In this document: one piece after another, positions 1 to 64,000 of the stretch
Numbering within the stretch: the stretch's first letter is position 1
How the letters are laid out: each line of letters starts with the position of its first letter
Notes under the pieces: generated by a model
Told to the model about the DNA's origin: nothing
The model's database searches: none
The model's input: only the letters and a program-made list of their open reading frames with translations
NCBI RefSeq assembly: GCF_000189755.2
Contig: NZ_KI912183.1
Location: 2,048,257 to 2,112,256 of the forward strand
Direction of reading: 5' to 3'
Length of the DNA: 64,000 nucleotides
DNA from: Desulfotomaculum nigrificans DSM 574
GTDB taxonomy: Bacteria; Bacillota; Desulfotomaculia; Desulfotomaculales; Desulfotomaculaceae
Made by a program: the position numbers and the translations under genes

Positions 1-17
1 TCAATAAAAGGAAACAT
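1..17 (-). CDS. Start of the gene following ctpA (cut by window edge)
   Basis: An ATG at 15-17 opens a frame that runs off the window after about five codons (Met-Phe-Pro-Phe-Ile). It lies 9 bases after the ctpA stop, with an AGGGTG-like ribosome site across the stop. In related clostridia a PDZ-domain membrane protein often follows this protease, but too little is present to identify it. Confidence 0.3.
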
Positions 18-26
18 TTGAACACC

Positions 27-1187
27 CTATCTGTCTATTTTTTCTCTTAGTAGTTTCAGGGCTACTGCCATTTGCGGGTCGGTTTTTGCCGCACTGGGCT
101 CAGTTTTTTCTTCTACTGTCATATCCGGGGTAATTCCCTTTTTATGAATATCATGTTTATTGGGTGTTAAATATCTGGCAGTGGTTAACTTAAGCCCGGT
201 GTCGTTATCCAGGGGAAAGACCGTCTGCACAATACCTTTGCCAAAGGTCTGGGTTCCCACCAGGGTACCCACTTTGGTATCCTTAATGGCGCCGGCCAGG
301 ATCTCCGATGCACTGGCACTGCCCTTATTAACTAATACTACCAGGGGTATGTTTAATTTCTCAGGATCAGCTGAATAGGTAATATCCTTACCCACACGGT
401 AATCAATGGTCACAATGGGCCCCTTATCAATAAACTGGTCGGCAATCTTCACCGCCGAACCCAACTCACCGCCGGGGTTATCCCGCAGATCCAGGATCAG
501 ACCGGCCATGCCCTCCTGGCGTAAATTCTCCAGGGTCTGCACCATTTCATTGCCGGTGTTTTCAGTGAATTGGCTAATGGCCACATAACCAATATGATTT
601 TCCCCGGGGACCATCCGGCCCTCTACGGTTGGTACACTGATCTCTTCCCGTTGTAATTTAAATTTAAGGGGCTGCGGGACCCCTTCCCGGGCAATAGTTA
701 GTTCAACCGAAGTGCCCACCGGGCCCCGCATGAGGTTAACCGCTGTTTCGGTGTCCATGTCTTTGGTCTTTTGACCGCCAATTTCGGTAATAATATCCCC
801 GGCCTTGATACCGGCTTTGGCCGCCGGGGTTTTGGCAAAGGGTTTAATCACCGTTAAACGATGATCTTTAACCCCCACTAAAATACCAATGCCGCCAAAG
901 GAGCCGCGGATTTGCTCCTGGAGCATGGAGTAAGTCTTTTTATCCAAGTAAACCGAGTAAGGGTCGTCCAGTGATCCTACCAGACCCTTGATGGCACCTT
1001 CTACCAATCTTTCCGGTGCTACTTCATACAAATACTGTCCCTTGACCAGAGTAACAACCTTAATCAGGTTGCCCAATCCTTTATAATTACTGGCCACGGC
1101 GCCACCAAGCAGTAACATCACCACGAATACCATGGAGACTAAAACAATTACCACCCGGCCCCAAAACGTCATTGCATCCCTTCTCAC
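27..1187 (-). CDS. ctpA: Carboxy-terminal processing protease, S41 family
   Basis: Membrane-anchored serine protease of the tail-specific/CtpA type, 386 residues. An N-terminal hydrophobic segment (about residues 8-32) anchors it outside the membrane. A PDZ domain follows (about 90-175), with the GIGILVG and GIKAGDIIT segments. The S41 core carries the Ser of NKGSASASE and the Lys of TFGKG, which form the Ser-Lys dyad. The frame opens with GTG; the ATG five codons later (1172) has a better placed AGAAGG and may be the true start. Its place beside ftsEX and an M23 hydrolase suggests a role in wall or envelope maturation. The M23 gene upstream ends in a strong terminator, so ctpA probably has its own promoter; a TATAAT-like -10 lies at 1222-1227. 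Confidence 0.93.
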   Translation of the reverse strand: MRRDAMTFWGRVVIVLVSMVFVVMLLLGGAVASNYKGLGNLIKVVTLVKGQYLYEVAPERLVEGAIKGLVGSLDDPYSVYLDKKTYSMLQEQIRGSFGGIGILVGVKDHRLTVIKPFAKTPAAKAGIKAGDIITEIGGQKTKDMDTETAVNLMRGPVGTSVELTIAREGVPQPLKFKLQREEISVPTVEGRMVPGENHIGYVAISQFTENTGNEMVQTLENLRQEGMAGLILDLRDNPGGELGSAVKIADQFIDKGPIVTIDYRVGKDITYSADPEKLNIPLVVLVNKGSASASEILAGAIKDTKVGTLVGTQTFGKGIVQTVFPLDNDTGLKLTTARYLTPNKHDIHKKGITPDMTVEEKTEPSAAKTDPQMAVALKLLREKIDR

Positions 1188-1277
1188 GCTAACACCTACC
1201 TGTCCTTATATATACACAAGTATTATACTACAATACAGCGGCATAAATTACAAAGTATTTTCCATTTTTTGCCGAAT

Positions 1278-1300
1278 AAAAACCGGGTTACGTAACCCGG
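1278..1300 (-). terminator. Rho-independent terminator after the M23 gene
   Basis: Perfect palindrome CCGGGTTACGTAACCCGG followed on the minus strand by TTTTT, starting two bases after the M23 stop codon. Confidence 0.85.
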
Positions 1301-1301
1301 C

Positions 1302-2432
1302 CTATAAATAACCGTAGGGACTCACTGGAGTACCGTTTTTGCGCACTTCAAAGTGCAGGTGCGATCCGGTGGACATGCCGGTGTTGCCTACCAGGGCGAT
1401 GGGCATTCCCTTGGTCACCGTTTGTCCGTTGCTAACTAACTTGGCCGACAGGTGCCCATACAGGCTCACCACCCCGCCGCCATGGTCAATCATCACTACG
1501 TTACCGTAGCCGGTCATGGAGCCGGAATAGATCACGGTGCCATTGGCCGGCGCGATCACGGTGGTGCCGGTGGGAGCAGGTATGTCAATTCCGGCATGGA
1601 AGCGGTTCTGGTTTAAAATGGGGTGCATCCGGTTACCAAAGGGAGAAGATACCCTGGTGTATCCGGGCAGGGGCCAAATGAAGGGCCCGCCGGAATAAGT
1701 ACCACCCTTTTGGGCGTTTTGGATGGCAATTTGCCTTAAGATGGCATCTTCCTGGGCTTCCAATTTATCAATGGCCGCTGCGGTTTCCTTAAGGTTCTTT
1801 TGGGCTTCGCTTAATAGAGCTGCCTTTTCACTCTGGGCCTGGGCCAACTTTTGCTTGGCTGCTTCATGCTCCCGTTTCATGGCCGCTATTTGCTGCACCT
1901 TGGCGTCCAGCGACCGTTTGTACTTTTCGATTTGGGCCTTTTCAGCACTGATACGGTCAACCATTTGCGCATCGCTTTCCACCATCCGGCGCAAAAACTC
2001 TAACCGGTTGGTGAAATCGCTAAAACTCCCGGCGTTTAACAAAACCTCCAGGTAACTAACCGGACCGCTTTGGTACATGCCTTTGACCCGCTTTTGCAAC
2101 AGGCGGTTGCTCTCATCCAGGCGCTTTTCTGCTGCGGCCAGCTCCCGTTTGGTGCTATTGAGTTTGGCCGTGGCTGCCTCCAAGGCGCCCTCCAAATCTT
2201 TAATTTGCTGGTTCCGTTCGTTAATGGAGGAGTTAATGGCGGCAAGTTGCCGGCTGTAATCTCGCACCTCAATCTTTGTTTGCTTCTCCTCGGATTTCTT
2301 TTGGTTTAGTTGATTACGGACATGGTTTAGTTGCTGTTCCAGGGACGGGGACGCTATTACCGGCGACAAGGTGCCGGCCAGTAAAGCCAGTCCCACACCC
2401 AGGGACACTAGTCCTTTAGTCCATCTTCGCAC
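1302..2432 (-). CDS. Secreted murein hydrolase activator, coiled coil plus M23 peptidase (EnvC-like)
   Basis: 376 residues with a signal peptide (GLVSLGVGLALLAGTL then Ser-Pro-Val-Ile-Ala-Ser). A long charged coiled coil follows (about 30-235), and then a C-terminal M23 (LytM) domain. The zinc site is intact: His and Asp of FHAGID and the H-x-H of GSHLHFEV. This architecture matches EnvC or CwlO-type partners of FtsEX, in which the ABC-like FtsEX pair drives peptidoglycan hydrolysis outside the membrane. The GTG start is preceded by a GGGGGG ribosome site, and ftsX ends only 13 bases upstream, so the three genes are co-transcribed. Since the zinc ligands are kept it is probably a hydrolase itself rather than only an activator. 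Confidence 0.9.
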   Translation of the reverse strand: MRRWTKGLVSLGVGLALLAGTLSPVIASPSLEQQLNHVRNQLNQKKSEEKQTKIEVRDYSRQLAAINSSINERNQQIKDLEGALEAATAKLNSTKRELAAAEKRLDESNRLLQKRVKGMYQSGPVSYLEVLLNAGSFSDFTNRLEFLRRMVESDAQMVDRISAEKAQIEKYKRSLDAKVQQIAAMKREHEAAKQKLAQAQSEKAALLSEAQKNLKETAAAIDKLEAQEDAILRQIAIQNAQKGGTYSGGPFIWPLPGYTRVSSPFGNRMHPILNQNRFHAGIDIPAPTGTTVIAPANGTVIYSGSMTGYGNVVMIDHGGGVVSLYGHLSAKLVSNGQTVTKGMPIALVGNTGMSTGSHLHFEVRKNGTPVSPYGYL

Positions 2433-2445
2433 TGGTATCCCCCCA

Positions 2446-3333
2446 CTAAATCTTTAAGAACCTTCTCAGTGAAAACCAACTACCTATGGCGCCGATGATG
2501 ATACCCAAGCACAGCATACTGCCGAGGATAGACAATATTAAATGGGGATCGGTCACCGGCTGGATAAAAGGTATGGACTGTTTAAGTTTGTTAACTAATG
2601 AAATATAACCAAGGTCAACCACCAGTAAGGCCAGCAGTCCGCCGGTTAAACCCAGTACAATGCCTTCCAGCAAAAAGGGAAAACGGACAAACCAGTTGGT
2701 GGCCCCCAGAATTTTCATAATACCAATCTCGCGTCGGCGGGCAAATACCGACATGCGGATGGTGGTGGCGATGAGAAATACCGCCGCCAGGGTTAACAGG
2801 GCCAGGGCCACCACACAGGCTATACGCACCCAGCGGGTAATAGCTAACAGCCGCTCCACCACTCCCTGGCCGTAGCGCACCTGGTCAATGCCCTTCATTT
2901 GTTCCAGTTTCTTGGCGGTGGCGGGAACTGCCTCAGCCTGTTTGGTTTTAATGCGAAAGGCATCGGGCAGGGGGTTGTTTTTTTCTAAGGAATCCAAAAT
3001 ATCCGCCCGCTCACCAAAGCTCTTTTTCATATCTTGCAGGGCTTGTTCCCTGGAGATAAATTGTACCTGGTCAATATCCGGCAGTTTATGAATCTGTTTT
3101 TCCAAGGCCAGCCGGTCAGACTTGTCCACATCCTCCTTAAGAAAAGCGGTGATTTCTACGCTGCTTTCCACTGAATTGGCCAATTTATCGGCATTGACCA
3201 CCAGTAACAGGGAAGCCCCCAGGATAATCAGCGATACCGTCACAATGCCCACGGAAGACAGGGATAACCAGCTGTTTCTGGCCAAAGAGGTAAAGGCCTC
3301 CCGGAAGAAATACTTGATATTATTAAAGTTCAC
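2446..3333 (-). CDS. ftsX: Cell division protein FtsX
   Basis: Integral membrane partner of FtsE. There is one N-terminal membrane helix (about residues 20-45 of the protein), an extracellular domain of about 110 residues, and three C-terminal helices in the FtsX/MacB fold (segment TTIRMSVFARRREIGIMKILGA). The chosen start is the GTG at 3333, giving an N-terminus of Met-Asn-Phe-Asn-Asn-Ile that matches the family. It overlaps the ftsE end by 11 bases and has GGGGTG upstream. An upstream ATG at 3357 would add eight unlikely residues. FtsEX signals across the membrane to wall hydrolases, and the M23 gene directly downstream is the likely target. Confidence 0.93.
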   Translation of the reverse strand: MNFNNIKYFFREAFTSLARNSWLSLSSVGIVTVSLIILGASLLLVVNADKLANSVESSVEITAFLKEDVDKSDRLALEKQIHKLPDIDQVQFISREQALQDMKKSFGERADILDSLEKNNPLPDAFRIKTKQAEAVPATAKKLEQMKGIDQVRYGQGVVERLLAITRWVRIACVVALALLTLAAVFLIATTIRMSVFARRREIGIMKILGATNWFVRFPFLLEGIVLGLTGGLLALLVVDLGYISLVNKLKQSIPFIQPVTDPHLILSILGSMLCLGIIIGAIGSWFSLRRFLKI

Positions 3334-4009
3334 TGCGGTACACCCCGCTCTCTTCATCCCTGACCAGGCAACCCCGGGACAGTTCCACCACCCGCTTTTT
3401 CATGGCATCAACAATGTCGCTGGCGTGGGTGGCCATTAATATGGTGGTACCCCGACGATTAATATCTTGCAGTAGTTTCATAATTTCCCAGGAGGTATCG
3501 GGATCCAAATTGCCGGTGGGTTCATCGGCAATTATCACCAGCGGGTTATTTACAATGGCCCGGGCGATACATACCCGTTGCTGCTCACCGCCGGACAACT
3601 GGCTGGGCAACAGCTTCCCTTTATCCTTCAGGCCCACCTGCTCCAACACCTGCGGCACCAGCCGCCTGATTTCTTTATTGGAAGCACCGGTGATTTGCAG
3701 GGCAAAGGCCACATTTTCCGCCGCCGTTTTTTGGGGCAGCAGGCGGAAATCCTGAAATATCATACCAATCTTACGCCGCATATGGGGAATTTCCCTTGCT
3801 TTCATGCGGGCCACATTTTTACTGTTAAACATAACCTGGCCCCGGGTGGGCAGCTCCTCCCGGAATAAAAGCTTAATCAGGGTGGATTTCCCTGCTCCGC
3901 TGGGCCCCACTAAAAAGACAAACTCACCTTTTTTAATATGTAAAGTCAGATCGGAAATGGCTTTAACGCCGTTATCATACACTTTGGACACATTATAAAG
4001 CTGTATCAT
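3323..4009 (-). CDS. ftsE: Cell division ATP-binding protein FtsE
   Basis: Cytoplasmic ABC ATPase of 228 residues from the ATG at 4009 (Met-Ile-Gln-Leu-Tyr-Asn-Val-Ser). The open frame extends 13 codons further, but 228 is the normal family length. Walker A GPSGAGKST, signature LSGGEQQR, Walker B VIIADEPTGNLD and the switch His of MATHA are all present. It pairs with FtsX, whose gene overlaps its 3' end. First gene of the ftsE-ftsX-M23 unit. Confidence 0.95.
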   Translation of the reverse strand: MIQLYNVSKVYDNGVKAISDLTLHIKKGEFVFLVGPSGAGKSTLIKLLFREELPTRGQVMFNSKNVARMKAREIPHMRRKIGMIFQDFRLLPQKTAAENVAFALQITGASNKEIRRLVPQVLEQVGLKDKGKLLPSQLSGGEQQRVCIARAIVNNPLVIIADEPTGNLDPDTSWEIMKLLQDINRRGTTILMATHASDIVDAMKKRVVELSRGCLVRDEESGVYRSEL

Positions 4010-4117
4010 CTTCCCCTTACACCTTCTGCCAAAAAAGTAATATTTCATCTAAAATGGCTTCTACGTTGCGGAGGCAAAATCCTTTATATTTCGGCAAAAA
4101 ATTGTGGTTTTGCTCCA

Positions 4118-5224
4118 TTATCTGCCAATAAGCGGCCTGGCCCAGGTAAATCTGCCGAGAATGGCCGCGGCCAGGTAGCTGCAGCTAAAACAAAGGGTCA
4201 GGTTAGCTGCCACCAGCCACCAGGGGTAACCCAGACCCAGTTTGTACTCCACAATTTCTAAAAAGGTTAAAACCAGGGGATGGATTAAATAAATACCATA
4301 GGAATGGTTAGACAACGATGTGGTTATTTGGGAGACCAGCCCCCGGCCCAGCACAAATTTTCTGGCCGCCGCCAGAACGGCCACAATGGCCACCACGGTA
4401 AAAGCAATACCCAGCGGACGCAGGGAGGTGGCGGCATAGGCCACATCCACCCGGGGGTTGGCGGTGCGCCAGTAAAACTCGCCCACCATGCCCACCAACA
4501 GGGCTCCGGCCCCCAACATGGCGGGGTAAGCCCAGCGGGTAATCAACTGCCTGACTTGATCCAGCCTTAAGGCGCTATAGGCCCCCAGCACAAAGAAGCC
4601 AAACCAGGCAAAAAAAAGCTTGCCTTGATATTTAAAGATAAAATTAATAATTGAGGAATCAAAGGGTTTAATGTTATAAAAGGACAGACAGATATACCCG
4701 CTGTAAAGGGCAAACAGCGCGGCCGTAACCAGACCAATCCGCTGCCGGGCCCACTGCCACAGGGGTAACAGCAGGGGGAACAGCAGGTAAAATTGAAAAA
4801 TGAGCACCACAAAGTACAAATGGTAGTAGCTGTCCCCCCGCAGCAAAGCCCCGACAAACTGCAAGGCCGTTTCAGGCAGGTTCAGCTGCCGGTGGGCCAT
4901 AAATTGTTTGAGGTAAAAGTAAATGGCGCTCCAAAAAATATAAGGTACCAGTACATAAGTGATTCTTTTGCGAAAATACCCGGACCATTTGATTTCCCGG
5001 TGGTTCGGGTAATTATAGAACAGCACCAGTCCGGTGACAAAGATAAAGGCCGGGATAGAAAATCTGGCTAACTGGTTAACCAGGGTAATGGCATAGTGAT
5101 ATACCGATCCTCTGGCACCCAACACCAGCGGCGCGGCGGTGACATGGATGACAATCACGAAAAAAGCCGCCAGGGCCCGCAGCAGGTCCAATTCCTCAAT
5201 CTTTTCTCTTTTTACAGCCGCCAA
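4118..5224 (-). CDS. Acyltransferase family 3 membrane protein
   Basis: 368 residues with about ten predicted membrane helices and the N-terminal signature of acyltransferase-3 enzymes (ELDLLRALAAFFVIVIHVTA, with the conserved Arg and His). The C-terminus has SNHSYGIYLIHPLV, also typical. Such enzymes move acetyl or other acyl groups onto extracytoplasmic sugars or peptidoglycan; the substrate cannot be read from sequence. The gene starts 11 bases after the stop of the GH26-like gene, so the pair is probably one transcript acting on the same surface glycan. Confidence 0.85.
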   Translation of the reverse strand: MAAVKREKIEELDLLRALAAFFVIVIHVTAAPLVLGARGSVYHYAITLVNQLARFSIPAFIFVTGLVLFYNYPNHREIKWSGYFRKRITYVLVPYIFWSAIYFYLKQFMAHRQLNLPETALQFVGALLRGDSYYHLYFVVLIFQFYLLFPLLLPLWQWARQRIGLVTAALFALYSGYICLSFYNIKPFDSSIINFIFKYQGKLFFAWFGFFVLGAYSALRLDQVRQLITRWAYPAMLGAGALLVGMVGEFYWRTANPRVDVAYAATSLRPLGIAFTVVAIVAVLAAARKFVLGRGLVSQITTSLSNHSYGIYLIHPLVLTFLEIVEYKLGLGYPWWLVAANLTLCFSCSYLAAAILGRFTWARPLIGR

Positions 5225-5235
5225 GCTGATCCCCC

Positions 5236-6819
5236 TTACTTATATCCCTGTAGTCCTTGTTTTACGGCATTAATTACCGCCGGGGTTTGGTCAATGCGGT
5301 AGATGCGGGCGGGTTTGGTGCCGTCCCAGTCAATTCCGTTCCACCAGATCATCACTTTAATTTGTTTATACTCCTTCATATATCGGAAAGCATCATTAAT
5401 CCAGGCCACTTTGTCCCCACCCACAGAATTGGAGCCAAACTCGGTAATCATGAAGGGCTTATGGGGGAAAACAGCACTGTATTCTTGATACAGGGGGTCA
5501 TAAATTTGTTTAAAGCCGCGCCATTTTTCGCCGGGGTAATAGGTGCCGGTGTTATAGCCGGTAAGCCCCACAATGTCCACATAATCATCCCCGGGATAAT
5601 AAGTCAGGTAGTGATTCCATTTAAAGTTGGGGAAGGACACGTCATGGGGGTTCCACACCCACAGGGCATTATCCACCCCCTGTTCCCGGAAAAGCTGGTA
5701 GATATACCGCCAGGTAGCAATATACAACCCGGTATCCTTGGAGCTGTGGTAGGCGGAATAGGAACACCAATCGCCGTTCATTTCATTATTCAACCGGAAC
5801 AGCACCGGTTTGCCGAAATCTTTGATGGCCCCGGCATATGCTTTGAGCCAGCTGTCGTATTCCCCGTTTAAAATGGCGTAGGTCAGGGAGCCCCGGCCGG
5901 CGGAAGTGGTTTGCAGGGTTAACTCCACAATTTTGTTTTCTGCGTCGGCCCTTTGCAGTATGTCTTTGGGCAGCGGCGAATCAAAACTGGTATAGACCAG
6001 GACAAATTTAAAATTGTAGTCCAACTGTTGTTCCAAATTGGCCAGGGGTTCCTTCCGGGCCGGGAAGGAATGTTCAAAAATGCCCCAATACTGTTTATCG
6101 CCCTTAAAATAGGTATTTAATACCTCATTGGCCGCCGCCGACAGAGGGAAGCTGCGATGATTACTGTACTGCCGGGCATAGGTATGATGGCCTTGTTTAG
6201 CTGTTACGGCAAAGGATTTCACCATTGTGGGCACCAGGTTTTGTAACACCGGCAGGGAGGCAGACTTAAACAGCAAGCTGTACACCTCCCGGTTGCTTAC
6301 CACAATATCTACCGAGGCGTAGATATTTTTATCCGCCGGCACGTTTTTTAGCCGGGGCCTTTGCCACCACAGCCAGCGCACCCGGTGACCGTTTACGGTG
6401 GTCTGTTGGTTCTTGATGATCTGTACTTTATCGGCGCCGGTGGTGATGGGCCGGTTACCATAATTAATGTAGGCATCCGGCACCACATCAAGGGGTTGGC
6501 GGTAGATTTCCACTAAGGTGGTATAGTTGGCCAGGGTGGTGCGGACCGGCGACATGCTGACATCAACCCACATATCCGCCGGGTATTTGATCTGGTAGCC
6601 ATCAGGGTAATTTTTAAGCAAGTTCAAATAGGGTCCTTGCTCAATGACCTTGGTATCCCGGTTAAAATCAACGGCACCGGTAAACCGGCCGTCCACCATG
6701 ATCAACCGGTTGGCTGGCTGGGCGCTGGCCGCAGAAATATTAGTTGTTAAGCTGACAGCCCAAAGGATACAGGCTGCCAGCATAGTAACCAGGCCCTTGT
6801 AGCATTTAAACTTTTTCAT
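5236..6819 (-). CDS. Secreted glycoside hydrolase, GH26-like (beta-mannanase fold)
   Basis: 527 residues with a signal peptide ending near AAS-AQPA (residue ~34). An N-terminal domain of about 180 residues that I do not recognise is followed by a C-terminal TIM-barrel. The barrel carries FRLNNEMNGDW, with the presumed acid/base Glu near residue 345, and FMITEFGSN, with the presumed nucleophile Glu near 460. This is the GH26 arrangement found in mannan endo-1,4-beta-mannosidases. Lacking other polysaccharide-degradation genes nearby and followed by an acyltransferase, it may trim a self-made exopolysaccharide rather than plant mannan. Two TGTAGAA repeats lie upstream (see separate entry). Confidence 0.78.
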   Translation of the reverse strand: MKKFKCYKGLVTMLAACILWAVSLTTNISAASAQPANRLIMVDGRFTGAVDFNRDTKVIEQGPYLNLLKNYPDGYQIKYPADMWVDVSMSPVRTTLANYTTLVEIYRQPLDVVPDAYINYGNRPITTGADKVQIIKNQQTTVNGHRVRWLWWQRPRLKNVPADKNIYASVDIVVSNREVYSLLFKSASLPVLQNLVPTMVKSFAVTAKQGHHTYARQYSNHRSFPLSAAANEVLNTYFKGDKQYWGIFEHSFPARKEPLANLEQQLDYNFKFVLVYTSFDSPLPKDILQRADAENKIVELTLQTTSAGRGSLTYAILNGEYDSWLKAYAGAIKDFGKPVLFRLNNEMNGDWCSYSAYHSSKDTGLYIATWRYIYQLFREQGVDNALWVWNPHDVSFPNFKWNHYLTYYPGDDYVDIVGLTGYNTGTYYPGEKWRGFKQIYDPLYQEYSAVFPHKPFMITEFGSNSVGGDKVAWINDAFRYMKEYKQIKVMIWWNGIDWDGTKPARIYRIDQTPAVINAVKQGLQGYK

Positions 6820-6891
6820 TGCCGGTTCTCTCCATCTCCCGATTTACTTATCTTTATTAAGGCTAAATTCAGGTAACTTTTGTTCCGTTTT

Positions 6892-6910
6892 TTCTACAAA
6901 TTTTTCTACA
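6892..6910 (-). promoter_or_regulatory. Tandem Spo0A-box-like heptamers upstream of the GH26 gene
   Basis: TGTAGAA occurs twice on the minus strand (6892-6898 and 6904-6910), 12 bases apart and about 75 bases before the start codon. The Spo0A box consensus is TGTCGAA, so each copy matches six of seven positions. This is a weak prediction from motif likeness and spacing only. Confidence 0.3.
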
Positions 6911-6985
6911 AAATTGGCCTGATTCCTTTATTAAGAATAAATTTGTCGTCCAAGAATAAAGAATGCGACAGCGGGGTTTGAATAA

Positions 6986-7041
6986 AATGCCCGGTGTGAC
7001 GTTTGAAACTGCTGGCCAGCTGCAGGGTCATACCGGGCATT
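6986..7041 (-). terminator. Terminator after the transketolase genes
   Basis: AATGCCCGGTATGAC pairs with GTCACACCGGGCATT on the minus strand, 11 bases after the stop of the C-terminal transketolase gene. The loop itself holds a CAGCTGGCCAGC palindrome. There is a short T-rich tail. Confidence 0.7.
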
Positions 7042-7051
7042 TATATCTTAT

Positions 7052-7993
7052 TTATTTTTTCTTGGCCATAACCTTTTTGGCGGCATCTACTATGTCAGCG
7101 GCGGTGAGGCCAAAGTGTTTTAACAGTTCGGCGGGTTTACCGGATTCGCCGAAGGTATCCCGGACACCGATTCGCTTCATGGGCACCGGATGGTGCTCCA
7201 TCAGGGTTTCCGCCACGGCACTGCCCAGGCCGCCGATGATGCTGTGTTCTTCGGCAGTGACCACGGCGCCGCACTTTCTGGCAGCTTCCACCACCGCAAA
7301 GATGTCCAGGGGCTTGATGGTGTGGACATTCAGTACCATGGCTTCTATACCCTCGGCAGCCAGGGTTTCGGCTGCTTCCAGGGCGGCCGACACCATAATG
7401 CCGGTGGCAATCAGGGCTACATCACTGCCCTCCCGCATGGTGACAGCCTCACCGGGAATAAACTTGAAGTTCTCATCGTGGATCACCGGTACTCCGGAGC
7501 GGCCCAGGCGGATATACACAGGCCCTTTAATTTCCGCTGCGGCCCGGACTGCTGCTGCGGTTTCCACGGCATCTGCCGGCACAAAAACTGTCATGCCCGG
7601 CAGTACCCGCATGATGGCAATGTCTTCGATGGACTGGTGGGAGCCGCCGTCCTCTCCCACCGTGATACCGGCGTGGGTGGCGGCAATCTTTACGTTTAGC
7701 CGGGGATAGGCAATACTGTTGCGAATTTGTTCAAAGGCCCGGCCGGTGGCAAAAATGGCAAAGGTGCTGGCAAAGGGGATTTTCCCCACCGCGGCCAAAC
7801 CGGCGGCGGTGGCCATCATGTTGGCCTCGGCGATACCCATGTTAAAAAAGCGGTCCGGGTAATTTTTCATGAAATCATGGGTTTTGGTGGATTTGGACAG
7901 GTCGGCGTCCAGTACCACCACATCTTTATTATCAGCACCCAGGCGAACCAGTTCCTGACCGTAGGCCTCCCGGGTAGCAATTTTTTGTGTCAT
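7052..7993 (-). CDS. Transketolase, C-terminal subunit
   Basis: 313 residues covering the pyrimidine-binding and C-terminal domains of transketolase. The Glu of MGIAEANMM is the cofactor-activating residue, and the EDGGSHQSIEDIA segment is typical of split clostridial and archaeal enzymes. It works with the N-terminal subunit encoded upstream to interconvert pentose, triose, tetrose and hexose phosphates. In most genomes with the split form the two genes touch or overlap; here 212 bases of repeat sequence separate them. A terminator follows. Confidence 0.92.
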   Translation of the reverse strand: MTQKIATREAYGQELVRLGADNKDVVVLDADLSKSTKTHDFMKNYPDRFFNMGIAEANMMATAAGLAAVGKIPFASTFAIFATGRAFEQIRNSIAYPRLNVKIAATHAGITVGEDGGSHQSIEDIAIMRVLPGMTVFVPADAVETAAAVRAAAEIKGPVYIRLGRSGVPVIHDENFKFIPGEAVTMREGSDVALIATGIMVSAALEAAETLAAEGIEAMVLNVHTIKPLDIFAVVEAARKCGAVVTAEEHSIIGGLGSAVAETLMEHHPVPMKRIGVRDTFGESGKPAELLKHFGLTAADIVDAAKKVMAKKK

Positions 7994-8205
7994 GGTGAAA
8001 CCCTCCGTATCTCTTGGGTATTTCTTTGGGGTCTTGCTTTTCGCTGTTCGCTTTTCGACTTGCCGGCATTCCTTTGGGGTCTTGCTGTTGGCTTTTGGCT
8101 TTTAGCCTTTGGCCTTTGGACTTATTTGTATTCCTTTTGGGTCTTGTTTGTTGGGGCCGGGCTTTTGAGCCTTACTTCGCGAACCTCGAATTTCGAACTC
8201 CGAAA
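7994..8205 (+). repeat. Intergenic repeat between the transketolase halves (one arm)
   Basis: On the plus strand this gap holds three copies of the block ATTTCTTTGGGGTC or ATTCCTTTTGGGTC (near 8017, 8069 and 8130). Between them are strings of 7-bp units such as GCTTTTG, GCTGTTG and TTCGCTG. It ends in TTCGAA-rich sequence. It belongs to the repeat family seen also at 36.6, 37.6, 44.1-44.8, 49.4-50.1 and 53.7 kb. Unlike most of those it has only the forward arm. Confidence 0.8.
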
Positions 8206-9024
8206 CTAGGCCAGTTCTTCCAGGGCTTGTTGTACTTGTTCGGGCTTGGGGGCGTTGCCGTGCCAGCCTACCTGGTTTTCCATGAAGGATACGCCTTTAC
8301 CCTTTACGGTTCTGGCAATAATCATGGTGGGTTTGCCTTTGGTGGACTTGGCCTCCTCTATGGCCGCCAGGATTTGGGCTATGTCGTGGCCGTCTATTTC
8401 TATCACGTGCCAGCCAAAGGCCCGCCATTTTTCCGGCAGCGGGGCCACATCCATGACTACATCCACCGGCCCGTCAATTTGCAGGTTGTTGTAATCCAGG
8501 AAAGCGGTGAGGTTGTCCAGTTTGAAATGGCCGGCAGCCATGGCCGCTTCCCAGACCTGCCCTTCCTGGACTTCACCGTCACCTAACAGTACATACACCC
8601 TTTGCTCCCCGCCGTCCAGGCGCAGGCCCAGGGCCATGCCCATGGCCGCCGACAGGCCTTGACCCAGGGAGCCGGTGGACATCTCTACCCCCGGCAGTTT
8701 TTTCATATCCGGGTGCCCCTGTAAACGGCTGCCCAATTTACGCAGGGTCAGCAGCTCATCTTTTTCGAAAAAGCCCCTTTCGGCCAGAGCGGCGTACAAT
8801 ACCGGGGCGGCATGCCCTTTGGATAACACAAAACGGTCCCGGCCCGGCCAATGCGGGTTTTTCGGGTCTAACTTCATGGTGTCAAAGAATAATACAGTGA
8901 CAATATCGGCAGCTGACAGAGAGCCTCCGGGGTGGCCGGAACCGGCTTCGCCCAGCATACTGATAATGTAACGGCGAATGGTTTTAGCCCGCTCCTGCAG
9001 GGAGGCAATTTTTTGCTGTTCCAT
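8206..9024 (-). CDS. Transketolase, N-terminal (thiamine diphosphate) subunit
   Basis: 272 residues forming the diphosphate-binding half of transketolase. The ThDP motif GDGEVQEG...DYNNLQIDG is intact, and so are the N-terminal [12 protein letters not shown] and [10 protein letters not shown] segments. It should pair with the C-terminal subunit downstream. It is preceded by an IS607-like element inserted about 20 bases upstream of its ribosome site, so its natural promoter may have been displaced. An inverted repeat AAACTTACGC/GCGTAAGTTT (9043-9080) lies in this leader. Confidence 0.92.
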
Positions 9025-9038
9025 CCTATTCCCTGGTT

Positions 9039-9302
9039 TCTAAAACTTACGCATACTTACTTAAAATATAGCGTAAGTTTTTCACCCGTCTGACTAACGG
9101 GCGGCAGTGTCACAGGATTCAACTGCTGGGCCATAAGCTCTCGCTTATGTTCCGGGTGGTTTACCTTGCGGTTCACCGCCGTCAGCTTATGCTGTCCGTC
9201 CGGCCCGGAAAGGGTGTTACCCTTGCCTCGGTAGTTAACTTATGACAGCAGCCTTTCACAGCGTGTTCTGCTGCCATCACGCAAACTTATGAGAATAGGG
9301 TT
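9039..9302 (-). ncRNA. Candidate omega (guide) RNA region at the 3' side of tnpB
   Basis: About 260 bases downstream of tnpB without an open frame but rich in base-pairing. On the minus strand they include CATAAGCGAGAGCTTATG (hairpin), CCGTTAGTCAGACGG, and GCGTAAGTTT paired with AAACTTACGC at the end. TnpB nucleases use an RNA from exactly this position, so the structured tail is a good candidate. No covariance model could be run, and the guide boundary is not resolved. Confidence 0.4.
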
Positions 9303-10760
9303 TTACCCTGCACCTAACAGTTCTTTCCGGTGAACCTGCCAGGAAACCAGGCTGTTCACCCCTTTCTTCTTTAGCTGTTTTAATATTGCTTTCTTGACAG
9401 CAGACCACTGCTGCCAGTTATTTAACTTTCTAAAGCCTTCTTTTGCTTTAATAAACCTGTCTACCAATCGTTTAGGAATTCTTTCATAGTCAAACCCCAG
9501 ACCCCTCCGGGCTATCACTAAGGCTGCTGCCTGGTGGTTTGATAACCCGTACTGGTGCTGGTATTTCAGAATTCCTATGACCGAGGTAAAGGCCGGTTTT
9601 ACCTTTATTACCGGCACACCCTCACGGGCAGCACACCGGTCAATATATGCCAGAAACTTTGACCAGACAAAACCGTGGCTCATACGGTTAAATTTGGCCG
9701 TTACGGATTTGTCGTGTTTAAATTTCAAATCTTCTACTGCCAGGGCACCGCCTGTTTCTTTTGCCAGAGCTACTACTTTCTTTGCCTTTTCTCCAATAAG
9801 GTTATTCCTCCGGTTGCTTTTGGCATAAGTCCATTCTCCCTGTCTTATCCACTGACTGCCCCGGTACTGTCCCAGGCAGTCTGTTAGGGCAATTCCTAAG
9901 CCGTCAGGGTTGGTATCTACCCCAACAGCACCGTGGGCATGATAGGGATCCGGCATATCTTCTTCGATGGTGACATGAATATAGTACCTGCCGTCCTTAC
10001 GAATTATTTCTACTTGGTAGGAGCTGCCTGTTTTAAGGTAGTCCAAAACCATCTGCCGGTAGTTTCGACCATTGATTTTTCTTGTTTTTTTGGAAGGTTT
10101 ATGGGCCAGGTAAACCGGAACGGTGATACGCTTATATCTGCCTGTTCCAGTTGGCTCGGCGGCTATATCCAGGTAGATTTGTCCGTTCATCTCGTACAGG
10201 CGTGTATTCAAGTTGCCGCCCTTGGTTTTGTCTCCCCGGGACAGGTAACGGTTGCTTCTTGCTTCCTGCCATTCTTCCCGGGTGATATTGCCCTTACACC
10301 TTTCCAGAAACAGTCTCTTTCCTCCGAAAACTATTGTCGGAAAGGTCTTGGCTTCCAGGTGTTTTTGCCAGTCTGCCAGCTTCCTCTGTTCCTTTTCCAG
10401 TCGTTTTTGCAGGTTGGCTTTTTTCTTGGACGATTTGGCTTTAGTTATTCGCTTTTGGGTAAACTCTACTTTGGCCAGGGCATTGGCGTAGTGTAACTTT
10501 ACCAATTCATGCTGGCTTTTGATGGTGCTTTGGGCATCATACACCGCATCGTTGGCCTGGCGGGAGTTGAGGTTAAACTTGACCTGCACGCCTTGGCGGA
10601 TGTCCTGGTTTCTTTTGCCTTCCAGTAATCTTTTAAAGCTCCACCTGACTGCTGCACAGTAACGGGCCATGAGGTTATCGAGGTAGGCTTGTTGGGTTTC
10701 GGTAAGTTCAAGGATTACTCCCATTGCCGTCGTTTTCACCGGCAGCCACCTCGCTTTCAA
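9303..10760 (-). CDS. tnpB: TnpB-family RNA-guided nuclease-like protein, atypical active site
   Basis: 485 residues. The N-terminus (PVKTTAMGVILELTETQQ) matches the TnpB wedge domain, followed by a helical region and a RuvC-like core. RuvC-I Asp is in GVDTNPDG (residue ~282) and RuvC-II Glu in LAVEDLKF (~343). Where canonical TnpB has the zinc ribbon and D-x-NAA, this protein has TSVIGILKYQHQYGLSNHQAAA: no cysteine pairs, and His (~409) at the place of the third Asp. It is longer than usual TnpB (about 400). The start overlaps the tnpA remnant by 53 bases, as in IS607 elements. It may be a divergent active nuclease or a repurposed binding protein. Confidence 0.85.
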   Translation of the reverse strand: MKARWLPVKTTAMGVILELTETQQAYLDNLMARYCAAVRWSFKRLLEGKRNQDIRQGVQVKFNLNSRQANDAVYDAQSTIKSQHELVKLHYANALAKVEFTQKRITKAKSSKKKANLQKRLEKEQRKLADWQKHLEAKTFPTIVFGGKRLFLERCKGNITREEWQEARSNRYLSRGDKTKGGNLNTRLYEMNGQIYLDIAAEPTGTGRYKRITVPVYLAHKPSKKTRKINGRNYRQMVLDYLKTGSSYQVEIIRKDGRYYIHVTIEEDMPDPYHAHGAVGVDTNPDGLGIALTDCLGQYRGSQWIRQGEWTYAKSNRRNNLIGEKAKKVVALAKETGGALAVEDLKFKHDKSVTAKFNRMSHGFVWSKFLAYIDRCAAREGVPVIKVKPAFTSVIGILKYQHQYGLSNHQAAALVIARRGLGFDYERIPKRLVDRFIKAKEGFRKLNNWQQWSAVKKAILKQLKKKGVNSLVSWQVHRKELLGAG

Positions 10761-10931
10761 TGACCTGCACCAGTTTTTTTGCCACTCTACCGCTGCGTTT
10801 TCCGTAAAGTCTGGCTGAAAAACCGGTTACTATGGCTATCATGTCTTCTACTCTCTTGACCATCTGTGAAGGGTACTGATGTGCAAATTGTATAATTTTT
10901 TAACCTCTTTTGCTGTTAAATATTTCCTCAT
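10708..10931 (-). pseudogene. tnpA: IS607-type serine recombinase tnpA, internally deleted
   Basis: An ATG at 10931 with a good AGAGGTGG site opens a 27-codon frame (MRKYLTAKEVKKLYNL, then HISTLHRWSRE). It reads as the MerR-like helix-turn-helix that starts IS607 TnpA, then stops (10848). In another frame, 10863-10708, is a 51-codon piece with VEDMIAIVTGFSARLYGKRS, which resembles the C-terminus of IS607 recombinases. The catalytic domain in between (over 100 residues) is missing. So the gene is a deletion remnant and cannot mobilise the element. Assignment is from recalled family patterns. Confidence 0.7.
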
Positions 10932-11034
10932 TATTAACCACCTCTGTTACCATTGTAACATATTGGTTAATAATGGCTATGATTAACTATTTTTGCATAA
11001 GTATTTTGGAAGCTGTTTTAACCTCCAATGATTC

Positions 11035-11889
11035 TTAATTATGTTTAACTTCCAATCTTTTAAATCCTTCCCCCAAGACTTCGTGTACATCGGCCAAAAT
11101 GATAAAGGCCTCGGGGTCAGCCTCATGCACTATTTGCTTTAACTTGGCAACCTCGGCCCGGGCCACCACGGAAAGAAGCACCTCCCGCTCCTGCCCGGTG
11201 TACATGCCATGCCCCTTCCACGCCGTGGCCCCCCGATCCAGCCTGGTTAAAATGGCCTGGCCAATGGTATCCGCATGTTGAGATATGATGATAAAGGCCT
11301 TGGCATAGCTTAAGCCTTCCAACACCAGGTCAATGATCCAGGAGGTTAGGAAAATGGTAATCAGGGCATACAGGGCCAATTCAGTGGATCGAAAGACAAT
11401 GCCCGCCCACAGTACCACCACACCGTCAATAACAAACAGCAATTGGCCGATATTAACCCCCACATAAGTTCTAAAAATGGCTGCCAGTAATTCGGTGCCG
11501 CCGGTGGTGCCGTTAAATCTAAAAACTACGCCCAGGCCTAAACCCGTCAACACACCGCCGTATAAACTGGCCAGCAGCAAGTCCTTGGTTAACAGCGGCA
11601 TGTGGGGCGCCAGCAGGTCGATGAATACCGAAAGGGCCACCGTACCGTACAGCGAATTTACGGTATAACGCCAGCCCAACCTGATAATGGACCAAAGAAA
11701 AAGCGGCACGTTGAGGGCCAGCATGGTCATACCCACCGGCAGATGGGCCAAATGGTAGAGAATTGTGGCCACACCGCTTAAACCGCCGGCAGCGATTTTG
11801 GCCGGCACCAAAAAGGCATCCAGGCCCACAGCAGTCAAAAGGACTCCTATAGTAACGCCTAAATAATCTTTCAACCAGCGCAGAAACAT
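11035..11889 (-). CDS. YitT family membrane protein (DUF161 + DUF2179)
   Basis: 284 residues: five to six membrane helices (about 10-190) with the AAGGLSGVATILYHL and GTTGGTELLA signatures of YitT. A soluble C-terminal DUF2179 domain follows (about 225-280), including ILTRLDRGATAW. The family is widespread in Firmicutes; some members resemble transporters, but no substrate is established. Usual length for the family. It reads toward the IS607-like element. Confidence 0.9.
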   Translation of the reverse strand: MFLRWLKDYLGVTIGVLLTAVGLDAFLVPAKIAAGGLSGVATILYHLAHLPVGMTMLALNVPLFLWSIIRLGWRYTVNSLYGTVALSVFIDLLAPHMPLLTKDLLLASLYGGVLTGLGLGVVFRFNGTTGGTELLAAIFRTYVGVNIGQLLFVIDGVVVLWAGIVFRSTELALYALITIFLTSWIIDLVLEGLSYAKAFIIISQHADTIGQAILTRLDRGATAWKGHGMYTGQEREVLLSVVARAEVAKLKQIVHEADPEAFIILADVHEVLGEGFKRLEVKHN

Positions 11890-12088
11890 GGGTTTATCCT
11901 TTCAAAGCACAGTGTTTATGGTCGGACTTATCATACCCCAAAAAGAAAACGCCTATTTTCTAGGCTCTTACATTTATTAAAATCAATTTAGCCAGTATTA
12001 GTGTTCTCCCCGCAAGTGCTAAATCCTTCCAAAGCAGATAAAAATCCTGTCGAAATTCACTAAATTCAAACGGGGACGGTTCTTACTT
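11890..12088. other. Intergenic region between yitT and the DDE element
   Basis: Contains the yitT leader. Near the element end lies CGGGGACGGTTCTT (12071-12084), a motif I recall as common in REP-like repeats of related clostridia; only one copy is visible here. A minus-strand stretch (12052-11956) reads EFRQDFYLLWKDLALAG in frame but has no start and is probably not a gene. No clear promoter was identified. Confidence 0.35.
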
Positions 12089-12264
12089 TGAGCATTTTGC
12101 AAAATTACCTTTTTCTCTGAGAAAACAAAGTCTGAATAAGCCCTTTGGCCTTTATTTTTAGCTGAAGGAATAGTTAAAGAATATTATTCTGTAAGATTCT
12201 TTAAAAATGGGCATACTGGCAGAATTTTTTGTGGATACAACAGCAAGTATTTATTAACAGGCGT

Positions 12265-13464
12265 CTAAGCTGCGTTCTTATTTGATTGGGATGTTGTCAG
12301 CGCCCCTAGCAAAAGAACAACAAGGTTTATAACCAAATGACTTTTTACCTTCTTAATGCCCCAAACATGTAGCTGATTTGCTGTAAGGTAACTTTTGAGG
12401 CGGGAGTTTACTCTTTCTACAGAGGTTCTTTGTTTGTAAAGTTCTGTCCAGCCTCGTGAATCACGGTGAGGAACCGAATAACGGCGAAGATCCTCTGTTA
12501 CTTTAATTTTTTTTACGAAACCAAAATTTGAATTAGAGCACCACGCAGATCCAAAAGGACAGTTAACTTTTCCCACAACATGGGGGCACCGGAATTTAAG
12601 TGTATCCTTGTCACTGCCCCAGTAAACCATTGAATAACCCATTGAACAAATTGGTGTCCCGTTAGAATTTATTCCTTCCGGCGGTATTTTTTCATTGCGG
12701 AGATTCAATGGAATAATTGCTTGGGCAAGGGCATCTCTAGCAGCTTCATAATTTTTGTTTTGATCGTAGCCAGCATCCATTACATAAAACTTTGGTCAAT
12801 GCTTTTTAGGTAATGAAGCTGTTGTCTTTTTAATTAGTTCAGCCCCCAAATCACCATCATTAGTATTGGCCGGTGTTACCTCAAAAGCAACTGACAGCTC
12901 GCTGGCAGTATCAACAGCCATATGCAGTTTATAACCAAACCAGGTAATGGTGTTACCAAAGGAATCTTTTTTGCACCCCCAGTCGGCATTACCTGTTAGC
13001 TTACTATGTTTCCGTGGCTGCTTTTCCTCATAGGCATCAATAGGGGTACTATCTATAGCCACTACTTGACCTATAATAATTCCTTTTTGGCGACATTCGC
13101 TCACCAAAGCGTAAAAGAGTTCTTCAGCAAGGCTAAGCTCGACAATCTTTTTAAAAGCCCGGCTAAAAGTAGAGACAGAAGGGACTTTACCAATTCCGAA
13201 ACCACATTGGTATCTAAAACGGATATCGGATTCTAGCCGGTTCACAAGAGCAGTGAAGGTAGATATCCATTCAAGAGGTGCTGCAAGAAATGCCCTCAAG
13301 ATACTTTCTTTGCAGTAACCTGCAGCACCTTGGGGTAATTGACTTCTCAACTTTCTTGCAAATGGTTCAAGGTTGAAGGCTGAGAAAAACAAATTTAATC
13401 GTTCTTTTAGTTCTAATTCCATTAATTCTTCAAAGGAAAATAAGGTTTGTTGGAGAATATACAA
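12265..13464 (-). pseudogene. DDE transposase interrupted by one in-frame TGA
   Basis: The frame from the TTG at 13464 reads 222 residues to a TGA at 12796-12798. It then continues in the same frame for five codons and a 171-residue remainder beginning MDAGYDQNKN. Joined it would be about 399 residues, normal for such transposases. The DDE triad is visible: Asp of VVAIDST, Asp of VMDAGYD just after the stop, and Glu of RTSVERVN. The stop falls in KKH-stop-PKFYV, and a single CGA to TGA change would explain it. The rest of the protein is intact, so inactivation looks recent. Confidence 0.85.
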
Positions 13465-13504
13465 GTGACTTCCCTCCTATTGGTGGTTTCGGTTTGGTCA
13501 CTTG
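13462..13504 (-). promoter_or_regulatory. Hairpin that can hide the transposase start codon
   Basis: CAAGTGAC (minus strand 13504-13497) can pair with GTCACTTG (13469-13462). The last three bases are the TTG start codon, with GGAGGG in the loop. Such start-occluding hairpins are known to limit transposase translation in other elements; here it is inferred. Confidence 0.45.
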
Positions 13505-13592
13505 AAATCTTCTCCAATTGGGGGTGAAGTCCTTTTTTGTCGACTTCCTAACCCTTGATTTTATAAGAGTTTTTGATTATGCAAAATGCTCA

Positions 13593-13868
13593 CTTAATTA
13601 AAATACCAGTTTACTAATGGCTCTTTTTTCTTTTATATAAGCGGGTTCCCTTTGCAGGTAAGGGGGTTCCATACCGTTAAAGGAGATTTTTATTGCACCG
13701 CCATAGACCTTTTTCAGCTTGCTCTGCTTCTCTAAATCTTCAATATCCCGGCGAACCGTCTCGGTGGATACACCAAACCAATGAGACAGGTCTTTGACTG
13801 TCACTTTACCATATATATCCAGGGGTTTCCAGCAATATCTTTTTTCGTTCTTCGGCAAGTAAGGTCAA
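13593..13868 (-). pseudogene. DeoR-family regulator, frameshifted and truncated by the DDE element
   Basis: A TTG at 13868 with AAGGAGG starts in the usual DeoR way (LLAEERKKILLE), then runs into a stop in its own frame. The rest of the helix-turn-helix continues one frame over (GKVTVKDLSHWFGVSTETV, then RRDIEDL). This implies a single-base frameshift near 13815-13850. The protein then ends at KEKRAISKLV, exactly at the insertion sequence end (13592). The sugar-binding C-terminal domain is gone, and I did not find it beyond the element. It follows the ABC ATPase gene with no gap, so it was probably the operon's own repressor. Confidence 0.75.
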
Positions 13869-13878
13869 AAAATCCTCC

Positions 13879-14904
13879 TTATGCTAGTTTTTTCAACTCG
13901 TTGGTTGGCACAAACAATGAGACCTTTTCGCCATTGTTAAACCAACTTTCCTTTTCCCGGTTAAGAAGGTCCACGGTAAGCCTGTGGCATCCGGTCTCCA
14001 CGTGGTAACGGATGACGTTGCCCAGTACCAGGGTATCCACAATCTTCCCTTGTAAATGGAAACCCTCCTGGTGTTCCCACAGGGTGTTGGATCTGGAAAG
14101 GGATATTGCTTCCGGGCGAATGGCAAAGAGTTGCCCGGAAATGTGTTCCTCTTTCTGGATCAGTTCTTTAATTTCCTCTTTTTTCAAAACATTATAATTA
14201 CCCATAAACCTGGCGGCAAACTCGTTCTTGGGGGATGTATAGATTTCTTCCGGAGTACCTATTTGGGCAAAATGTCCCTTTTCCATCAAGAAAATCCTGT
14301 CAGAGATGATTAATGCTTCCTCCTGGTCGTGAGTTACAAAGATGGTAGTAATATTAAGTTCCCGCTGAATTTTTCTGATCTGTAAGCGCAGGTTCTTACG
14401 GATTCTGGCATCAAGGGCACTCAAAGGTTCATCCAGCAGGAGCATCTTAGGTTCCATCACCAGGGCCCGGGCCAGAGCTACCCGTTGCTGTTGTCCGCCG
14501 GACAACTGGTGAGGGTAATGCTTTTCCTTTCCCTCAAGTTCCACCAGGCTAACGACATAGCGAACCCTTTCCTCAATTTCTTCCTTAGGACATTTCTTCA
14601 TTTTCAGGCCAAAGGCGATATTTTCCCTAGCGGTCATATTCGGAAACAATCCGTAGGACTGAAAAACCATGCTGATATTCCGTTCCTGAGGGGGTAAATG
14701 ACTTATGTCCTTGCCCTCCACCAGGACTTGACCCCCATCTATTTCGGTTAGACCGGCAATACAGCGCAACAGGGTGCTTTTGCCGCATCCCGAAGGCCCA
14801 AGCAGGGTTACAAACTCTCCTTTCTCCAGGGTAAAATGAAGATTTTCGAAGATGGTGTTTTGGTGGTATTTCTTATGAAGGTTGGTTACCTGAACAAAAC
14901 TCAT
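13879..14904 (-). CDS. ABC transporter ATP-binding protein (PotA/UgpC-like)
   Basis: 341 residues. Walker [10 protein letters not shown], signature LSGGQQQR, Walker [12 protein letters not shown] and the switch His of VTHDQEEAL are all present. A C-terminal TOBE-like regulatory domain occupies about 250-341. It belongs to the family that energises importers of spermidine, iron, glycerol phosphate, or phosphonates. It pairs with the two permeases and lipoprotein encoded upstream. The ATPase closely matches AEP, iron and polyamine types, so the substrate is not decided by this gene. Confidence 0.9.
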
Positions 14905-14933
14905 GGTGCATGACTCCCTTTCGGATGGTTGTT

Positions 14934-15719
14934 TTACTTATTGAACAATCTATTCACCTTAAGCATCAGGCCGGAGAAGATAAGAATAAAGGAAAAATAC
15001 GTGATGACGATGGCACTGGTGAAATGGCCGCTTTGTGCTCTCATATTGTACAGATACACCTGAACGGTTTCGTAGTTTCCGCCGGCCAGGATGTTGGCCA
15101 GTACAAATTCTCCAAAGAGAAAGGAAAAAGAGAGTAATAGTGCTACAATTATCCCTTTCATCATATTGGGCAGAATGACATAGAAAAAAGCCTGGACATT
15201 TGTGGCGTGCAGCATTTGGGCCACTTCCAGCAAAGTGGTTACCTCAATGGTTTTCAGGCTGTTTTTAACTCCCTGGTAAATAAAGGGCAGGGCTGTTACA
15301 AAGTAGGCTCCCACCAGAATCCAGATGGTGCCGGAAATGGGCAGCAGACCGCCGGAATAAAGCTTCATTAAACCGACGGCCAGAACAACTCCTTGAATGG
15401 CAAAAGGAATCATAATCAGTAGATTCAGCAGCTTATCCAACTTGGGAAAGTATACTGTGGCAATAAAGACCGTAGGCACCATAACCACAATGCTGACCAG
15501 CGTAGACAGTCCTGTGACTAGAAAAGACCTCCCAAGGGCAGCCAGAAACCGGCTGTCCGTGAACAGGTTGCTGTACCAGTGGAGAGAAAAACCCTCCGGG
15601 AGAATCGTCACTTGCCATTGGGTAGCCATGGAATACAGCAGCGTTGCCAGTAAAGGACTAAATAAATAGGTTAGAATACTTAAAATGACAAAAATATGTT
15701 TCCTATTGGTTTTATTCAT
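14934..15719 (-). CDS. ABC transporter permease, second subunit
   Basis: 261 residues with six predicted membrane helices and the cytoplasmic EAA loop, seen as EVAQMLHATNVQAFFYVILP. It overlaps the first permease by eight bases. With it, it forms the channel of an importer in the PotBC/AfuB/PhnUV group. Confidence 0.9.
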   Translation of the reverse strand: MNKTNRKHIFVILSILTYLFSPLLATLLYSMATQWQVTILPEGFSLHWYSNLFTDSRFLAALGRSFLVTGLSTLVSIVVMVPTVFIATVYFPKLDKLLNLLIMIPFAIQGVVLAVGLMKLYSGGLLPISGTIWILVGAYFVTALPFIYQGVKNSLKTIEVTTLLEVAQMLHATNVQAFFYVILPNMMKGIIVALLLSFSFLFGEFVLANILAGGNYETVQVYLYNMRAQSGHFTSAIVITYFSFILIFSGLMLKVNRLFNK

Positions 15720-16563
15720 GATTTAAACCCTTCTTTTGCTTAAAAAGGATTTCATTAATTAGAGTGAGACTGATCAACATCAGCCCCAGGATAACGGCCA
15801 GAGCGCTGGCCATATTGGGGTTAAGGAACATATCTCCGGAAATTAAAGCCCCGATGCGAATAGGTATTAAATTGTAGTTGCCGTTCGTCAGGGCGTAGGC
15901 TGTGGCATAGGCTCCCATGGCGTTGGCAAAGAGAATGCTAAAGGTCCCCAGGATGCCGGGCAGCAACACCGGGATGCCTACGTAACGCCAGAAGGAAAAT
16001 TTGGAAGCCCCGAGAATGCTGGCCGCTTCCTTCCATTCCTCTTTAATGCCGTCATAGGACGGGTACAGCAGCAAGATGCCCAGGGGTATCTGAAAGTAAA
16101 TGTACACGACCGTCAAGCCGGCAGCGGAATAAAGGTTAAAATGATGAAACACATCTAATCCGCATCGTTGCAGCAGCAGGGTAAACAGACCGTTATTTCC
16201 CAATAAAATCATAAAGGCAAAGGCCAGAGGCACTCCGGCAAAATTGGAAGTCATGTTGGATAGCATCAATACCCTTTCTCTGCTTTTAACTGACAGTTTG
16301 GAGAGGGAATAGGCTCCAAGGATGGCAATGAGAATACCTGCCAGGCTGGACAGTAAAGAAATGTACAGGCTGTTGCGCAGGCTTTGAAGATAAAACTTAT
16401 TGTGAAAGATCTCCCGGTACAGGTCCAGGGTATAGTTGCCGTTGTCCGGATCTATAAAGCTGTCATGAGCGATGGATAAGATTGGTAGAATTTCAAACAA
16501 TATCAACAGCAGGGTAAAGGGTAACAACCCCAGCAACAGGAAGAATTTTTGCTTTTTGTACAT
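15712..16563 (-). CDS. ABC transporter permease, first subunit
   Basis: 283 residues with six membrane helices and an EAA loop (EAASILGASKFSFWRYVGIP). It starts 44 bases after the phosphodiesterase gene and overlaps the second permease. Membrane component of the same importer. Confidence 0.9.
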   Translation of the reverse strand: MYKKQKFFLLLGLLPFTLLLILFEILPILSIAHDSFIDPDNGNYTLDLYREIFHNKFYLQSLRNSLYISLLSSLAGILIAILGAYSLSKLSVKSRERVLMLSNMTSNFAGVPLAFAFMILLGNNGLFTLLLQRCGLDVFHHFNLYSAAGLTVVYIYFQIPLGILLLYPSYDGIKEEWKEAASILGASKFSFWRYVGIPVLLPGILGTFSILFANAMGAYATAYALTNGNYNLIPIRIGALISGDMFLNPNMASALAVILGLMLISLTLINEILFKQKKGLNHE

Positions 16564-16607
16564 TGATACAACCCCTTGTTACTCTTTTAAATGTGATAGA
16601 CATCCTG

Positions 16608-17435
16608 CTATTCGCAGAATGTCTGTCCTGGGAAACGGTAATCAATCATTTTTTTTGTTGGTGGGATGTTAAGTAACTTACAGATGGCTGGCGCTATTCC
16701 CAGTTGTGGAACTTGCCCCCGGGGGGTCACTTTTTTAAAACTGGAACCAAGGGTCCAGAGGGGTACGATCCTTTCCTCTTCCCCTGTGCCGCCGTGTATG
16801 GCCTGGCTGGTCATGCCGTGATCCGAGGTGATGATGACCTGGTAGTCCTCTTCCAACCACCGGGGAATCAGCATGGCCAGGAGACCATCTGTTTCGATTG
16901 CCCTCTGGTTATACTCCCTAGAGTTACTCCCGTACAGGTGGCCTGCATAGTCCATCCCCATAGGATGTATTAACAGAAAGTCCGGGTTGTATTTTATTCT
17001 TAAAATTTCCCCGTCATAAAACAGGTGACTGTCCGGATAGGCATCGTCAAAGTAAAATTTACCCTGCTGAATGGTTAGGGTGGTGTCGCTTTGTTCCCGG
17101 TCACGCACCGGGTCAAAGGGAGCACGGTTATACAGCTCACTGATCCAGTAGTAGGCTGCTGCCGCAGTTGTTAAACCGTTGGCCCGGGCCAGGGAAAACA
17201 AGCTTTCTTCACGGGACAGGCGCGCCATCTTGTTGTTGACAATGCCGTGAATATGAGGCGGTGTTCCCGTCAGGATGGTTTCATATAAAGGTCTGGAACT
17301 GGTGGGCAGTTCTGTTTTTACCTGGTAGAGCTGGGCAACTTCCTGTTCCACCAGGTGCTGCAAGTACCCCATACAGGACAATGCAGTACCGTAATTTAAG
17401 CCATCGATAAGAACCAGGATTACTCTGTTATGCAT
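16608..17435 (-). CDS. Alkaline phosphatase superfamily phosphodiesterase
   Basis: 275 residues of the type I phosphodiesterase/nucleotide pyrophosphatase/phosphonoacetate hydrolase fold. Metal-site motifs are visible: N-terminal LVLIDGLNYG (first Asp), LPTSSRPLYETILTG with the likely Ser or Thr nucleophile, HPMGMDYAGHLYG (Asp and His), and IITSDHGM (Asp-His). No signal peptide, so it acts in the cytoplasm. Lying between the binding protein and the permeases of an ABC importer, it most likely hydrolyses the imported compound, such as a phosphodiester or phosphonate ester. Confidence 0.82.
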   Translation of the reverse strand: MHNRVILVLIDGLNYGTALSCMGYLQHLVEQEVAQLYQVKTELPTSSRPLYETILTGTPPHIHGIVNNKMARLSREESLFSLARANGLTTAAAAYYWISELYNRAPFDPVRDREQSDTTLTIQQGKFYFDDAYPDSHLFYDGEILRIKYNPDFLLIHPMGMDYAGHLYGSNSREYNQRAIETDGLLAMLIPRWLEEDYQVIITSDHGMTSQAIHGGTGEEERIVPLWTLGSSFKKVTPRGQVPQLGIAPAICKLLNIPPTKKMIDYRFPGQTFCE

Positions 17436-17449
17436 GACAGGAATTTCTC

Positions 17450-18562
17450 CTACTGCATATTAATTAGGACTTTTTCCTGCCATAATTGAGGCAGCTTTTT
17501 GGCAGTGGTTTCCCATGCCTTAAAATCTTGAATGGGTTTTGCGTTTTTATATTCCTCTTTGGGTAGCAGTATCGCCTTTACATCATCAGGAAGTGTTACG
17601 TTATCCCTAATGGGGCGGGCATAACCCTTAGCCAAATTGATCTGTCCCTGATCACTCAGTATATATTCACGGGCCAGCATAGCTGCATGGGGGTGGGGGG
17701 CATACTTGTTGATAATGGTGGCATAGCCACTTACCACTGATCCGTCGCTGGGGATGCAAACCTCATAATTTTCTTTACCCAACCGGTCCCGGTAGCCTAA
17801 TGCATTAAAATCCCACAGAATTCCTACCTCAACTTCTCCCTTTTCCAGGTTGGCGATACTGGGATCCAGCGTGGAAAGCCTTTTTTGTTTCGCTAACTGC
17901 GCGTAGAAGTCCAATGCCGGTTCGATGTTGGATTCATTACCACCCAAGGCTAAAGCGGTTGCCAGGATAGCATTCTGGGCCTGGGCAGCTTTACTAACAT
18001 CTCCAACAGCCACCTTATAATTTCCTTTTAAGAGGTCCGCCCAGCTCTTTGGTGGGTCTTTAACAATTTTTTTATTAACAATGAAGGCAATTGTACCCTG
18101 GTAGCCAACTATCCAGTGTCCGTCCTTATCTTTTGCCCATGCAGGAATATCATTCCAGTAAGAAGTTTTATAAGGTTGAGTCACACCTTTGGTAACAGCA
18201 ACGGGGGCGAATGTAAGACCAATATCTCCGATATCCGCCGTGGGTTTGTCTTTTTCAGCTTCAAATTTGGCAATCTCTTCTGCACTGGACATGTCTGTGT
18301 CGGTGTGTTGCAAACCATATATTTTAGATAAGTCATTCCAGGTATCTTTCCAGTTAGCCCAACTGTCCGGCATCCCTACGCTGACAATCTTACCTTCTTC
18401 TTTTGCCTTTTTCGTGATTTCATCCAGTGATAAATTAGCTGCTGTCTGTTTGGTTGCCCCGCTGTCGGCGCTTGTACCGCAACCCGTCACGAGTGTTGTA
18501 GCAAGCACAGCCAGCATACACAGGGCAATAAGTTTTTGCTTAACCTTGCTATAAAGTTTCAT
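17450..18562 (-). CDS. ABC transporter substrate-binding lipoprotein
   Basis: 370 residues with a lipoprotein signal (LVTGCGTS, lipidated Cys at ~28). It has the two-lobed fold of family-1/6 binding proteins related to those for Fe(III), polyamines and 2-aminoethylphosphonate. Conserved-looking segments are ADIGDIGLTFAP and GILWDFNALGYRDRLG. It is first in the operon, with AAGGAGG at 11 bases from the ATG and a TATACT-like -10 about 40 bases further up. The phosphodiesterase next to it favours a phosphorus-containing ligand, but this is inference. Confidence 0.88.
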   Translation of the reverse strand: MKLYSKVKQKLIALCMLAVLATTLVTGCGTSADSGATKQTAANLSLDEITKKAKEEGKIVSVGMPDSWANWKDTWNDLSKIYGLQHTDTDMSSAEEIAKFEAEKDKPTADIGDIGLTFAPVAVTKGVTQPYKTSYWNDIPAWAKDKDGHWIVGYQGTIAFIVNKKIVKDPPKSWADLLKGNYKVAVGDVSKAAQAQNAILATALALGGNESNIEPALDFYAQLAKQKRLSTLDPSIANLEKGEVEVGILWDFNALGYRDRLGKENYEVCIPSDGSVVSGYATIINKYAPHPHAAMLAREYILSDQGQINLAKGYARPIRDNVTLPDDVKAILLPKEEYKNAKPIQDFKAWETTAKKLPQLWQEKVLINMQ

Positions 18563-19001
18563 AGAAAAAATAACCTCCTTAGAAATGATTTCAAAGTATA
18601 TGTTAGTTTAGTAAGATTAAGAAAAGTAGAGGTTTACTGTTAGCTTTAGGTAAAATACTTTAGGTAAAATATATGGTATTTTATTGATTGATGTTGTTTT
18701 TTGAACAGTGTAATATCTTAATCTGTACTTTATTGTGCAGCTAGGTACATCCATAAATAATCCGGTAAATAAAATCACATAGAAAAAGAAAAAGCATGCT
18801 CTTTTTGCGGTATTGTTTAATCGCCAGACCAAACAAACCAGACAAAGAAGCATACTTTTTACCTTTATGATTACACAGCTTTAATATATGGAAACGGCTT
18901 ATGAGTCGGAGAAGTAGCCAGGTTAAAGATTTGTGATATTGCAGTAAAAGCATGCGGGTTCGGATAGAAAACGCCAAGCATAATACAAACCGAATACCAT
19001 T
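18563..19001 (-). other. Intergenic region with a possible decayed coding remnant
   Basis: The part next to 18562 is the leader of the binding-protein operon. Between about 18770 and 18980 a minus-strand frame (RTRMLLLQYHKSLTWLLLRL) has a faint likeness to the C-terminus of family-2 glycosyltransferases, but it has no start, ribosome site or full domain. I regard it as a remnant or chance. Nothing else is seen. Confidence 0.25.
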
Positions 19002-20100
19002 TTATCGTTTCTGTTTGAGATAGGCGGCAATAAATTCATCGATGGCGCCATCCATGACGGCGTAAACGTTGCCCACTTCCACCCCGGTGCGGTGGTCCTT
19101 AACCAGGCTGTAGGGGTGAAAAACATAGGATCTGATCTGGCTGCCCCAGGCGATATCCTTTTGGTCGCCCCGCAGGGCCGCCAGTTCTTCTTCTTTTTTA
19201 CGCAGTTCCAGGTCTATCAGCTTGGCCTTCAGCAATTTCATGGCCGCCGCCCGGTTATAGGTCTGAGACCGCTCGTTCTGGCAGGCCACCACAATGCCGG
19301 TGGGCAGGTGAGTGATGCGCACCGCCGAGTCAGTCTTATTGACGTGCTGGCCGCCGGCCCCGCCGGAGCGGTAAGTGTCTATCTTCAAATCCTCGGGCCG
19401 GATATTTACCTCCACCTCGTCATCCACCACCGGCAGTACGTCCACCGAGGCAAAGGATGTATGCCGACGGCCCGCCGCATCAAAGGGGGAGATGCGCACC
19501 AGCCGGTGTACCCCCTTTTCGGATTTGAGGTAGCCGTAGGCATTGGGTCCGGATACTTGAATGGTGGCGCTTTTCACCCCGGCTTCATCTCCGGGGAGCA
19601 GGTCTAAAACTTCCACCTTATAGTTATGGTTCTCACAGTAGCGGGTAAACATCCGCAGCAGCATCTGCACCCAGTCCTGGGATTCGGTGCCGCCCGCCCC
19701 GGCGTGCAGGGATAAAATGGCATCGTTGCGGTCATAGGGACCGGAGAGCATGACCTCCAGCTCCATATCTGCCACCCTTTTGGTTAATGATGCCAGGTCT
19801 GATTTCAGCTCATCATCCAGCAGAGGGTCCTCTTCTTCGTTACACAGTTCCAGCATGACCTCCAGGTCCTGGTAAGCGGATTCCAAAGAATTAAAGGCCT
19901 CCACCTTATCCTTAAGCAGGGCCAGTTTTTGGGTGACCTGCTGGCTATGTTCGGTGTTATCCCAGAAACCTTCCTGGGTCATTTCATGCTCCAGTTTTTC
20001 TATTTCCTGTTGCTGGTTAGCAATGTCAAAGAGAAACCCTCAAATCTTCGATACGCTTCCCCAGCAGCTCCAGTTCGCGCCTTACTTCAGGATCAATCAA
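19002..20100 (-). CDS. prfB: Peptide chain release factor 2 with programmed +1 frameshift
   Basis: Recognises UGA and UAA stop codons at the ribosome. Translation begins at the TTG at 20100 (Met-Ile-Asp-Pro-Glu-Val-Arg-Arg) with AAAGGAG nine bases upstream. It reaches an in-frame TGA at 20026-20028 after CTT. Skipping one base there (CTT TGA C) continues as Leu-Asp-Ile-Ala-Asn and joins the 19982 frame. This is the autoregulatory prfB site, with an AGGG sequence just before it. Total length is about 365 residues. The GGQ motif is in SGGAGGQHVNKT, and the stop-codon tripeptide SPF is in VRISPFDAAGRR. Confidence 0.95.
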
Positions 20101-20168
20101 TACCTTCAACTCCTTTAGGAATCACCCTACCGGTAGGGTGGTACTTCTGTTATGATGGGCTGTTGCTT

Positions 20169-22790
20169 TTATGCTCCCCGCCCGCAGCATTTCTTGTACT
20201 TTTTACCGCTGCCGCAGGGACAGGGATCGTTGCGGCCCACCTGCTGTTCCTTACGCACGGGCTTTGGGGGCCCCTCTTCCTGGTAGCGATTCTCCACCAC
20301 TACCCGCTGTTTCTCGGGCTGCGGTGCCACCAGATTAACCCGGAAAATGTAGCGCACCACATCTTCCTGGATACTGGCGATCATATTATTAAACATTTCA
20401 TAGGCTTCAAATTTATATTCAATGAGGGGATCCTTCTGACCATAAGCTCTGAGGCCAATGCCCTCACGCAGCTGATCCATGGCATCCAGGTGATCCATCC
20501 ATTTCTCGTCCACCAGCCGCAGCATGACCACCCGCTCGATCTCCCGCAGGGTCTCGGCTCCCAACTCTTCCTCCCGGGTCTTGTAAATGGCCAGGGCTCG
20601 TTCCAGCAGCTCGTCCTTCAGGGCATCCCGGCCCATATCCTCCAGGTCGGATACCTTTAAGTCATGGTTGGGCAGGTAGAATTGGGAGGCGTATTCCAAC
20701 AGGCCGGCCAGATCCCATTCCTCCTGATGCACACCCTCCGGCGCATACATATCCACTGAGCGGCCCACCACCGTGGCGATGGTATCCTTAATATGCTCGG
20801 CCATGTTCTCGCCGGTCAGCACCCGGCGCCGCTGCTCATATATCAGCTCCCGCTGCTGGTTCATCACATCATCGTAATTCAAAACGTGCTTACGAATATC
20901 AAAGTTGCGGTTTTCCACCCGTTTTTGGGCAGACTCGATGGACTTGGTAATCAGGCTGTGCTCAATGGGCACATCTTCTTCCATACCCAGGCGATCCATC
21001 AGGCCGGCAATATTGTCGGAACCAAAGAGCCGCATCAAATCATCTTCCAGGGAGATGTAAAACTGGCTGGAACCAGGGTCCCCCTGCCGGCCGGCCCGGC
21101 CCCGCAGCTGGTTATCAATCCGGCGGCTTTCATGGCGCTCGGTGCCGATGATATGCAGGCCACCCAGGGCCACCACCTTCTCCCGCTCTTCCTCACACTG
21201 CTTTTTATACTGCGCCAACAGCCGTTGGTATTCAGCCTCAGCCTCTTCTCCGGTGAGCCCCTTCTTGCGCAGTTCAGCCTGGGCCAGCGCCTCGGGATTG
21301 CCGCCCAAAAGAATATCGGTACCGCGGCCGGCCATGTTGGTGGCAATGGTCACCGCATTTAACCGGCCGGCCTGGGCGATAATTTCGGCCTCTTTCTCGT
21401 GGTACTTGGCGTTCAGTACCTGGTGCGGGATACCCTTACGCTTCAACATGCCGCTGACCAGTTCGGACTTTTCAATGGAGATGGTACCCACCAGCACCGG
21501 CTGGCCGGTGGCGTGGCGCTTAGCCACATCTTCCACCACCGCCCGGAACTTGGCGGCCTCGGTTTTATACACCAAATCCGGCAGGTCCTGACGGATCATG
21601 GGCCGGTTGGTGGGGATAACGATTACATCCAGACCGTAAATCTTGCGGAATTCCTCTTCTTCCGTGACAGCGGTACCGGTCATACCGGCCAACTTCTTAT
21701 ACATCCGGAAGTAATTCTGGAAGGTAATGGTGGCCAAGGTCTGGGACTCCCGCTCAATTTTAACCCCTTCTTTAGCCTCAATGGCCTGGTGCAGCCCGTC
21801 ACTGTAGCGGCGGCCAAACATCAGGCGGCCGGTAAATTCGTCAACAATAACTACTTCGCCATCTTTCACCACATAGTCCCGATCCCGCTTCATCAAGGCA
21901 TGGGCCTTGAGGGCCTGGTTCAAGTGGTGGGTTAACTCCATGTTCGCATCATCGTAGAGGTTGGCCACACCCAGCATCTTCTCCACCTTGGCTACCCCTT
22001 CCTCGGTGAGCAGGGCGGTATGGGCCTTTTCATCCACCGTATAGTCGGTATCCTTGGTGAGTCTTGGCACTATTCGGGCCATGGTATAGTACAGGTCAGT
22101 GGGCTTGTCCGCCTGACCGGAAATAATCAAGGGGGTTCTGGCCTCGTCAATTAAAATACTGTCCACTTCGTCCACAATGGCGTAGTTCAGTTCCCGCTGT
22201 ACCAGCTGCTCCGGGTGAAGAGCCATGTTATCCCGCAGGTAATCAAAACCGAATTCGTTGTTGGTACCGTAAGTGATGTCGGCATTGTAAGCCCGGCGGC
22301 GTTCCTCCCAGTCCAGGCCGTGCACAATCAATCCCACGGACAGACCCAGGAAATTGTACAATTGGCCCATCCATTCACTGTCACGGGTGGCCAGGTAATC
22401 GTTCACGGTAACCACGTGCACACCACGGCCGGTCAGAGCGTTGAGATAAACCGGCAGGGTGGCCACCAGGGTTTTACCTTCACCGGTTTTCATCTCGGCA
22501 ATGCGTCCTTCATGCAGCACGGCGCCACCAATGAGCTGGACATCAAAGTGGCGCATGTTCAGCACCCGTTTGGAGGCTTCCCGCACCACGGCAAAGGCCC
22601 GGGGCAGAATATCCTCCAGGGTCTGACCGTTGGCCAGCAGTTGTTTGAATTCAGCAGTCTTGCCCCGCAGTTCCTCATCGGTGAGCCGGGAAATCTCCGG
22701 TTCCAGACCGTTAATATCATCCACTATGCGCTGTAAACGCTTAATCTCACGGGCGTTGTCGTCAAAAAGATTTTTTAAAAACTTGAGCAA
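20169..22790 (-). CDS. secA: Protein translocase ATPase SecA
   Basis: Motor of Sec protein export. The best start is the TTG at 22790, giving [13 protein letters not shown] with AAAGGTGG seven bases before it; the longer ATG frame at 22808 begins inside the ribosome site. About 873 residues. Walker A is MKTGEGKT, and the DEAD-type motif is [12 protein letters not shown]. The second RecA domain carries [10 protein letters not shown], and the C-terminus is a SEC-C zinc site ([15 protein letters not shown]). It lies 68 bases upstream of prfB in the same direction. Five GTGAGAA-type heptamers end two bases before its ribosome site. Confidence 0.96.
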
Positions 22791-22808
22791 TGGTTTACCA
22801 CCTTTCAT

Positions 22809-22843
22809 GTGAGAAGTGAGAGGTGAGAAGTCAGAGGTGAGAA
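22809..22843. repeat. Five tandem heptamers (GTGAGAA type) in the secA leader
   Basis: GTGAGAA, GTGAGAG, GTGAGAA, GTCAGAG and GTGAGAA follow one another without gaps on the plus strand, just upstream of the secA ribosome site. The 7-bp period and position resemble the larger intergenic repeats elsewhere in the window. Confidence 0.8.
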
Positions 22844-22925
22844 TCTTCTACCTGCTGCACTTCGCTTTGGAGAAAATAATTCAATCGGTAAATAGTTTAA
22901 CATTTTAAGATTAAAATTGAATTAA

Positions 22926-22944
22926 AGGAACCGCTCAGGTTCCT
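22926..22944 (-). terminator. Hairpin between the alcohol dehydrogenase and secA
   Basis: AGGAACCTGAGCGGTTCCT followed on the minus strand by TTAATT. It could end transcripts from upstream before the secA leader. A second, weaker GC-stem with seven T lies near 23103-23140, just after the dehydrogenase stop. The rest of 22844-23184 shows nothing I recognise. Confidence 0.5.
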
Positions 22945-23184
22945 CCATGGCTAATTATTCCAAAATATTCTATCACCCTGTACCGGCTAAAGCAAGAAAA
23001 CAGATTTAAAATACTTCTCCCCCGCCAATTAATATTCCTGCCCCCGGGCGGATAAATCAAACTGGTAAATATATGATCGAGCAGAGCAACACCGTATATT
23101 CATAAAAAAAGAAAGCCGGGAATAATATCCGCAGCTTCCAATACACAAATTCTGTAAACTTTCGGGGTGACCCGGAGGTTTGGA

Positions 23185-24243
23185 TTAATCAACTAATACC
23201 ACAGGTTTAATTAGATCTTTGGGTTTATCTTTCATTAGTAATAATGCCTTTTCACAGTTTTCAATACCCTTGAACACGTGAGTTACTAATTTGCCGGGAT
23301 CAAGACGGTTATATTTTACAAGATCAATTAACATTTCCATTCTCCGGCGGCCACCGGGACATAATCCGCCTTTAATGGTTTTATGAGCCATGCCGCTGCC
23401 CCACTCAAGGCGCGGAATCGGTAAAATTTCTCCTTCACCATGATAGTTAATATTAGAGATTGTGCCACCTGGTTTAGTCATTTTTATAGCTTGAGCTACA
23501 ACTTCGGGTTTTCCCCCGGCAATGATTGTTGCATCTGCGCCCTTACCATTTGTAAGTTTTAATACCTGATCAACAATATCGCCATTTCTGTAGTTAACAA
23601 TATCTGTGGCTCCATAGAATTTTGCGGCCTCTACACAAACCGGCCTGCTCCCTACAGCGATAAGTCTGCCTGCGCCACGTAATTTTGCACCGGCCACACC
23701 CATTAAGCCCACCGGGCCAATACCAATAACTACCACCGTTGCACCCAGCTGAATATCTGCATTCTCAGCACCGTGCAAACCGGTAGTTACCATATCAGGA
23801 ATCATTGCTGCTGCCTCAAGGGGTATTCCATCCGGCAAATGGGCCAGATTCATATCAGCATCGTTAACATGGAAGTATTCACCCATTGAACCATCTTTGA
23901 TGTTGGAGAATTTCCAACCAGCCAACATCCCGCCTGAATGCTGGTGAAATCCTGCTGCAGCCTCCAAAGTGCGCCAATCCGGGGTGATAGCAGGCACTAC
24001 TACACGGTCGCCAGGTTTAAAATCTTTAACTTCACTACCTACCTCAACCACTTCACCGATAGCTTCATGACCCAGGATCATATTATGTCTTTCACCAATG
24101 GCACCTTCAAAAACAGTGTGGATGTCGGATGTACACGGAGCTATTGCTAAAGGACGACAAATTGCATCATAGGGTCCGGCAACCGGCCTATCCTTTTCTA
24201 TCCAACCTACTTCACCGATACGAAGCATTGCAAAACCTTTCAT
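23185..24243 (-). CDS. NADP-dependent secondary alcohol dehydrogenase (zinc type)
   Basis: 352 residues, the same length as the Thermoanaerobacter brockii and Clostridium beijerinckii secondary alcohol dehydrogenases and very close to them along the whole sequence. It interconverts secondary alcohols (2-propanol, 2-butanol) and ketones, also primary alcohols, with NADP(H). Catalytic zinc ligands Cys37, His59 and Glu60 are in APCTSDIHT and LGHEAIG. The Rossmann motif is GIGPVGLMGVAGA, and GSRP is the NADP-preferring loop. A GGGGGTG site precedes the ATG. It lies 160 bases after the transhydrogenase genes in the same direction, which would recycle its NADPH. Confidence 0.93.
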   Translation of the reverse strand: MKGFAMLRIGEVGWIEKDRPVAGPYDAICRPLAIAPCTSDIHTVFEGAIGERHNMILGHEAIGEVVEVGSEVKDFKPGDRVVVPAITPDWRTLEAAAGFHQHSGGMLAGWKFSNIKDGSMGEYFHVNDADMNLAHLPDGIPLEAAAMIPDMVTTGLHGAENADIQLGATVVVIGIGPVGLMGVAGAKLRGAGRLIAVGSRPVCVEAAKFYGATDIVNYRNGDIVDQVLKLTNGKGADATIIAGGKPEVVAQAIKMTKPGGTISNINYHGEGEILPIPRLEWGSGMAHKTIKGGLCPGGRRRMEMLIDLVKYNRLDPGKLVTHVFKGIENCEKALLLMKDKPKDLIKPVVLVD

Positions 24244-24348
24244 TAATTAGCACCCCCATAAATTTAAATAATTTATTAAAGCGACAAGACAACCGCTTAT
24301 ATTTGTATAACACCCCCTTTTTCCCCGTTACTGCAACCAGATGCTGCC

Positions 24349-24368
24349 AAATAGCAGTTTTGCTATTT
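24349..24368. promoter_or_regulatory. Inverted repeat upstream of the secondary alcohol dehydrogenase
   Basis: AAATAGCA and TGCTATTT face each other around a four-base gap, between the stnC end and the dehydrogenase start. It could be an operator or a weak terminator; the T-run is poor on the minus strand. Confidence 0.35.
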
Positions 24369-24403
24369 TGAAGATTATGTCTTTTATTTTTTGGCCAAGG
24401 GTG

Positions 24404-27400
24404 TTATCTTTTGAGAAATTGGTTTAAAACTTCTTTGTATATTTCTTCCTGATTAGAGTAGTTTACTTGCTTACTAAAAGCTTGCGCTAACTCAATTAAA
24501 ATCTCCCAATTTTCCTTACCGGCTAACGGGTGTAAAGCTGCCTGCAAGCGCTGCACTTTGCCTTCAACATTAGTAACACTTCCATTGGTTTCAGCATACA
24601 TAGCTCCGGGTAATATCACATCAGCATTAATATCCTTTGGTAAGTAAGGGCTAATAACAACTGTTTTGACTCCATGCTTAAACAGTTGGCTGTCTAACCC
24701 GGCACTATCACCTACAACCAGCAACCCTTTTATAGATCCATCAGTTATTTCATTTAAAAGTACCTGGTAATCACTTTCATCATTTTTTTATTCCTAATTT
24801 AAATTGATATTGTATATTACCATAGGGGTAGAGAGTAATGATACCCCTACCAGTTACCCCAAGGTTGCCGGTAATGAATGCAAACTTGCTTAATAAGTCT
24901 AATTCCTTATGGGAAAGATTTTCACCGTCCACAACTATGACCGGGTTTCTGGCTCTGATGTATAAGTGTATAAACTCCATAATCTTTTGTGATTTTAGCA
25001 GAAATGATTCTGCGATACTGTAGAAATCCTCTTTAAATTGATTCTCTAATCCGCAAATATAGACTAAGTTTTCATTGGCAACCTTACCATCGACTAAATC
25101 ATACTGCAGTATATAGCGAACAAAGGATTCAAACAGCCTTTCTGTACTGCTCTTAGTAATCCTTAACGTGTATGCAGCCAGGGGATCCAGATTGCTGACA
25201 TTTGAGCCTATGATTAACAGCTTACTGCCGTTTTCCACAGCTTTTCTAATTTTATAAGCTATAATTGGGTAGCGGAGAGGAACTTCTCCCCCAACTACCA
25301 TAATCAAATCACTTGAAGCCAACTCATTTAATGACGGCTTTAACCCCTCTCTATAAATCTCCGCTGCTACTCTTCCTGTGGACACTGGAACAGTACTGTA
25401 AATTTTATTTGTTCCTAAATACATACGGCCAATTTTATATGCCAGGTAATTTTCTTCGTTGGATAACCTGGGGGAAACTGCTACTGCAATACTATCCAAA
25501 CCTTCAAAATCTCTTACCTGCCCTAAAATATCTGAAGCTGCATCAATGGCTTCCTGCCAAGAAACCGGCTCAAGATTACCGTTCTTATTTACCAGGGGAG
25601 ATCGTAATCTTTCCGGCCGGTGTACATCCTTACCGGCAAACATTCCTTTGCCGCAAAGAATACCATCATTAACGGTATCTCCCGACACAGGTGAAGATAT
25701 ATTAACTATTTGATCACCCGCTTTAAGAAGTTCCAATTTACAGCCTATATTACAGAAGGTGCATACTGATTCAACTTTCGTTGTTTTCCACGGGCCTGGT
25801 TTGGGCAAATTCACTTTGAATGTCAAGGCCCCCGTAGGACAGACCGCAACGCACTGGCCGCAGGAGTTACACGCAGTTTCTGTTAAAGGTTTCTTTAATG
25901 ATGGGAGAACCACGGTATCTGATCCACGGTTTACGAAACCTAAGGCACCGACACCCACAACTTCATGGCAGAATCTTACGCAATTCCCACAGAGGATGCA
26001 TTTATTCGGATCTCGAATAATCTCCGGGTGATCACTGAATACAGGATAGTTCCTTTCCCCAAAGCCCAACCTATTGGCCTGGACTTTCAGTTCAGTTGCA
26101 TACTCTCTCAATTTACAGTCAAAGACATCCAGACAGCCGCAGGATAGGCACCGTTCAGCTTCTTTCTTGGCCATTTCAGGGGTAAAGCCAAGCTCAAACT
26201 CATCAAAATTAACTTTTCTTACATCCGGCTCAATGGTGGGCATAGCTGTTCTGGGAATTCTTTCCCGATCGGCATATTCCGCCGGATCTATTTCATCCAG
26301 AGTCCCCCGGGTACAATTAAAGGGGCGCTCAACAGCCTTAACTACTTGACCTTTAAGAAATTGGTCGATGGAATCAGCCGCTTTACGGCCTGCAGCCAGT
26401 GCCTGGACAACTGTAGCAGGACCGGAAACACAGTCACCGGCAGCAAATAACCAGGCTATATTAGTCTGCATAGTTGACGTATTAACATCAATATTACCCC
26501 GCCGGTTTAATACTATTTCCTCACTTCCCAGCAGGCTGTTCTTATCCAGCTTCTGCCCGATGGCAATAATAACCATATCTGTTGGTATTTCAAATTCGGA
26601 TCCCTCAACGGGAACAGGACGACGCCTGCCTGAGGCATCAGGTTCACCAAGCTGCATTTTAATACATTTAAGTGATGTAACGCTGCCCTGTTCTCCAACA
26701 AACCCCACCGGTGCAGTTAGCATTTGAAACTTGATGCCTTCCTCCAAAGCCTGGGCGATTTCATGGTGATTAGCGGGCATCTGTTCTTGTGTGCGACGAT
26801 AAACTACAGTCACCTCTTTGGCGCCCAGTCTTATGGATGTCCTGGCAGCATCCATAGCAACATTGCCGCCACCAATGACAACAACCTTATTTCCTACCTT
26901 GATCGGCTGCCTTGAGGCAACCTCCCGCAGGAATTGGATACCCGAATATACTCCTTTCAGGTCTTCTCCCGGCAATTGCAGGCTCTGGTTAGCCCAGGAA
27001 CCAATCCCAATGAAAACGGCATCAAACCCCATCTGTTTTAATCCCTGTAAAGAGAAATCCCGACCTAATGCTTTATTCAAGAAAACGTTCCGGCAAAGAT
27101 CGGTGATAACCTCAATTTCCCGGTCCAATATGGCCTTTGGTAAACGATACTCCGGTATCCCATATCGCATCATCCCGCCTAATTGGGGAGCAGCCTCAAA
27201 AATACTCACCCGGTGACCTGCTAATGCTAAATAATAAGCCGCGGCTAACCCGGCAGGCCCCCCACCAATGACGGCTACCTGCTTACCGGTATCCTTTTTG
27301 ACCGGAGGAACATAAGGTCTTCCATCAACGTTACCAAAATCACCGGCAAATCTTTTTAAAGCACAAATAGAGACAGGGTCATCAACTAAATTACGGCGGC

Positions 27401-27863
27401 ATTCTTTCTCACAAAAACCGGGACAAACCCGCCCAACCGAGGACGGCAGAGGTATTTTCTCTCTAATTAATTTGGCCGCCTCTTGTATGTGACCGTTAGC
27501 AATATGAGCTACAAATCCTTGTATATCCACCTCCGCCGGACAAGCCAACTGGCAGGGACCAACACAATCACCGTTATGTTCTGCCAGCAATAGCTCCAAG
27601 CCCAGGCGGCGAACACCCATAACCTTATCTGTATTGGTTCTGACAACCATCCCTTCACTGACCTTAGCCCCGCAAGCTTGAACCAGTCCCCGGGCACCCT
27701 CGATTTCTACCAGACATTGCCGGCAAGCGCCAAAGGGCTTTAACCGGGGATCATGGCAAAAGGAAGGGATATTAAAACCGTTTTCCCTGGCTGCTTCGAG
27801 AAGGATGCTGTCCTTTTCCGCCAATATTTCTTTTCCGTCTATGGTGATTTTTACTTTAGACAC
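24404..27863 (-). CDS. stnC: Transhydrogenase subunit StnC (GltD-like plus NuoG-like), frame broken at an A7 run
   Basis: From 27863 a 1027-residue frame holds five parts in order. These are a [2Fe-2S] ferredoxin domain (CHDPRLKPFGACRQC), a cysteine-rich Fer4 region, and an NfnB/GltD domain with FAD motif GGGPAGLAAAYYLA and NADPH motif GGGNVAMDAARTS. Two 4Fe-4S motifs (CILCGNCVRFC, CNSCGQCVAVC) and a NuoG-like domain (CTFCNIGC) follow. At 24783-24789 there is a run of seven A and then TGA. One base fewer would join the frame ending at 24404, adding about 126 residues (LLVVGDSAGLD, LPGAMYAETNGS) that complete the NuoG-like fold. This is the StnC architecture of Sporomusa-type transhydrogenases. 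The break may be mutation, assembly error or recoding. Confidence 0.82.
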
Positions 27864-29697
27864 CTTTTACTTCCCCCCTCTCCTTTCCCGTTGTCACGGT
27901 AATAGCATTGAACTTGCACACACTAATACATAAGCCACAGCGGGCACACATCTCCTGGTTAATGGTAAACGGCATTTTCTTTTCACCGGTTATCGCTCCG
28001 GTAGGACATTCCCTGCTGCACCGGCCGCATCCCTTACAAGCATCAGCTAACACCCGGTAACTAATCAGGGCTTTACACTTTTTAGCCGGGCACGCTTTAT
28101 CGAAGATATGGGCTTCATATTCGTGTCTGAAGTATTTGATGGTAGTTAAAACCGGGTTGGGTACCGTTTGACCAAGTCCGCACAGAGCTCCGGCACTAAT
28201 TTTTTGCCCTAATTCTTCTAACAGCTCAATATCTCCGTCCCGGCCCTCACCGTTGGTAATGCGTTCCAGTATCTTCAGCAGCTGCTTGGTACCAACCCGG
28301 CAAAATGTACACTTACCGCAGGATTCGGACTTGGTGAATTTCAAGAAAAATTTGGCCACGTCAACCATACAAGTTGAATCATCCATAATAAGCATGCCGC
28401 CGGAGCCCATGATGGCCCCAATCTTTTTCAGAGAATCATAATCCACCTGTGTATCTGCCAGACTGGCCGGTATGCAGCCGCCGGAAGGACCGCCCGTTTG
28501 CACAGCCTTAAGTTTTCTGCCGGAAGATAAACCACCGCCCACATCGTATACAATTTCATTAATGGTAATTCCCATCGGTACTTCAACCAGACCGCCCCGG
28601 GCAATACTGCCGGCCAGGGCAAATACCTTGGTTCCTTTACTGTTTTCCGTACCGAAACGGCTAAAGGAGTCACCGCCGTTTAAAATGATCCAGGGTACAT
28701 TAGCAAAGGTCTCAACATTATTTATGGATGTCGGTTTACCCCAAACTCCTGATTGAGCGGGAAATGGCGGTCGTATCCGGGTCATGCCTCTTTTCCCTTC
28801 CACCGAGGCAATCAGGGCAGTCTCTTCGCCGCAGACAAAAGCACCGGCACCTTCTCTGATCATGATATTAAAGCTGAAGTTGCTGTCCAGGATATGGCTC
28901 CCCAGGTACCCCTTTTCTAAGGCCTGGGCAATGGCTATTTTCAGACGTTTAATGGCCAGTGGATACTCGGCCCGGATGTAAATGTATCCATTTTCCGCCC
29001 CCATCGCATACCCGGCTATCAGCATTCCTTCCAGCACGCTGTGGGGGTTACTTTCAAGTACACTGCGATCCATGAAAGCACCGGGGTCACCTTCGTCTGC
29101 ATTACAAATCACATATTTCTCGCGGCCCGGGGATTTTCTGGCAAAAGACCATTTTGTTCCGGTTGGAAAGCCTGCGCCGCCTCTTCCCCGTAAGCCTGAA
29201 CGGCTGATTTCTTCAATAACTTGTTCCGGTGTCATAGACTTTAGCGCCTTCTCGATGGCCTTGTAACCACCTACAGACAGATAGCTGTCAATATCTTCCG
29301 GGTTGACTACACCGCAGTGTTTGAGGATAATTCTCTGCTGTTTATCTATAAAATCAGCATCAGGGGTTTTTATTCTATCGCTATATACAACCCAATCCAT
29401 AATGGGTGTGCCACCCTGTATGTGTTCCTGCACTATTCGGGCCACCTGTTCGGGCTGTACTTTACCGTAGATATACCTGCCCCCGCTCAAAGAACGGACT
29501 TCAACCAGCGGCTCGTTGTAACACATACCCATGCAGCCGCTAAAAGTTAATTCTACCGCCAGGCCCTCCAAAGCAGTTTTAAATGTGTCATAAACCTTTT
29601 GGGCCCCGGCGGCAATACCGCAGCTGGCAAGGCCAACATTCACCACCGTGGTTACGCCTGACTTATCCGCTGAAGTTGAGTTAGCATGTTCATTCAC
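27856..29697 (-). CDS. stnB: Transhydrogenase subunit StnB / NuoF-like flavoprotein
   Basis: 613 residues. An N-terminal thioredoxin-like [2Fe-2S] domain (CGIAAGAQ, CMGMCYNEP) is followed by the NuoF core. The FMN/NADH segments are GLRGRGGAGFPTGTKW and CNADEGDPGAFMDRS. A 4Fe-4S motif SCGKCTFCRVG follows, and the C-terminal extension carries two 4Fe-4S clusters (CKGCGRCSREC, CARCGLCISVC). This matches HydB and StnB, the flavin site of confurcating and bifurcating complexes. It overlaps stnC by eight bases and stnA by eight, indicating translational coupling. With stnC lacking an H-cluster domain, this is a transhydrogenase, not a hydrogenase. Confidence 0.88.
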   Translation of the reverse strand: MNEHANSTSADKSGVTTVVNVGLASCGIAAGAQKVYDTFKTALEGLAVELTFSGCMGMCYNEPLVEVRSLSGGRYIYGKVQPEQVARIVQEHIQGGTPIMDWVVYSDRIKTPDADFIDKQQRIILKHCGVVNPEDIDSYLSVGGYKAIEKALKSMTPEQVIEEISRSGLRGRGGAGFPTGTKWSFARKSPGREKYVICNADEGDPGAFMDRSVLESNPHSVLEGMLIAGYAMGAENGYIYIRAEYPLAIKRLKIAIAQALEKGYLGSHILDSNFSFNIMIREGAGAFVCGEETALIASVEGKRGMTRIRPPFPAQSGVWGKPTSINNVETFANVPWIILNGGDSFSRFGTENSKGTKVFALAGSIARGGLVEVPMGITINEIVYDVGGGLSSGRKLKAVQTGGPSGGCIPASLADTQVDYDSLKKIGAIMGSGGMLIMDDSTCMVDVAKFFLKFTKSESCGKCTFCRVGTKQLLKILERITNGEGRDGDIELLEELGQKISAGALCGLGQTVPNPVLTTIKYFRHEYEAHIFDKACPAKKCKALISYRVLADACKGCGRCSRECPTGAITGEKKMPFTINQEMCARCGLCISVCKFNAITVTTGKERGEVKGV

Positions 29698-30220
29698 TTA
29701 ACTCACACCCTTCCGAATTAACAAACCCTTTGTCCGCAACCTTTTGATGAAGCATTTTTTTCACTTTATCAGGGGTCATCCGGGCAAAAGTCTCATTATT
29801 TAAGGTCATAATCGGTCCATGACTGCAGCATCCAAGACAGGCCACATGTTCCAATGTAAACTTACCGTCCGGACTGGTATGGCCCGGTTTGGCCTTTGTC
29901 ACATGCTGGACAGCTTCTGAAATTCTCTCAGCACCGGCCAGGTGGCAGGCTGTACCATGACAAACTTGTATAAAATTCTCACCCAGTGGTTCTAAACGAA
30001 ATTGGGAGTAAAAGGTGACTATGCTGAAGAGCTCACTGGTTGGTGTTCCAGTCAACTGGGAAATGCGTTCCAGCATTGATTGGCCTATATAACCATAGGT
30101 GGCCTGAACTTGCTGAAGGATCATAATGGCAGCGCCTTTATCGGAGTTGTATTTATTAACAATCTGATCTATCGCATCGAAATTTTCCGCGCTAAGCTTT
30201 AAACTATCCGGATTGCTCAT
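29690..30220 (-). CDS. stnA: Transhydrogenase subunit StnA / NuoE-like [2Fe-2S] protein
   Basis: 176 residues with the NuoE thioredoxin-like fold. A helical N-terminal part is followed by the four cluster ligands in CHGTACHL and CLGCCSHG. It is the small partner of the NuoF-like subunit. It overlaps the preceding RAM-domain gene by four bases (ATGA) and the next gene by eight. Together the three subunits would couple NADH and reduced ferredoxin to NADP, as in the Stn complex. Confidence 0.88.
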   Translation of the reverse strand: MSNPDSLKLSAENFDAIDQIVNKYNSDKGAAIMILQQVQATYGYIGQSMLERISQLTGTPTSELFSIVTFYSQFRLEPLGENFIQVCHGTACHLAGAERISEAVQHVTKAKPGHTSPDGKFTLEHVACLGCCSHGPIMTLNNETFARMTPDKVKKMLHQKVADKGFVNSEGCELSE

Positions 30221-30522
30221 TTTCTCACCCCTTCGTGCTGCATAGCGGCAAGAAGTGTTTTTTTAGATGCGCTGTGCCGTTCAAAGAGGCTGACAATCTT
30301 AAGGGTTTCTAATTTTTTAACCCAGGGCAGCTTGGCAATTTTATTCGCCACTTCCTGAACCGTTACAGGTGCTTCAATCATTATTACTATGTCACAGCTC
30401 CCCACTACGGGGTCAACAAAATCAACTTCGATCATCTCTTCCAGCTCCCGGAGAATCTGAACAAACCCCTGCTGGTCTACGTCATCATGCACGGTTACCA
30501 TTAAGTAAGCCCTCAGACCCAT
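30217..30522 (-). CDS. Stand-alone Lrp/AsnC ligand-binding (RAM) domain protein
   Basis: 101 residues from the ATG at 30522, which has GGAGGGG eight bases upstream; the longer open frame has no such site. The protein is one RAM domain (AYLMVTVHDDVDQQGFVQIL and SCDIVIMIEAPVTVQEVANK) plus a basic tail. It has no DNA-binding helix-turn-helix. Such domains form oligomers and bind amino acids or other small molecules. It is translationally coupled to stnA, so it may sense a metabolite for the transhydrogenase rather than act on DNA. Function unknown. Confidence 0.7.
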   Translation of the reverse strand: MGLRAYLMVTVHDDVDQQGFVQILRELEEMIEVDFVDPVVGSCDIVIMIEAPVTVQEVANKIAKLPWVKKLETLKIVSLFERHSASKKTLLAAMQHEGVRK

Positions 30523-30712
30523 GTGGTTAACCCCTCCCTTATGTTTGTTTTTACAGCTCCATTTACTTAATTTTCTGATTGTTAAAATAATTATTTCACA
30601 GTATCCGGATCCTGTCATCGTACGTTAGGGTGGTTCTTTGGCTTACGAAGAGACTGTTCTTTACCCGCGGAACCTACCCCATAAGGCAGCAAAACTACCC
30701 GCCCGGGTAGTG

Positions 30713-30747
30713 AAAAAAATACCCGGGATATTTGCTATCCCGGGTTT
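30713..30747 (-). terminator. Terminator after the response regulator gene
   Basis: ACCCGGGATAGCAAATATCCCGGGT followed by seven T on the minus strand. It separates the alcohol dehydrogenase/two-component unit from the stn operon, whose promoter should lie in 30523-30712. A second GC-rich stem (CTACCCGGGCGGGTAG) stands at 30694-30710. Confidence 0.85.
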
Positions 30748-30765
30748 CCACACCTAATTAATAAG

Positions 30766-31407
30766 TTATATGATATCCTTCTCTAACAGCTTTGCCACCA
30801 GGGCTATCCGATTATTGACGTTTAGTTTACGCATGATATTTTGAATATGAAACTTAATTGTATTCTCACTGAGATACAACTGCTCGGCAATTTCTCTGTT
30901 TTTTAACCCCTGGGCCACTAATTTAGCAATAGATATTTGCTGTTCTGTTAAAAGAGAAAGGGAAGAGTTCTTGTTTGGTACTTCCTTTAATTTATTTACA
31001 ATACTGGCAGCAACCTGAGAATCCAATACTGTTTCTCCTCTAACCACCGCCCTGATCGCTCTTTTTAATTCAAAAATCTCGACATTTTTAATCAAGAATC
31101 CTTTGGCCCCGGCCATCATAGCCTGGACTATATAATCTTCCTGCTCTGCGTAGGCAGTTAAGATAATAATTTTGAGATCCGGGTAAAGCTTGGTTAGGGT
31201 TCTACAAATTTCTATACCTCTCTCCTCGGGCATACGCTCATCCAGCAGTACCACATCAGGGCGGGTAGTTTTTATTAACTTTATTAATTCCCTGCCACTT
31301 GAGGCCTCCCCTATCACATTAAAATCAGGTTCCCTTTGCAGGGTCAGTTTAAGACCTTCCCTTACTATCTCATGGTCATCCACTATAATAAGGGAGATAG
31401 CGTTCAT
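30766..31407 (-). CDS. NarL/LuxR-family response regulator
   Basis: 213 residues from the ATG at 31407. An N-terminal receiver domain has the acidic pair in VDDHE, phosphorylation Asp in VVLLDERMPEE and Lys in FLIKNVE. A C-terminal LuxR helix-turn-helix reads GLKNREIAEQLYLSENTIKF. An earlier TTG in frame directly abuts GGAG, so the ATG with GAAGGAG nine bases before it is preferred. It starts one base after the histidine kinase ends. It probably controls the neighbouring alcohol dehydrogenase and stn genes. Confidence 0.93.
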   Translation of the reverse strand: MNAISLIIVDDHEIVREGLKLTLQREPDFNVIGEASSGRELIKLIKTTRPDVVLLDERMPEERGIEICRTLTKLYPDLKIIILTAYAEQEDYIVQAMMAGAKGFLIKNVEIFELKRAIRAVVRGETVLDSQVAASIVNKLKEVPNKNSSLSLLTEQQISIAKLVAQGLKNREIAEQLYLSENTIKFHIQNIMRKLNVNNRIALVAKLLEKDII

Positions 31408-31408
31408 C

Positions 31409-33391
31409 TCAGTCAACTCCTTCTACTGGGATTACCGCATGTATCTCTGTCCCTCCCGAGTCCAGCCGACGGATTTTCAGGGTTCCATTAATATACTGAG
31501 CCCGCTGCAACATATTTTTTATGCCGAATTTATTTTCATCCGGCAGATTTTCCATGATGTTTTCATTAATACCAATGCCGTTGTCAATAACAGTTATCAC
31601 AATTTTTTTATCACAATATGATAAATAGATTTTTATTTTCGTAGCTGAGGCATGTCTTAAAGCATTCACCAGGGCCTCCTGCACTATACGAAAAGCAATG
31701 TTGCGAACCGTACCTGGTAATTTGGGTACTGTACCGGAAGTTTGGACAGAGATACCAACTGAACCGGCCTGATTTAAGTCACGCACCAGGCTTTCTATAC
31801 TTTCCTGTAAACTAAAAGATGCTTCCTTAGAGCCAGATTCACAGACAACCGTACGCACTTCTGTAACAGCTTTGTTAACTAAGCCTTCCAAATATTTAAG
31901 TTTGTCATATACCGGTGTTTGAGGGGAAAGCTCATTAAAACACCATTCAAGGTGTAAACCTATGGCAAAGAGTATCTGCAGTACATTATCGTGCAAATCA
32001 CTGGCTATCCTGTTTCTTTCTAAATAAATAGCCTGCTCTTCACGGGCCCGGAAAAGAATATTATACATATTCTTAAGTTCCCGGTTCTTTTGTTCCAGTT
32101 GTTCCTTTTGTCGGCAGGCAACCCGGTAATGTGCTTCCGCTTTATCCTTGAGCCTGAGGGTGTCTTCAAATAACCTGGCATTTTCTAAGACAATGGCCGT
32201 TTGATTACCAAGTATTTGCAGAATGGACTGGCATACAGCGTCACTTTTATACCGGGGAAAGAACAGTATTATTAAACCCAGTGGTTTATTTCTAATCATC
32301 ATGGGAAATATGACAACATCCTCAAAACCGTATTGCCGGCACATAAAGCCCAGGCTTTGATCATTTTTTACATTCAGACGACATATACCGTAAGGATAAG
32401 AGAAATCATGGTCAGCAGTTAAAGCAGAAAAATATGCATCTAATACTTCTTTCTCCGCACAAGGTTCCGGTACATGAACACTGGCCAACCCGTCTGTTTG
32501 CGTCATGATTATGGCATACCTGGCATCGGTTATCTGAATCAGCGATTGACCTATGGCGAAAAGAAGCGGTTCAACCCCTTTGTTAAGCATGGCCAGGTTG
32601 TCAGATATAACTTGCAGTGACAAAAGCGCAATTTTTAAACGCTGGCTCTCCTTTTCTAATTTTTCAACAAGTGCCCGGTTCTCAATAGCTACGGCTACCG
32701 GCCCGGCAATCCCCACACAGAGTTCCACCTCCTCCTCGGTGAATGGACGACCCGGATCCTGTCTCTTAATAACCAGGGCCCCAATTACTTCTCCCCTGGA
32801 AACAAGCGGTACCAGCAGCATATATGTTTTATCAGATTCTTCTGAAAACATAACCGGCACATTATCTTTTTTTACCCGCTCCCACTTCTCTTCCATATTT
32901 TTTTGAGTAAAAAGAATATCCTGCGCCTGTGATTCCACAACCAATGAGGCAAATGTTATACTCCTGCCCTTTTTAGCTCCCAAGAGGTAACATTTAACCG
33001 GACCCAAAACCTGTGCTACAAGCTTATTGGTTTTTTTTAATATTTGATCAAAGGGCAGGATATTACTTACTGCCCGTGATACTTCAAGAATGGCCAGTGT
33101 TTGAGCGGCCTTTTTTTTCAGGAGTTCATATAGTTCTTCTATTTCCTTTTGAGATTGAGAAAGGTGGATATTACATTTTTGCATTTGGATAATACTTTTT
33201 TTTAATTCGCTATAATGTGTTTTAGTTGAATTTTTTACCCCGATCAGTCTTTCCAGGGCAGCATTTTTGACCATAATTTCGTTAGGATATTGCTTATACC
33301 CGGAGGGATGAAGTAACTTTACCATATCAATGGCATGCTTCCTTCGGACAACTGCTTTTTGGTTATTTATTACCTTAAGTATGTGGTCCAT
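31409..33391 (-). CDS. Cytoplasmic sensor histidine kinase with tandem GAF domains (NarX type)
   Basis: About 660 residues from the ATG at 33391 (GAGAGGGTG upstream); an earlier start at 33409 is possible. An N-terminal coiled-coil stretch is followed by two GAF-like domains (about 110-245 and 265-415), another coiled coil, a HisKA_3 box with the phosphoacceptor His (ASDLHDNVLQILFAIG), and a HATPase (EALVNALRHASA, DNGIGI). No membrane helix, so it senses an intracellular signal. It sits between the iron alcohol dehydrogenase and its response regulator in one transcript, so redox state or alcohol/aldehyde level is a reasonable signal. Confidence 0.9.
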   Translation of the reverse strand: MDHILKVINNQKAVVRRKHAIDMVKLLHPSGYKQYPNEIMVKNAALERLIGVKNSTKTHYSELKKSIIQMQKCNIHLSQSQKEIEELYELLKKKAAQTLAILEVSRAVSNILPFDQILKKTNKLVAQVLGPVKCYLLGAKKGRSITFASLVVESQAQDILFTQKNMEEKWERVKKDNVPVMFSEESDKTYMLLVPLVSRGEVIGALVIKRQDPGRPFTEEEVELCVGIAGPVAVAIENRALVEKLEKESQRLKIALLSLQVISDNLAMLNKGVEPLLFAIGQSLIQITDARYAIIMTQTDGLASVHVPEPCAEKEVLDAYFSALTADHDFSYPYGICRLNVKNDQSLGFMCRQYGFEDVVIFPMMIRNKPLGLIILFFPRYKSDAVCQSILQILGNQTAIVLENARLFEDTLRLKDKAEAHYRVACRQKEQLEQKNRELKNMYNILFRAREEQAIYLERNRIASDLHDNVLQILFAIGLHLEWCFNELSPQTPVYDKLKYLEGLVNKAVTEVRTVVCESGSKEASFSLQESIESLVRDLNQAGSVGISVQTSGTVPKLPGTVRNIAFRIVQEALVNALRHASATKIKIYLSYCDKKIVITVIDNGIGINENIMENLPDENKFGIKNMLQRAQYINGTLKIRRLDSGGTEIHAVIPVEGVD

Positions 33392-33413
33392 TAAACTCAC
33401 CCTCTCCATCTAA

Positions 33414-34574
33414 TTAACCAGAGAATGCCCGGGAAAGTATCCCACATATATCCGTTAGACCGGCATCCCTGGGATTGGTAATCAGACAGGCGTCTTTTAC
33501 CGCATTAGCACTGAGAGTATGGATGACTTCTTCTGAGTATAAGCAACCGGCCCCGGCAAAACTCTCAACTATCCCTAATTCTCTGGCCAGGCCCCTGACG
33601 GCCTCAATGGCACCCCTGGCCCTCTCCCGGAGGTTTGTACCGCCAGCGGGTTGACCTAATGCTTCGGCAATATCCGCTAATCTTTCTATACATGCAGGGT
33701 AGTTATATTCCATTACATGGGGGAGCAGAATTGCATTAGCCATACCGTGCGGCAGATCAAACTTTCCTCCCACCTGGTGAGCTAAAGCGTGAACTGCCCC
33801 TATCAGTGCGTTCGAAGCGGCTATGGCAGCCAGCAAGCTTGCTTTGGCCATTGCGTCCTTGGCCTCCAGGTTTGTTTTGCTGGCCACGGATTTCCCTAAA
33901 TAAGCGGAAATTAGACGAATGGCGGTGAGAGAATAGGAGTCGGTAAGAAAATTGGCAGCCAGGGAGACATATGCCTCAATTGCATGGGCCAGGGCGTCCA
34001 TGCCGGTATTGGCGGTTAGTTGAGGATCCTTTGTGGTTAAAATAAGCGGGTCAGTTATGGATATATCGGGAACCAGTGATTTACTAATAAGAATCATTTT
34101 TAAATTACGCTTGCTGTCCATAATCACCGCAAATTGTGTAATATCTGCCCCGGAACCCGCCGTACTGGGCACCATAATCATTGGGGGCAGCGGGTTGGTT
34201 ATTTTATCTACACCTTCATAATCGTGAATTGTGCCGGGATGAGCAGCCATTACCGCCACGGCTTTAGCTACATCGATCGGGCTGCCGCCGCCTATTGCTA
34301 CAATTGCATCACATTTAGAATCTATATATGCACGGGTGGCCTGCTCAACTTCATAATCTTTAGGGTTCTCTGTCAAGTCATGCCAAATTTCATAATCAAC
34401 CTCTTCCTGCTTTAAAAATGGTAATGCCACATCAATCCACCCGGCATCTGAAACACCAGGGTCTGTTACCACGAAAACTTTTTCCGCCCCCACCCGCCGG
34501 GCACAATACCCCACCTGCTCTATGGCACCTCGGCCAAATATTATTTCCGGTATCCTGAACTCCTGGTTAAACAT
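33414..34574 (-). CDS. Iron-containing alcohol dehydrogenase (group III)
   Basis: 386 residues of the Fe-ADH family. The NAD(P) motif GGGSPIDVAKA and the phosphate-contact segment PSTAGSGADIT are present. The metal-site region NTGMDALAHAIEAY and ALAHQVGGKFDLPHG carry the expected Asp and three His ligands. It oxidises primary alcohols or reduces aldehydes, probably with NAD(H). It precedes the sensor kinase by 22 bases. With the zinc-type NADP enzyme on the other side of stnABC, the cluster has one alcohol dehydrogenase of each type. Confidence 0.92.
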   Translation of the reverse strand: MFNQEFRIPEIIFGRGAIEQVGYCARRVGAEKVFVVTDPGVSDAGWIDVALPFLKQEEVDYEIWHDLTENPKDYEVEQATRAYIDSKCDAIVAIGGGSPIDVAKAVAVMAAHPGTIHDYEGVDKITNPLPPMIMVPSTAGSGADITQFAVIMDSKRNLKMILISKSLVPDISITDPLILTTKDPQLTANTGMDALAHAIEAYVSLAANFLTDSYSLTAIRLISAYLGKSVASKTNLEAKDAMAKASLLAAIAASNALIGAVHALAHQVGGKFDLPHGMANAILLPHVMEYNYPACIERLADIAEALGQPAGGTNLRERARGAIEAVRGLARELGIVESFAGAGCLYSEEVIHTLSANAVKDACLITNPRDAGLTDICGILSRAFSG

Positions 34575-34694
34575 CTCCGTAACATCAACTCCCGCCGAAC
34601 AGCTTTACTAATATTAATAATATTCATTCTTTTCCTTATATTTCCTTTTAAGTTAAAAAAATCACAAGAGCTTTTTTCAAAAACGCTTTACAAA

Positions 34695-34723
34695 TATTAA
34701 AAGCGCGCCCGTCTGGACGCGCT
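34695..34723 (-). terminator. Terminator after hpf
   Basis: AGCGCGTCCAGACGGGCGCGCT followed by TTTAATATT on the minus strand, nine bases after the hpf stop. Confidence 0.7.
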
Positions 34724-34731
34724 GGTTATTT

Positions 34732-35256
34732 TTATTCAAATTCCGGCTCAATCAAACCGTAGTTGCCGTCTTTGCGTTTGTAAATAACATTTACCTGTTC
34801 TGTGTCAGCGTTGGAGAATACAAAGAAATCGTGGCCCAGCAGGTTCATCTGCATGATGGCTTCATCCAAAGGCATGGGCTTGATGGCAAACCGCTTGGTA
34901 CGCAGTACCTTGGGGGTTTCATCTTCAATTTTCTCCCCGCCGGCCACATCCCCGGCCGGGTTACGACCGTTGCGGCGGTTAATTTTGCCCTTGTAACGGC
35001 TGATCTGCCGTTCCATCTTTTCTACCACCAGGTCAATGGCGGAATACATATCGCCGGTGGCCTCTTCACCCCTTAATAACATACCGTTAACCGGGATGGT
35101 AACTTCAATTTTCTGAGCATCACCTTCAACTACTAAAGTTGCCTGGGCTTCCCCTATATTGTCCAGGAACTTTTCTAACTTGCCTAATCTCTTTTCCACA
35201 TAGTCCCGCAAGGCAGGGGTAACATCAATGTTCTTACCGCGAACTTGCACTTTCAC
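34732..35256 (-). CDS. hpf: Ribosome hibernation promoting factor, long form
   Basis: 174 residues from the GTG at 35256 (Met-Lys-Val-Gln-Val-Arg-Gly-Lys-Asn), eight bases after AAAGGAG; an earlier GTG two bases from the site is less likely. The N-terminal HPF/YfiA domain (about 1-100) binds the 30S decoding region. A linker and C-terminal dimerisation domain (VLRTKRFAIKPM, EAIMQMNLLGHDFFVF) pair ribosomes into inactive 100S particles. The length is typical for Firmicutes. Confidence 0.95.
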   Translation of the reverse strand: MKVQVRGKNIDVTPALRDYVEKRLGKLEKFLDNIGEAQATLVVEGDAQKIEVTIPVNGMLLRGEEATGDMYSAIDLVVEKMERQISRYKGKINRRNGRNPAGDVAGGEKIEDETPKVLRTKRFAIKPMPLDEAIMQMNLLGHDFFVFSNADTEQVNVIYKRKDGNYGLIEPEFE

Positions 35257-35337
35257 AAGCACCACTCCTTTCGCAGTGTTGAAAGTAACTGCCTGGAAAT
35301 AGTATTCCCGAAAAAGAAATTAATTCCTGCATTTCCT

Positions 35338-35372
35338 GAAAAAAAATTTAAAACCCCGGCCAAAGCCAGGGT
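35338..35372 (-). terminator. Terminator after the cold shock gene
   Basis: ACCCTGGCTTTGGCCGGGGT hairpin followed by a TTTTAAATTTTTTTT tail on the minus strand, between csp and hpf. Confidence 0.8.
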
Positions 35373-35391
35373 GTTAGTTTCATTAGTTTAA

Positions 35392-35589
35392 TTACAGCTT
35401 AACTACGTTAGCAGCTTGAGGTCCGCGGGCTCCTTCAACGATGTCGAATTCAACCTCTTGGCCTTCAGTTAGACTTTTGAAACCCTCTTCTTGGATTGCG
35501 GAGAAGTGAACGAATACATCGCCACCTTCTTCTCTTTCAATGAAACCATAACCTTTCTCCGCATTGAACCACTTAACCTTACCGAGCAT
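35392..35589 (-). CDS. Cold shock domain protein
   Basis: 65 residues, a complete OB-fold. Both RNA-binding motifs are present: KGYGFIERE and DVFVHFSAI. It binds single-stranded RNA and DNA, probably as an RNA chaperone. It is preceded by a strong promoter and followed by a terminator, so it is a single-gene transcript. Confidence 0.96.
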
Positions 35590-35645
35590 TTACATTCCTC
35601 GCTTTCAAAATACTTTCAGGAGTCCCTTGGAACTCACGTGGATCA

Positions 35646-35674
35646 ATCTTACCACCTTCTATAAACGTTGTCAA
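35646..35674 (-). promoter_or_regulatory. Sigma-A promoter of the cold shock gene
   Basis: On the minus strand TTGACA (35669-35674) and TAAGAT (35646-35651) are separated by exactly 17 bases, about 60 bases before the start codon. The -35 is a perfect match and the -10 matches five of six. Confidence 0.8.
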
Positions 35675-35826
35675 GTGCTACCTGTCCATTCATATGCATA
35701 ACCCCGTGTCGAAAAACTCCTTGTTGAAAAGGGTTTTCCCTGTGGACATTGTGGATAAGTCTGTTAATAACCCACAAAATCAGGCCTTTTTCTGTGGACA
35801 TCCACTCACACCCGTGTTATTTTTTG

Positions 35827-36588
35827 TCAATTGTTAGCATCCATTGGCATAATTTTTGTAAAAGATTTTTGATTTCCAGTATTTACCAGTGTAATTACAA
35901 ATATTTCGCCTGCTCCCTGTTGTCGCAATAAATCAGCGATTACAGAAACCGTGGAGCCGGTGGTAAAAACATCGTCGAGCAGCAAAATCTTTTTATCTTT
36001 TAATTCCCCGGGTGCTGTCACTTTAAAGGATCCCTGCAGATTTTGCCTCCTCTGAACACCGGTCAGCCCGGTTTGGGGCGGCGTTTCCACATGTTTCACC
36101 AGCACCCGGGACAACAGGGGAAGTCCCAATCCCCTGGCCACCTCCCGGGCCAGCAGCTCCGCCTGGTTGAAGCCCCGCCGGCGTAGTCTGCCCGGGGAGA
36201 TGGGTACCGGCAGTACCACCTCTGCCGCCAGCATTTGGGGCTGCCGCTGTATCGCCTGCAGCATCAGCTCTGCCAACACCGGGGCCAGGGATTTCTGCCC
36301 GAAGTATTTTAGGCGGTGGACGGCCTGCTTGAGGGGCCCTTCGTAGGGCCCGGCGGCCCTGGCCAGCACAAAGGGCGGCCGCTGCCGGTAACATTCCCGG
36401 CATTTGGGCCCCCGGTCCCGGCCGGTCAAAGGTCGGCCGCACACCAGGCACTTGGGCTGGCCGGCCCACCGGGCTAACCATTCTTGGCAGTGGCCGCAAA
36501 CAGCTTCCGCCCCCGGCCCGCCGCACAATTGGCAGCCAGGCCGGGTGGGGAAAATCAGGTTAAATAAGGCTTCCAGGAGAGGATGCAT
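35827..36588 (-). CDS. comF: ComF family phosphoribosyltransferase-like protein
   Basis: 253 residues: an N-terminal zinc finger with Cys pairs (CQLCGG, CGHCQ, CLVCGR, CRECYR) and a phosphoribosyltransferase fold with LLLDDVFTTGST. ComF homologues act in DNA uptake or processing during transformation, and here no other competence genes are adjacent. The start is directly preceded by a repeat arm. Confidence 0.9.
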   Translation of the reverse strand: MHPLLEALFNLIFPTRPGCQLCGGPGAEAVCGHCQEWLARWAGQPKCLVCGRPLTGRDRGPKCRECYRQRPPFVLARAAGPYEGPLKQAVHRLKYFGQKSLAPVLAELMLQAIQRQPQMLAAEVVLPVPISPGRLRRRGFNQAELLAREVARGLGLPLLSRVLVKHVETPPQTGLTGVQRRQNLQGSFKVTAPGELKDKKILLLDDVFTTGSTVSVIADLLRQQGAGEIFVITLVNTGNQKSFTKIMPMDANN

Positions 36589-36596
36589 GGGACCTC

Positions 36597-36868
36597 CTTG
36601 TGGGCAGTTCTTTGGGGCTCTTGGCTAATACTGCATTTCTCTTTGGTCAGCTGTTGGCTTTTGGCTGTTGGCTATTGGCTTTGCTGGGGTATTTCTTTAG
36701 GGTTAGCTCATAGCTGACGGCTGAAAGCTGGACCCCTGAGCATTACCCTTTAGGCTAACGGCCAACAGCTGACCCTTAAGGAATACCCTTGAGCCAACGG
36801 CCAACAGCTGACCCCTGAGGAATACCCTTGAGCCAACGGCCAACAGCTGGACCCCTGAGCATTACCCG
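36597..36868. repeat. Intergenic inverted repeat locus between comF and the holin gene
   Basis: The first half (to about 36715) reads in the forward sense on the plus strand (CAGCTGTTGGCTTTTGGC, GTATTTCTTTAGGG). The second half is its opposite (GGCCAACAGCTGACCC, GGAATACCC). The second half contains a 39-bp direct repeat starting at 36754, 36793 and 36832, each with heptamers GCCAACG, GCCAACA and GCTGACC. Part of the repeat family. Confidence 0.85.
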
Positions 36869-37315
36869 TTAGTCTGCTATCTTCTCCACACTGGCCGGTA
36901 GTCCTGCCGGGGGTTGCTTTGGCCTGCTGCTTTTGGCGTTAAAAACTTCTGCTTCTAACCGGCTGGCCACTACACTGTCCAGGTCCTGGCAGGCTTTGGC
37001 CAGGGCTTGTCTGGCGGTGGCGGAAAGCTGATTTAGTACCAGGCCTTTGGCTTCCTGCTGCACCAAATGAATTTGCTGCGGTGTCAGCTTGCGGTTTTCA
37101 TTGAGGCTTTTTAATTGCTCGATTTTAGGCATCAGGGATCTGACCACCGCAGCGGCGGTGCGGTCTAACAGGTCCAGATAAAACCATAATTCCTGAGCCG
37201 CCAGTTTTTCCTTCAACCAGTTGGCCGCCCGGTGCACCATCAGGCCGGTCCAACCGGCCAGTACCGGGGCCAGAGCCAACAATATATCCAATCCAAATTG
37301 TCGTAAATCCGGCAT
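36869..37315 (-). CDS. Holin of the LLH type (Holin_LLH-like)
   Basis: 148 residues: one N-terminal membrane helix (about 8-27) followed by a long amphipathic helical region and a Pro/Lys-rich tail. The layout (membrane anchor, then RTAAAVVRSLMPKIEQLKS, then a region ending in SRLEAEV) fits phage holins of the LL-H superfamily. It lies 18 bases after an XhlA-like gene. There are no phage structural or lysin genes nearby. Confidence 0.6.
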   Translation of the reverse strand: MPDLRQFGLDILLALAPVLAGWTGLMVHRAANWLKEKLAAQELWFYLDLLDRTAAAVVRSLMPKIEQLKSLNENRKLTPQQIHLVQQEAKGLVLNQLSATARQALAKACQDLDSVVASRLEAEVFNAKSSRPKQPPAGLPASVEKIAD

Positions 37316-37333
37316 TACCCACCATTCCTCCTC

Positions 37334-37552
37334 TCACAGCCTGCCGGCTGATAAATTTAGTACCAGTAAGATTAGCGAAGCAGCCACACCGCCCAGCAAG
37401 CCCAGCAGCCACATTAAAATCTGCCCCAGTTTAACCTCTAACCGCTCCAGGGCCGCAGCCTGGTATTCCTGCCACTCCTTCAGGTTGTCCACCTCGGCCT
37501 CCAGGGCAGAAACCTGCCGGGCCAGATTAAGATCAACGGACAAGCGGGACAC
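37334..37552 (-). CDS. XhlA-like small coiled-coil membrane protein
   Basis: 72 residues: an N-terminal coiled coil (about 10-45, Ala/Leu/Glu rich) and one C-terminal membrane helix (LGLLGGVAASLILLVLNL). This arrangement matches the hemolysin XhlA family, which works with holins in phage lysis cassettes. It sits directly before the LLH-type holin gene. Its start borders a repeat arm, with an AAGGAGG site. Confidence 0.6.
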   Translation of the reverse strand: MSRLSVDLNLARQVSALEAEVDNLKEWQEYQAAALERLEVKLGQILMWLLGLLGGVAASLILLVLNLSAGRL

Positions 37553-37731
37553 CTCCTTATTGGCTAATGCTGTATTTCTTTGGGGTCCTGCTTTTGGCTG
37601 TTTGCTGTTGGCTTTTGGCTTTTGGCCTTTTTAGGCATTCCTTTGGGGTCGCTAATGGCCAACAGCTGACCCCTGAGGAATACCCTTGAGCCAACGGCTA
37701 ACAGCCAATAGCTGACCCCTAAGCCTGGCCT
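37553..37731. repeat. Intergenic inverted repeat locus before the XhlA-like gene
   Basis: A forward arm (ATTTCTTTGGGGTCCTGC and GCTGTTGGCTTTTGGC, to about 37650) is followed directly by an opposite arm (GGCCAACAGCTGACCCC, GAGGAATACCC, AACGGCTAACAGCCAATAGC). Compact member of the repeat family. Confidence 0.85.
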
Positions 37732-37764
37732 CTAAAGGGCGGGGCTGTGGGCCCCGCCCTTTAG
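37732..37764 (-). terminator. Strong hairpin after the DUF2922 gene
   Basis: CTAAAGGGCGGGGC pairs with GCCCCGCCCTTTAG around a short loop, two bases after the stop codon. It lacks a long T-run, so it may also act as a processing or stabilising hairpin. Confidence 0.6.
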
Positions 37765-37766
37765 GA

Positions 37767-37985
37767 TTAGATCAAGTCCATTTCTGCCACGTCGCGGCTG
37801 ACGATCCTGGCACCGGCTACGCCCACCAGGCTGCCGCCGGTGCTGGTGAAAATGTCCCTGGCCACAATTTGGTCCATTACCGCCCGCACCTCGGACTCCA
37901 CCAGGTTGTCCTTGGGATCGGCCACCCTTAAGGTTACCTTGCCGCCGGCAGCGTTAACGAAAATCAATTCTAACGTTTTGGTCAT
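37767..37985 (-). CDS. DUF2922 family protein
   Basis: 72 residues matching the small DUF2922 family (KTLELIFVNAAGGKVTLRVA at the start). It is soluble, and no function is established. It is paired 23 bases after a DUF1659 gene, an arrangement common in Firmicutes, where the two are nearly always neighbours. An AGGAGG site precedes the ATG. Confidence 0.8.
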   Translation of the reverse strand: MTKTLELIFVNAAGGKVTLRVADPKDNLVESEVRAVMDQIVARDIFTSTGGSLVGVAGARIVSRDVAEMDLI

Positions 37986-38008
37986 GGTTTATTCCTCCTG
38001 TGATTTTA

Positions 38009-38233
38009 TTACTCAGAAACCAGTTGGTTGTCGTCCACCCGGTTTACCGCCACCAGAGTTTTGCTCTGCAGGCTGTTGAGGGCCTGGGCCACATCGTAAA
38101 TATCCTGGTCGGTGGCGGTGACCTTAACCTTGGAGTAGGTGCGGTTTAAGAAAACCGGGTCGCCCTGGGCGTTCACACCGTTTTGGTACCTGAGTTTCAT
38201 GCTGCAAGAATAGGATTGCTTGGTTACTGCCAT
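38009..38233 (-). CDS. DUF1659 family protein
   Basis: 74 residues matching DUF1659 (central VTATDQDIYDVAQALNSLQS). Soluble, function unknown. It is the first gene of the small cassette DUF1659, DUF2922, XhlA-like and holin-like that ends just before comF. AGGAGG stands six bases before the ATG. Confidence 0.8.
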   Translation of the reverse strand: MAVTKQSYSCSMKLRYQNGVNAQGDPVFLNRTYSKVKVTATDQDIYDVAQALNSLQSKTLVAVNRVDDNQLVSE

Positions 38234-38321
38234 CTAAATTCCTCCTTATTTGTTTTAGTTTTCCGGGGGCCGGCCCCTTACCTCAGCGCCTGATCATATT
38301 GTAGCCGCCCACCGTCCAAAA

Positions 38322-38384
38322 GGAAAAAACCGACTTTGGACAAGGCTGACAGCCCGCGGCCGGCAACTTGGTCCCAAGTCGGTT
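38322..38384 (-). terminator. Complex hairpin with T-run after the GGDEF gene
   Basis: AACCGACTT pairs with AAGTCGGTT across about 40 bases that themselves fold (GGCTGTCAGCC and a CCGGCCGCGG segment), followed by TTTTTT on the minus strand. Probably the terminator of the GGDEF gene. The size and inner stems also allow a regulatory RNA, but no known riboswitch core was recognised. Confidence 0.65.
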
Positions 38385-38440
38385 CTTAGACTTATTATGC
38401 AGGTAGTTTTCCTAAAAGTGGGTTTAAGCTTTTTACCGGA

Positions 38441-40117
38441 CTATAATAACTGTTTTCTTTGTTTAACCAGCTGCCGGAAGGCAATGGCCCGGTCCCGGCC
38501 CAGCTCTTTGGCCCGGGCTGCGGCCTTTTCCGCCCCCAGGAAAAGCTGGTCCGGGTCGCTGGTATCCTCCGGAAAGGTGGCCACACCAATGGATACCGTA
38601 GTCATCACCCGCTGCTCAGATCCCTCGGGAATCAGCCGCCGGTCCCGCACCTCAACCCTGATTTGGTCCGCCAGTTTCAGGGCCGCGGCCATATCAACCC
38701 CCGGGGCCAGTACCGCCAACTCCCCGCCCCCGTAACGGGCCAGGGTATCCGCCGGTCCGGTCACATCCCGCAATACTGAGCCTACCATCCGGATCAGGGC
38801 ATCTCCGGTGCCGTGCCCGTACCGTCCATTTATCAGGCGGAGATTATCAATATCCACCAACAGCAGGGAAACGGGTTCCCCGGATGCAGCCGCCCGACCT
38901 AACTCCTTTACCACCAACCGGTAAAATTGCCGGTGATTTAAAAGATCGGTCAACCGGTCCGTGGCCGCCATATACTGGATTTTGTCGGCCAGTAAATCGT
39001 TGGCCAGAACCATGCCGGCCTGGCCCCCGATGCTCCTCAGCAGCGGCAAATGCTGTTCTGCATAGGCATAGGGGGGCTTGTCCCCCAGCACCAACACCCC
39101 GGTGACCTCGCCCCGGGCCAGTAAAGGAACCACCAGCAGCGAACGAAATCTGTTCAGCGGCCCGGGCACCGACAACCCTGTTTCCCGCAGATCACCTATA
39201 TTAACGGGCTCTCTGGTTGTCACCGCCCGGTCCACCAAACCATCCTCGGGTGCCAACACCATATTGGACAATGCCGCCTGCAGCGGGCCACTGGCAGCAG
39301 CGGGTAAAAAGAGCTGGCGTTCCTGGGACCAGAAGAATATGGCCCCACTGTGGTAATTCACCACTCGCCGGGCTTCCTGTAAAATTTGATCAAAAACGGC
39401 TGCCGATTCGCCACTCATGGTCAGCCGCCCGGCTACCTGAAACAGGGCAGTCAGTTCCCGGTTGGCCAACGCCATCTGAACGTACTTCTGCAACATAATC
39501 TGGGCCGCCAATACGGGAATAAACAACATCATTGCCCAGACCAACCCCGATTGGCTATACTGGTTGGCCATTAATACCCCGTAGGGGGTGGTTAATAAGT
39601 AGGAGTAAGCGTCCCAGCGCAAACTGTCCCCGCCCAACAAATCAGGGCTTTCCCGCCGATTGGGCCAAAGATACAAATACAGCAGGACCCGGTTGGCCAA
39701 AAAGTAGACCAGGGTAAAGGTGACAATCCGTATTACCGGCCCGGACACCAACTCAAAGGACCAGGCCGCGGCGGTGGTGGCCAGGACATTCCGACCGCCG
39801 TTAAACAAGGTGGCCCGCAGAGGATTGCCCCGGTTGGCAATCCCCTGGCCAACTATACAAATTAAACCCGTGACCCAGGCAGTGGCAGCCCCGCCAAAAC
39901 TAAGCTGGGCCGCCAGGACAACGACATAACCCCCGGATAGGTAACCATGGGGCAATGACACCGCCAGCCATTCGGCCAGTATCCCCAGTATGATGAAGAC
40001 GACCAGGGAACCGCTCTGATCAAAATTTAAACGGGGAAACAGCTGCCACAGGCACCAGCATCCCGCCAGGATGATTGTCCACTTATATAATAAAAAAAGA
40101 CCAGATTGTCTTTTCAT
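38441..40117 (-). CDS. Membrane GAF-GGDEF protein with a degenerate catalytic motif
   Basis: 558 residues from the ATG at 40117 (GGAAGGTGATC upstream); an earlier frame start would run into the preceding gene. There are six to seven N-terminal membrane helices (about 5-185), a GAF domain (about 220-385), and a GGDEF domain (about 400-555). The GGDEF core VDIDNLRLINGRYGHGTGD is normal, but the signature reads YGGGELAV: the catalytic third residue is Gly and Phe is Leu. No RxxD inhibitory site is visible before it. It is therefore probably not an active diguanylate cyclase and may serve as a sensor or nucleotide receptor. Confidence 0.85.
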   Translation of the reverse strand: MKRQSGLFLLYKWTIILAGCWCLWQLFPRLNFDQSGSLVVFIILGILAEWLAVSLPHGYLSGGYVVVLAAQLSFGGAATAWVTGLICIVGQGIANRGNPLRATLFNGGRNVLATTAAAWSFELVSGPVIRIVTFTLVYFLANRVLLYLYLWPNRRESPDLLGGDSLRWDAYSYLLTTPYGVLMANQYSQSGLVWAMMLFIPVLAAQIMLQKYVQMALANRELTALFQVAGRLTMSGESAAVFDQILQEARRVVNYHSGAIFFWSQERQLFLPAAASGPLQAALSNMVLAPEDGLVDRAVTTREPVNIGDLRETGLSVPGPLNRFRSLLVVPLLARGEVTGVLVLGDKPPYAYAEQHLPLLRSIGGQAGMVLANDLLADKIQYMAATDRLTDLLNHRQFYRLVVKELGRAAASGEPVSLLLVDIDNLRLINGRYGHGTGDALIRMVGSVLRDVTGPADTLARYGGGELAVLAPGVDMAAALKLADQIRVEVRDRRLIPEGSEQRVMTTVSIGVATFPEDTSDPDQLFLGAEKAAARAKELGRDRAIAFRQLVKQRKQLL

Positions 40118-40160
40118 GCTGATCACCTTCCTGTCTGCAATATTCGACAATACTGGTAAT

Positions 40161-40625
40161 TTACCTCCAGCCCTGGCAGAAAAAGACACGAAAAACCTTG
40201 CCGGCCATCATTTCCTGAGGCAGTCGGCGCATATCCACCAGCCATACCAGAGCATTATGACAATGGAGCAGTCCGGTTAACAGCGCCCTGTCGGCTCCCG
40301 CATAGTCCCCGGAAAGTTCCCGGTCATTGACCGCAATCATGCGGAAAGGCATTTTCTGCTGCAGCCCCTGCAAGATCACCCTGGTATCGTCCCGGGAATT
40401 GTCATCCACCACCACGATATCCAGCTTCACCCACTGGTGCCGCTGCCAGACCGCCAGCCGCCGCATCAGGTACTCCACATCGTGTTCCCGGTTTTGCACC
40501 ACCACCAGCATACTCACCGGCGGTCCCGGCTCACTGCGCAGGGCGCTGAAAATATCCCGGGTCAGGCGGTATATACCGTAGCAAGCCAGGATTAAAAGTA
40601 ATAAATATTCCAAGGTTGCCCACAT
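40161..40625 (-). CDS. Short family-2 glycosyltransferase-like protein
   Basis: 154 residues: an N-terminal membrane helix, then the beginning of a GT-A fold (VSMLVVVQNREHDVEYLM, and IVVVDDNSRDDT with the nucleotide-sugar Asp pair). The protein ends before the acceptor-site domain (normal GT2 is over 230 residues). Either a truncated gene or a small regulatory relative. It lies 43 bases upstream of the GGDEF gene and shares its direction. Confidence 0.65.
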   Translation of the reverse strand: MWATLEYLLLLILACYGIYRLTRDIFSALRSEPGPPVSMLVVVQNREHDVEYLMRRLAVWQRHQWVKLDIVVVDDNSRDDTRVILQGLQQKMPFRMIAVNDRELSGDYAGADRALLTGLLHCHNALVWLVDMRRLPQEMMAGKVFRVFFCQGWR

Positions 40626-40764
40626 AAAAACACCCCCTGTGCTTTAGAGTATGTTTAACTCAGCACAGTGGGTGAGTGGAAAAAAATAGGTTTGCTTGAT
40701 GGTGTTCCTCTGAAGTCCCGTTAATGGCGAACAGCCAAAACGAAGGTGTTTTTGACAGATCAGT

Positions 40765-41955
40765 TTATAGCCCCGCTTCGGCCCGTAGGATGGCGGCCTT
40801 ATCGGTGCGCTCCCAGGGCAGGTCTAAATCCGGGCGGCCGAAGTGACCGTAAGCAGCGGTTTGTTTGTAAATGGGCCGGCGCAGATCCAGGGCTTTGATA
40901 ATGCCGGCGGGGCGCAGGTCAAAGTGGCGGTTAATCAGGTCAATGATCACGTCGTCACTGACTTTTCCGGTGCCAAAGGTTTGCACCCGGACAGAAACCG
41001 GGCGGGCCACACCGATGGCGTAGGCCACTTGCACTTCACAGCGGCTGGCCAGTCCGGCGGCTACCACGTTTTTAGCCACATAGCGGGCGGCATAGCTGGC
41101 GGAACGATCCACCTTGGTGGGATCTTTGCCGGAAAAGGCACCGCCGCCGTGACGGGCCCGACCGCCATATGTATCAACAATGATTTTACGGCCGGTTAAA
41201 CCGGTGTCTCCGTGGGGACCGCCGATTACAAAACGACCGGTGGGGTTAATCAGGAACCGGGTCTTGTTGTCAACCAATTCGGCAGGCAGTACATAAAGGG
41301 CCACCTTTTCAATCATATCCTGGCGGATGACGGCCGATTCAACTTCCGGGTGATGTTGGGTAGAGATGACCACAGTATCAATGCGAACCGGTTTGTCACC
41401 TTCATATTCCACGGTCACCTGGGTCTTACCATCGGGACGCAGGTAGTCCACCAGACCGGTTTTGCGAACTTCTGCCAGCCGGCGGGCCATTTTATGGGCC
41501 AGGGAAATGGGCAGGGGCATGAGCTCCGGAGTTTCATCACAGGCATAACCAAACATCATGCCCTGGTCGCCGGCACCAATGGCTTCAATTTCATCATCGG
41601 ACATTTCACCGGTTCTGGCCTCCAGGGCCTTGTCCACACCCATGGCAATGTCCGGAGACTGCTCATCAATGGCGGTCAGCACAGCACAGGTGTCACCGTC
41701 AAAACCAAATTTAGCCCTGGTATAACCAATCTCCAAAACGGTCTCCCGCACCACCTTGGGAATATCAACATAACACTGGCAGGAAATCTCGCCGCCCACC
41801 ATGACCAAACCGGTGGTGACGAAGGTCTCACAGGCTACCCGGGCTAAGGGATCCTTGGCCAAAATGGCATCTAATATAGCATCAGAAATTTGATCCGCCA
41901 CTTTATCGGGATGTCCCTCGGTGACAGACTCAGAAGTAAACAGCTTTCTGCTCAA
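40765..41955 (-). CDS. metK: S-adenosylmethionine synthetase
   Basis: 396 residues, full length. Makes SAM from methionine and ATP. Signature motifs [12 protein letters not shown] and [17 protein letters not shown] are exact, as is the N-terminal [19 protein letters not shown]. It is controlled by a SAM-I riboswitch in its leader, and an AAGGAGG site precedes the start. Confidence 0.97.
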
Positions 41956-41993
41956 ATTGATTCCCTCCTTGAATTAACTTTTCCCCGTCTCAT

Positions 41994-42027
41994 CAAAAAT
42001 AAACAAACCTCTCCAAGCAGGAGAGGT
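41994..42027 (-). terminator. Riboswitch-controlled terminator of metK
   Basis: ACCTCTCCTGCTTGGAGAGGT followed by TTGTTTATTTTT on the minus strand, between the SAM aptamer and the metK start. It is the expression platform that ends transcription when SAM is bound. Confidence 0.85.
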
Positions 42028-42055
42028 CACTTTTTCCCAGCTATACCTCAATAAC

Positions 42056-42149
42056 CTCATCTGTCAGGAAGGGACTTCCTGCAGGACTTGGCACCTTACG
42101 TGAGGTTGCCGGGTTTCATCGGGCCAGTCCCTCCACCTCTCTTGATGAG
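42056..42149 (-). promoter_or_regulatory. SAM-I (S-box) riboswitch aptamer
   Basis: On the minus strand it runs from CTCATCAAGAGAGGTGGAGG through GGCCCGATGAAACCCGGCAACC and GGTGCCAA to CAGATGAG. These are the conserved S-box core elements (kink-turn, SAM pocket and P1 closing stem). A hairpin terminator lies downstream. Confidence 0.95.
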
Positions 42150-42212
42150 AACAACAGCAAAATTGCCAGATTTATTTTAGCAAAGCAGGTAATAATGTGT
42201 CAAATAAAATCT

Positions 42213-42482
42213 TTACACGTCGTAGTAACCGCGATCCATAGGCTCCAGATTAACCAGCACGGTGTCCTTACCAAATTTGGTCACCCGTTCCCAGGGAATC
42301 ACCATATCCCGCCCGGAGCGGACCAAACCTAAATAACGGCGGGGGGCCTGCAGCACCAGGGCCACCACCCTGCCTGTTTCCGGGTCAATGTGCAGATCCG
42401 TCACCGGACCCAGTTTGGCCCCATCCACCAGATTAACAATATCCTTGGTTTCCAGTTGGGTCGCTTTTATCACCACTGCCAC
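42213..42482 (-). CDS. YlmC/YmxH family PRC-barrel protein
   Basis: 89 residues, one PRC-barrel (KDIVNLVDGAKLGPVTDLHI and VIPWERVTKFGKDTVLV). The YlmC/YmxH group is common in spore-formers and some members are expressed in sporulation, but its role is not settled. It lies between murJ and metK. Confidence 0.85.
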   Translation of the reverse strand: MAVVIKATQLETKDIVNLVDGAKLGPVTDLHIDPETGRVVALVLQAPRRYLGLVRSGRDMVIPWERVTKFGKDTVLVNLEPMDRGYYDV

Positions 42483-42527
42483 CTCCCCTAACCCATACTA
42501 TGCCGGTCAGGGTAATTTGGTGCTCAG

Positions 42528-44099
42528 TCAGCCCCGGGAGGGGCGCAGTCGGCCAAGAAATTTCCCGGCATACATGGTTACCAGGCTGGCCTCCTCCATC
42601 CGCAGCAGGAATATGGCCAGCACAAAAATGCCCATGGCGGCGGATATACTGGCTCCCACCTGCACCGCCAGGCCCAGAGTGCCGTGGCCGGCCATCTTGT
42701 CCGCCAGAGCGGCATTTACCCCCCAGGCGGTGGCGGCCATCACCGCGGTGGCAGTGACGGTTTGCACCATGAATTTAACGGTACCGGCATGCCACATGCC
42801 GGGTATCCGTTTATTTAAATAGTAGGACAGCATCACGGTGTTAACCAAAGAGGCGATGGAGTTAGCCAGGGCTAAGCCGCCGTGTTTTAAGGGTCCGATC
42901 AACAACAGGCTGAAGATCAGGTTCACGGTTACGGTGACGGCCATCAATTTAACCGGCGTCTTGGTGTCCTGCTGGGCATAAAAACCCCGGGTCAAAATAA
43001 TGTTGGCCGCCTGGCCCACCAGGCCGATGGAATAAAACATCAGGGCCAGGGCGGTCATGGCCGTTGCCCGGGGGCCAAACTCGCCGTGTTCAAAGAGCAG
43101 TTTAATAATGGGGGTGGATAAAACCATTAACCCCACCCCGGCGGGCAGCGCAAACAAAATAACCGTGCGAATGGCCCGCAGTACCGTGTCCGCCAGTTCC
43201 CGCTGCTTACCCTGGGCCGCCAGGGTGGTGATGGTGGGATAAAAGGCGGTGCCAATGGCCAGCACAAAGAAAGTAATGGGCATCAGAATAATCCGGTTGG
43301 CGTAGTTCAGAGCGGAAATACTGCCCTCGGCCAGTCCGGAGGCTAAAATCCGGTCGATAATCAAGTAAATTTGGTTTAAGGAAGTGCCGATGGCCACCGG
43401 CATCACCAGGTATAACACCTTGCGCACGCCGGGGTGCCGCCAATCGGTGGAAAACTTAAAACGGAAACCTACTTGCCTTAATTTCGGTATTTGCATCAGG
43501 GCCGCCAGGGCAAAACCGCCCACGGTACCGGCGGCTAAACCGTCAATGCCGTACATACTGCCCAGGGTGAGGGCAGAAACAATAATTACCACATTGGTGA
43601 AACTGACGCTTAAGGCCGGGATAGCAAAGACCTGGTTAGCGTTGAGTAACCCCTGAAATACGGTGGACAAGCCATAGAATACCAGGATGGGCAGCATAAT
43701 CACCGTTAACCGGGTGGCCAGACCGGCGGTGGCTGTGTTTAAACCGGGGGCAGTCAGTTTAACCAGCAGCGGGGCGGCAAAAATCCCCCCCACAGTGACC
43801 ACGGTGAAAATAATGATGACCATGGTGATGACCGTGTTAAATAACTTCCAGGCCTCATCCTTTCGGCCTTTGGCCACATACTCGCTGAACACCGGCACCA
43901 CCACGGTGGCCAGGGCGCCAATGACAATGGCAAAAACTGTGTTGGGAATGTTGTAGGCCACCACATAGGCATCGGTGGTGCTGGTGGCGCCAAACATATA
44001 AGCAATGACCTGCTCCCGTACAAAGCCCAGAATCCGGGACAACAGGTTGATAACCGCCACAACCAGGGTAGCCCTGGCAATCATTTTTCCGGTGGACAA
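42528..44099 (-). CDS. murJ: Lipid II flippase MurJ
   Basis: 523 residues with about 14 membrane helices of the MVF/MOP fold. It flips lipid-linked peptidoglycan precursor across the membrane. The N-terminus LLSRILGFVREQVIAYMFGA and the central NANQVFAIPALSVSFTNVV are typical. The last helices end in a short basic tail (GRLRPSRG). The ribosome site is directly preceded by a repeat arm, and the next gene upstream is the S8 protease. Confidence 0.93.
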   Translation of the reverse strand: MSTGKMIARATLVVAVINLLSRILGFVREQVIAYMFGATSTTDAYVVAYNIPNTVFAIVIGALATVVVPVFSEYVAKGRKDEAWKLFNTVITMVIIIFTVVTVGGIFAAPLLVKLTAPGLNTATAGLATRLTVIMLPILVFYGLSTVFQGLLNANQVFAIPALSVSFTNVVIIVSALTLGSMYGIDGLAAGTVGGFALAALMQIPKLRQVGFRFKFSTDWRHPGVRKVLYLVMPVAIGTSLNQIYLIIDRILASGLAEGSISALNYANRIILMPITFFVLAIGTAFYPTITTLAAQGKQRELADTVLRAIRTVILFALPAGVGLMVLSTPIIKLLFEHGEFGPRATAMTALALMFYSIGLVGQAANIILTRGFYAQQDTKTPVKLMAVTVTVNLIFSLLLIGPLKHGGLALANSIASLVNTVMLSYYLNKRIPGMWHAGTVKFMVQTVTATAVMAATAWGVNAALADKMAGHGTLGLAVQVGASISAAMGIFVLAIFLLRMEEASLVTMYAGKFLGRLRPSRG

Positions 44100-44104
44100 A
44101 GGAA

Positions 44105-44375
44105 AGACCTCCTGCTTTTGTGTATTCCTCTGGGGTCGGCTGTTCGCTGTTCGCTATTCGCTGTTCGCTATTTTTGTATTTCTCTTGGGTCGGCTTTTGG
44201 CTTTTGGCTGTTGGCTTTTGGCTGTTGGCTTTTGGCTGTTGGGCATTCCTCTGGGGAGCCTTGTCTTATCTGTATTTCTTTGGGGTCTCGTTGTTGGACT
44301 TATGGGTATTTCTCTTTGGTCCTGTTGTTGGCTTTCTTTGCATTCCTCTTGAGTCTTGCTTTTGGCTCTTGGTAC
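44105..44375. repeat. Repeat arm (forward) upstream of murJ
   Basis: The plus strand has GTATTCCTCTGGGGTC, GTATTTCTCTTGGGTC, ATTTCTTTGGGGTC and similar blocks. They are separated by heptamers GCTGTTC, GCTATTC, GCTTTTG and GCTGTTG in long runs (44145-44240). It ends just before the murJ ribosome site. It pairs in sense with the opposite arm at 44510-44818. Confidence 0.85.
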
Positions 44376-44446
44376 ATAGTTGTTTTACAACAAAGGTAGT
44401 ATATTCGACTAATTTGGCTAATATCCTGCACCCCGCGAGGGGGAAT

Positions 44447-44480
44447 AAAAAGAAAGGCTTCCATCGGGCGGAAACCTTTC
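44447..44480 (-). terminator. Terminator after the S8 protease, between the repeat arms
   Basis: GAAAGG and CCTTTC with inner TTTCC/GGAAG pairs form a stem around GCCCGAT, followed by TTTTTATT on the minus strand. murJ transcription should restart between here and its leader. Confidence 0.75.
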
Positions 44481-44509
44481 CCCTATAATAACTAACTTTC
44501 CTAAGAGGC

Positions 44510-44818
44510 AACAAGGACCCTGGAGAAATCCCCCGGTCTAACAGGACCCAAAAGGAATACCCCCAAGTCTAAAAGCCAACAGCCAACAGCTGACCCCATA
44601 GTACTGCCCCAAAGTAAAGAGCGAACAGCGAAGGGCGAATAGCGAAAAGCCCTCCCCAAAGAAATGCCCTCAAGGCTAAAAGCTAACAGCCAACAGCTGA
44701 CCCCATAGTACTGCCCCAAAGTAAAGAGCGAACAGCGAAGGGCGAACAGCGAAAAGCCCTCCCCAAAGAAATGCCTCAGGCTAAAAGCCAACAGCCTCCC
44801 CAAAGAAATGCCCCAAAT
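44510..44818. repeat. Repeat arm (opposite) after the S8 protease, with a 107-bp tandem repeat
   Basis: Contains two tandem 107-bp copies starting at 44570 and 44677 and a partial third at 44784. Each has the same order of parts: AAAAGCCAACAGCC, GCTGACCCCATAGTACTGCC, GAGCGAACAGCGAAGGGCGA and CCCCAAAGAAATGCC. The copies differ at only a few positions, so the duplication is recent. It touches the stop codon of the S8 protease gene. Confidence 0.9.
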
Positions 44819-47800
44819 CTACCTGTGATTCCCCCGGTAATCCAGCAGCCTTACCATCACGGCGGCGGCTTCGGCTCTGGTGGTTAAACCCTGCGGGGCG
44901 AACATATCCTGCTCCCGGCCTTTCATTAAGCCGGCTTGCACGATGGTGGCCACCGAGGTTCTGGCCCAGTTGGATATATTTTCCTGGTCGGCAAACTGGC
45001 CCGGCTTAAGGGTGCTTTCCGGCAGGGGTTTGATGGTGCCATAGTTCAGGGCCCGCACCAGCATGGCCGCCATTTGTTCCCTGGTGATGGGATCGTTAGG
45101 CCCAAACAGGCCGTTGCCGTAACCGCTGACCAAACCTGCTTTAACCGCCACGGCTACATCAGCGGCACACCAGTAATCAGCCGGTAAATCAGTAAACTTG
45201 ACGCCCCTGGCATCCCCGGTTAAGCCCAGGGTTCTGACCAGCATGGCGGTAAACTGACCCCTGGTGACCGTATCATCGGGGGCAAAAAGCTGCGGTGTCA
45301 TACCCCGCACTATGCCCCGGGCGGCCATGATTTCAATATCAGTCCTGGCCCAGTGCCCGCTAATATCAGCAAAGGTACGGCTGGCCTCCAGGATGGCAAA
45401 CTTGCCCAGGCGATTCACCACCACCTCGGCCTTACCGGTATCCGGGTTGTAATCGTTACCCAGTAATTCCCACTGGCCGGTTAATTCATTAAGCCGGTAG
45501 ATACCCAGCCTTTTCAGGTTAATACCGGCGGTGGCACCCAGAGGTGAAGTGACGGTCACCCGTACCGGGTTTTTCGACTGGCTGATGATTAGTTGGCTGC
45601 CGTCCGGCCAGACAATGGCAGACCGCACCTCAACAATTTGGCCCACCGGCCGCAGGTACATCAGGGGATCAACCGCCGGCAGGGGTTGGTCCCCCACCGA
45701 CTGCCAGCTGACCCGAATCTGCAGTTGTGCCCCCTGCTCCGACTGACCTATGCGGCTAAATTCTGCGGCCGGCACCGCCAGGGTAAATCCGGGCAGCCTG
45801 AGTTCCACCGGGCGGCCATTCTCCGCAATGGCCGCGGCCATATCCGTACTGAAGGCCAGGGTAACGGGCTTGTCTTCCTCCCTGGCCGCGGGGGCAGACA
45901 AAACCACTTTGCCGGAGCTCCTGGAATTTTGGATGGCCTGTTTAACCTCATCAGCCGTCAGCGGCAGGGGGTAAAAGGCTGAATTATCCGGCATGCTCTG
46001 GACGTTGATACCCCAAATTTCCCCGCTGACAGGGTTAAGAGTTAAAGTCACTTCCGACTCGATGGGTAATTCCGACCACTTAATTTCATTATGCCCCACC
46101 ACTATCCTGGCCCCATCGGCCAGAGCCCAGCGGGTGCCGTCCCAGATAACTAATTGGTTATTATTTTCCTTGGACTGAATCTTACTGCTCAGGGTGGTAT
46201 AAAGGGCGTCCAGGTGGACCGGTTGGCCCTCCGGCCCAAAGACCAGGTAACCCTCCGCCCCGGCAGGGATGTCTTTTAACTGGGCATTTTTCACCACGGT
46301 ATCATCGTTAACCACCCGTATACCGGTATTATCGGTTATCTTGACGGTCTTACCGTCAGTAAACTTAACCTCATCACCGGTTGCGCTGCTGATGGTTCCC
46401 TCATAGGGCAAAGCCCCGTAAACCAGGGCAAAGGGCTGAGGCCCGTGCTCTACTTTATAACCGGAAACCTCAATGGTATAGGTCTGCCCTTGTTTAGGCT
46501 CGTCAATGGTGATTTCCTCGGTATTGTTAAGCCTGTCCCCGTCAATATAACCGTTGCCCCAGTAAACCTCCTGGCCATTTGGGCCGATTACCTTTAAGTC
46601 CAGGTCATTGACCAAATCCTTACCGGTGCCCGGAGTTTTGGGGTAATCGGTATAGGCCAGCACCGCCTTGAAGGGCTGACCGTTGCTGACATAGGTATAG
46701 GTAACCTTATCTCCGGTTTTAATCCCCGGATTATCCCCGTATCGGGCGCCGCCCTTATCCAGGGCCAGCAAAGAACTTTCCACATTAACCCGGCCGAAGC
46801 CCTGGTCCAGGGATGAAACACCGGGTAAAGGACTGGCCCCGAAGATTAAGGCTGCCTTTAACAGGGCCGCGCTGGGGGATAATCCTTTTTGCACCAGATA
46901 CTGCCGCAGCAAAGTGACCGCTCCGGCGGTTAAAGCGGTAGACATGCTGGTGCCGCTCATATAGCCGTAATACTGGTTATACAGCCCGATGTAACCGTCC
47001 CCGGCTAAATCCGGATTGGACTTGCGGGTGGACAAAATCCAGGTGCCCGGCGCCACCACTTCCGGCTTGATGCGGCCGTCAAAGGTACCCCGGCTGCTGA
47101 AACCGGTCACCTGGCCGGGATTGCCGGTAGTGCTGTCCACCAGCCGGTTACCTTCGGTGGCCCCCACGGTAAGAGCATTTTTGGCCGCCCCCGGGGAACT
47201 GACAAAGGGTTTGGCAGTTTTATAACCATTGCCCGCAGACTTTAACACCAGCATATCCGGATGTTCCCAGACGAACTTGTCCAAACTGTAGGCCGCCCAA
47301 TCGTAAATACCGTCACTGAAGTTGGCCCCCCAGCTGTTCACGTGGATCCGGGGCTTGCCCGGAGCATTATAGGCATCTAATAACAAATCATACACCGACG
47401 GAATATGTAAATTTTTATCTTTGTCGTTATAGGTGGCCTGAAAATACAGCCCGGCCTCCGGGGCCATGCCCTTCACCAGACCCTGGGATTTTAGCCCGGT
47501 ACCCACGATGCTGCCGGCAATGTGCGTGCCGTGACCGTTGGGATCGGCCCAGCCGTCTCCGCTGAAGTCTTTGACGCCCACCACCCGGTCTTTCAAATCC
47601 GGATGCAACGTATCCATAGACCCGCCATCTAACCCGGCATCCGCCACCGCCACCACCTGGCCTTTACCCGTCAGCCCCAGCCCGTTGAGCCCCTGGTTAT
47701 AGGATCTCAGCCCGGGCACACCCATCACCGCGGCGGCCATATTGTTAGCCAGGGCAGTAAAGGGTTGACTCAGTAAAACCAGGATATTTAAGCAAGACAA

Positions 47801-47872
47801 AAAAATTAGCAGTTGGTTTCGCCGCTTCACCGAACTCACCCCAAAAAAAGGACAAATAGACAATTTATTCAA
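44819..47872 (-). CDS. Subtilisin-like S8 protease with three S-layer homology domains
   Basis: 1017 residues with an N-terminal signal/anchor (LLIFLSCLNILVLLSQPF). The S8 catalytic domain (about 50-380) has Asp in VVAVADAGLD, His in NGHGTHIAGS and Ser in SGTSMSTALTAG. A proprotein-convertase-like beta domain (about 385-490) and regions of about 300 residues I do not assign follow. Three SLH domains stand at the C-terminus (about 835-1017), with FADISGHWARTDIEI, FTDLPADYWC and FADQENISNW. The SLH part should bind pyruvylated wall polymer made with CsaB, encoded at 58.6 kb. Probably a cell-surface protease. Confidence 0.92.
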   Translation of the reverse strand: MNKLSICPFFGVSSVKRRNQLLIFLSCLNILVLLSQPFTALANNMAAAVMGVPGLRSYNQGLNGLGLTGKGQVVAVADAGLDGGSMDTLHPDLKDRVVGVKDFSGDGWADPNGHGTHIAGSIVGTGLKSQGLVKGMAPEAGLYFQATYNDKDKNLHIPSVYDLLLDAYNAPGKPRIHVNSWGANFSDGIYDWAAYSLDKFVWEHPDMLVLKSAGNGYKTAKPFVSSPGAAKNALTVGATEGNRLVDSTTGNPGQVTGFSSRGTFDGRIKPEVVAPGTWILSTRKSNPDLAGDGYIGLYNQYYGYMSGTSMSTALTAGAVTLLRQYLVQKGLSPSAALLKAALIFGASPLPGVSSLDQGFGRVNVESSLLALDKGGARYGDNPGIKTGDKVTYTYVSNGQPFKAVLAYTDYPKTPGTGKDLVNDLDLKVIGPNGQEVYWGNGYIDGDRLNNTEEITIDEPKQGQTYTIEVSGYKVEHGPQPFALVYGALPYEGTISSATGDEVKFTDGKTVKITDNTGIRVVNDDTVVKNAQLKDIPAGAEGYLVFGPEGQPVHLDALYTTLSSKIQSKENNNQLVIWDGTRWALADGARIVVGHNEIKWSELPIESEVTLTLNPVSGEIWGINVQSMPDNSAFYPLPLTADEVKQAIQNSRSSGKVVLSAPAAREEDKPVTLAFSTDMAAAIAENGRPVELRLPGFTLAVPAAEFSRIGQSEQGAQLQIRVSWQSVGDQPLPAVDPLMYLRPVGQIVEVRSAIVWPDGSQLIISQSKNPVRVTVTSPLGATAGINLKRLGIYRLNELTGQWELLGNDYNPDTGKAEVVVNRLGKFAILEASRTFADISGHWARTDIEIMAARGIVRGMTPQLFAPDDTVTRGQFTAMLVRTLGLTGDARGVKFTDLPADYWCAADVAVAVKAGLVSGYGNGLFGPNDPITREQMAAMLVRALNYGTIKPLPESTLKPGQFADQENISNWARTSVATIVQAGLMKGREQDMFAPQGLTTRAEAAAVMVRLLDYRGNHR

Positions 47873-47883
47873 GATGGTAACAC

Positions 47884-47926
47884 AAAAAAATAAAAAAGAT
47901 GCTGTTAAGTATTCGACAGCATCTTT
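47884..47926 (-). terminator. Terminator after the phosphohexomutase
   Basis: AAAGATGCTGTCGAATAC then TTAACAGCATCTTT with a T-rich tail on the minus strand. It also separates the S8 gene leader from the mutase. Confidence 0.85.
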
Positions 47927-47957
47927 AGGAATTCCTCTAAAATTTTAAAGCCAACTT

Positions 47958-49418
47958 TCAGAGCTGCAACATTTGCTTAACCTCCCGCTGCAATTGAGCC
48001 TTTTGTTCCAAGCTGTTGGCCTCCACATAAACCCTGAATAACGGTTCGGTGCCGGAAGGCCGGATTAAAATCCAGGCCCCGTCGGCCAGTACCAATTTGG
48101 TGCCGTCCAGGGTAATCTTGCCGGTTACCTGCTGCCCGGCCAGTTCCGGGGGCGCCCAGCCCTTCAACTGCTCCAGTATTTGCGCCTTTTGCTCCGGTGT
48201 CGTATGAAGATCCAGTCTCTCGCTGAAAAGGCGACCAAACTCACGGTAAATTTGCTCCAGAATTTCTGTCAGGCTCTTGCCGTGATGGGCCACCATTTCG
48301 GCAGCCAGCAGGCCGGCCAGGATACCGTCCTTTTCCGGAATATGACCCTTGACAGACAAACCGCCGCTTTCCTCACCGCCCAGGATACATCCCTTTTCCA
48401 AAAGATTTTGGCCGATATACTTAAAGCCCACCGGGGTTTCATAGACCGGCTGCCCGTATTTTGCCGCCATGCGGTCCAACAGATGGGTGGTGGCCACCGT
48501 ACGGGCCACCGGCCCCCGCCATCCCCTGGCGGTTAACAGGTGGTAATAAAGCAAAGGCAGGAACTGGTTGGGAGTAATGTACTCCCCGTTAGCATCAATA
48601 ATACCAAAGCGGTCGGCATCGCCGTCCAGGGCCAGGCCCAGGTTAGCCCCACCGGCTTTGACCCGGCCCTTTAATTCCTCCAGGGACTTACCGGTTGGCT
48701 CCGGCAGGCTGCCGCCAAAGAACGGGTCCCGGTAGTTGTGGAACACTTCCACCTGCACCCCGGCGTTACCCAGAATATGTTCCAAATAACCAATACCGGC
48801 CCCGTACATGGGGTCAATGACCACCTTTAGCCCGGCCCGTTTGATGGCAGCCAGATCCACAATCCCGGAGATATGACGGACATATCCGTCAAAGGGACTA
48901 TACCCGGTACAACGGGCCCCCTCCTTAAGCTCCGGCTGTGGCAACCGGCCATAGCGCCCCTGGGCTGGCTCTAACCCGTAGACATCACAGGGTTCCCCGG
49001 CCTGCAGCCGGGCGATGTTTTCCTCAATTTGCTTGGTGATATGGGGTAAAGCCGGACCGGCATACTCGGGAATAAATTTAAACCCGTTATAAACCGGCGG
49101 GTTATGGCTGGCGGTCAGCATCACCGCCCCGGCAGCGTTAGTTAACTTAATGGCATAAGCTGTCACCGGCGTAGGGGTAGCCCCGCGGCAGAGAAACACC
49201 GGAATCCCCTGACTGTTTAGCTCCTCAGCCACCGCAGCGGTGAATTCTTCGGCCAAAAACCGGTTGTCGTGGCCCACCACCAGGCCCCGCTCGGCCAGCC
49301 CCTGGCTGTTAATATAAGCGGCCACCGCCCGGGCCACCAGCCTTACATTATCAAAGGTAAAATCATCAGCAATAATCCCGCGCCATCCATCGGTACCAAA
49401 GGAAATTTTATGGGTCAA
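47958..49418 (-). CDS. Phosphoglucomutase / phosphomannomutase family protein
   Basis: 486 residues from the TTG at 49418 (Met-Thr-His-Lys-Ile-Ser-Phe-Gly-Thr-Asp) with AAGGAGG seven bases before it. The open frame continues 38 codons upstream, but that part is translated repeat sequence and should not be used. The phosphoserine loop is TASHNPPVYNG, the metal loop is DGDADRFGI, and the C-terminal phosphate loop is RPSGTEPLFRVY. It converts hexose-6-phosphate to hexose-1-phosphate, the substrate of GalU encoded nearby. Confidence 0.92.
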   Translation of the reverse strand: MTHKISFGTDGWRGIIADDFTFDNVRLVARAVAAYINSQGLAERGLVVGHDNRFLAEEFTAAVAEELNSQGIPVFLCRGATPTPVTAYAIKLTNAAGAVMLTASHNPPVYNGFKFIPEYAGPALPHITKQIEENIARLQAGEPCDVYGLEPAQGRYGRLPQPELKEGARCTGYSPFDGYVRHISGIVDLAAIKRAGLKVVIDPMYGAGIGYLEHILGNAGVQVEVFHNYRDPFFGGSLPEPTGKSLEELKGRVKAGGANLGLALDGDADRFGIIDANGEYITPNQFLPLLYYHLLTARGWRGPVARTVATTHLLDRMAAKYGQPVYETPVGFKYIGQNLLEKGCILGGEESGGLSVKGHIPEKDGILAGLLAAEMVAHHGKSLTEILEQIYREFGRLFSERLDLHTTPEQKAQILEQLKGWAPPELAGQQVTGKITLDGTKLVLADGAWILIRPSGTEPLFRVYVEANSLEQKAQLQREVKQMLQL

Positions 49419-49424
49419 AATAAG

Positions 49425-49635
49425 TCCTCCTTGTCTTATGGGTGTTTCTTTGGGGTCCAGCTGTTCGCTTTTCGCCTTTTGCTTGGGGGTATTTCTTTGG
49501 GGTCGGCTGTCAGCTCCTTGTCTTATCGGCATTTCTTTAGGGTCTTGTTGTTAGACTTATAGGTATTTCTTTTGGGTCCTGTTGTTCGCTTTTTGCATTC
49601 CTTTTGGGTCTGGCTGTTCGCTGTTCGTCGTACAA
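49425..49635. repeat. Repeat arm (forward) upstream of the phosphohexomutase
   Basis: Five copies of the ATTTCTTTGGGGTC-like block on the plus strand (near 49443, 49490, 49529, 49563 and 49597), with heptamers GCTGTTC, GCTTTTC and GTTGTTC between them. It begins just upstream of the mutase ribosome site. Opposite arm at 49918. Confidence 0.85.
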
Positions 49636-49761
49636 GGTTTATTTTATGATCGGTTTATTTCAATTATGCACATTATTCCAATAATGGCAAGGTTTATAAA
49701 GTCGAATTACGGGGAACACTATTATTAGTTAGCAAACAAATAGTAAGGGAGTTTGATCTGT

Positions 49762-49884
49762 ATGGCGAAGGCTATTGATATAAAGGCGCTGGATGCCAGG
49801 AGAAAGATGCTGGACAAATATCTGGTCTCCTGTAAAGCAACCAATAAAGCAACCAAAGCAGCTAAAAAAACAAGCCAGAAATAA
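49762..49884 (+). CDS. Lysine-rich 40-residue protein
   Basis: ATG at 49762 after AAGGGAG; 40 codons beginning MAKAIDIKALDARRKMLDKY and ending in a Lys/Ala/Thr repeat-like tail, then TAA. A clean terminator follows two bases later. Strand is opposite to the neighbours. The predicted protein is very basic (about a dozen Lys) and helical, with no membrane helix. I do not recognise a family. It sits in the loop between two opposite repeat arms. Confidence 0.6.
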   Translation: MAKAIDIKALDARRKMLDKYLVSCKATNKATKAAKKTSQK

Positions 49885-49919
49885 AACCAGGGTCGGGGTT
49901 TTTCCCTACCCTGGTTTTT
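49885..49919 (+). terminator. Terminator of the 40-codon gene
   Basis: AACCAGGGT and ACCCTGGTT form the stem, with a loop containing GGGG and CCC, followed by TTTTT on the plus strand. Confidence 0.85.
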
Positions 49920-50119
49920 AGCGAAAGGCTAAAAGCGAAAAGCGAACAGCTGGACCCCAAAACATTACCCATAAGTCTAACAACAAGACCCCAAGAAATA
50001 CCCCCAAGCAAAAGGCGAATAGCGAAAGGCGAAGAGCGAATGGCGAATAGCGAAAAGCCGTTCTCTAAAGAAATACCCAAGAAGCTAATGGCCAACAGCC
50101 AATAGCCAACAGCCGCCCC
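49918..50119. repeat. Repeat arm (opposite) after the epimerase gene
   Basis: On the plus strand: GCGAAAGGCTAAAAGCGA, then GGACCCCAAAACATTACCC, heptamers GCGAATA, GCGAAAG, GCGAAGA and GCGAATG, CTAAAGAAATACCC, and AATGGCCAACAGCCAATAGC. It ends at the epimerase stop codon. Confidence 0.85.
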
Positions 50120-51040
50120 CTAAGCATTACCCCTAAGATAATGCTCCACCGTCTCCTTTAGCCCCCGGGCCAGTTCATATTGTGGCTGCCAGTTCAACCG
50201 GGCTACGGCCTTACTGTTGTCCAAATAGCTGTGCACAATATCCCCCGGCCGGGGTGGGGCGTATTCCGGTTCTAAGGCAGATCCAATTGTCTGTTTTAGT
50301 AAACTGTACAGCTCATTGACCGTGGAGGCCTTGCCGGTGCTGATATTCAGTATCTGGTTGTCTCCTGCGGACAGAGCCGCCACGTTGGCCGCAGCCACAT
50401 CTTTTACATACACAAAATCCCGGGTTTGTTCCCCGTCGCCAAAAATTTGCGGTCTTTGGTTATGCAGTAGTTTATCAATAAAAACAGCCACCACACCGCC
50501 TTCCCCCTGGGCATCCTGGCGGGGGCCGTAGACATTGGCATAGCGCAGGGCGGTCCAGCTCAGTCCGTACAGCTCCTGGTATGCCTCCAGGTAGCGCTCC
50601 ACCGTATGTTTGGAAATACCGTAGCCTGACAGGGGCCGCAGGTCATGATCCTCGTCCACCGGCAAATAATTGGGGTTACCGTATACCGCCGCCGAAGAGG
50701 CAAACACCATCTTGCCCACCTTGACCCGCCGGGCTGCTTCCAGCAAATTTAACGTACCAATGATATTGACCCTGGCGTCAAAAATGGGATCCCGCAGGGA
50801 CACCGGCACAGCCACCTGAGCCGCCTGGTGAATGACAGCCTGGGGGCGAGCTGCTTCAAATATCCCGGCTATTCCGGGATCGGTGATATCCATCTGATAA
50901 AAGGGAACTTCCGGAGGCAGGTTTTCCTTTTTGCCGCTGGACAGGTTATCCACCACCAAAACTTCATGACCTGCCTTAAGCAAGGCGTCCACAATATGGG
51001 AACCAATGAAACCGGCCCCCCCGGTAACTAATACTCGCAC
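50120..51040 (-). CDS. galE: NAD-dependent sugar epimerase (UDP-glucose 4-epimerase type)
   Basis: 306 residues of the extended short-chain dehydrogenase family. The Rossmann motif is GGAGFIGSHIVDAL, and the active-site Tyr-x3-Lys is in YGISKHTVERY with Ser in FASSAAVYG. Its closest known activity is conversion of UDP-glucose to UDP-galactose. It lies next to galU, which makes UDP-glucose, so it supplies sugars for surface polysaccharide. The shorter length than E. coli GalE (338) is normal for this group; substrate could also be an N-acetylated sugar. Confidence 0.85.
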   Translation of the reverse strand: MRVLVTGGAGFIGSHIVDALLKAGHEVLVVDNLSSGKKENLPPEVPFYQMDITDPGIAGIFEAARPQAVIHQAAQVAVPVSLRDPIFDARVNIIGTLNLLEAARRVKVGKMVFASSAAVYGNPNYLPVDEDHDLRPLSGYGISKHTVERYLEAYQELYGLSWTALRYANVYGPRQDAQGEGGVVAVFIDKLLHNQRPQIFGDGEQTRDFVYVKDVAAANVAALSAGDNQILNISTGKASTVNELYSLLKQTIGSALEPEYAPPRPGDIVHSYLDNSKAVARLNWQPQYELARGLKETVEHYLRGNA

Positions 51041-51078
51041 TTTTAATTCATCCCCTGCACAATTGTATGGAAATAAGA

Positions 51079-51945
51079 TCAGTCAGCCAATAACTCTTTT
51101 AAATATTTCCTAAAATCCTCCGCCAAATCCGGCCTTTGCAGGGCAAATTCCACCGTGGCCTGGAGGTACCCTAACTTATCCCCCACGTCATAGCGTCTAC
51201 CCTCAAAAATACAGCCATAAATGGCCTCCGCCTGCACCAGCTTGCGCAAGGCGTCGGTTAATTGAATTTCCCCGCCGGCGCCGGGCCTGGTCATGGCTAA
51301 TATATCAAAAATCCTGGGGCTTAAAATATACCGGCCCATAACTGCCAGTCTGGACGGAGCCTGGCCGATCTCCGGCTTCTCCACCAAATCGTAAACCCGG
51401 CAGACCCCCTCCCGCTCCGGAGCAGCCTCCACAATGCCGTAACGATTGACGTGCTCCTGCGGCACCTCCTGAACACCCACCACCGAGTAGCGTACTTCCT
51501 CATATAAATTAATCAGCTGCTTTAAGCAGGGCACTTTACTGTGAATTACGTCATCCCCCAGCAAAACCGCAAAGGGCTCATCGCCAATGAACTTCCGGGC
51601 ACAATATACCGCATGTCCCAGGCCCAGGGGCTCCTTCTGGCGGATGTAGTGAATATCTACCATCTCGCTGATATCCCGCACCAGGCCCAGCAATTCATGC
51701 TTTTGCTTATGGTCCAGTTGAATCTCCAACTCCAGGGACTTGTCAAAATGATCCTCGATGGCCCGCTTATTGCGGCCGGTAACAATTAAAATATCTTCAA
51801 TGCCGGAGGCAACGGCTTCTTCCACTATGTATTGAATGGTGGGCTTATCTACAATGGGCAGCATTTCCTTGGGCTGGGCCTTGGTGGCAGGTAAAAAACG
51901 GACCCCCAGGCCGGCAGCCGGTATAATGGCTTTGCGGACTCTCAT
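51079..51945 (-). CDS. galU: UTP-glucose-1-phosphate uridylyltransferase
   Basis: 288 residues from the ATG at 51945, preceded by AAAGAGGTG; an upstream in-frame start is less likely. The nucleotide loop is PAAGLGVRFLPATKAQPKEM, with LPIVDKPTIQYIVEEAV following. It makes UDP-glucose from glucose-1-phosphate, the product of the mutase encoded nearby. It precedes the epimerase by 38 bases. Confidence 0.95.
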   Translation of the reverse strand: MRVRKAIIPAAGLGVRFLPATKAQPKEMLPIVDKPTIQYIVEEAVASGIEDILIVTGRNKRAIEDHFDKSLELEIQLDHKQKHELLGLVRDISEMVDIHYIRQKEPLGLGHAVYCARKFIGDEPFAVLLGDDVIHSKVPCLKQLINLYEEVRYSVVGVQEVPQEHVNRYGIVEAAPEREGVCRVYDLVEKPEIGQAPSRLAVMGRYILSPRIFDILAMTRPGAGGEIQLTDALRKLVQAEAIYGCIFEGRRYDVGDKLGYLQATVEFALQRPDLAEDFRKYLKELLAD

Positions 51946-51990
51946 ACAAGCACCTCTTTCCTGGATCATTTTATTTAAGGAAAAGCGGCC

Positions 51991-53091
51991 CTACATTTTG
52001 GAGGACCGCTGCTGCAAGTTTTGGGAAACTGATACCGTGGGCCGGCCAACCTTCCCGATAACACCGATTTTGTTCGCCGATACAATAATCACAACGGCCA
52101 GGATAAACAGGAGCAGTACCGCCTGGCTGGTGGTGACTAAGGTTAACACAAAGGCACTGATGCCCAGCACCAAGTTCACCCCGTAAATGGCCAGCACCGT
52201 TTGCTTATGGGATAAACCCAGGGCCATTAACCGGTGGTGCAAATGCTCTTTATCCGGTTGGAAAATGGGCCGGTGGCTCTGGTAACGTCTCAGGATAGCA
52301 AAAGTTACATCCAACAAAGGAATACCTAAAATAACCATCGGGATAATTACCGAAATAGCGGTGGCAGCCTTGGTTACACCTATTACCGCCATAGTTGCCA
52401 GGGCGTAACCCAGGAACATGGAGCCGGTGTCACCCAGGAAAATCCGGGCCGGGTAAAAATTATAGCGCAAAAATCCTAAGGTGGCAGCCGCCAGAATTAG
52501 GGCCAAAGCCACTACTTCCATGCCTACCCCGCCCAGCAGAGAAGCCTGCTGCCAGGCCACCGCGGCCATGGTTAAAGCGGCAATAAAGGAAGTCCCGCCG
52601 GCCAAACCATCCAGCCCGTCAATTAAATTGACAGCATTGGTCACAGAAATGATCCAAAAAATTGTTACCGGAACCCCCCAGAGACCTAAGTGCAACAACT
52701 GGCCGTTAATGGGGTTAGTAATAAATTCCACCTGCACACCAAAGGGAATTACTGCGGCAGCGGCAGCAATTTGCCCCACCAGCTTAACCTTAGCCGGCAG
52801 ACCTTTGGTATCATCGAGCATGCCCAGTAAAACAACTAAAAGCCCGCCAAATAATAAACCAATTATCCGGTTATCTAACTGCTGAGTCAGCAGGGTAGTC
52901 AGGGCAAAGGCCAGGAACACCGCCAGACCGCCCATGCGCGGCATAATTTTGCTGTGCACCTTACGCTGTTCCGGCTTATCAAGGGCGCCAATTTTAAAAG
53001 CCGCTTTACGTACCCAGGGCGTAAACAAAAGAGCCATCCCCAGGGCAAGCAGCAGGGCCGGCACTAACTTAAACAAGGTTATCCCCTCCAT
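51991..53091 (-). CDS. Undecaprenyl-phosphate N-acetylhexosamine-1-phosphate transferase (TagO/WecA type)
   Basis: 366 residues with about eleven membrane helices. Motifs of the polyprenyl-phosphate transferase family are present: LGMLDDTKGLPAKVKL, NAVNLIDGLDGLAGG, FLGDTGSMFLGY and the His-rich loop HLHHRLMALG. It starts a lipid-linked surface polymer (teichoic-acid-like or another secondary wall polymer) in the membrane. It is read in the same direction as galU, which starts 45 bases downstream. Confidence 0.9.
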   Translation of the reverse strand: MEGITLFKLVPALLLALGMALLFTPWVRKAAFKIGALDKPEQRKVHSKIMPRMGGLAVFLAFALTTLLTQQLDNRIIGLLFGGLLVVLLGMLDDTKGLPAKVKLVGQIAAAAAVIPFGVQVEFITNPINGQLLHLGLWGVPVTIFWIISVTNAVNLIDGLDGLAGGTSFIAALTMAAVAWQQASLLGGVGMEVVALALILAAATLGFLRYNFYPARIFLGDTGSMFLGYALATMAVIGVTKAATAISVIIPMVILGIPLLDVTFAILRRYQSHRPIFQPDKEHLHHRLMALGLSHKQTVLAIYGVNLVLGISAFVLTLVTTSQAVLLLFILAVVIIVSANKIGVIGKVGRPTVSVSQNLQQRSSKM

Positions 53092-53262
53092 AACAATTTA
53101 CAGCCAGGTACAAGTTCACAATCGTAATTATTTTAACTCAATAAAAAAAGGTATGTACAGCAGTAAATTTAACTACCCTAACTAACTGACAGCAAAATAT
53201 CCTTTTGTTCGGTCAAAAGAGTGCCCTAACAGATAATAAGTCGATAATTCGTCGTTTTTTTG

Positions 53263-53691
53263 CTATTTTTGGCCCAGGGCAAACATTAACTCCGCCTCGG
53301 CGGCCAGTTCCTCACCCACATAAGCCCTGGCCATACTCTTGCCAACGGTGCCCCGCAGCTTTAATACCTCCACTTCAATACGCAGGGTATCTCCCGGCAC
53401 CACCTGGCGGCGGAAACGGGCCTTATCAATCCCCGCAAAAAAAGCAATGCGTCCGGCATAAGCAGGCATACTAAGAACAGCCACCGCCCCCACCTGGGCC
53501 ATGGCTTCAATAATCAAAACACCTGGCATCACCGGATAACCGGGAAAATGTCCTTGGAAAAATTGCTCATTGGCAGTAACATTTTTAATCCCCACCACTT
53601 TTTTCCCTTCCTCAATCTCTAAAATTCGATCCACTAACAGGAAGGGATAACGGTGTGGTAGAATTTGTTGGATAGCATTAATATCTAACAT
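53263..53691 (-). CDS. fabZ: 3-hydroxyacyl-ACP dehydratase FabZ
   Basis: 142 residues, one hot-dog fold. The catalytic His is in [12 protein letters not shown] or [11 protein letters not shown] and the Glu in VLIIEAMAQ. It dehydrates 3-hydroxyacyl-ACP in fatty acid elongation. In this setting it is away from other fab genes. AGGAGG-like TGGAGGATG precedes the start. Confidence 0.94.
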
Positions 53692-53739
53692 AACATCCTC
53701 CAGGTAAAAGTTTATTCGTAGTATTTCGCCATTATTAGA

Positions 53740-53995
53740 GGGAATCCTGCTGGTTGTGGGGTATTTCTCTGAGGTATAGCCTCATAGGTATTCCTTCTGA
53801 GTCCTGTTGTTAGACTAATACTGCTTTTCATTGGGTCCTGTCTTTGATATCTTAGGTATTCCTCTCAAGACCCTTAAGTAAAACCCATTAGTCTAACAAC
53901 TAGACCCAATAGCATTACCCATTAGTCTGGACCCTAAATAAGCACCCATTAGTCTAACAACCGGACCATAAAGCACTACTTATTAGTCAAAGGAG
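53740..53995. repeat. Diverged intergenic repeat between fabZ and the FAD oxidoreductase
   Basis: A forward part on the plus strand (GTATTTCTCTGAGGT, GTATTCCTTCTGAGTCCTG, GTATTCCTCTC) is followed from about 53870 by an opposite part with three copies of CCATTAGTCTAACAA-like blocks and ACCCATTAGTCTGGACCC. It lacks the long heptamer strings of the other loci, so it may be an older or different version. The FAD gene ribosome site AAAGGAG comes directly after it. Confidence 0.7.
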
Positions 53996-54001
53996 TTTAT
54001 C

Positions 54002-55675
54002 ATGTCTAAACTGCTACCCTACCTAATAGTCTTCCTACTTTTCTTAGCCTATACTCCCACCGGCTCTGACACCACCATGCAACAGGATATTGTGGTCATG
54101 GGGGATGATTTTGCTGCCTGTGCTGCGGCCCGCAGTGCTGCGGCGGCGGCACCGGACAAAAGAGTTTTGCTGGTGGTGCCGAGCCCGGTGTACCGGCTGG
54201 GCGGCCTTGGTACCGTGGGGGGGCAGAACTTTACCGATATCCGTCTCTGGCAGAAGCAATTGGTTACCCAGGGCTCCTTTGGCCGCTGGTACGCCAAGGC
54301 GGGGCAGTTTTATAACACCGACCGGATGGCACAAATTATTGAAGATGATTTAGCTCAATTCCCCAACCTTAAAATCTTATACGGCTACGATATTGCAGAA
54401 GTTGGCTTAGAGCAAAATAAGATAACGGAACTCAAACTGCGCAGTCTGCGGCGGGAAACAAACGGCACGGTGGTCTGGGGGCCAGGCAGGCAAAAAGTAA
54501 AGGGGCAAGTTTTTATTGATGCCTCGGTGGACGGGCGGTTAACCAGGTTAGCGGGTAATCCGGTGAGCGTCGGCCGGGCTGACTGGCCGGTGGATTTCTT
54601 ACCGGCGGGTGAACAGTCCGGTGCCGCCAGGCAGCAGGCCGCCACTTTGATGTTTCAGGTTAAGGGAGTAAAAACCCCGGCCAAAGCCATGCGCATCCAG
54701 GATTGGGAATTTGTTAGGGACGCCAAAGGCAGCTGGGGAGTAGCCGGGGGAAAGCAGGCCTTTGCGGCTGACCCCCTGGTAGCAGCATTTAACGATAAAT
54801 TTGCTGCCCGGGGGTTGGCCATTAAGCCCATCAATGCCGCCACCAACGGGCGGGACAGTGACGTTTGGTGGGTCAACTGCCTGCTGGTCTTTAATGTGGA
54901 TGGCCGGGCTTATATCAGGGATAAGGGCAGCAGCGGCTACCCGCCAGATATGTTGGCCGGACAGCTGACCGTTGATGAGGCCTGGTTGAAAGCCCGCCGG
55001 TTCCTGCAAACCCCTGATTTTATCAAGGTCCTGCACCGATTCCAGGTGCAGGACCCCGCCACCGGCCAGTGGTACGGCTTTGGCCAGGCAGACTTGGTTT
55101 ATGATGATAACGGCCAACCGGTAGTTGGACAAACTATGTATATCCGGGAGACAGTACACAGCCCCCTGTCCGGAAAGCTCACACCGGGTACGGAGAACAG
55201 CAACTTCGCGGTAACCACCGGGGAAGCCCAGCAGGCCGGACCTAACCCCGGGGGAGCAGATGCCCGGAACTACCGTAATCGGGTTGGCCTTGGTTACTAC
55301 ATGATGGATATTAACGCCTTTACCCCGGAGGATCTCAAGGCCTCGGGCCGGTATGATTGGCCCGTCACCAAACACCTGCGCCCGGATTGGCAGCAGGCCG
55401 GCGGGCAACCCAAAAACCCGGTTTACCTGCCCTTGGACGTACTAATCCCGGCCAAGTCAGACAACCTGCTGGTTCCCGGATATGCCGCCGGTATTTCCTC
55501 CTTTGCCTGGGCTGAGCTCCGGGTATTGCCCAACCTGGCTGTGCTGGGGGATGCCGCCGGTGTAACAGCCGCCCGGTCCCTGGCAGTCAAAAGAAATCCC
55601 AGGCAATTTGCCCGTGCGGACATCGCCTGGGTACAGGAAAAACTCAAACAATTTGGGGCCAGGTTAGATAAATGA
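54002..55675 (+). CDS. Secreted FAD-dependent oxidoreductase (FAD_oxidored family)
   Basis: 557 residues with an N-terminal signal-like helix (LLPYLIVFLLFLAYT). The FAD domain has DIVVMGDDFAACAAARSAAA, a variant GxGxxG, and the adjacent GGLGTVGGQNFTDI. The C-terminal FAD segment LVPGYAAGISSFAWAELR precedes GDAAGVTAARSLA. The same family has members of unknown substrate. It is a paralogue of the partial gene at 62268-64000 and is the only large plus-strand gene. It converges on the lipoprotein gene, with a shared terminator. Confidence 0.85.
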   Translation: MSKLLPYLIVFLLFLAYTPTGSDTTMQQDIVVMGDDFAACAAARSAAAAAPDKRVLLVVPSPVYRLGGLGTVGGQNFTDIRLWQKQLVTQGSFGRWYAKAGQFYNTDRMAQIIEDDLAQFPNLKILYGYDIAEVGLEQNKITELKLRSLRRETNGTVVWGPGRQKVKGQVFIDASVDGRLTRLAGNPVSVGRADWPVDFLPAGEQSGAARQQAATLMFQVKGVKTPAKAMRIQDWEFVRDAKGSWGVAGGKQAFAADPLVAAFNDKFAARGLAIKPINAATNGRDSDVWWVNCLLVFNVDGRAYIRDKGSSGYPPDMLAGQLTVDEAWLKARRFLQTPDFIKVLHRFQVQDPATGQWYGFGQADLVYDDNGQPVVGQTMYIRETVHSPLSGKLTPGTENSNFAVTTGEAQQAGPNPGGADARNYRNRVGLGYYMMDINAFTPEDLKASGRYDWPVTKHLRPDWQQAGGQPKNPVYLPLDVLIPAKSDNLLVPGYAAGISSFAWAELRVLPNLAVLGDAAGVTAARSLAVKRNPRQFARADIAWVQEKLKQFGARLDK

Positions 55676-55707
55676 CCGGGTAAGGTTCTCCCTACCCGGT
55701 TGTTGTT
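55675..55707. terminator. Bidirectional terminator between convergent genes
   Basis: ACCGGGTAAGG then CTACCCGGTTGTTGTT, overlapping the stop of the FAD oxidoreductase and facing the lipoprotein gene stop. Confidence 0.75.
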
Positions 55708-56278
55708 ACTTCTTATTGGCTTTGTCCAAAGCCGGCTGCAGCTTGGCTTTATATTCATTGTATTTTTCTACCATATAGTTCTGGTACAAATCCTTGATTT
55801 GATCATCGTTTAGCTGTTTCAGCTTATTGGTTTGCGCATCCAGGATGCCCTCGGTGGCCATAAAAATGAAGTCGTTGACGGTCTTCCGGATTTTTTTACC
55901 ATAGGCTAAACCGTCTTTGTAGATGGCCTCATTTTTAGCACTTTCCGGGAACAGGTTGACATCCATGTGTAAATCATATTCTTTAATTAAGCCCCGAACA
56001 GTATCTTTGGACTTTTTCAACTGATTAAGAAAGTCCTCTTTAGTAGCTTTACCCTGCTGCCAGGCTGTGTAGGACTTACTGATTTCACTATGCACGGCAT
56101 CTAAACGGCTGAGCCATTCCTTCTCCTTAATGGCCAGGTTTTGCACCGGATCCCCTTCCATCTTGGCAGCCTGTTCGGGGGTTTTTACTTCCACCTTAGT
56201 CTTAGACCCACCACAGCCAAAGGCCACTAAACTAAAGGATATTACCAGCGCCAGTAATAACAAGATTTTCTTCTTCAA
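55706..56278 (-). CDS. Lipoprotein of unknown function
   Basis: 190 residues with a lipoprotein signal (LVAFGCGGSKT, Cys ~22). The mature part is charged and helical (KEKEWLSRLDAVHSEISKSY) without recognisable motifs. I do not recognise the family. It may have a promoter of its own, because a terminator stands upstream at 56395. Confidence 0.7.
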   Translation of the reverse strand: MKKKILLLLALVISFSLVAFGCGGSKTKVEVKTPEQAAKMEGDPVQNLAIKEKEWLSRLDAVHSEISKSYTAWQQGKATKEDFLNQLKKSKDTVRGLIKEYDLHMDVNLFPESAKNEAIYKDGLAYGKKIRKTVNDFIFMATEGILDAQTNKLKQLNDDQIKDLYQNYMVEKYNEYKAKLQPALDKANKK

Positions 56279-56394
56279 GTTTCGATACCTCCTTGTCTAA
56301 ACCTAATCATTCGGCAAAGTTACTTATATTCCTTCAATATCTGCTGAGTCCTGACCAGGTAACTTCTGTAAACGGTTAGCTTAACCCATTTTAA

Positions 56395-56419
56395 AACCCG
56401 GGGGACAGACCCCCGGGTT
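56395..56419 (-). terminator. Terminator after the beta-propeller gene
   Basis: AACCCGGGGGTCTGTCCCCC then GGGTT followed by TTAAAATG on the minus strand, 18 bases after the stop codon. Confidence 0.8.
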
Positions 56420-56436
56420 AAGGTATGCCAGACACT

Positions 56437-57459
56437 TTATCTACTCCACACAACCTTCATGCTGCTGCCTACTACCTCAGCAACTCTGGTGCGGCCGGTA
56501 ACCATGGTCCCGGCAATTAACACGTTACCCTCGGCGGTGGGCTGGGCCATCCACAGATCCGTCACCGGGGCGGTTTTATAAAGGTCGCCCCAGGACATGG
56601 CTGCCAATACCTGTCCGCCGGCATCCACCTTAAAAACCGTATGCTGTACCTTATCAGTTATCAGCGTGGTGCCATCAGCCAGCCGCAGGGCATCCAGGGG
56701 CTGCACTAAACCGGGGGTTTGGCTGCCCGCCGCCGCAGCAGCCTGCCAGACGATCTTTTTAGCCGGGGATACTTCAAGTACCCGGCCCCTGGCATAGCCC
56801 TTATCCACAATCAAAGTATTGCCATTGGCCAAACGATGGGCCCGCACCGGATGCGCCAGATAGCCGGAGGTGCCGGGCCGGCCGGGTTTACCTAACCCAT
56901 ACTGCCACACCACCTGATAATCGGGGCTTACTTCCCTTACCTCAAAGGGCAGCACCACCAGGGTGTTACCGTTGGCTAACCGCTCCGCATACCTGGGGGC
57001 ACAGGCCAGGGAAGGCAGTACATACTCCCAGGCCTTCTTACCATCCGGGGTGAATTCCACTACCCTGGGTACAAAGGGGGCGCCGGGGGCGCCGGAATCG
57101 GCCACCAAAGTATTGCCGTTGTCCAACCGCTGGGCACTGTTGGCCTGGATGCCCCGGTAAGCCCAAACCTCATTACCGGCCTGGTCCACCTCAATGACCC
57201 CCGGATCCCAGGCCCCCACCCGGCAGACCAGCAGGTGGCCATTGGGTAACTTTTGCGCATAGTGGGCCAGGTTGTATGTAATATTGGCAATATAGTCGGC
57301 AGCCAGCACCGGTGATGCCGGAGCAGCTGTGGTGACAGCCGGTTGCTCGGGGGCCGCCGGTGTTGGCGTGGCACCGCCGGTTTCGTCTGCCATGGCCGGT
57401 ACAGCCATGCTCAAGGCCAGGGTCAGAGATAAACCCAAGTTTAAGATTTTATTCCTCAC
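56437..57459 (-). CDS. Secreted beta-propeller protein (PQQ/ASST-like repeats)
   Basis: 340 residues with a signal peptide ending at AMAVPAMADE, then a Pro/Ala/Thr linker. Repeated blades of the type RLANGNTLVVLPF, EVSPDYQVVWQYG, RLANGNTLIVD and EVSPAKKIVWQ follow. This pattern is seen in arylsulfotransferase-like and other propellers. No catalytic His for sulfotransfer is obvious, so a binding role is likely. It is followed in the same direction by the terminator and preceded six bases away by the glycosidase gene, so the two are co-transcribed. Confidence 0.75.
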   Translation of the reverse strand: MRNKILNLGLSLTLALSMAVPAMADETGGATPTPAAPEQPAVTTAAPASPVLAADYIANITYNLAHYAQKLPNGHLLVCRVGAWDPGVIEVDQAGNEVWAYRGIQANSAQRLDNGNTLVADSGAPGAPFVPRVVEFTPDGKKAWEYVLPSLACAPRYAERLANGNTLVVLPFEVREVSPDYQVVWQYGLGKPGRPGTSGYLAHPVRAHRLANGNTLIVDKGYARGRVLEVSPAKKIVWQAAAAAGSQTPGLVQPLDALRLADGTTLITDKVQHTVFKVDAGGQVLAAMSWGDLYKTAPVTDLWMAQPTAEGNVLIAGTMVTGRTRVAEVVGSSMKVVWSR

Positions 57460-57465
57460 TGTCCA

Positions 57466-58611
57466 CTACCTCCTCCCACCGGTTATATAAATGGCCGGTA
57501 TCTGACCGGTATCATAATTTACATTGGCGCCCAGGGCTTCCCCCACCAAACGCATGGGCACCAGGGTACGTCCGTTGATTAACTGTGCCGGTACGTCGAG
57601 CTTGGTGGTTTTACCGTTAACCACGGCGGTGGACTTACCCACCGTCAGCTGAACGGTGTAACTTCCTTTAACACCGGTGACCGTCTTAGTGTTTTCATCC
57701 CAGCTGACTGACGCCCCCAGAACCTCAAAGATGCGCCGCATGGGTACCAAAGTACGGCCCTTTTCCACCAGGGGAGGTACATCAAAAAAGATCCTCTGAT
57801 TATCGATATACACCGGCAGCTGTTGCAAAACCACCAAACCGTTGCTGATGGCCCGCTCCTTACCATCCGAAGGACGGTTGACAATCTTACCGTTAACCAC
57901 CATCTCACTGGAACCGCCGCCGTCCAGGGCCATGGCCTGTACCGCCCCCAGGTCAATCATCAGATAAGACAGTTCCTCCAGGGTTAATCCTTCACTGTAG
58001 CCCTTCTGGCGGCCGTCCACTTCCACCAGCAGCACTTTACCGTCGGCAGTGACTCCCACCGCCGTTCTGCCCGCCGGTTTAAGCACCGACCCCCATAAAC
58101 CTTCCTGGACAGCCTGATCCACCGGCAGGCCGTCCTTAACCAATAACGGGCCGCCGCTTAATAAATGGCGGATGTTTTCCCAGCCGGTCATATTGCCGGG
58201 AAAGTAACCCATTTGCACCCCGCCGGCATAATTAAAGCCCAGAGAGGTACGCAAAATGTTACTGGTGGTTACCTGTTTACCATCAATAATTAACGAGCCA
58301 TCGGGCATACCGGTTTTGGTATCAAAAAATCCGCCGTTAATGGCCGCAATGGCCCCGGTGCGCCCGGCCATACTACTTAACACTTCCTTTTGCCCCAATA
58401 TATCATTACCCAACACCGGTCGGATCTCGGTATAGGGCTGCTTAGGGTCAACTTCCAGCACATGGCCCTTCACCGGCCCGCCCTGCCAGTTGGTGCGCTC
58501 GATGGTCCAGTAACGAATACCCGGTGCCAATTGCTCTGCAGCCGCAGCAGGGTAAGCCCAGGCCAGGGCCAGACACAAACAAAAAATACCAATTAACCTG
58601 TTAAACTTCAT
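57466..58611 (-). CDS. Phosphodiester glycosidase (NAGPA/DUF2233) with C-terminal copper-amine-oxidase-N domain
   Basis: 381 residues from the ATG at 58611 with GGAGAGG upstream. A signal peptide (LIGIFCLCLALAWAYPAAAA) is followed by the NAGPA-like fold (about 35-245), with GAIAAINGGFFD, GRTAVGVTADGKVLLVEVDG and ALDGGGSSEMVVNG. A stalk-forming CuAO_N domain occupies about 255-380 (GRTLVPMRRIFEVLGASVSW and GRTLVPMRLVGEALGANV). Members cleave N-acetylglucosamine phosphodiesters; the domain with repeated LVPMR often anchors to the wall. Probably trims or remodels a wall polymer. Confidence 0.85.
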   Translation of the reverse strand: MKFNRLIGIFCLCLALAWAYPAAAAEQLAPGIRYWTIERTNWQGGPVKGHVLEVDPKQPYTEIRPVLGNDILGQKEVLSSMAGRTGAIAAINGGFFDTKTGMPDGSLIIDGKQVTTSNILRTSLGFNYAGGVQMGYFPGNMTGWENIRHLLSGGPLLVKDGLPVDQAVQEGLWGSVLKPAGRTAVGVTADGKVLLVEVDGRQKGYSEGLTLEELSYLMIDLGAVQAMALDGGGSSEMVVNGKIVNRPSDGKERAISNGLVVLQQLPVYIDNQRIFFDVPPLVEKGRTLVPMRRIFEVLGASVSWDENTKTVTGVKGSYTVQLTVGKSTAVVNGKTTKLDVPAQLINGRTLVPMRLVGEALGANVNYDTGQIPAIYITGGRR

Positions 58612-58647
58612 TTTAAACCTCTCCATTGTTACTTTAGACTTTTTATT

Positions 58648-59784
58648 TTACAGGTACCCGGCCGCCGGCCCCCTCTTGCCTGTATACCGATCCAAAACCT
58701 GCAGGGCCAGGGCCGCGGTACGCTGGGCCTGCAGGCGCAGGGGCTCCACCTCCCGGATTAATTCCTCCCGGGCCAGCCAGGGCTCCTTGATGATTTCCTC
58801 CACCGCCGCCCACAAACTCTCAAAATCCGGGTTGGCCACATCGGCGGCCGCCTTTCTGCCTAATAAATCCATAAACCGGTCAATCTTGGGATCGTAGGAC
58901 AGGGCCACCGGCGGCACGTGCATCACCGCCGCCAAAATCAAAGCATGCAGCCGCATGCCAATAAGTAAATCCATATTGGCAATTAAACTGGCCATTTCTA
59001 TTACCGAATACTGTCCGGACAGCACCACCGCCGGTTGTTCCATGCGGCTGACAATTTCCCGGGAGGTCTCTAAATCGTCCGGGTAGTGCATGGGCAGGAA
59101 TACCACCTGATAACCCAGCCGGGCCAGCTTATCGCAGACCTCCCCCAGCATTTCTTTATAGGCCGTAAGCCCCTGCCATTCCCGGACCGAAACCCCCACC
59201 AGCTTGCGCTCGATGGATAAGTCCAGCCCGGCCTCCTGCAAAATCTGCCCGCCGATCTTCTCATCAATAAACTTTTGTTCCAGTCCCAGCACCGGATCAG
59301 CCGTGACGGTAACCCGGGGCCGGGTAATTTTCATATCCGCCAGGTCCTGCCGGGAGGATTCATCCCTGACGGTGATGTAATTTACCCTGTTTACCACCAG
59401 GCGCATGAGCAGTCGGCCCAGTTTGGAATTCACCGGTCCGATGCCCTGGGCATAAAAGAACACCGGCTTACCCAGTAACCTGGCCAGCCCAATAACCCCC
59501 AGGTAATAAATGAGACTCTTGAGCCCGGTGACATCCTGCAGCAGGCTGCCGCCCCCACTGATTAACATATCGGCCTCCTTGAGGGCGCGGTAGATGTCCA
59601 TGAGCTTCCACCGGTTGGCGGCGGTTACTTTATAGATCTCCGCCGTTTCCTCCGGCCGGTTGGACAGCACTTCAATGCGCAGCCCAAGGCGCAAATCCCG
59701 CAGGGTTTTCAGGATACTGAAAAGAACTGCCTCATCCCCTAAATTGTTAAACCCGTAATAGCCCGACAGCACAACTTTAGCCAT
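58648..59784 (-). CDS. csaB: Polysaccharide pyruvyl transferase CsaB
   Basis: 378 residues. The N-terminal SGYYGFNNLGDEAVLFSIL and LISGGGSLLQDVT segments are typical, as is the central GMRLHALILAAVMHVPPVAL. It adds pyruvate to a secondary wall polymer, which is what SLH domains bind. The SLH protease at 44.8 kb is a likely client. It overlaps the DUF5693 gene by eight bases, a conserved pairing in this group of bacteria. Confidence 0.93.
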   Translation of the reverse strand: MAKVVLSGYYGFNNLGDEAVLFSILKTLRDLRLGLRIEVLSNRPEETAEIYKVTAANRWKLMDIYRALKEADMLISGGGSLLQDVTGLKSLIYYLGVIGLARLLGKPVFFYAQGIGPVNSKLGRLLMRLVVNRVNYITVRDESSRQDLADMKITRPRVTVTADPVLGLEQKFIDEKIGGQILQEAGLDLSIERKLVGVSVREWQGLTAYKEMLGEVCDKLARLGYQVVFLPMHYPDDLETSREIVSRMEQPAVVLSGQYSVIEMASLIANMDLLIGMRLHALILAAVMHVPPVALSYDPKIDRFMDLLGRKAAADVANPDFESLWAAVEEIIKEPWLAREELIREVEPLRLQAQRTAALALQVLDRYTGKRGPAAGYL

Positions 59785-61759
59785 TTAAATACCCTCTCCC
59801 CCGGCGGAGGGTTAGCCTAATCACCAGGAACAAGGCTAACCCCAGCAAAATACCCAGCCATAACCCGTGGAAGGCCCGCAGCAGGGAAACCACCAGGGGT
59901 GTATGAATATGGGCAAAGGTATTCACCAACGATGCCTGTCCAATGGTGCCCAACAACAACAGCGGTAAAAAGCGGTTATCCCGGTAACCGTAAATCAACA
60001 GCAGCATTAAGGCCGGGTGGCCCAGCAGAAACTCCTTGGTGCGGGGACGCACACCCAGCAAGTGATCAAGCAGCGTGCGGAACTGCATTTCGGTGCTGCT
60101 GACCGTCATCGCCTCGTTGCCGGTGCGGGCCACATAAACAGCCACCACCACCGCCATCACCCCGGCGGCCAGGACAATGCCCAGCCTAAGCGGGTGGTTC
60201 CACAAACTTTTCACTTTGGCTGCCACCCCTTCACCCTGGGCTGCCAGCAAAGCAAAGTAAACCAAAACAATCAGTAAGGGCAGCACATGGGCCAGCTTAA
60301 CCCCCATAAACTGGTCCAGCTTAAGCATGAACCCGGCATCAGCCAGCAGGCCCACCATAAACAGGGCCCCCAGCAGGGAAAACAGTGAAATCCGGATGAA
60401 CGCCAGCACAGCTTGTCCCGGTGCCAGCCCCTCCCGCCGGACATTAGTTATCAGGGACAGGGTGGGGAAAATAATCACAGCAGCCAGGGCCATCAGCTTA
60501 CGGGCCAGAGCTAAATCAAAGTACAGCAACCCCGCCCAGATTACCGGGGCAGCAGCTGCAGCCAGCGGCACCAGCCTGCTTAAGCCCAGTTTGTCCAATA
60601 GCCGGAGCCCCCCGGCTATAACCCCCAGGCCAATCAGGAACAATACCCAGTGGGAACTGGGAATAGGGGGCAGCTTACCGGCCGGTCCCACCTGTAATCC
60701 TTCGCTATGCAGCCGGGAAACCAACGAATCCATAAAGCCAAGGTTGTACTCAATAGGGTCATTGCTCATTAAAAAGGGGCGGATTAACAAAATCCGGTGA
60801 TCCCGTTCAGCCGCCGCCAGGGCATAGCGATCCAAAGCTTCCCCGGGGGTAATGCCGGCTTTAATTTCTTTTTGGTCAATGGTGTGCAGCCGCACCACAT
60901 TTTTGTCCAGCAGTATGCCCAGTTTAGTCAAACCCTGCTGGGGAAAGAATTCAATCTGTGCCACCGGTACATTTAGTTGCCTGATTTGATAGGCCACCTC
61001 GGGAAGTAAGGAAGGCATGCCCGGCTGAAAACCCACAATATTGGGGTCATTAAACATGACGGCGGAAAGATTAGGAATGTTACGGTAGGAAGCAAAAACT
61101 TTTTTAATACTCTGCTGGGAAGCCCGATCCCAGCTGCGAATTTGCAGAACAGTTCTCATTCCTGCGGCCTGCACATCTTGTAAGGAGGACTTAGTAAAGC
61201 CAACACCCAAATCCTTCATACTTACATACGGTTTAACAGTCTCAATTACGTAGGTGTCCGAACCAATTTCATAGGACTTAACACCGGTCAGCTTGGCGGA
61301 CATCTGATAAGAAACCTGATTAAACAGGTCCCGGTCAAACATCACCAGGTAGGTGTTTTTTTTATTAATGGCGGTCCGGGCTGAAAGTCCCGGCAGCCAG
61401 GCCGGGGCACTGCCCGCCCGCTGCCGGTTTAACAGGGCCTGGCCGCTGTAAACCTGGATATCGCTGCTGACGGTTAAATCATCCAGCATCGACTCCCGCA
61501 GCACCACCGTGGTGATGCCGTGCTCTTTAAACCGCTGCAGAGCCTGCACCGGGGTGAGGCCCTGGAGACCGGCCAGCGAACTAATCTCATCATAGTTTAA
61601 GGCCAGTTCCACCTGGCGGAAATCCTTTTCCACCATATATCGCTGCCAAAAGGCCAGGTGGGCCGCAGCCAAAACCGCCACCACCAGCATGGCCAGAGTA
61701 CCGTATTTAAACCATTTACTCTGCAAACATAATCTCCCCTTCTCGACAAGTTTCCCCAC
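59777..61759 (-). CDS. DUF5693 family membrane protein
   Basis: 660 residues: an N-terminal membrane helix, a large outside domain of about 330 residues (with RFKEHGITTVVLRESMLDD and GVFTK-like motifs), and about nine C-terminal helices. The family is often next to csaB. Its function is not established, but a link to wall polymer export or assembly is likely from context. The 3' end overlaps csaB. Confidence 0.85.
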   Translation of the reverse strand: MGKLVEKGRLCLQSKWFKYGTLAMLVVAVLAAAHLAFWQRYMVEKDFRQVELALNYDEISSLAGLQGLTPVQALQRFKEHGITTVVLRESMLDDLTVSSDIQVYSGQALLNRQRAGSAPAWLPGLSARTAINKKNTYLVMFDRDLFNQVSYQMSAKLTGVKSYEIGSDTYVIETVKPYVSMKDLGVGFTKSSLQDVQAAGMRTVLQIRSWDRASQQSIKKVFASYRNIPNLSAVMFNDPNIVGFQPGMPSLLPEVAYQIRQLNVPVAQIEFFPQQGLTKLGILLDKNVVRLHTIDQKEIKAGITPGEALDRYALAAAERDHRILLIRPFLMSNDPIEYNLGFMDSLVSRLHSEGLQVGPAGKLPPIPSSHWVLFLIGLGVIAGGLRLLDKLGLSRLVPLAAAAAPVIWAGLLYFDLALARKLMALAAVIIFPTLSLITNVRREGLAPGQAVLAFIRISLFSLLGALFMVGLLADAGFMLKLDQFMGVKLAHVLPLLIVLVYFALLAAQGEGVAAKVKSLWNHPLRLGIVLAAGVMAVVVAVYVARTGNEAMTVSSTEMQFRTLLDHLLGVRPRTKEFLLGHPALMLLLIYGYRDNRFLPLLLLGTIGQASLVNTFAHIHTPLVVSLLRAFHGLWLGILLGLALFLVIRLTLRRGRGYLNG

Positions 61760-61790
61760 TTATTATACCTCTAACAGGGAAATAGGCACA

Positions 61791-61823
61791 AATTAAACCG
61801 CGTCAAATGCGCGGTCTAATTTT
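61791..61823 (-). terminator. Terminator before the DUF5693 gene
   Basis: AATTAGACCGCGCATTTGAC then GCGGTTTAATT on the minus strand, ending the coiled-coil gene transcript upstream of the DUF5693 leader. Confidence 0.7.
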
Positions 61824-61839
61824 AATAATTCTTCCTGCA

Positions 61840-62265
61840 TTATTTAACTTTCTTTAAAGCAGATATCTCCGCTTCCTGGTGTACTGATTTAGCCGCCAAT
61901 ATATCCAGCATTTCTGAATGGTGCAACTGAACACCGGCAACCCGGTCAAGCTTTATTTCCATCCGGCCCAGCTTGGTCTCCAGGCGATCAAACTTTGCAT
62001 TAAGAGTATCCAGTTTTTCCGCCAGGTCAGCGGTTTTATCTTCGTGCTCCTGCCAGCCGTCAAAGAGGATACGGAGTTTGTCTGCTGCTTTGTTTTCTAC
62101 ATACAGCTGCAGCTGATCAATTGTGTTTTCTACTTTTTCAATTCTGTTTTCTAACTTTGATTGCCCTTTTTCGAGTGAAGTAAGGCGGCTCTCTACAACA
62201 TCCAATTTTTCAAAAACTTTGTTGAACTGCTGAATCATTATATTTTGGAATTCCTCGTTATCCAT
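61840..62265 (-). CDS. Coiled-coil protein of unknown function
   Basis: 141 residues, nearly all heptad repeat (KVFEKLDVVESRLTSLEKGQ, LNAKFDRLETKLGRMEIKLD). No signal peptide or membrane helix. It starts two bases after the partial FAD oxidoreductase ends, so it is translated from the same mRNA. Proteins of this kind often follow sporulation or phage genes, but the function is unknown. Confidence 0.75.
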   Translation of the reverse strand: MDNEEFQNIMIQQFNKVFEKLDVVESRLTSLEKGQSKLENRIEKVENTIDQLQLYVENKAADKLRILFDGWQEHEDKTADLAEKLDTLNAKFDRLETKLGRMEIKLDRVAGVQLHHSEMLDILAAKSVHQEAEISALKKVK

Positions 62266-62267
62266 GG

Positions 62268-64000
62268 CTATTCCCCCTTATTAACCACTTCCCCGCCGGG
62301 ATGTTTCGCCAGCCATTCGTTGAAATCCTTCAGCAGCATATACCCTGCCCCGATGCTGACCACCCCTTTATTTTGTTCAACCCTTTCTAACACCAGGGGA
62401 TCCCAGAAACCAACCGAGGTAAAGTATGCCATGGCCTGCTGCTTGGTATAATTATAGCCCAGGTACCTGGCCATCATATAACTTACATCGTCCAGGGTTA
62501 AATCATTACCCTCCGCATAGAGAACGGGCCGGGCATTAACCTTAACCCCGGTGAGCTTGGTGGTCCAGTTTAAACCGTTAATAAACTGGACCTCCGGCAT
62601 CTTTTCATTGAGCTTATAGTTGTTGCTGTAACCCCCGGCGGCCAAGCCATAGTGACGCATAAACTTAAGACCTTCGTAAGCCCAGTGCTTGGTCTCCGGC
62701 GGGGCCGGTACATTAAGGGGCTTTAAATCCACACCCTGGTTCATTAACCGCTGCTGCAGCTGTCCCACCAGATAAGTATTCTTGGCCATGGCCGCAAAGG
62801 AAGCGTTGGTCTCAAGGCTTAAGGCCGCGGCCACACCGGCTGCCTGACCGGTGGCCATCCCCACCGGGATTACCCGGGCGCTGCCGTGGGGCAGGGAATC
62901 AAAGCTGGCCGCCCGGCCCACCACCAGCAGGTTTTCCACCCGTTGGGGCACAATACATCTAAAGGGTATAGCATACCCCGTGGGGGCCCCGATCACATTA
63001 CCCCGGAAATCAGGGTCAGTGGCCTGAATATCAATGGGATAAGAACCAAAGGCAATCCTATCCGGAAAATCACGGTTCTCCAACACATCATCCACGGTTA
63101 AACGATAAAGCCCTTCAATATGCCTGGTCTCCCGCACATACAGTTCCGGCGCTGTACCGGCCAGATAAGCATTTTGGAAGCCGGGTACATTTGCCTTTAA
63201 ATAATTAACAATATGAGGTAACTCCTGTTGGGCCAACTCCCTGGCCCTTTGCCGGTCAGACAGTTTCAACCCGTCAATACCAAAGATCTGCAGGGCATTG
63301 ATTAAAACCGAACCGTCCTTCTGCCGCCCCACATTAAGGCCCCGCATGGCCAGCTGCGGTACACTGGGTTTATAGCCCTTCATTAAAGGCCCGAAACCCC
63401 AGGCACTGACAAAGTTAGCACCGGAATGGGCCTCCTTACTGGTATTCAGCACCAGCATCATTTTAAGCCAGTCGGCTTTACTGATACCATCCAGCTTAAA
63501 CACCAGGGTAACCGCCATTAACTTATCGCCCCGGCCGTAATCCTCCTGGCCGTAGGTGAAGGGCACCCCGGCGGCAGCGGCAATATCCCCGTCCTGGGTG
63601 GCATCAATCACCCGGCCAGCGGTGATATCCCTGGTCCGGCCGTCCTTTAGCTGCAGCCGCACCCCGGTAATTACCTGCTGCTCCGTTGAGGGGGCAGCTG
63701 CATTTCCTTTAGCTTCCGCCGGATTAGCCGGGGAACTGCTGGCCTGCTGTTTCTGCATCAACTCTTTTAAATCATCCGGTATACCTTGATATCTGGCCGC
63801 CACTTGGCTGACTGCAGCTGACTGGCCGGGATTCACCAGTGGTTTAACCTGACCGTTAACCAGGGGAAAAACCGCCTGCACGGCGGGCAGCACATCCAAA
63901 TTGGGCTCTTTGTTCACCATCTGGTGAAATACATTGGCCGCCGTGGTTACATCGAAGGAATCACCTTCTATTTGGCTAAAAAATTCCTGGAAAATTCCTT
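62268..64000 (-). CDS. FAD-dependent oxidoreductase with CuAO-like tail (5' part outside window)
   Basis: The frame is open to the window edge (upstream of the first ATG at 63920 it continues with FFSQIEGDSFDVTTAANVFH), so the start is missing. The visible part holds the FAD-family middle (RVIDATQDGDIAAAAGVPFT) and C-terminal FAD segment (LLVVGRAASFDSLPHGSAR, GMATGQAAGVAAALSL). A tail of about 170 residues follows and ends in SVGFWDPLVLERVEQNKGVV. It is a paralogue of the gene at 54002. Substrate unknown. Confidence 0.85.
   Translation of the reverse strand, partial: GIFQEFFSQIEGDSFDVTTAANVFHQMVNKEPNLDVLPAVQAVFPLVNGQVKPLVNPGQSAAVSQVAARYQGIPDDLKELMQKQQASSSPANPAEAKGNAAAPSTEQQVITGVRLQLKDGRTRDITAGRVIDATQDGDIAAAAGVPFTYGQEDYGRGDKLMAVTLVFKLDGISKADWLKMMLVLNTSKEAHSGANFVSAWGFGPLMKGYKPSVPQLAMRGLNVGRQKDGSVLINALQIFGIDGLKLSDRQRARELAQQELPHIVNYLKANVPGFQNAYLAGTAPELYVRETRHIEGLYRLTVDDVLENRDFPDRIAFGSYPIDIQATDPDFRGNVIGAPTGYAIPFRCIVPQRVENLLVVGRAASFDSLPHGSARVIPVGMATGQAAGVAAALSLETNASFAAMAKNTYLVGQLQQRLMNQGVDLKPLNVPAPPETKHWAYEGLKFMRHYGLAAGGYSNNYKLNEKMPEVQFINGLNWTTKLTGVKVNARPVLYAEGNDLTLDDVSYMMARYLGYNYTKQQAMAYFTSVGFWDPLVLERVEQNKGVVSIGAGYMLLKDFNEWLAKHPGGEVVNKGE

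Follow-up and report, generated by a model that had tools for sequence, protein, structure and literature searches.

The locus analyzed here lies within a 64,000-nt stretch of the Desulfotomaculum nigrificans DSM 574 genome (the window) and holds a 40-codon ORF on the plus strand (49762–49884; ATG at 49762, stop codon at 49882–49884), which is preceded by a ribosome binding site, AAGGGAG (49745–49751), and encodes the lysine-rich product MAKAIDIKALDARRKMLDKYLVSCKATNKATKAAKKTSQK, with a pI of ~10. The surrounding genes lie on the minus strand: the divergent neighbor pgm, a phosphoglucomutase/phosphomannomutase gene (47958–49532), the convergent neighbor, encoding a galE-like NAD-dependent epimerase (50120–51040), and, next to the latter, a galU-like nucleotidyltransferase gene (51079–51969). 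Elsewhere in the window, a SAM riboswitch (RF00162, 89.8 bits) is found at 42054–42151 on the minus strand, upstream of a metK-like gene (40765–41955).

The original prediction described a lone lysine-rich gene with a ribosome site, start and stop codons, reading against its neighbors and encoding a very basic protein of no known family, and the comparative data agree with it on each of these points. Whole-genome searches found a single homologue per genome in 9/9 Desulforamulus genomes; the start codon, the reading frame and the opposite-strand position are kept in all of them, and an AGGAG-like site stands at the same place in the alignment of the congeners. Judging from this conservation across the genus, the ORF is more than a chance occurrence. 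Among the nine congeneric copies, changes at the first, second and third codon positions numbered 310, 168 and 459, respectively, and dN was lower than dS in all pairs for which both could be computed. The 40-codon ORF is a genuine gene.

Using a profile made from the first 14 family members, we found a homologue in 57 of the 113 genomes of the class and, outside it, in 4 further genomes of a phylum sample of 398, while a scan of named genomes matched only Desulforamulus aeronauticus, D. putei and one uncultured Desulfotomaculum, the first two being the named relatives with a family member. The gene occupies a conserved slot in sulfate-reducing spore formers and related genomes. Among 43 loci outside the window's genome, the most constant syntenic marker, galU, is found downstream of the small gene and on the other strand in 40; pgm is found upstream, again on the other strand, in 33, and neither was seen in any other orientation to the small gene. 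A GT4 glycosyltransferase gene is also part of this constant neighborhood, together with pgm, galE and galU. Since synteny was not used in finding the members, it provides independent evidence of orthology, even for those that score weakly. In the galU slot of 12 class genomes without a match, one doubtful remnant and otherwise nothing clear was found. This remnant, in genome G033 (locus L225), is a short, weakly family-like ORF (LLLQLNQKKLMLIAYLQQINPEYLQ) located upstream of a DUF421 gene and divergent from it, possibly a decayed or very diverged family member, to judge from its sequence.

Family members are 33–59 aa long with a pI of 9.5–12 (44 loci), thus small and basic as minor SASPs are. 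They share a conserved N-terminal block, M.K....K.L..R.KMFE.YL...K, in which Y20 is invariant and L10, R13 and L21 are nearly so, followed by a variable basic tail. AlphaFold2, given four sequences as input, predicted with moderate confidence a single helix spanning residues 7–37 (mean pLDDT 75), a model that bears on the fold and not on binding partners. No Pfam or NCBIfam family describes the protein. When 39 members were compared with the Pfam and NCBIfam SASP models, none matched at E 0.1, so that the family is not assigned to the minor SASPs by sequence; PF00269 (alpha/beta SASP) likewise gave no match to family members, and neither DUF421 nor, at E 0.1, DUF1657 was matched in the Pfam scan. 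The weak Pfam and NCBIfam matches that did appear were dismissed, as most were spread across unrelated families (DUF2852, the most frequent, concerned 7 of the 39 members, with a best E of 0.0035), and matches to PDB entries were at chance level. We found no spore study on this small gene in the literature.

The gene is followed by a strong hairpin (49883–49918), with arms at 49883–49897 and 49904–49918 and then a run of T's, which has a folding energy of −27.9 kcal/mol vs −14.5 for shuffled sequences (z −4.65). The opposite strand folds almost equally well, and galE ends beyond the hairpin while running in the opposite direction, suggesting a bidirectional intrinsic terminator that probably serves both the convergent galE operon and the small gene. 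The clean terminator originally assigned to the small gene is present, but probably does not serve it alone.

Two clusters of dispersed repeat units flank the gene, one on the left (49427–49627) and an inverted one on the right (49919–50113), and the original prediction placed the gene inside the resulting loop. The position between opposite arms is true of the window, but the loop is no feature of the gene, given that no unit occurs within 1 kb of it in eight congeners. The unit GGGTATTTCTTTNGGGTC is present in 125 copies in the window's genome (at most 2 mismatches) vs 0 for a reversed control, and in 5 to 59 copies, fewer, in the congeners. Because the units are dispersed and are absent near the gene in congeners, the most plausible reading of the two arms is that each was added independently, in this lineage, to its own intergenic gap. 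The gene was not found to travel with the flanking repeat or to depend on it, and the striking loop is incidental, with no special tie to the gene. The repeat family itself, in which modules like GGGTATTTCTTTGGGGTC combine with runs of AGCGAAWAGCGAA and inverted clusters are frequent, is strongly expanded in the window's genome relative to the congeners; in the window it also occurs at 44120–44813, 36687–36827, 37570–37685 and 8016–8081. Translated repeat can pose as coding sequence: 49419–49532 (minus strand) forms an N-terminal extension of pgm, the true start of which is probably near 49418, with the first ~38 codons of the ORF being translated repeat, and the ORFs at 44120–44488 (plus strand) and 44501–44803 (minus strand) are likely mis-annotated as genes.

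Upstream of the small gene, we found a promoter of the sigma-F/sigma-G forespore type, GTTTAT-N14-GGGAACACTAT, with its −35 element at 49692–49697 and its −10 element at 49712–49722 on the plus strand. It was scored with a two-box model that was seeded with a published-type forespore consensus and whose training set consisted only of sequences upstream of SASP, SpoIIR and GPR genes in related genomes, with the small-gene family left out; SASP genes are present in all 41 relatives scanned, and spoIIR and gpr in nearly all. The small-gene promoter has the signature of this model, namely a GYATA/GTTTA-like −35 element, a spacing of 13–14 nt and a −10 element of the form GG..A.A.TA/CATA.TA. Family upstream regions scored 11.9 on average vs 1.2 for 144 control regions upstream of neighboring housekeeping genes, and 21 of 43 reached at least 12 compared with 2 of the 144 controls (Mann–Whitney p = 5e-17, an optimistic value since the sequences are related and not independent). 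The forward promoter alone passes p = 0.05 in 22/43 family upstream regions, about half of them failing. For the window site the score is 12.7 (shuffle p = 0.01), and as 8 sites scoring at least 12.5 occur on both strands of the 64 kb, this lone site is not remarkable; the case for the promoter therefore rests on conservation. In the genus, the form GTTTAT-N14-GG...-ACTA is kept at a nearly constant distance from the start codon, within a strongly conserved intergenic block. Outside the class, promoters were judged by eye. The −10 box opens with GG, a feature that, by comparison with C. difficile (PMC3789822), points more to sigma-F.

The remainder of this conserved intergenic block corresponds to a second forespore-type promoter, placed back to back with the first and facing pgm on the minus strand (49669–49639; −35 element GCATAA at 49664–49669, −10 element TCATAAAATAA at 49639–49649), which is kept in the whole genus and is significant in 35/43 loci. 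An assignment of this extra block as a sigma-A promoter of pgm was rejected, the forespore model fitting better. The pgm gene itself is possibly under forespore control. This sugar-phosphate mutase gene occupies the place where other genera have a DUF421/YetF gene: in 21 of their loci, such a gene starts divergently from the small gene, 118–194 nt away. Homologues of yetF in B. subtilis belong to the sigma-F or sigma-G forespore genes, and their products are predicted or shown to reside in the inner membrane of the spore and to influence its germination and its resistance to wet heat (PMC10126465). In C. difficile, the DUF421 gene CD1789 depends on sigma-G (PMC3789822).

We infer, with good support from the promoter data, that the small gene is switched on in the forespore, where RNA polymerase carrying sigma-F and/or sigma-G would transcribe it during sporulation. 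The product would fold into a helix, one face of which is conserved (L10, R13, Y20, L21), and end in a variable lysine-rich tail; by analogy with minor SASPs, it would most likely accumulate in the spore core. In such a model the tail would bind acidic partners, either the inner membrane or nucleic acid, and the helix face would self-associate or dock onto one particular protein; a conserved face together with a basic tail suits binding of an acidic surface plus one specific partner, and the charge makes nucleic-acid binding possible. A small, basic, forespore-made protein of the spore core, resembling minor SASPs and having nothing to do with the repeats, is our first choice and, based on the sequence evidence, probably the right one.

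Three other readings fit the data poorly. That the gene is part of a repeat element, or that its product acts on the repeats, as the original prediction had suggested, is hardly credible in spite of the inverted clusters around the gene and the basic protein, for the ~125 unit matches are accompanied by only one copy of the gene in the genome and the units are missing around it in congeners. Scarcely more probable is that a terminator-bearing small RNA of the forespore is the conserved entity and the short ORF a by-product of it: the promoter and the strong hairpin do predict a short transcript, but conservation extends to the amino-acid pattern, the start codon and the ribosome site, changes are most frequent at third codon positions with dN below dS, and the downstream hairpin sequences differ between congeners. 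That the small protein is vegetative and co-expressed with pgm, galE and galU, the genes for cell-wall polysaccharide, is improbable as well; the constant neighborhood speaks for it, whereas the small gene never shares a strand with those genes and has its own forespore-type promoter.

The main rival is that the protein serves as the dedicated partner or regulator of the divergent DUF421/YetF-type inner-membrane protein and not as a general spore-core protein. The 21 divergent loci with their paired forespore-type promoters argue for it, as do the 2Duf proteins, in which one chain carries both a DUF421 domain and a small helical domain, DUF1657 (PMC10126465). A clade-specific helical protein would then bind and tune the YetF-type protein, and the divergent promoter pair would define a two-part spore-resistance or germination module in much of the class. 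However, the small gene is kept without DUF421 at this place throughout the window's genus and in several further genera, four genomes (G012, G022, G035 and G025) show the reverse, with DUF421 near galU but no clear family member, and no member matched the DUF1657 model at E 0.1; we regard both the partnership and such a module as unlikely.

Annotation misses small proteins, and little is known about those of the spore core in the Desulfotomaculum group, the described SASPs being mostly restricted to Bacilli (PMC3533761). A single-copy family with a conserved slot and a forespore-type promoter, often paired with a YetF-type gene, offers a concrete target for the study of spore resistance in sulfate-reducing spore formers. 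Among known systems, the protein is alike to the Bacillus minor SASPs (SspH, SspI, Tlp and others) in size, basicity, forespore-type promoter and lineage-restricted distribution, minor SASPs also being restricted in distribution (PMC3533761); it differs from them in fitting no SASP model of Pfam or NCBIfam. With the alpha/beta-type SASPs (PF00269) it shares the build of the forespore promoter and presence in the same genomes, but differs in sequence, a GPR-like motif occurring in only 1 of 44 members, probably by chance. The likeness to YetF/2Duf (DUF421) and DUF1657 proteins lies in the forespore-type promoter and the divergent arrangement, although by Pfam scan the protein is neither DUF421 nor DUF1657. 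It is best read as a new clade-specific family within a known kind, the small forespore proteins, and not as a new kind of system.
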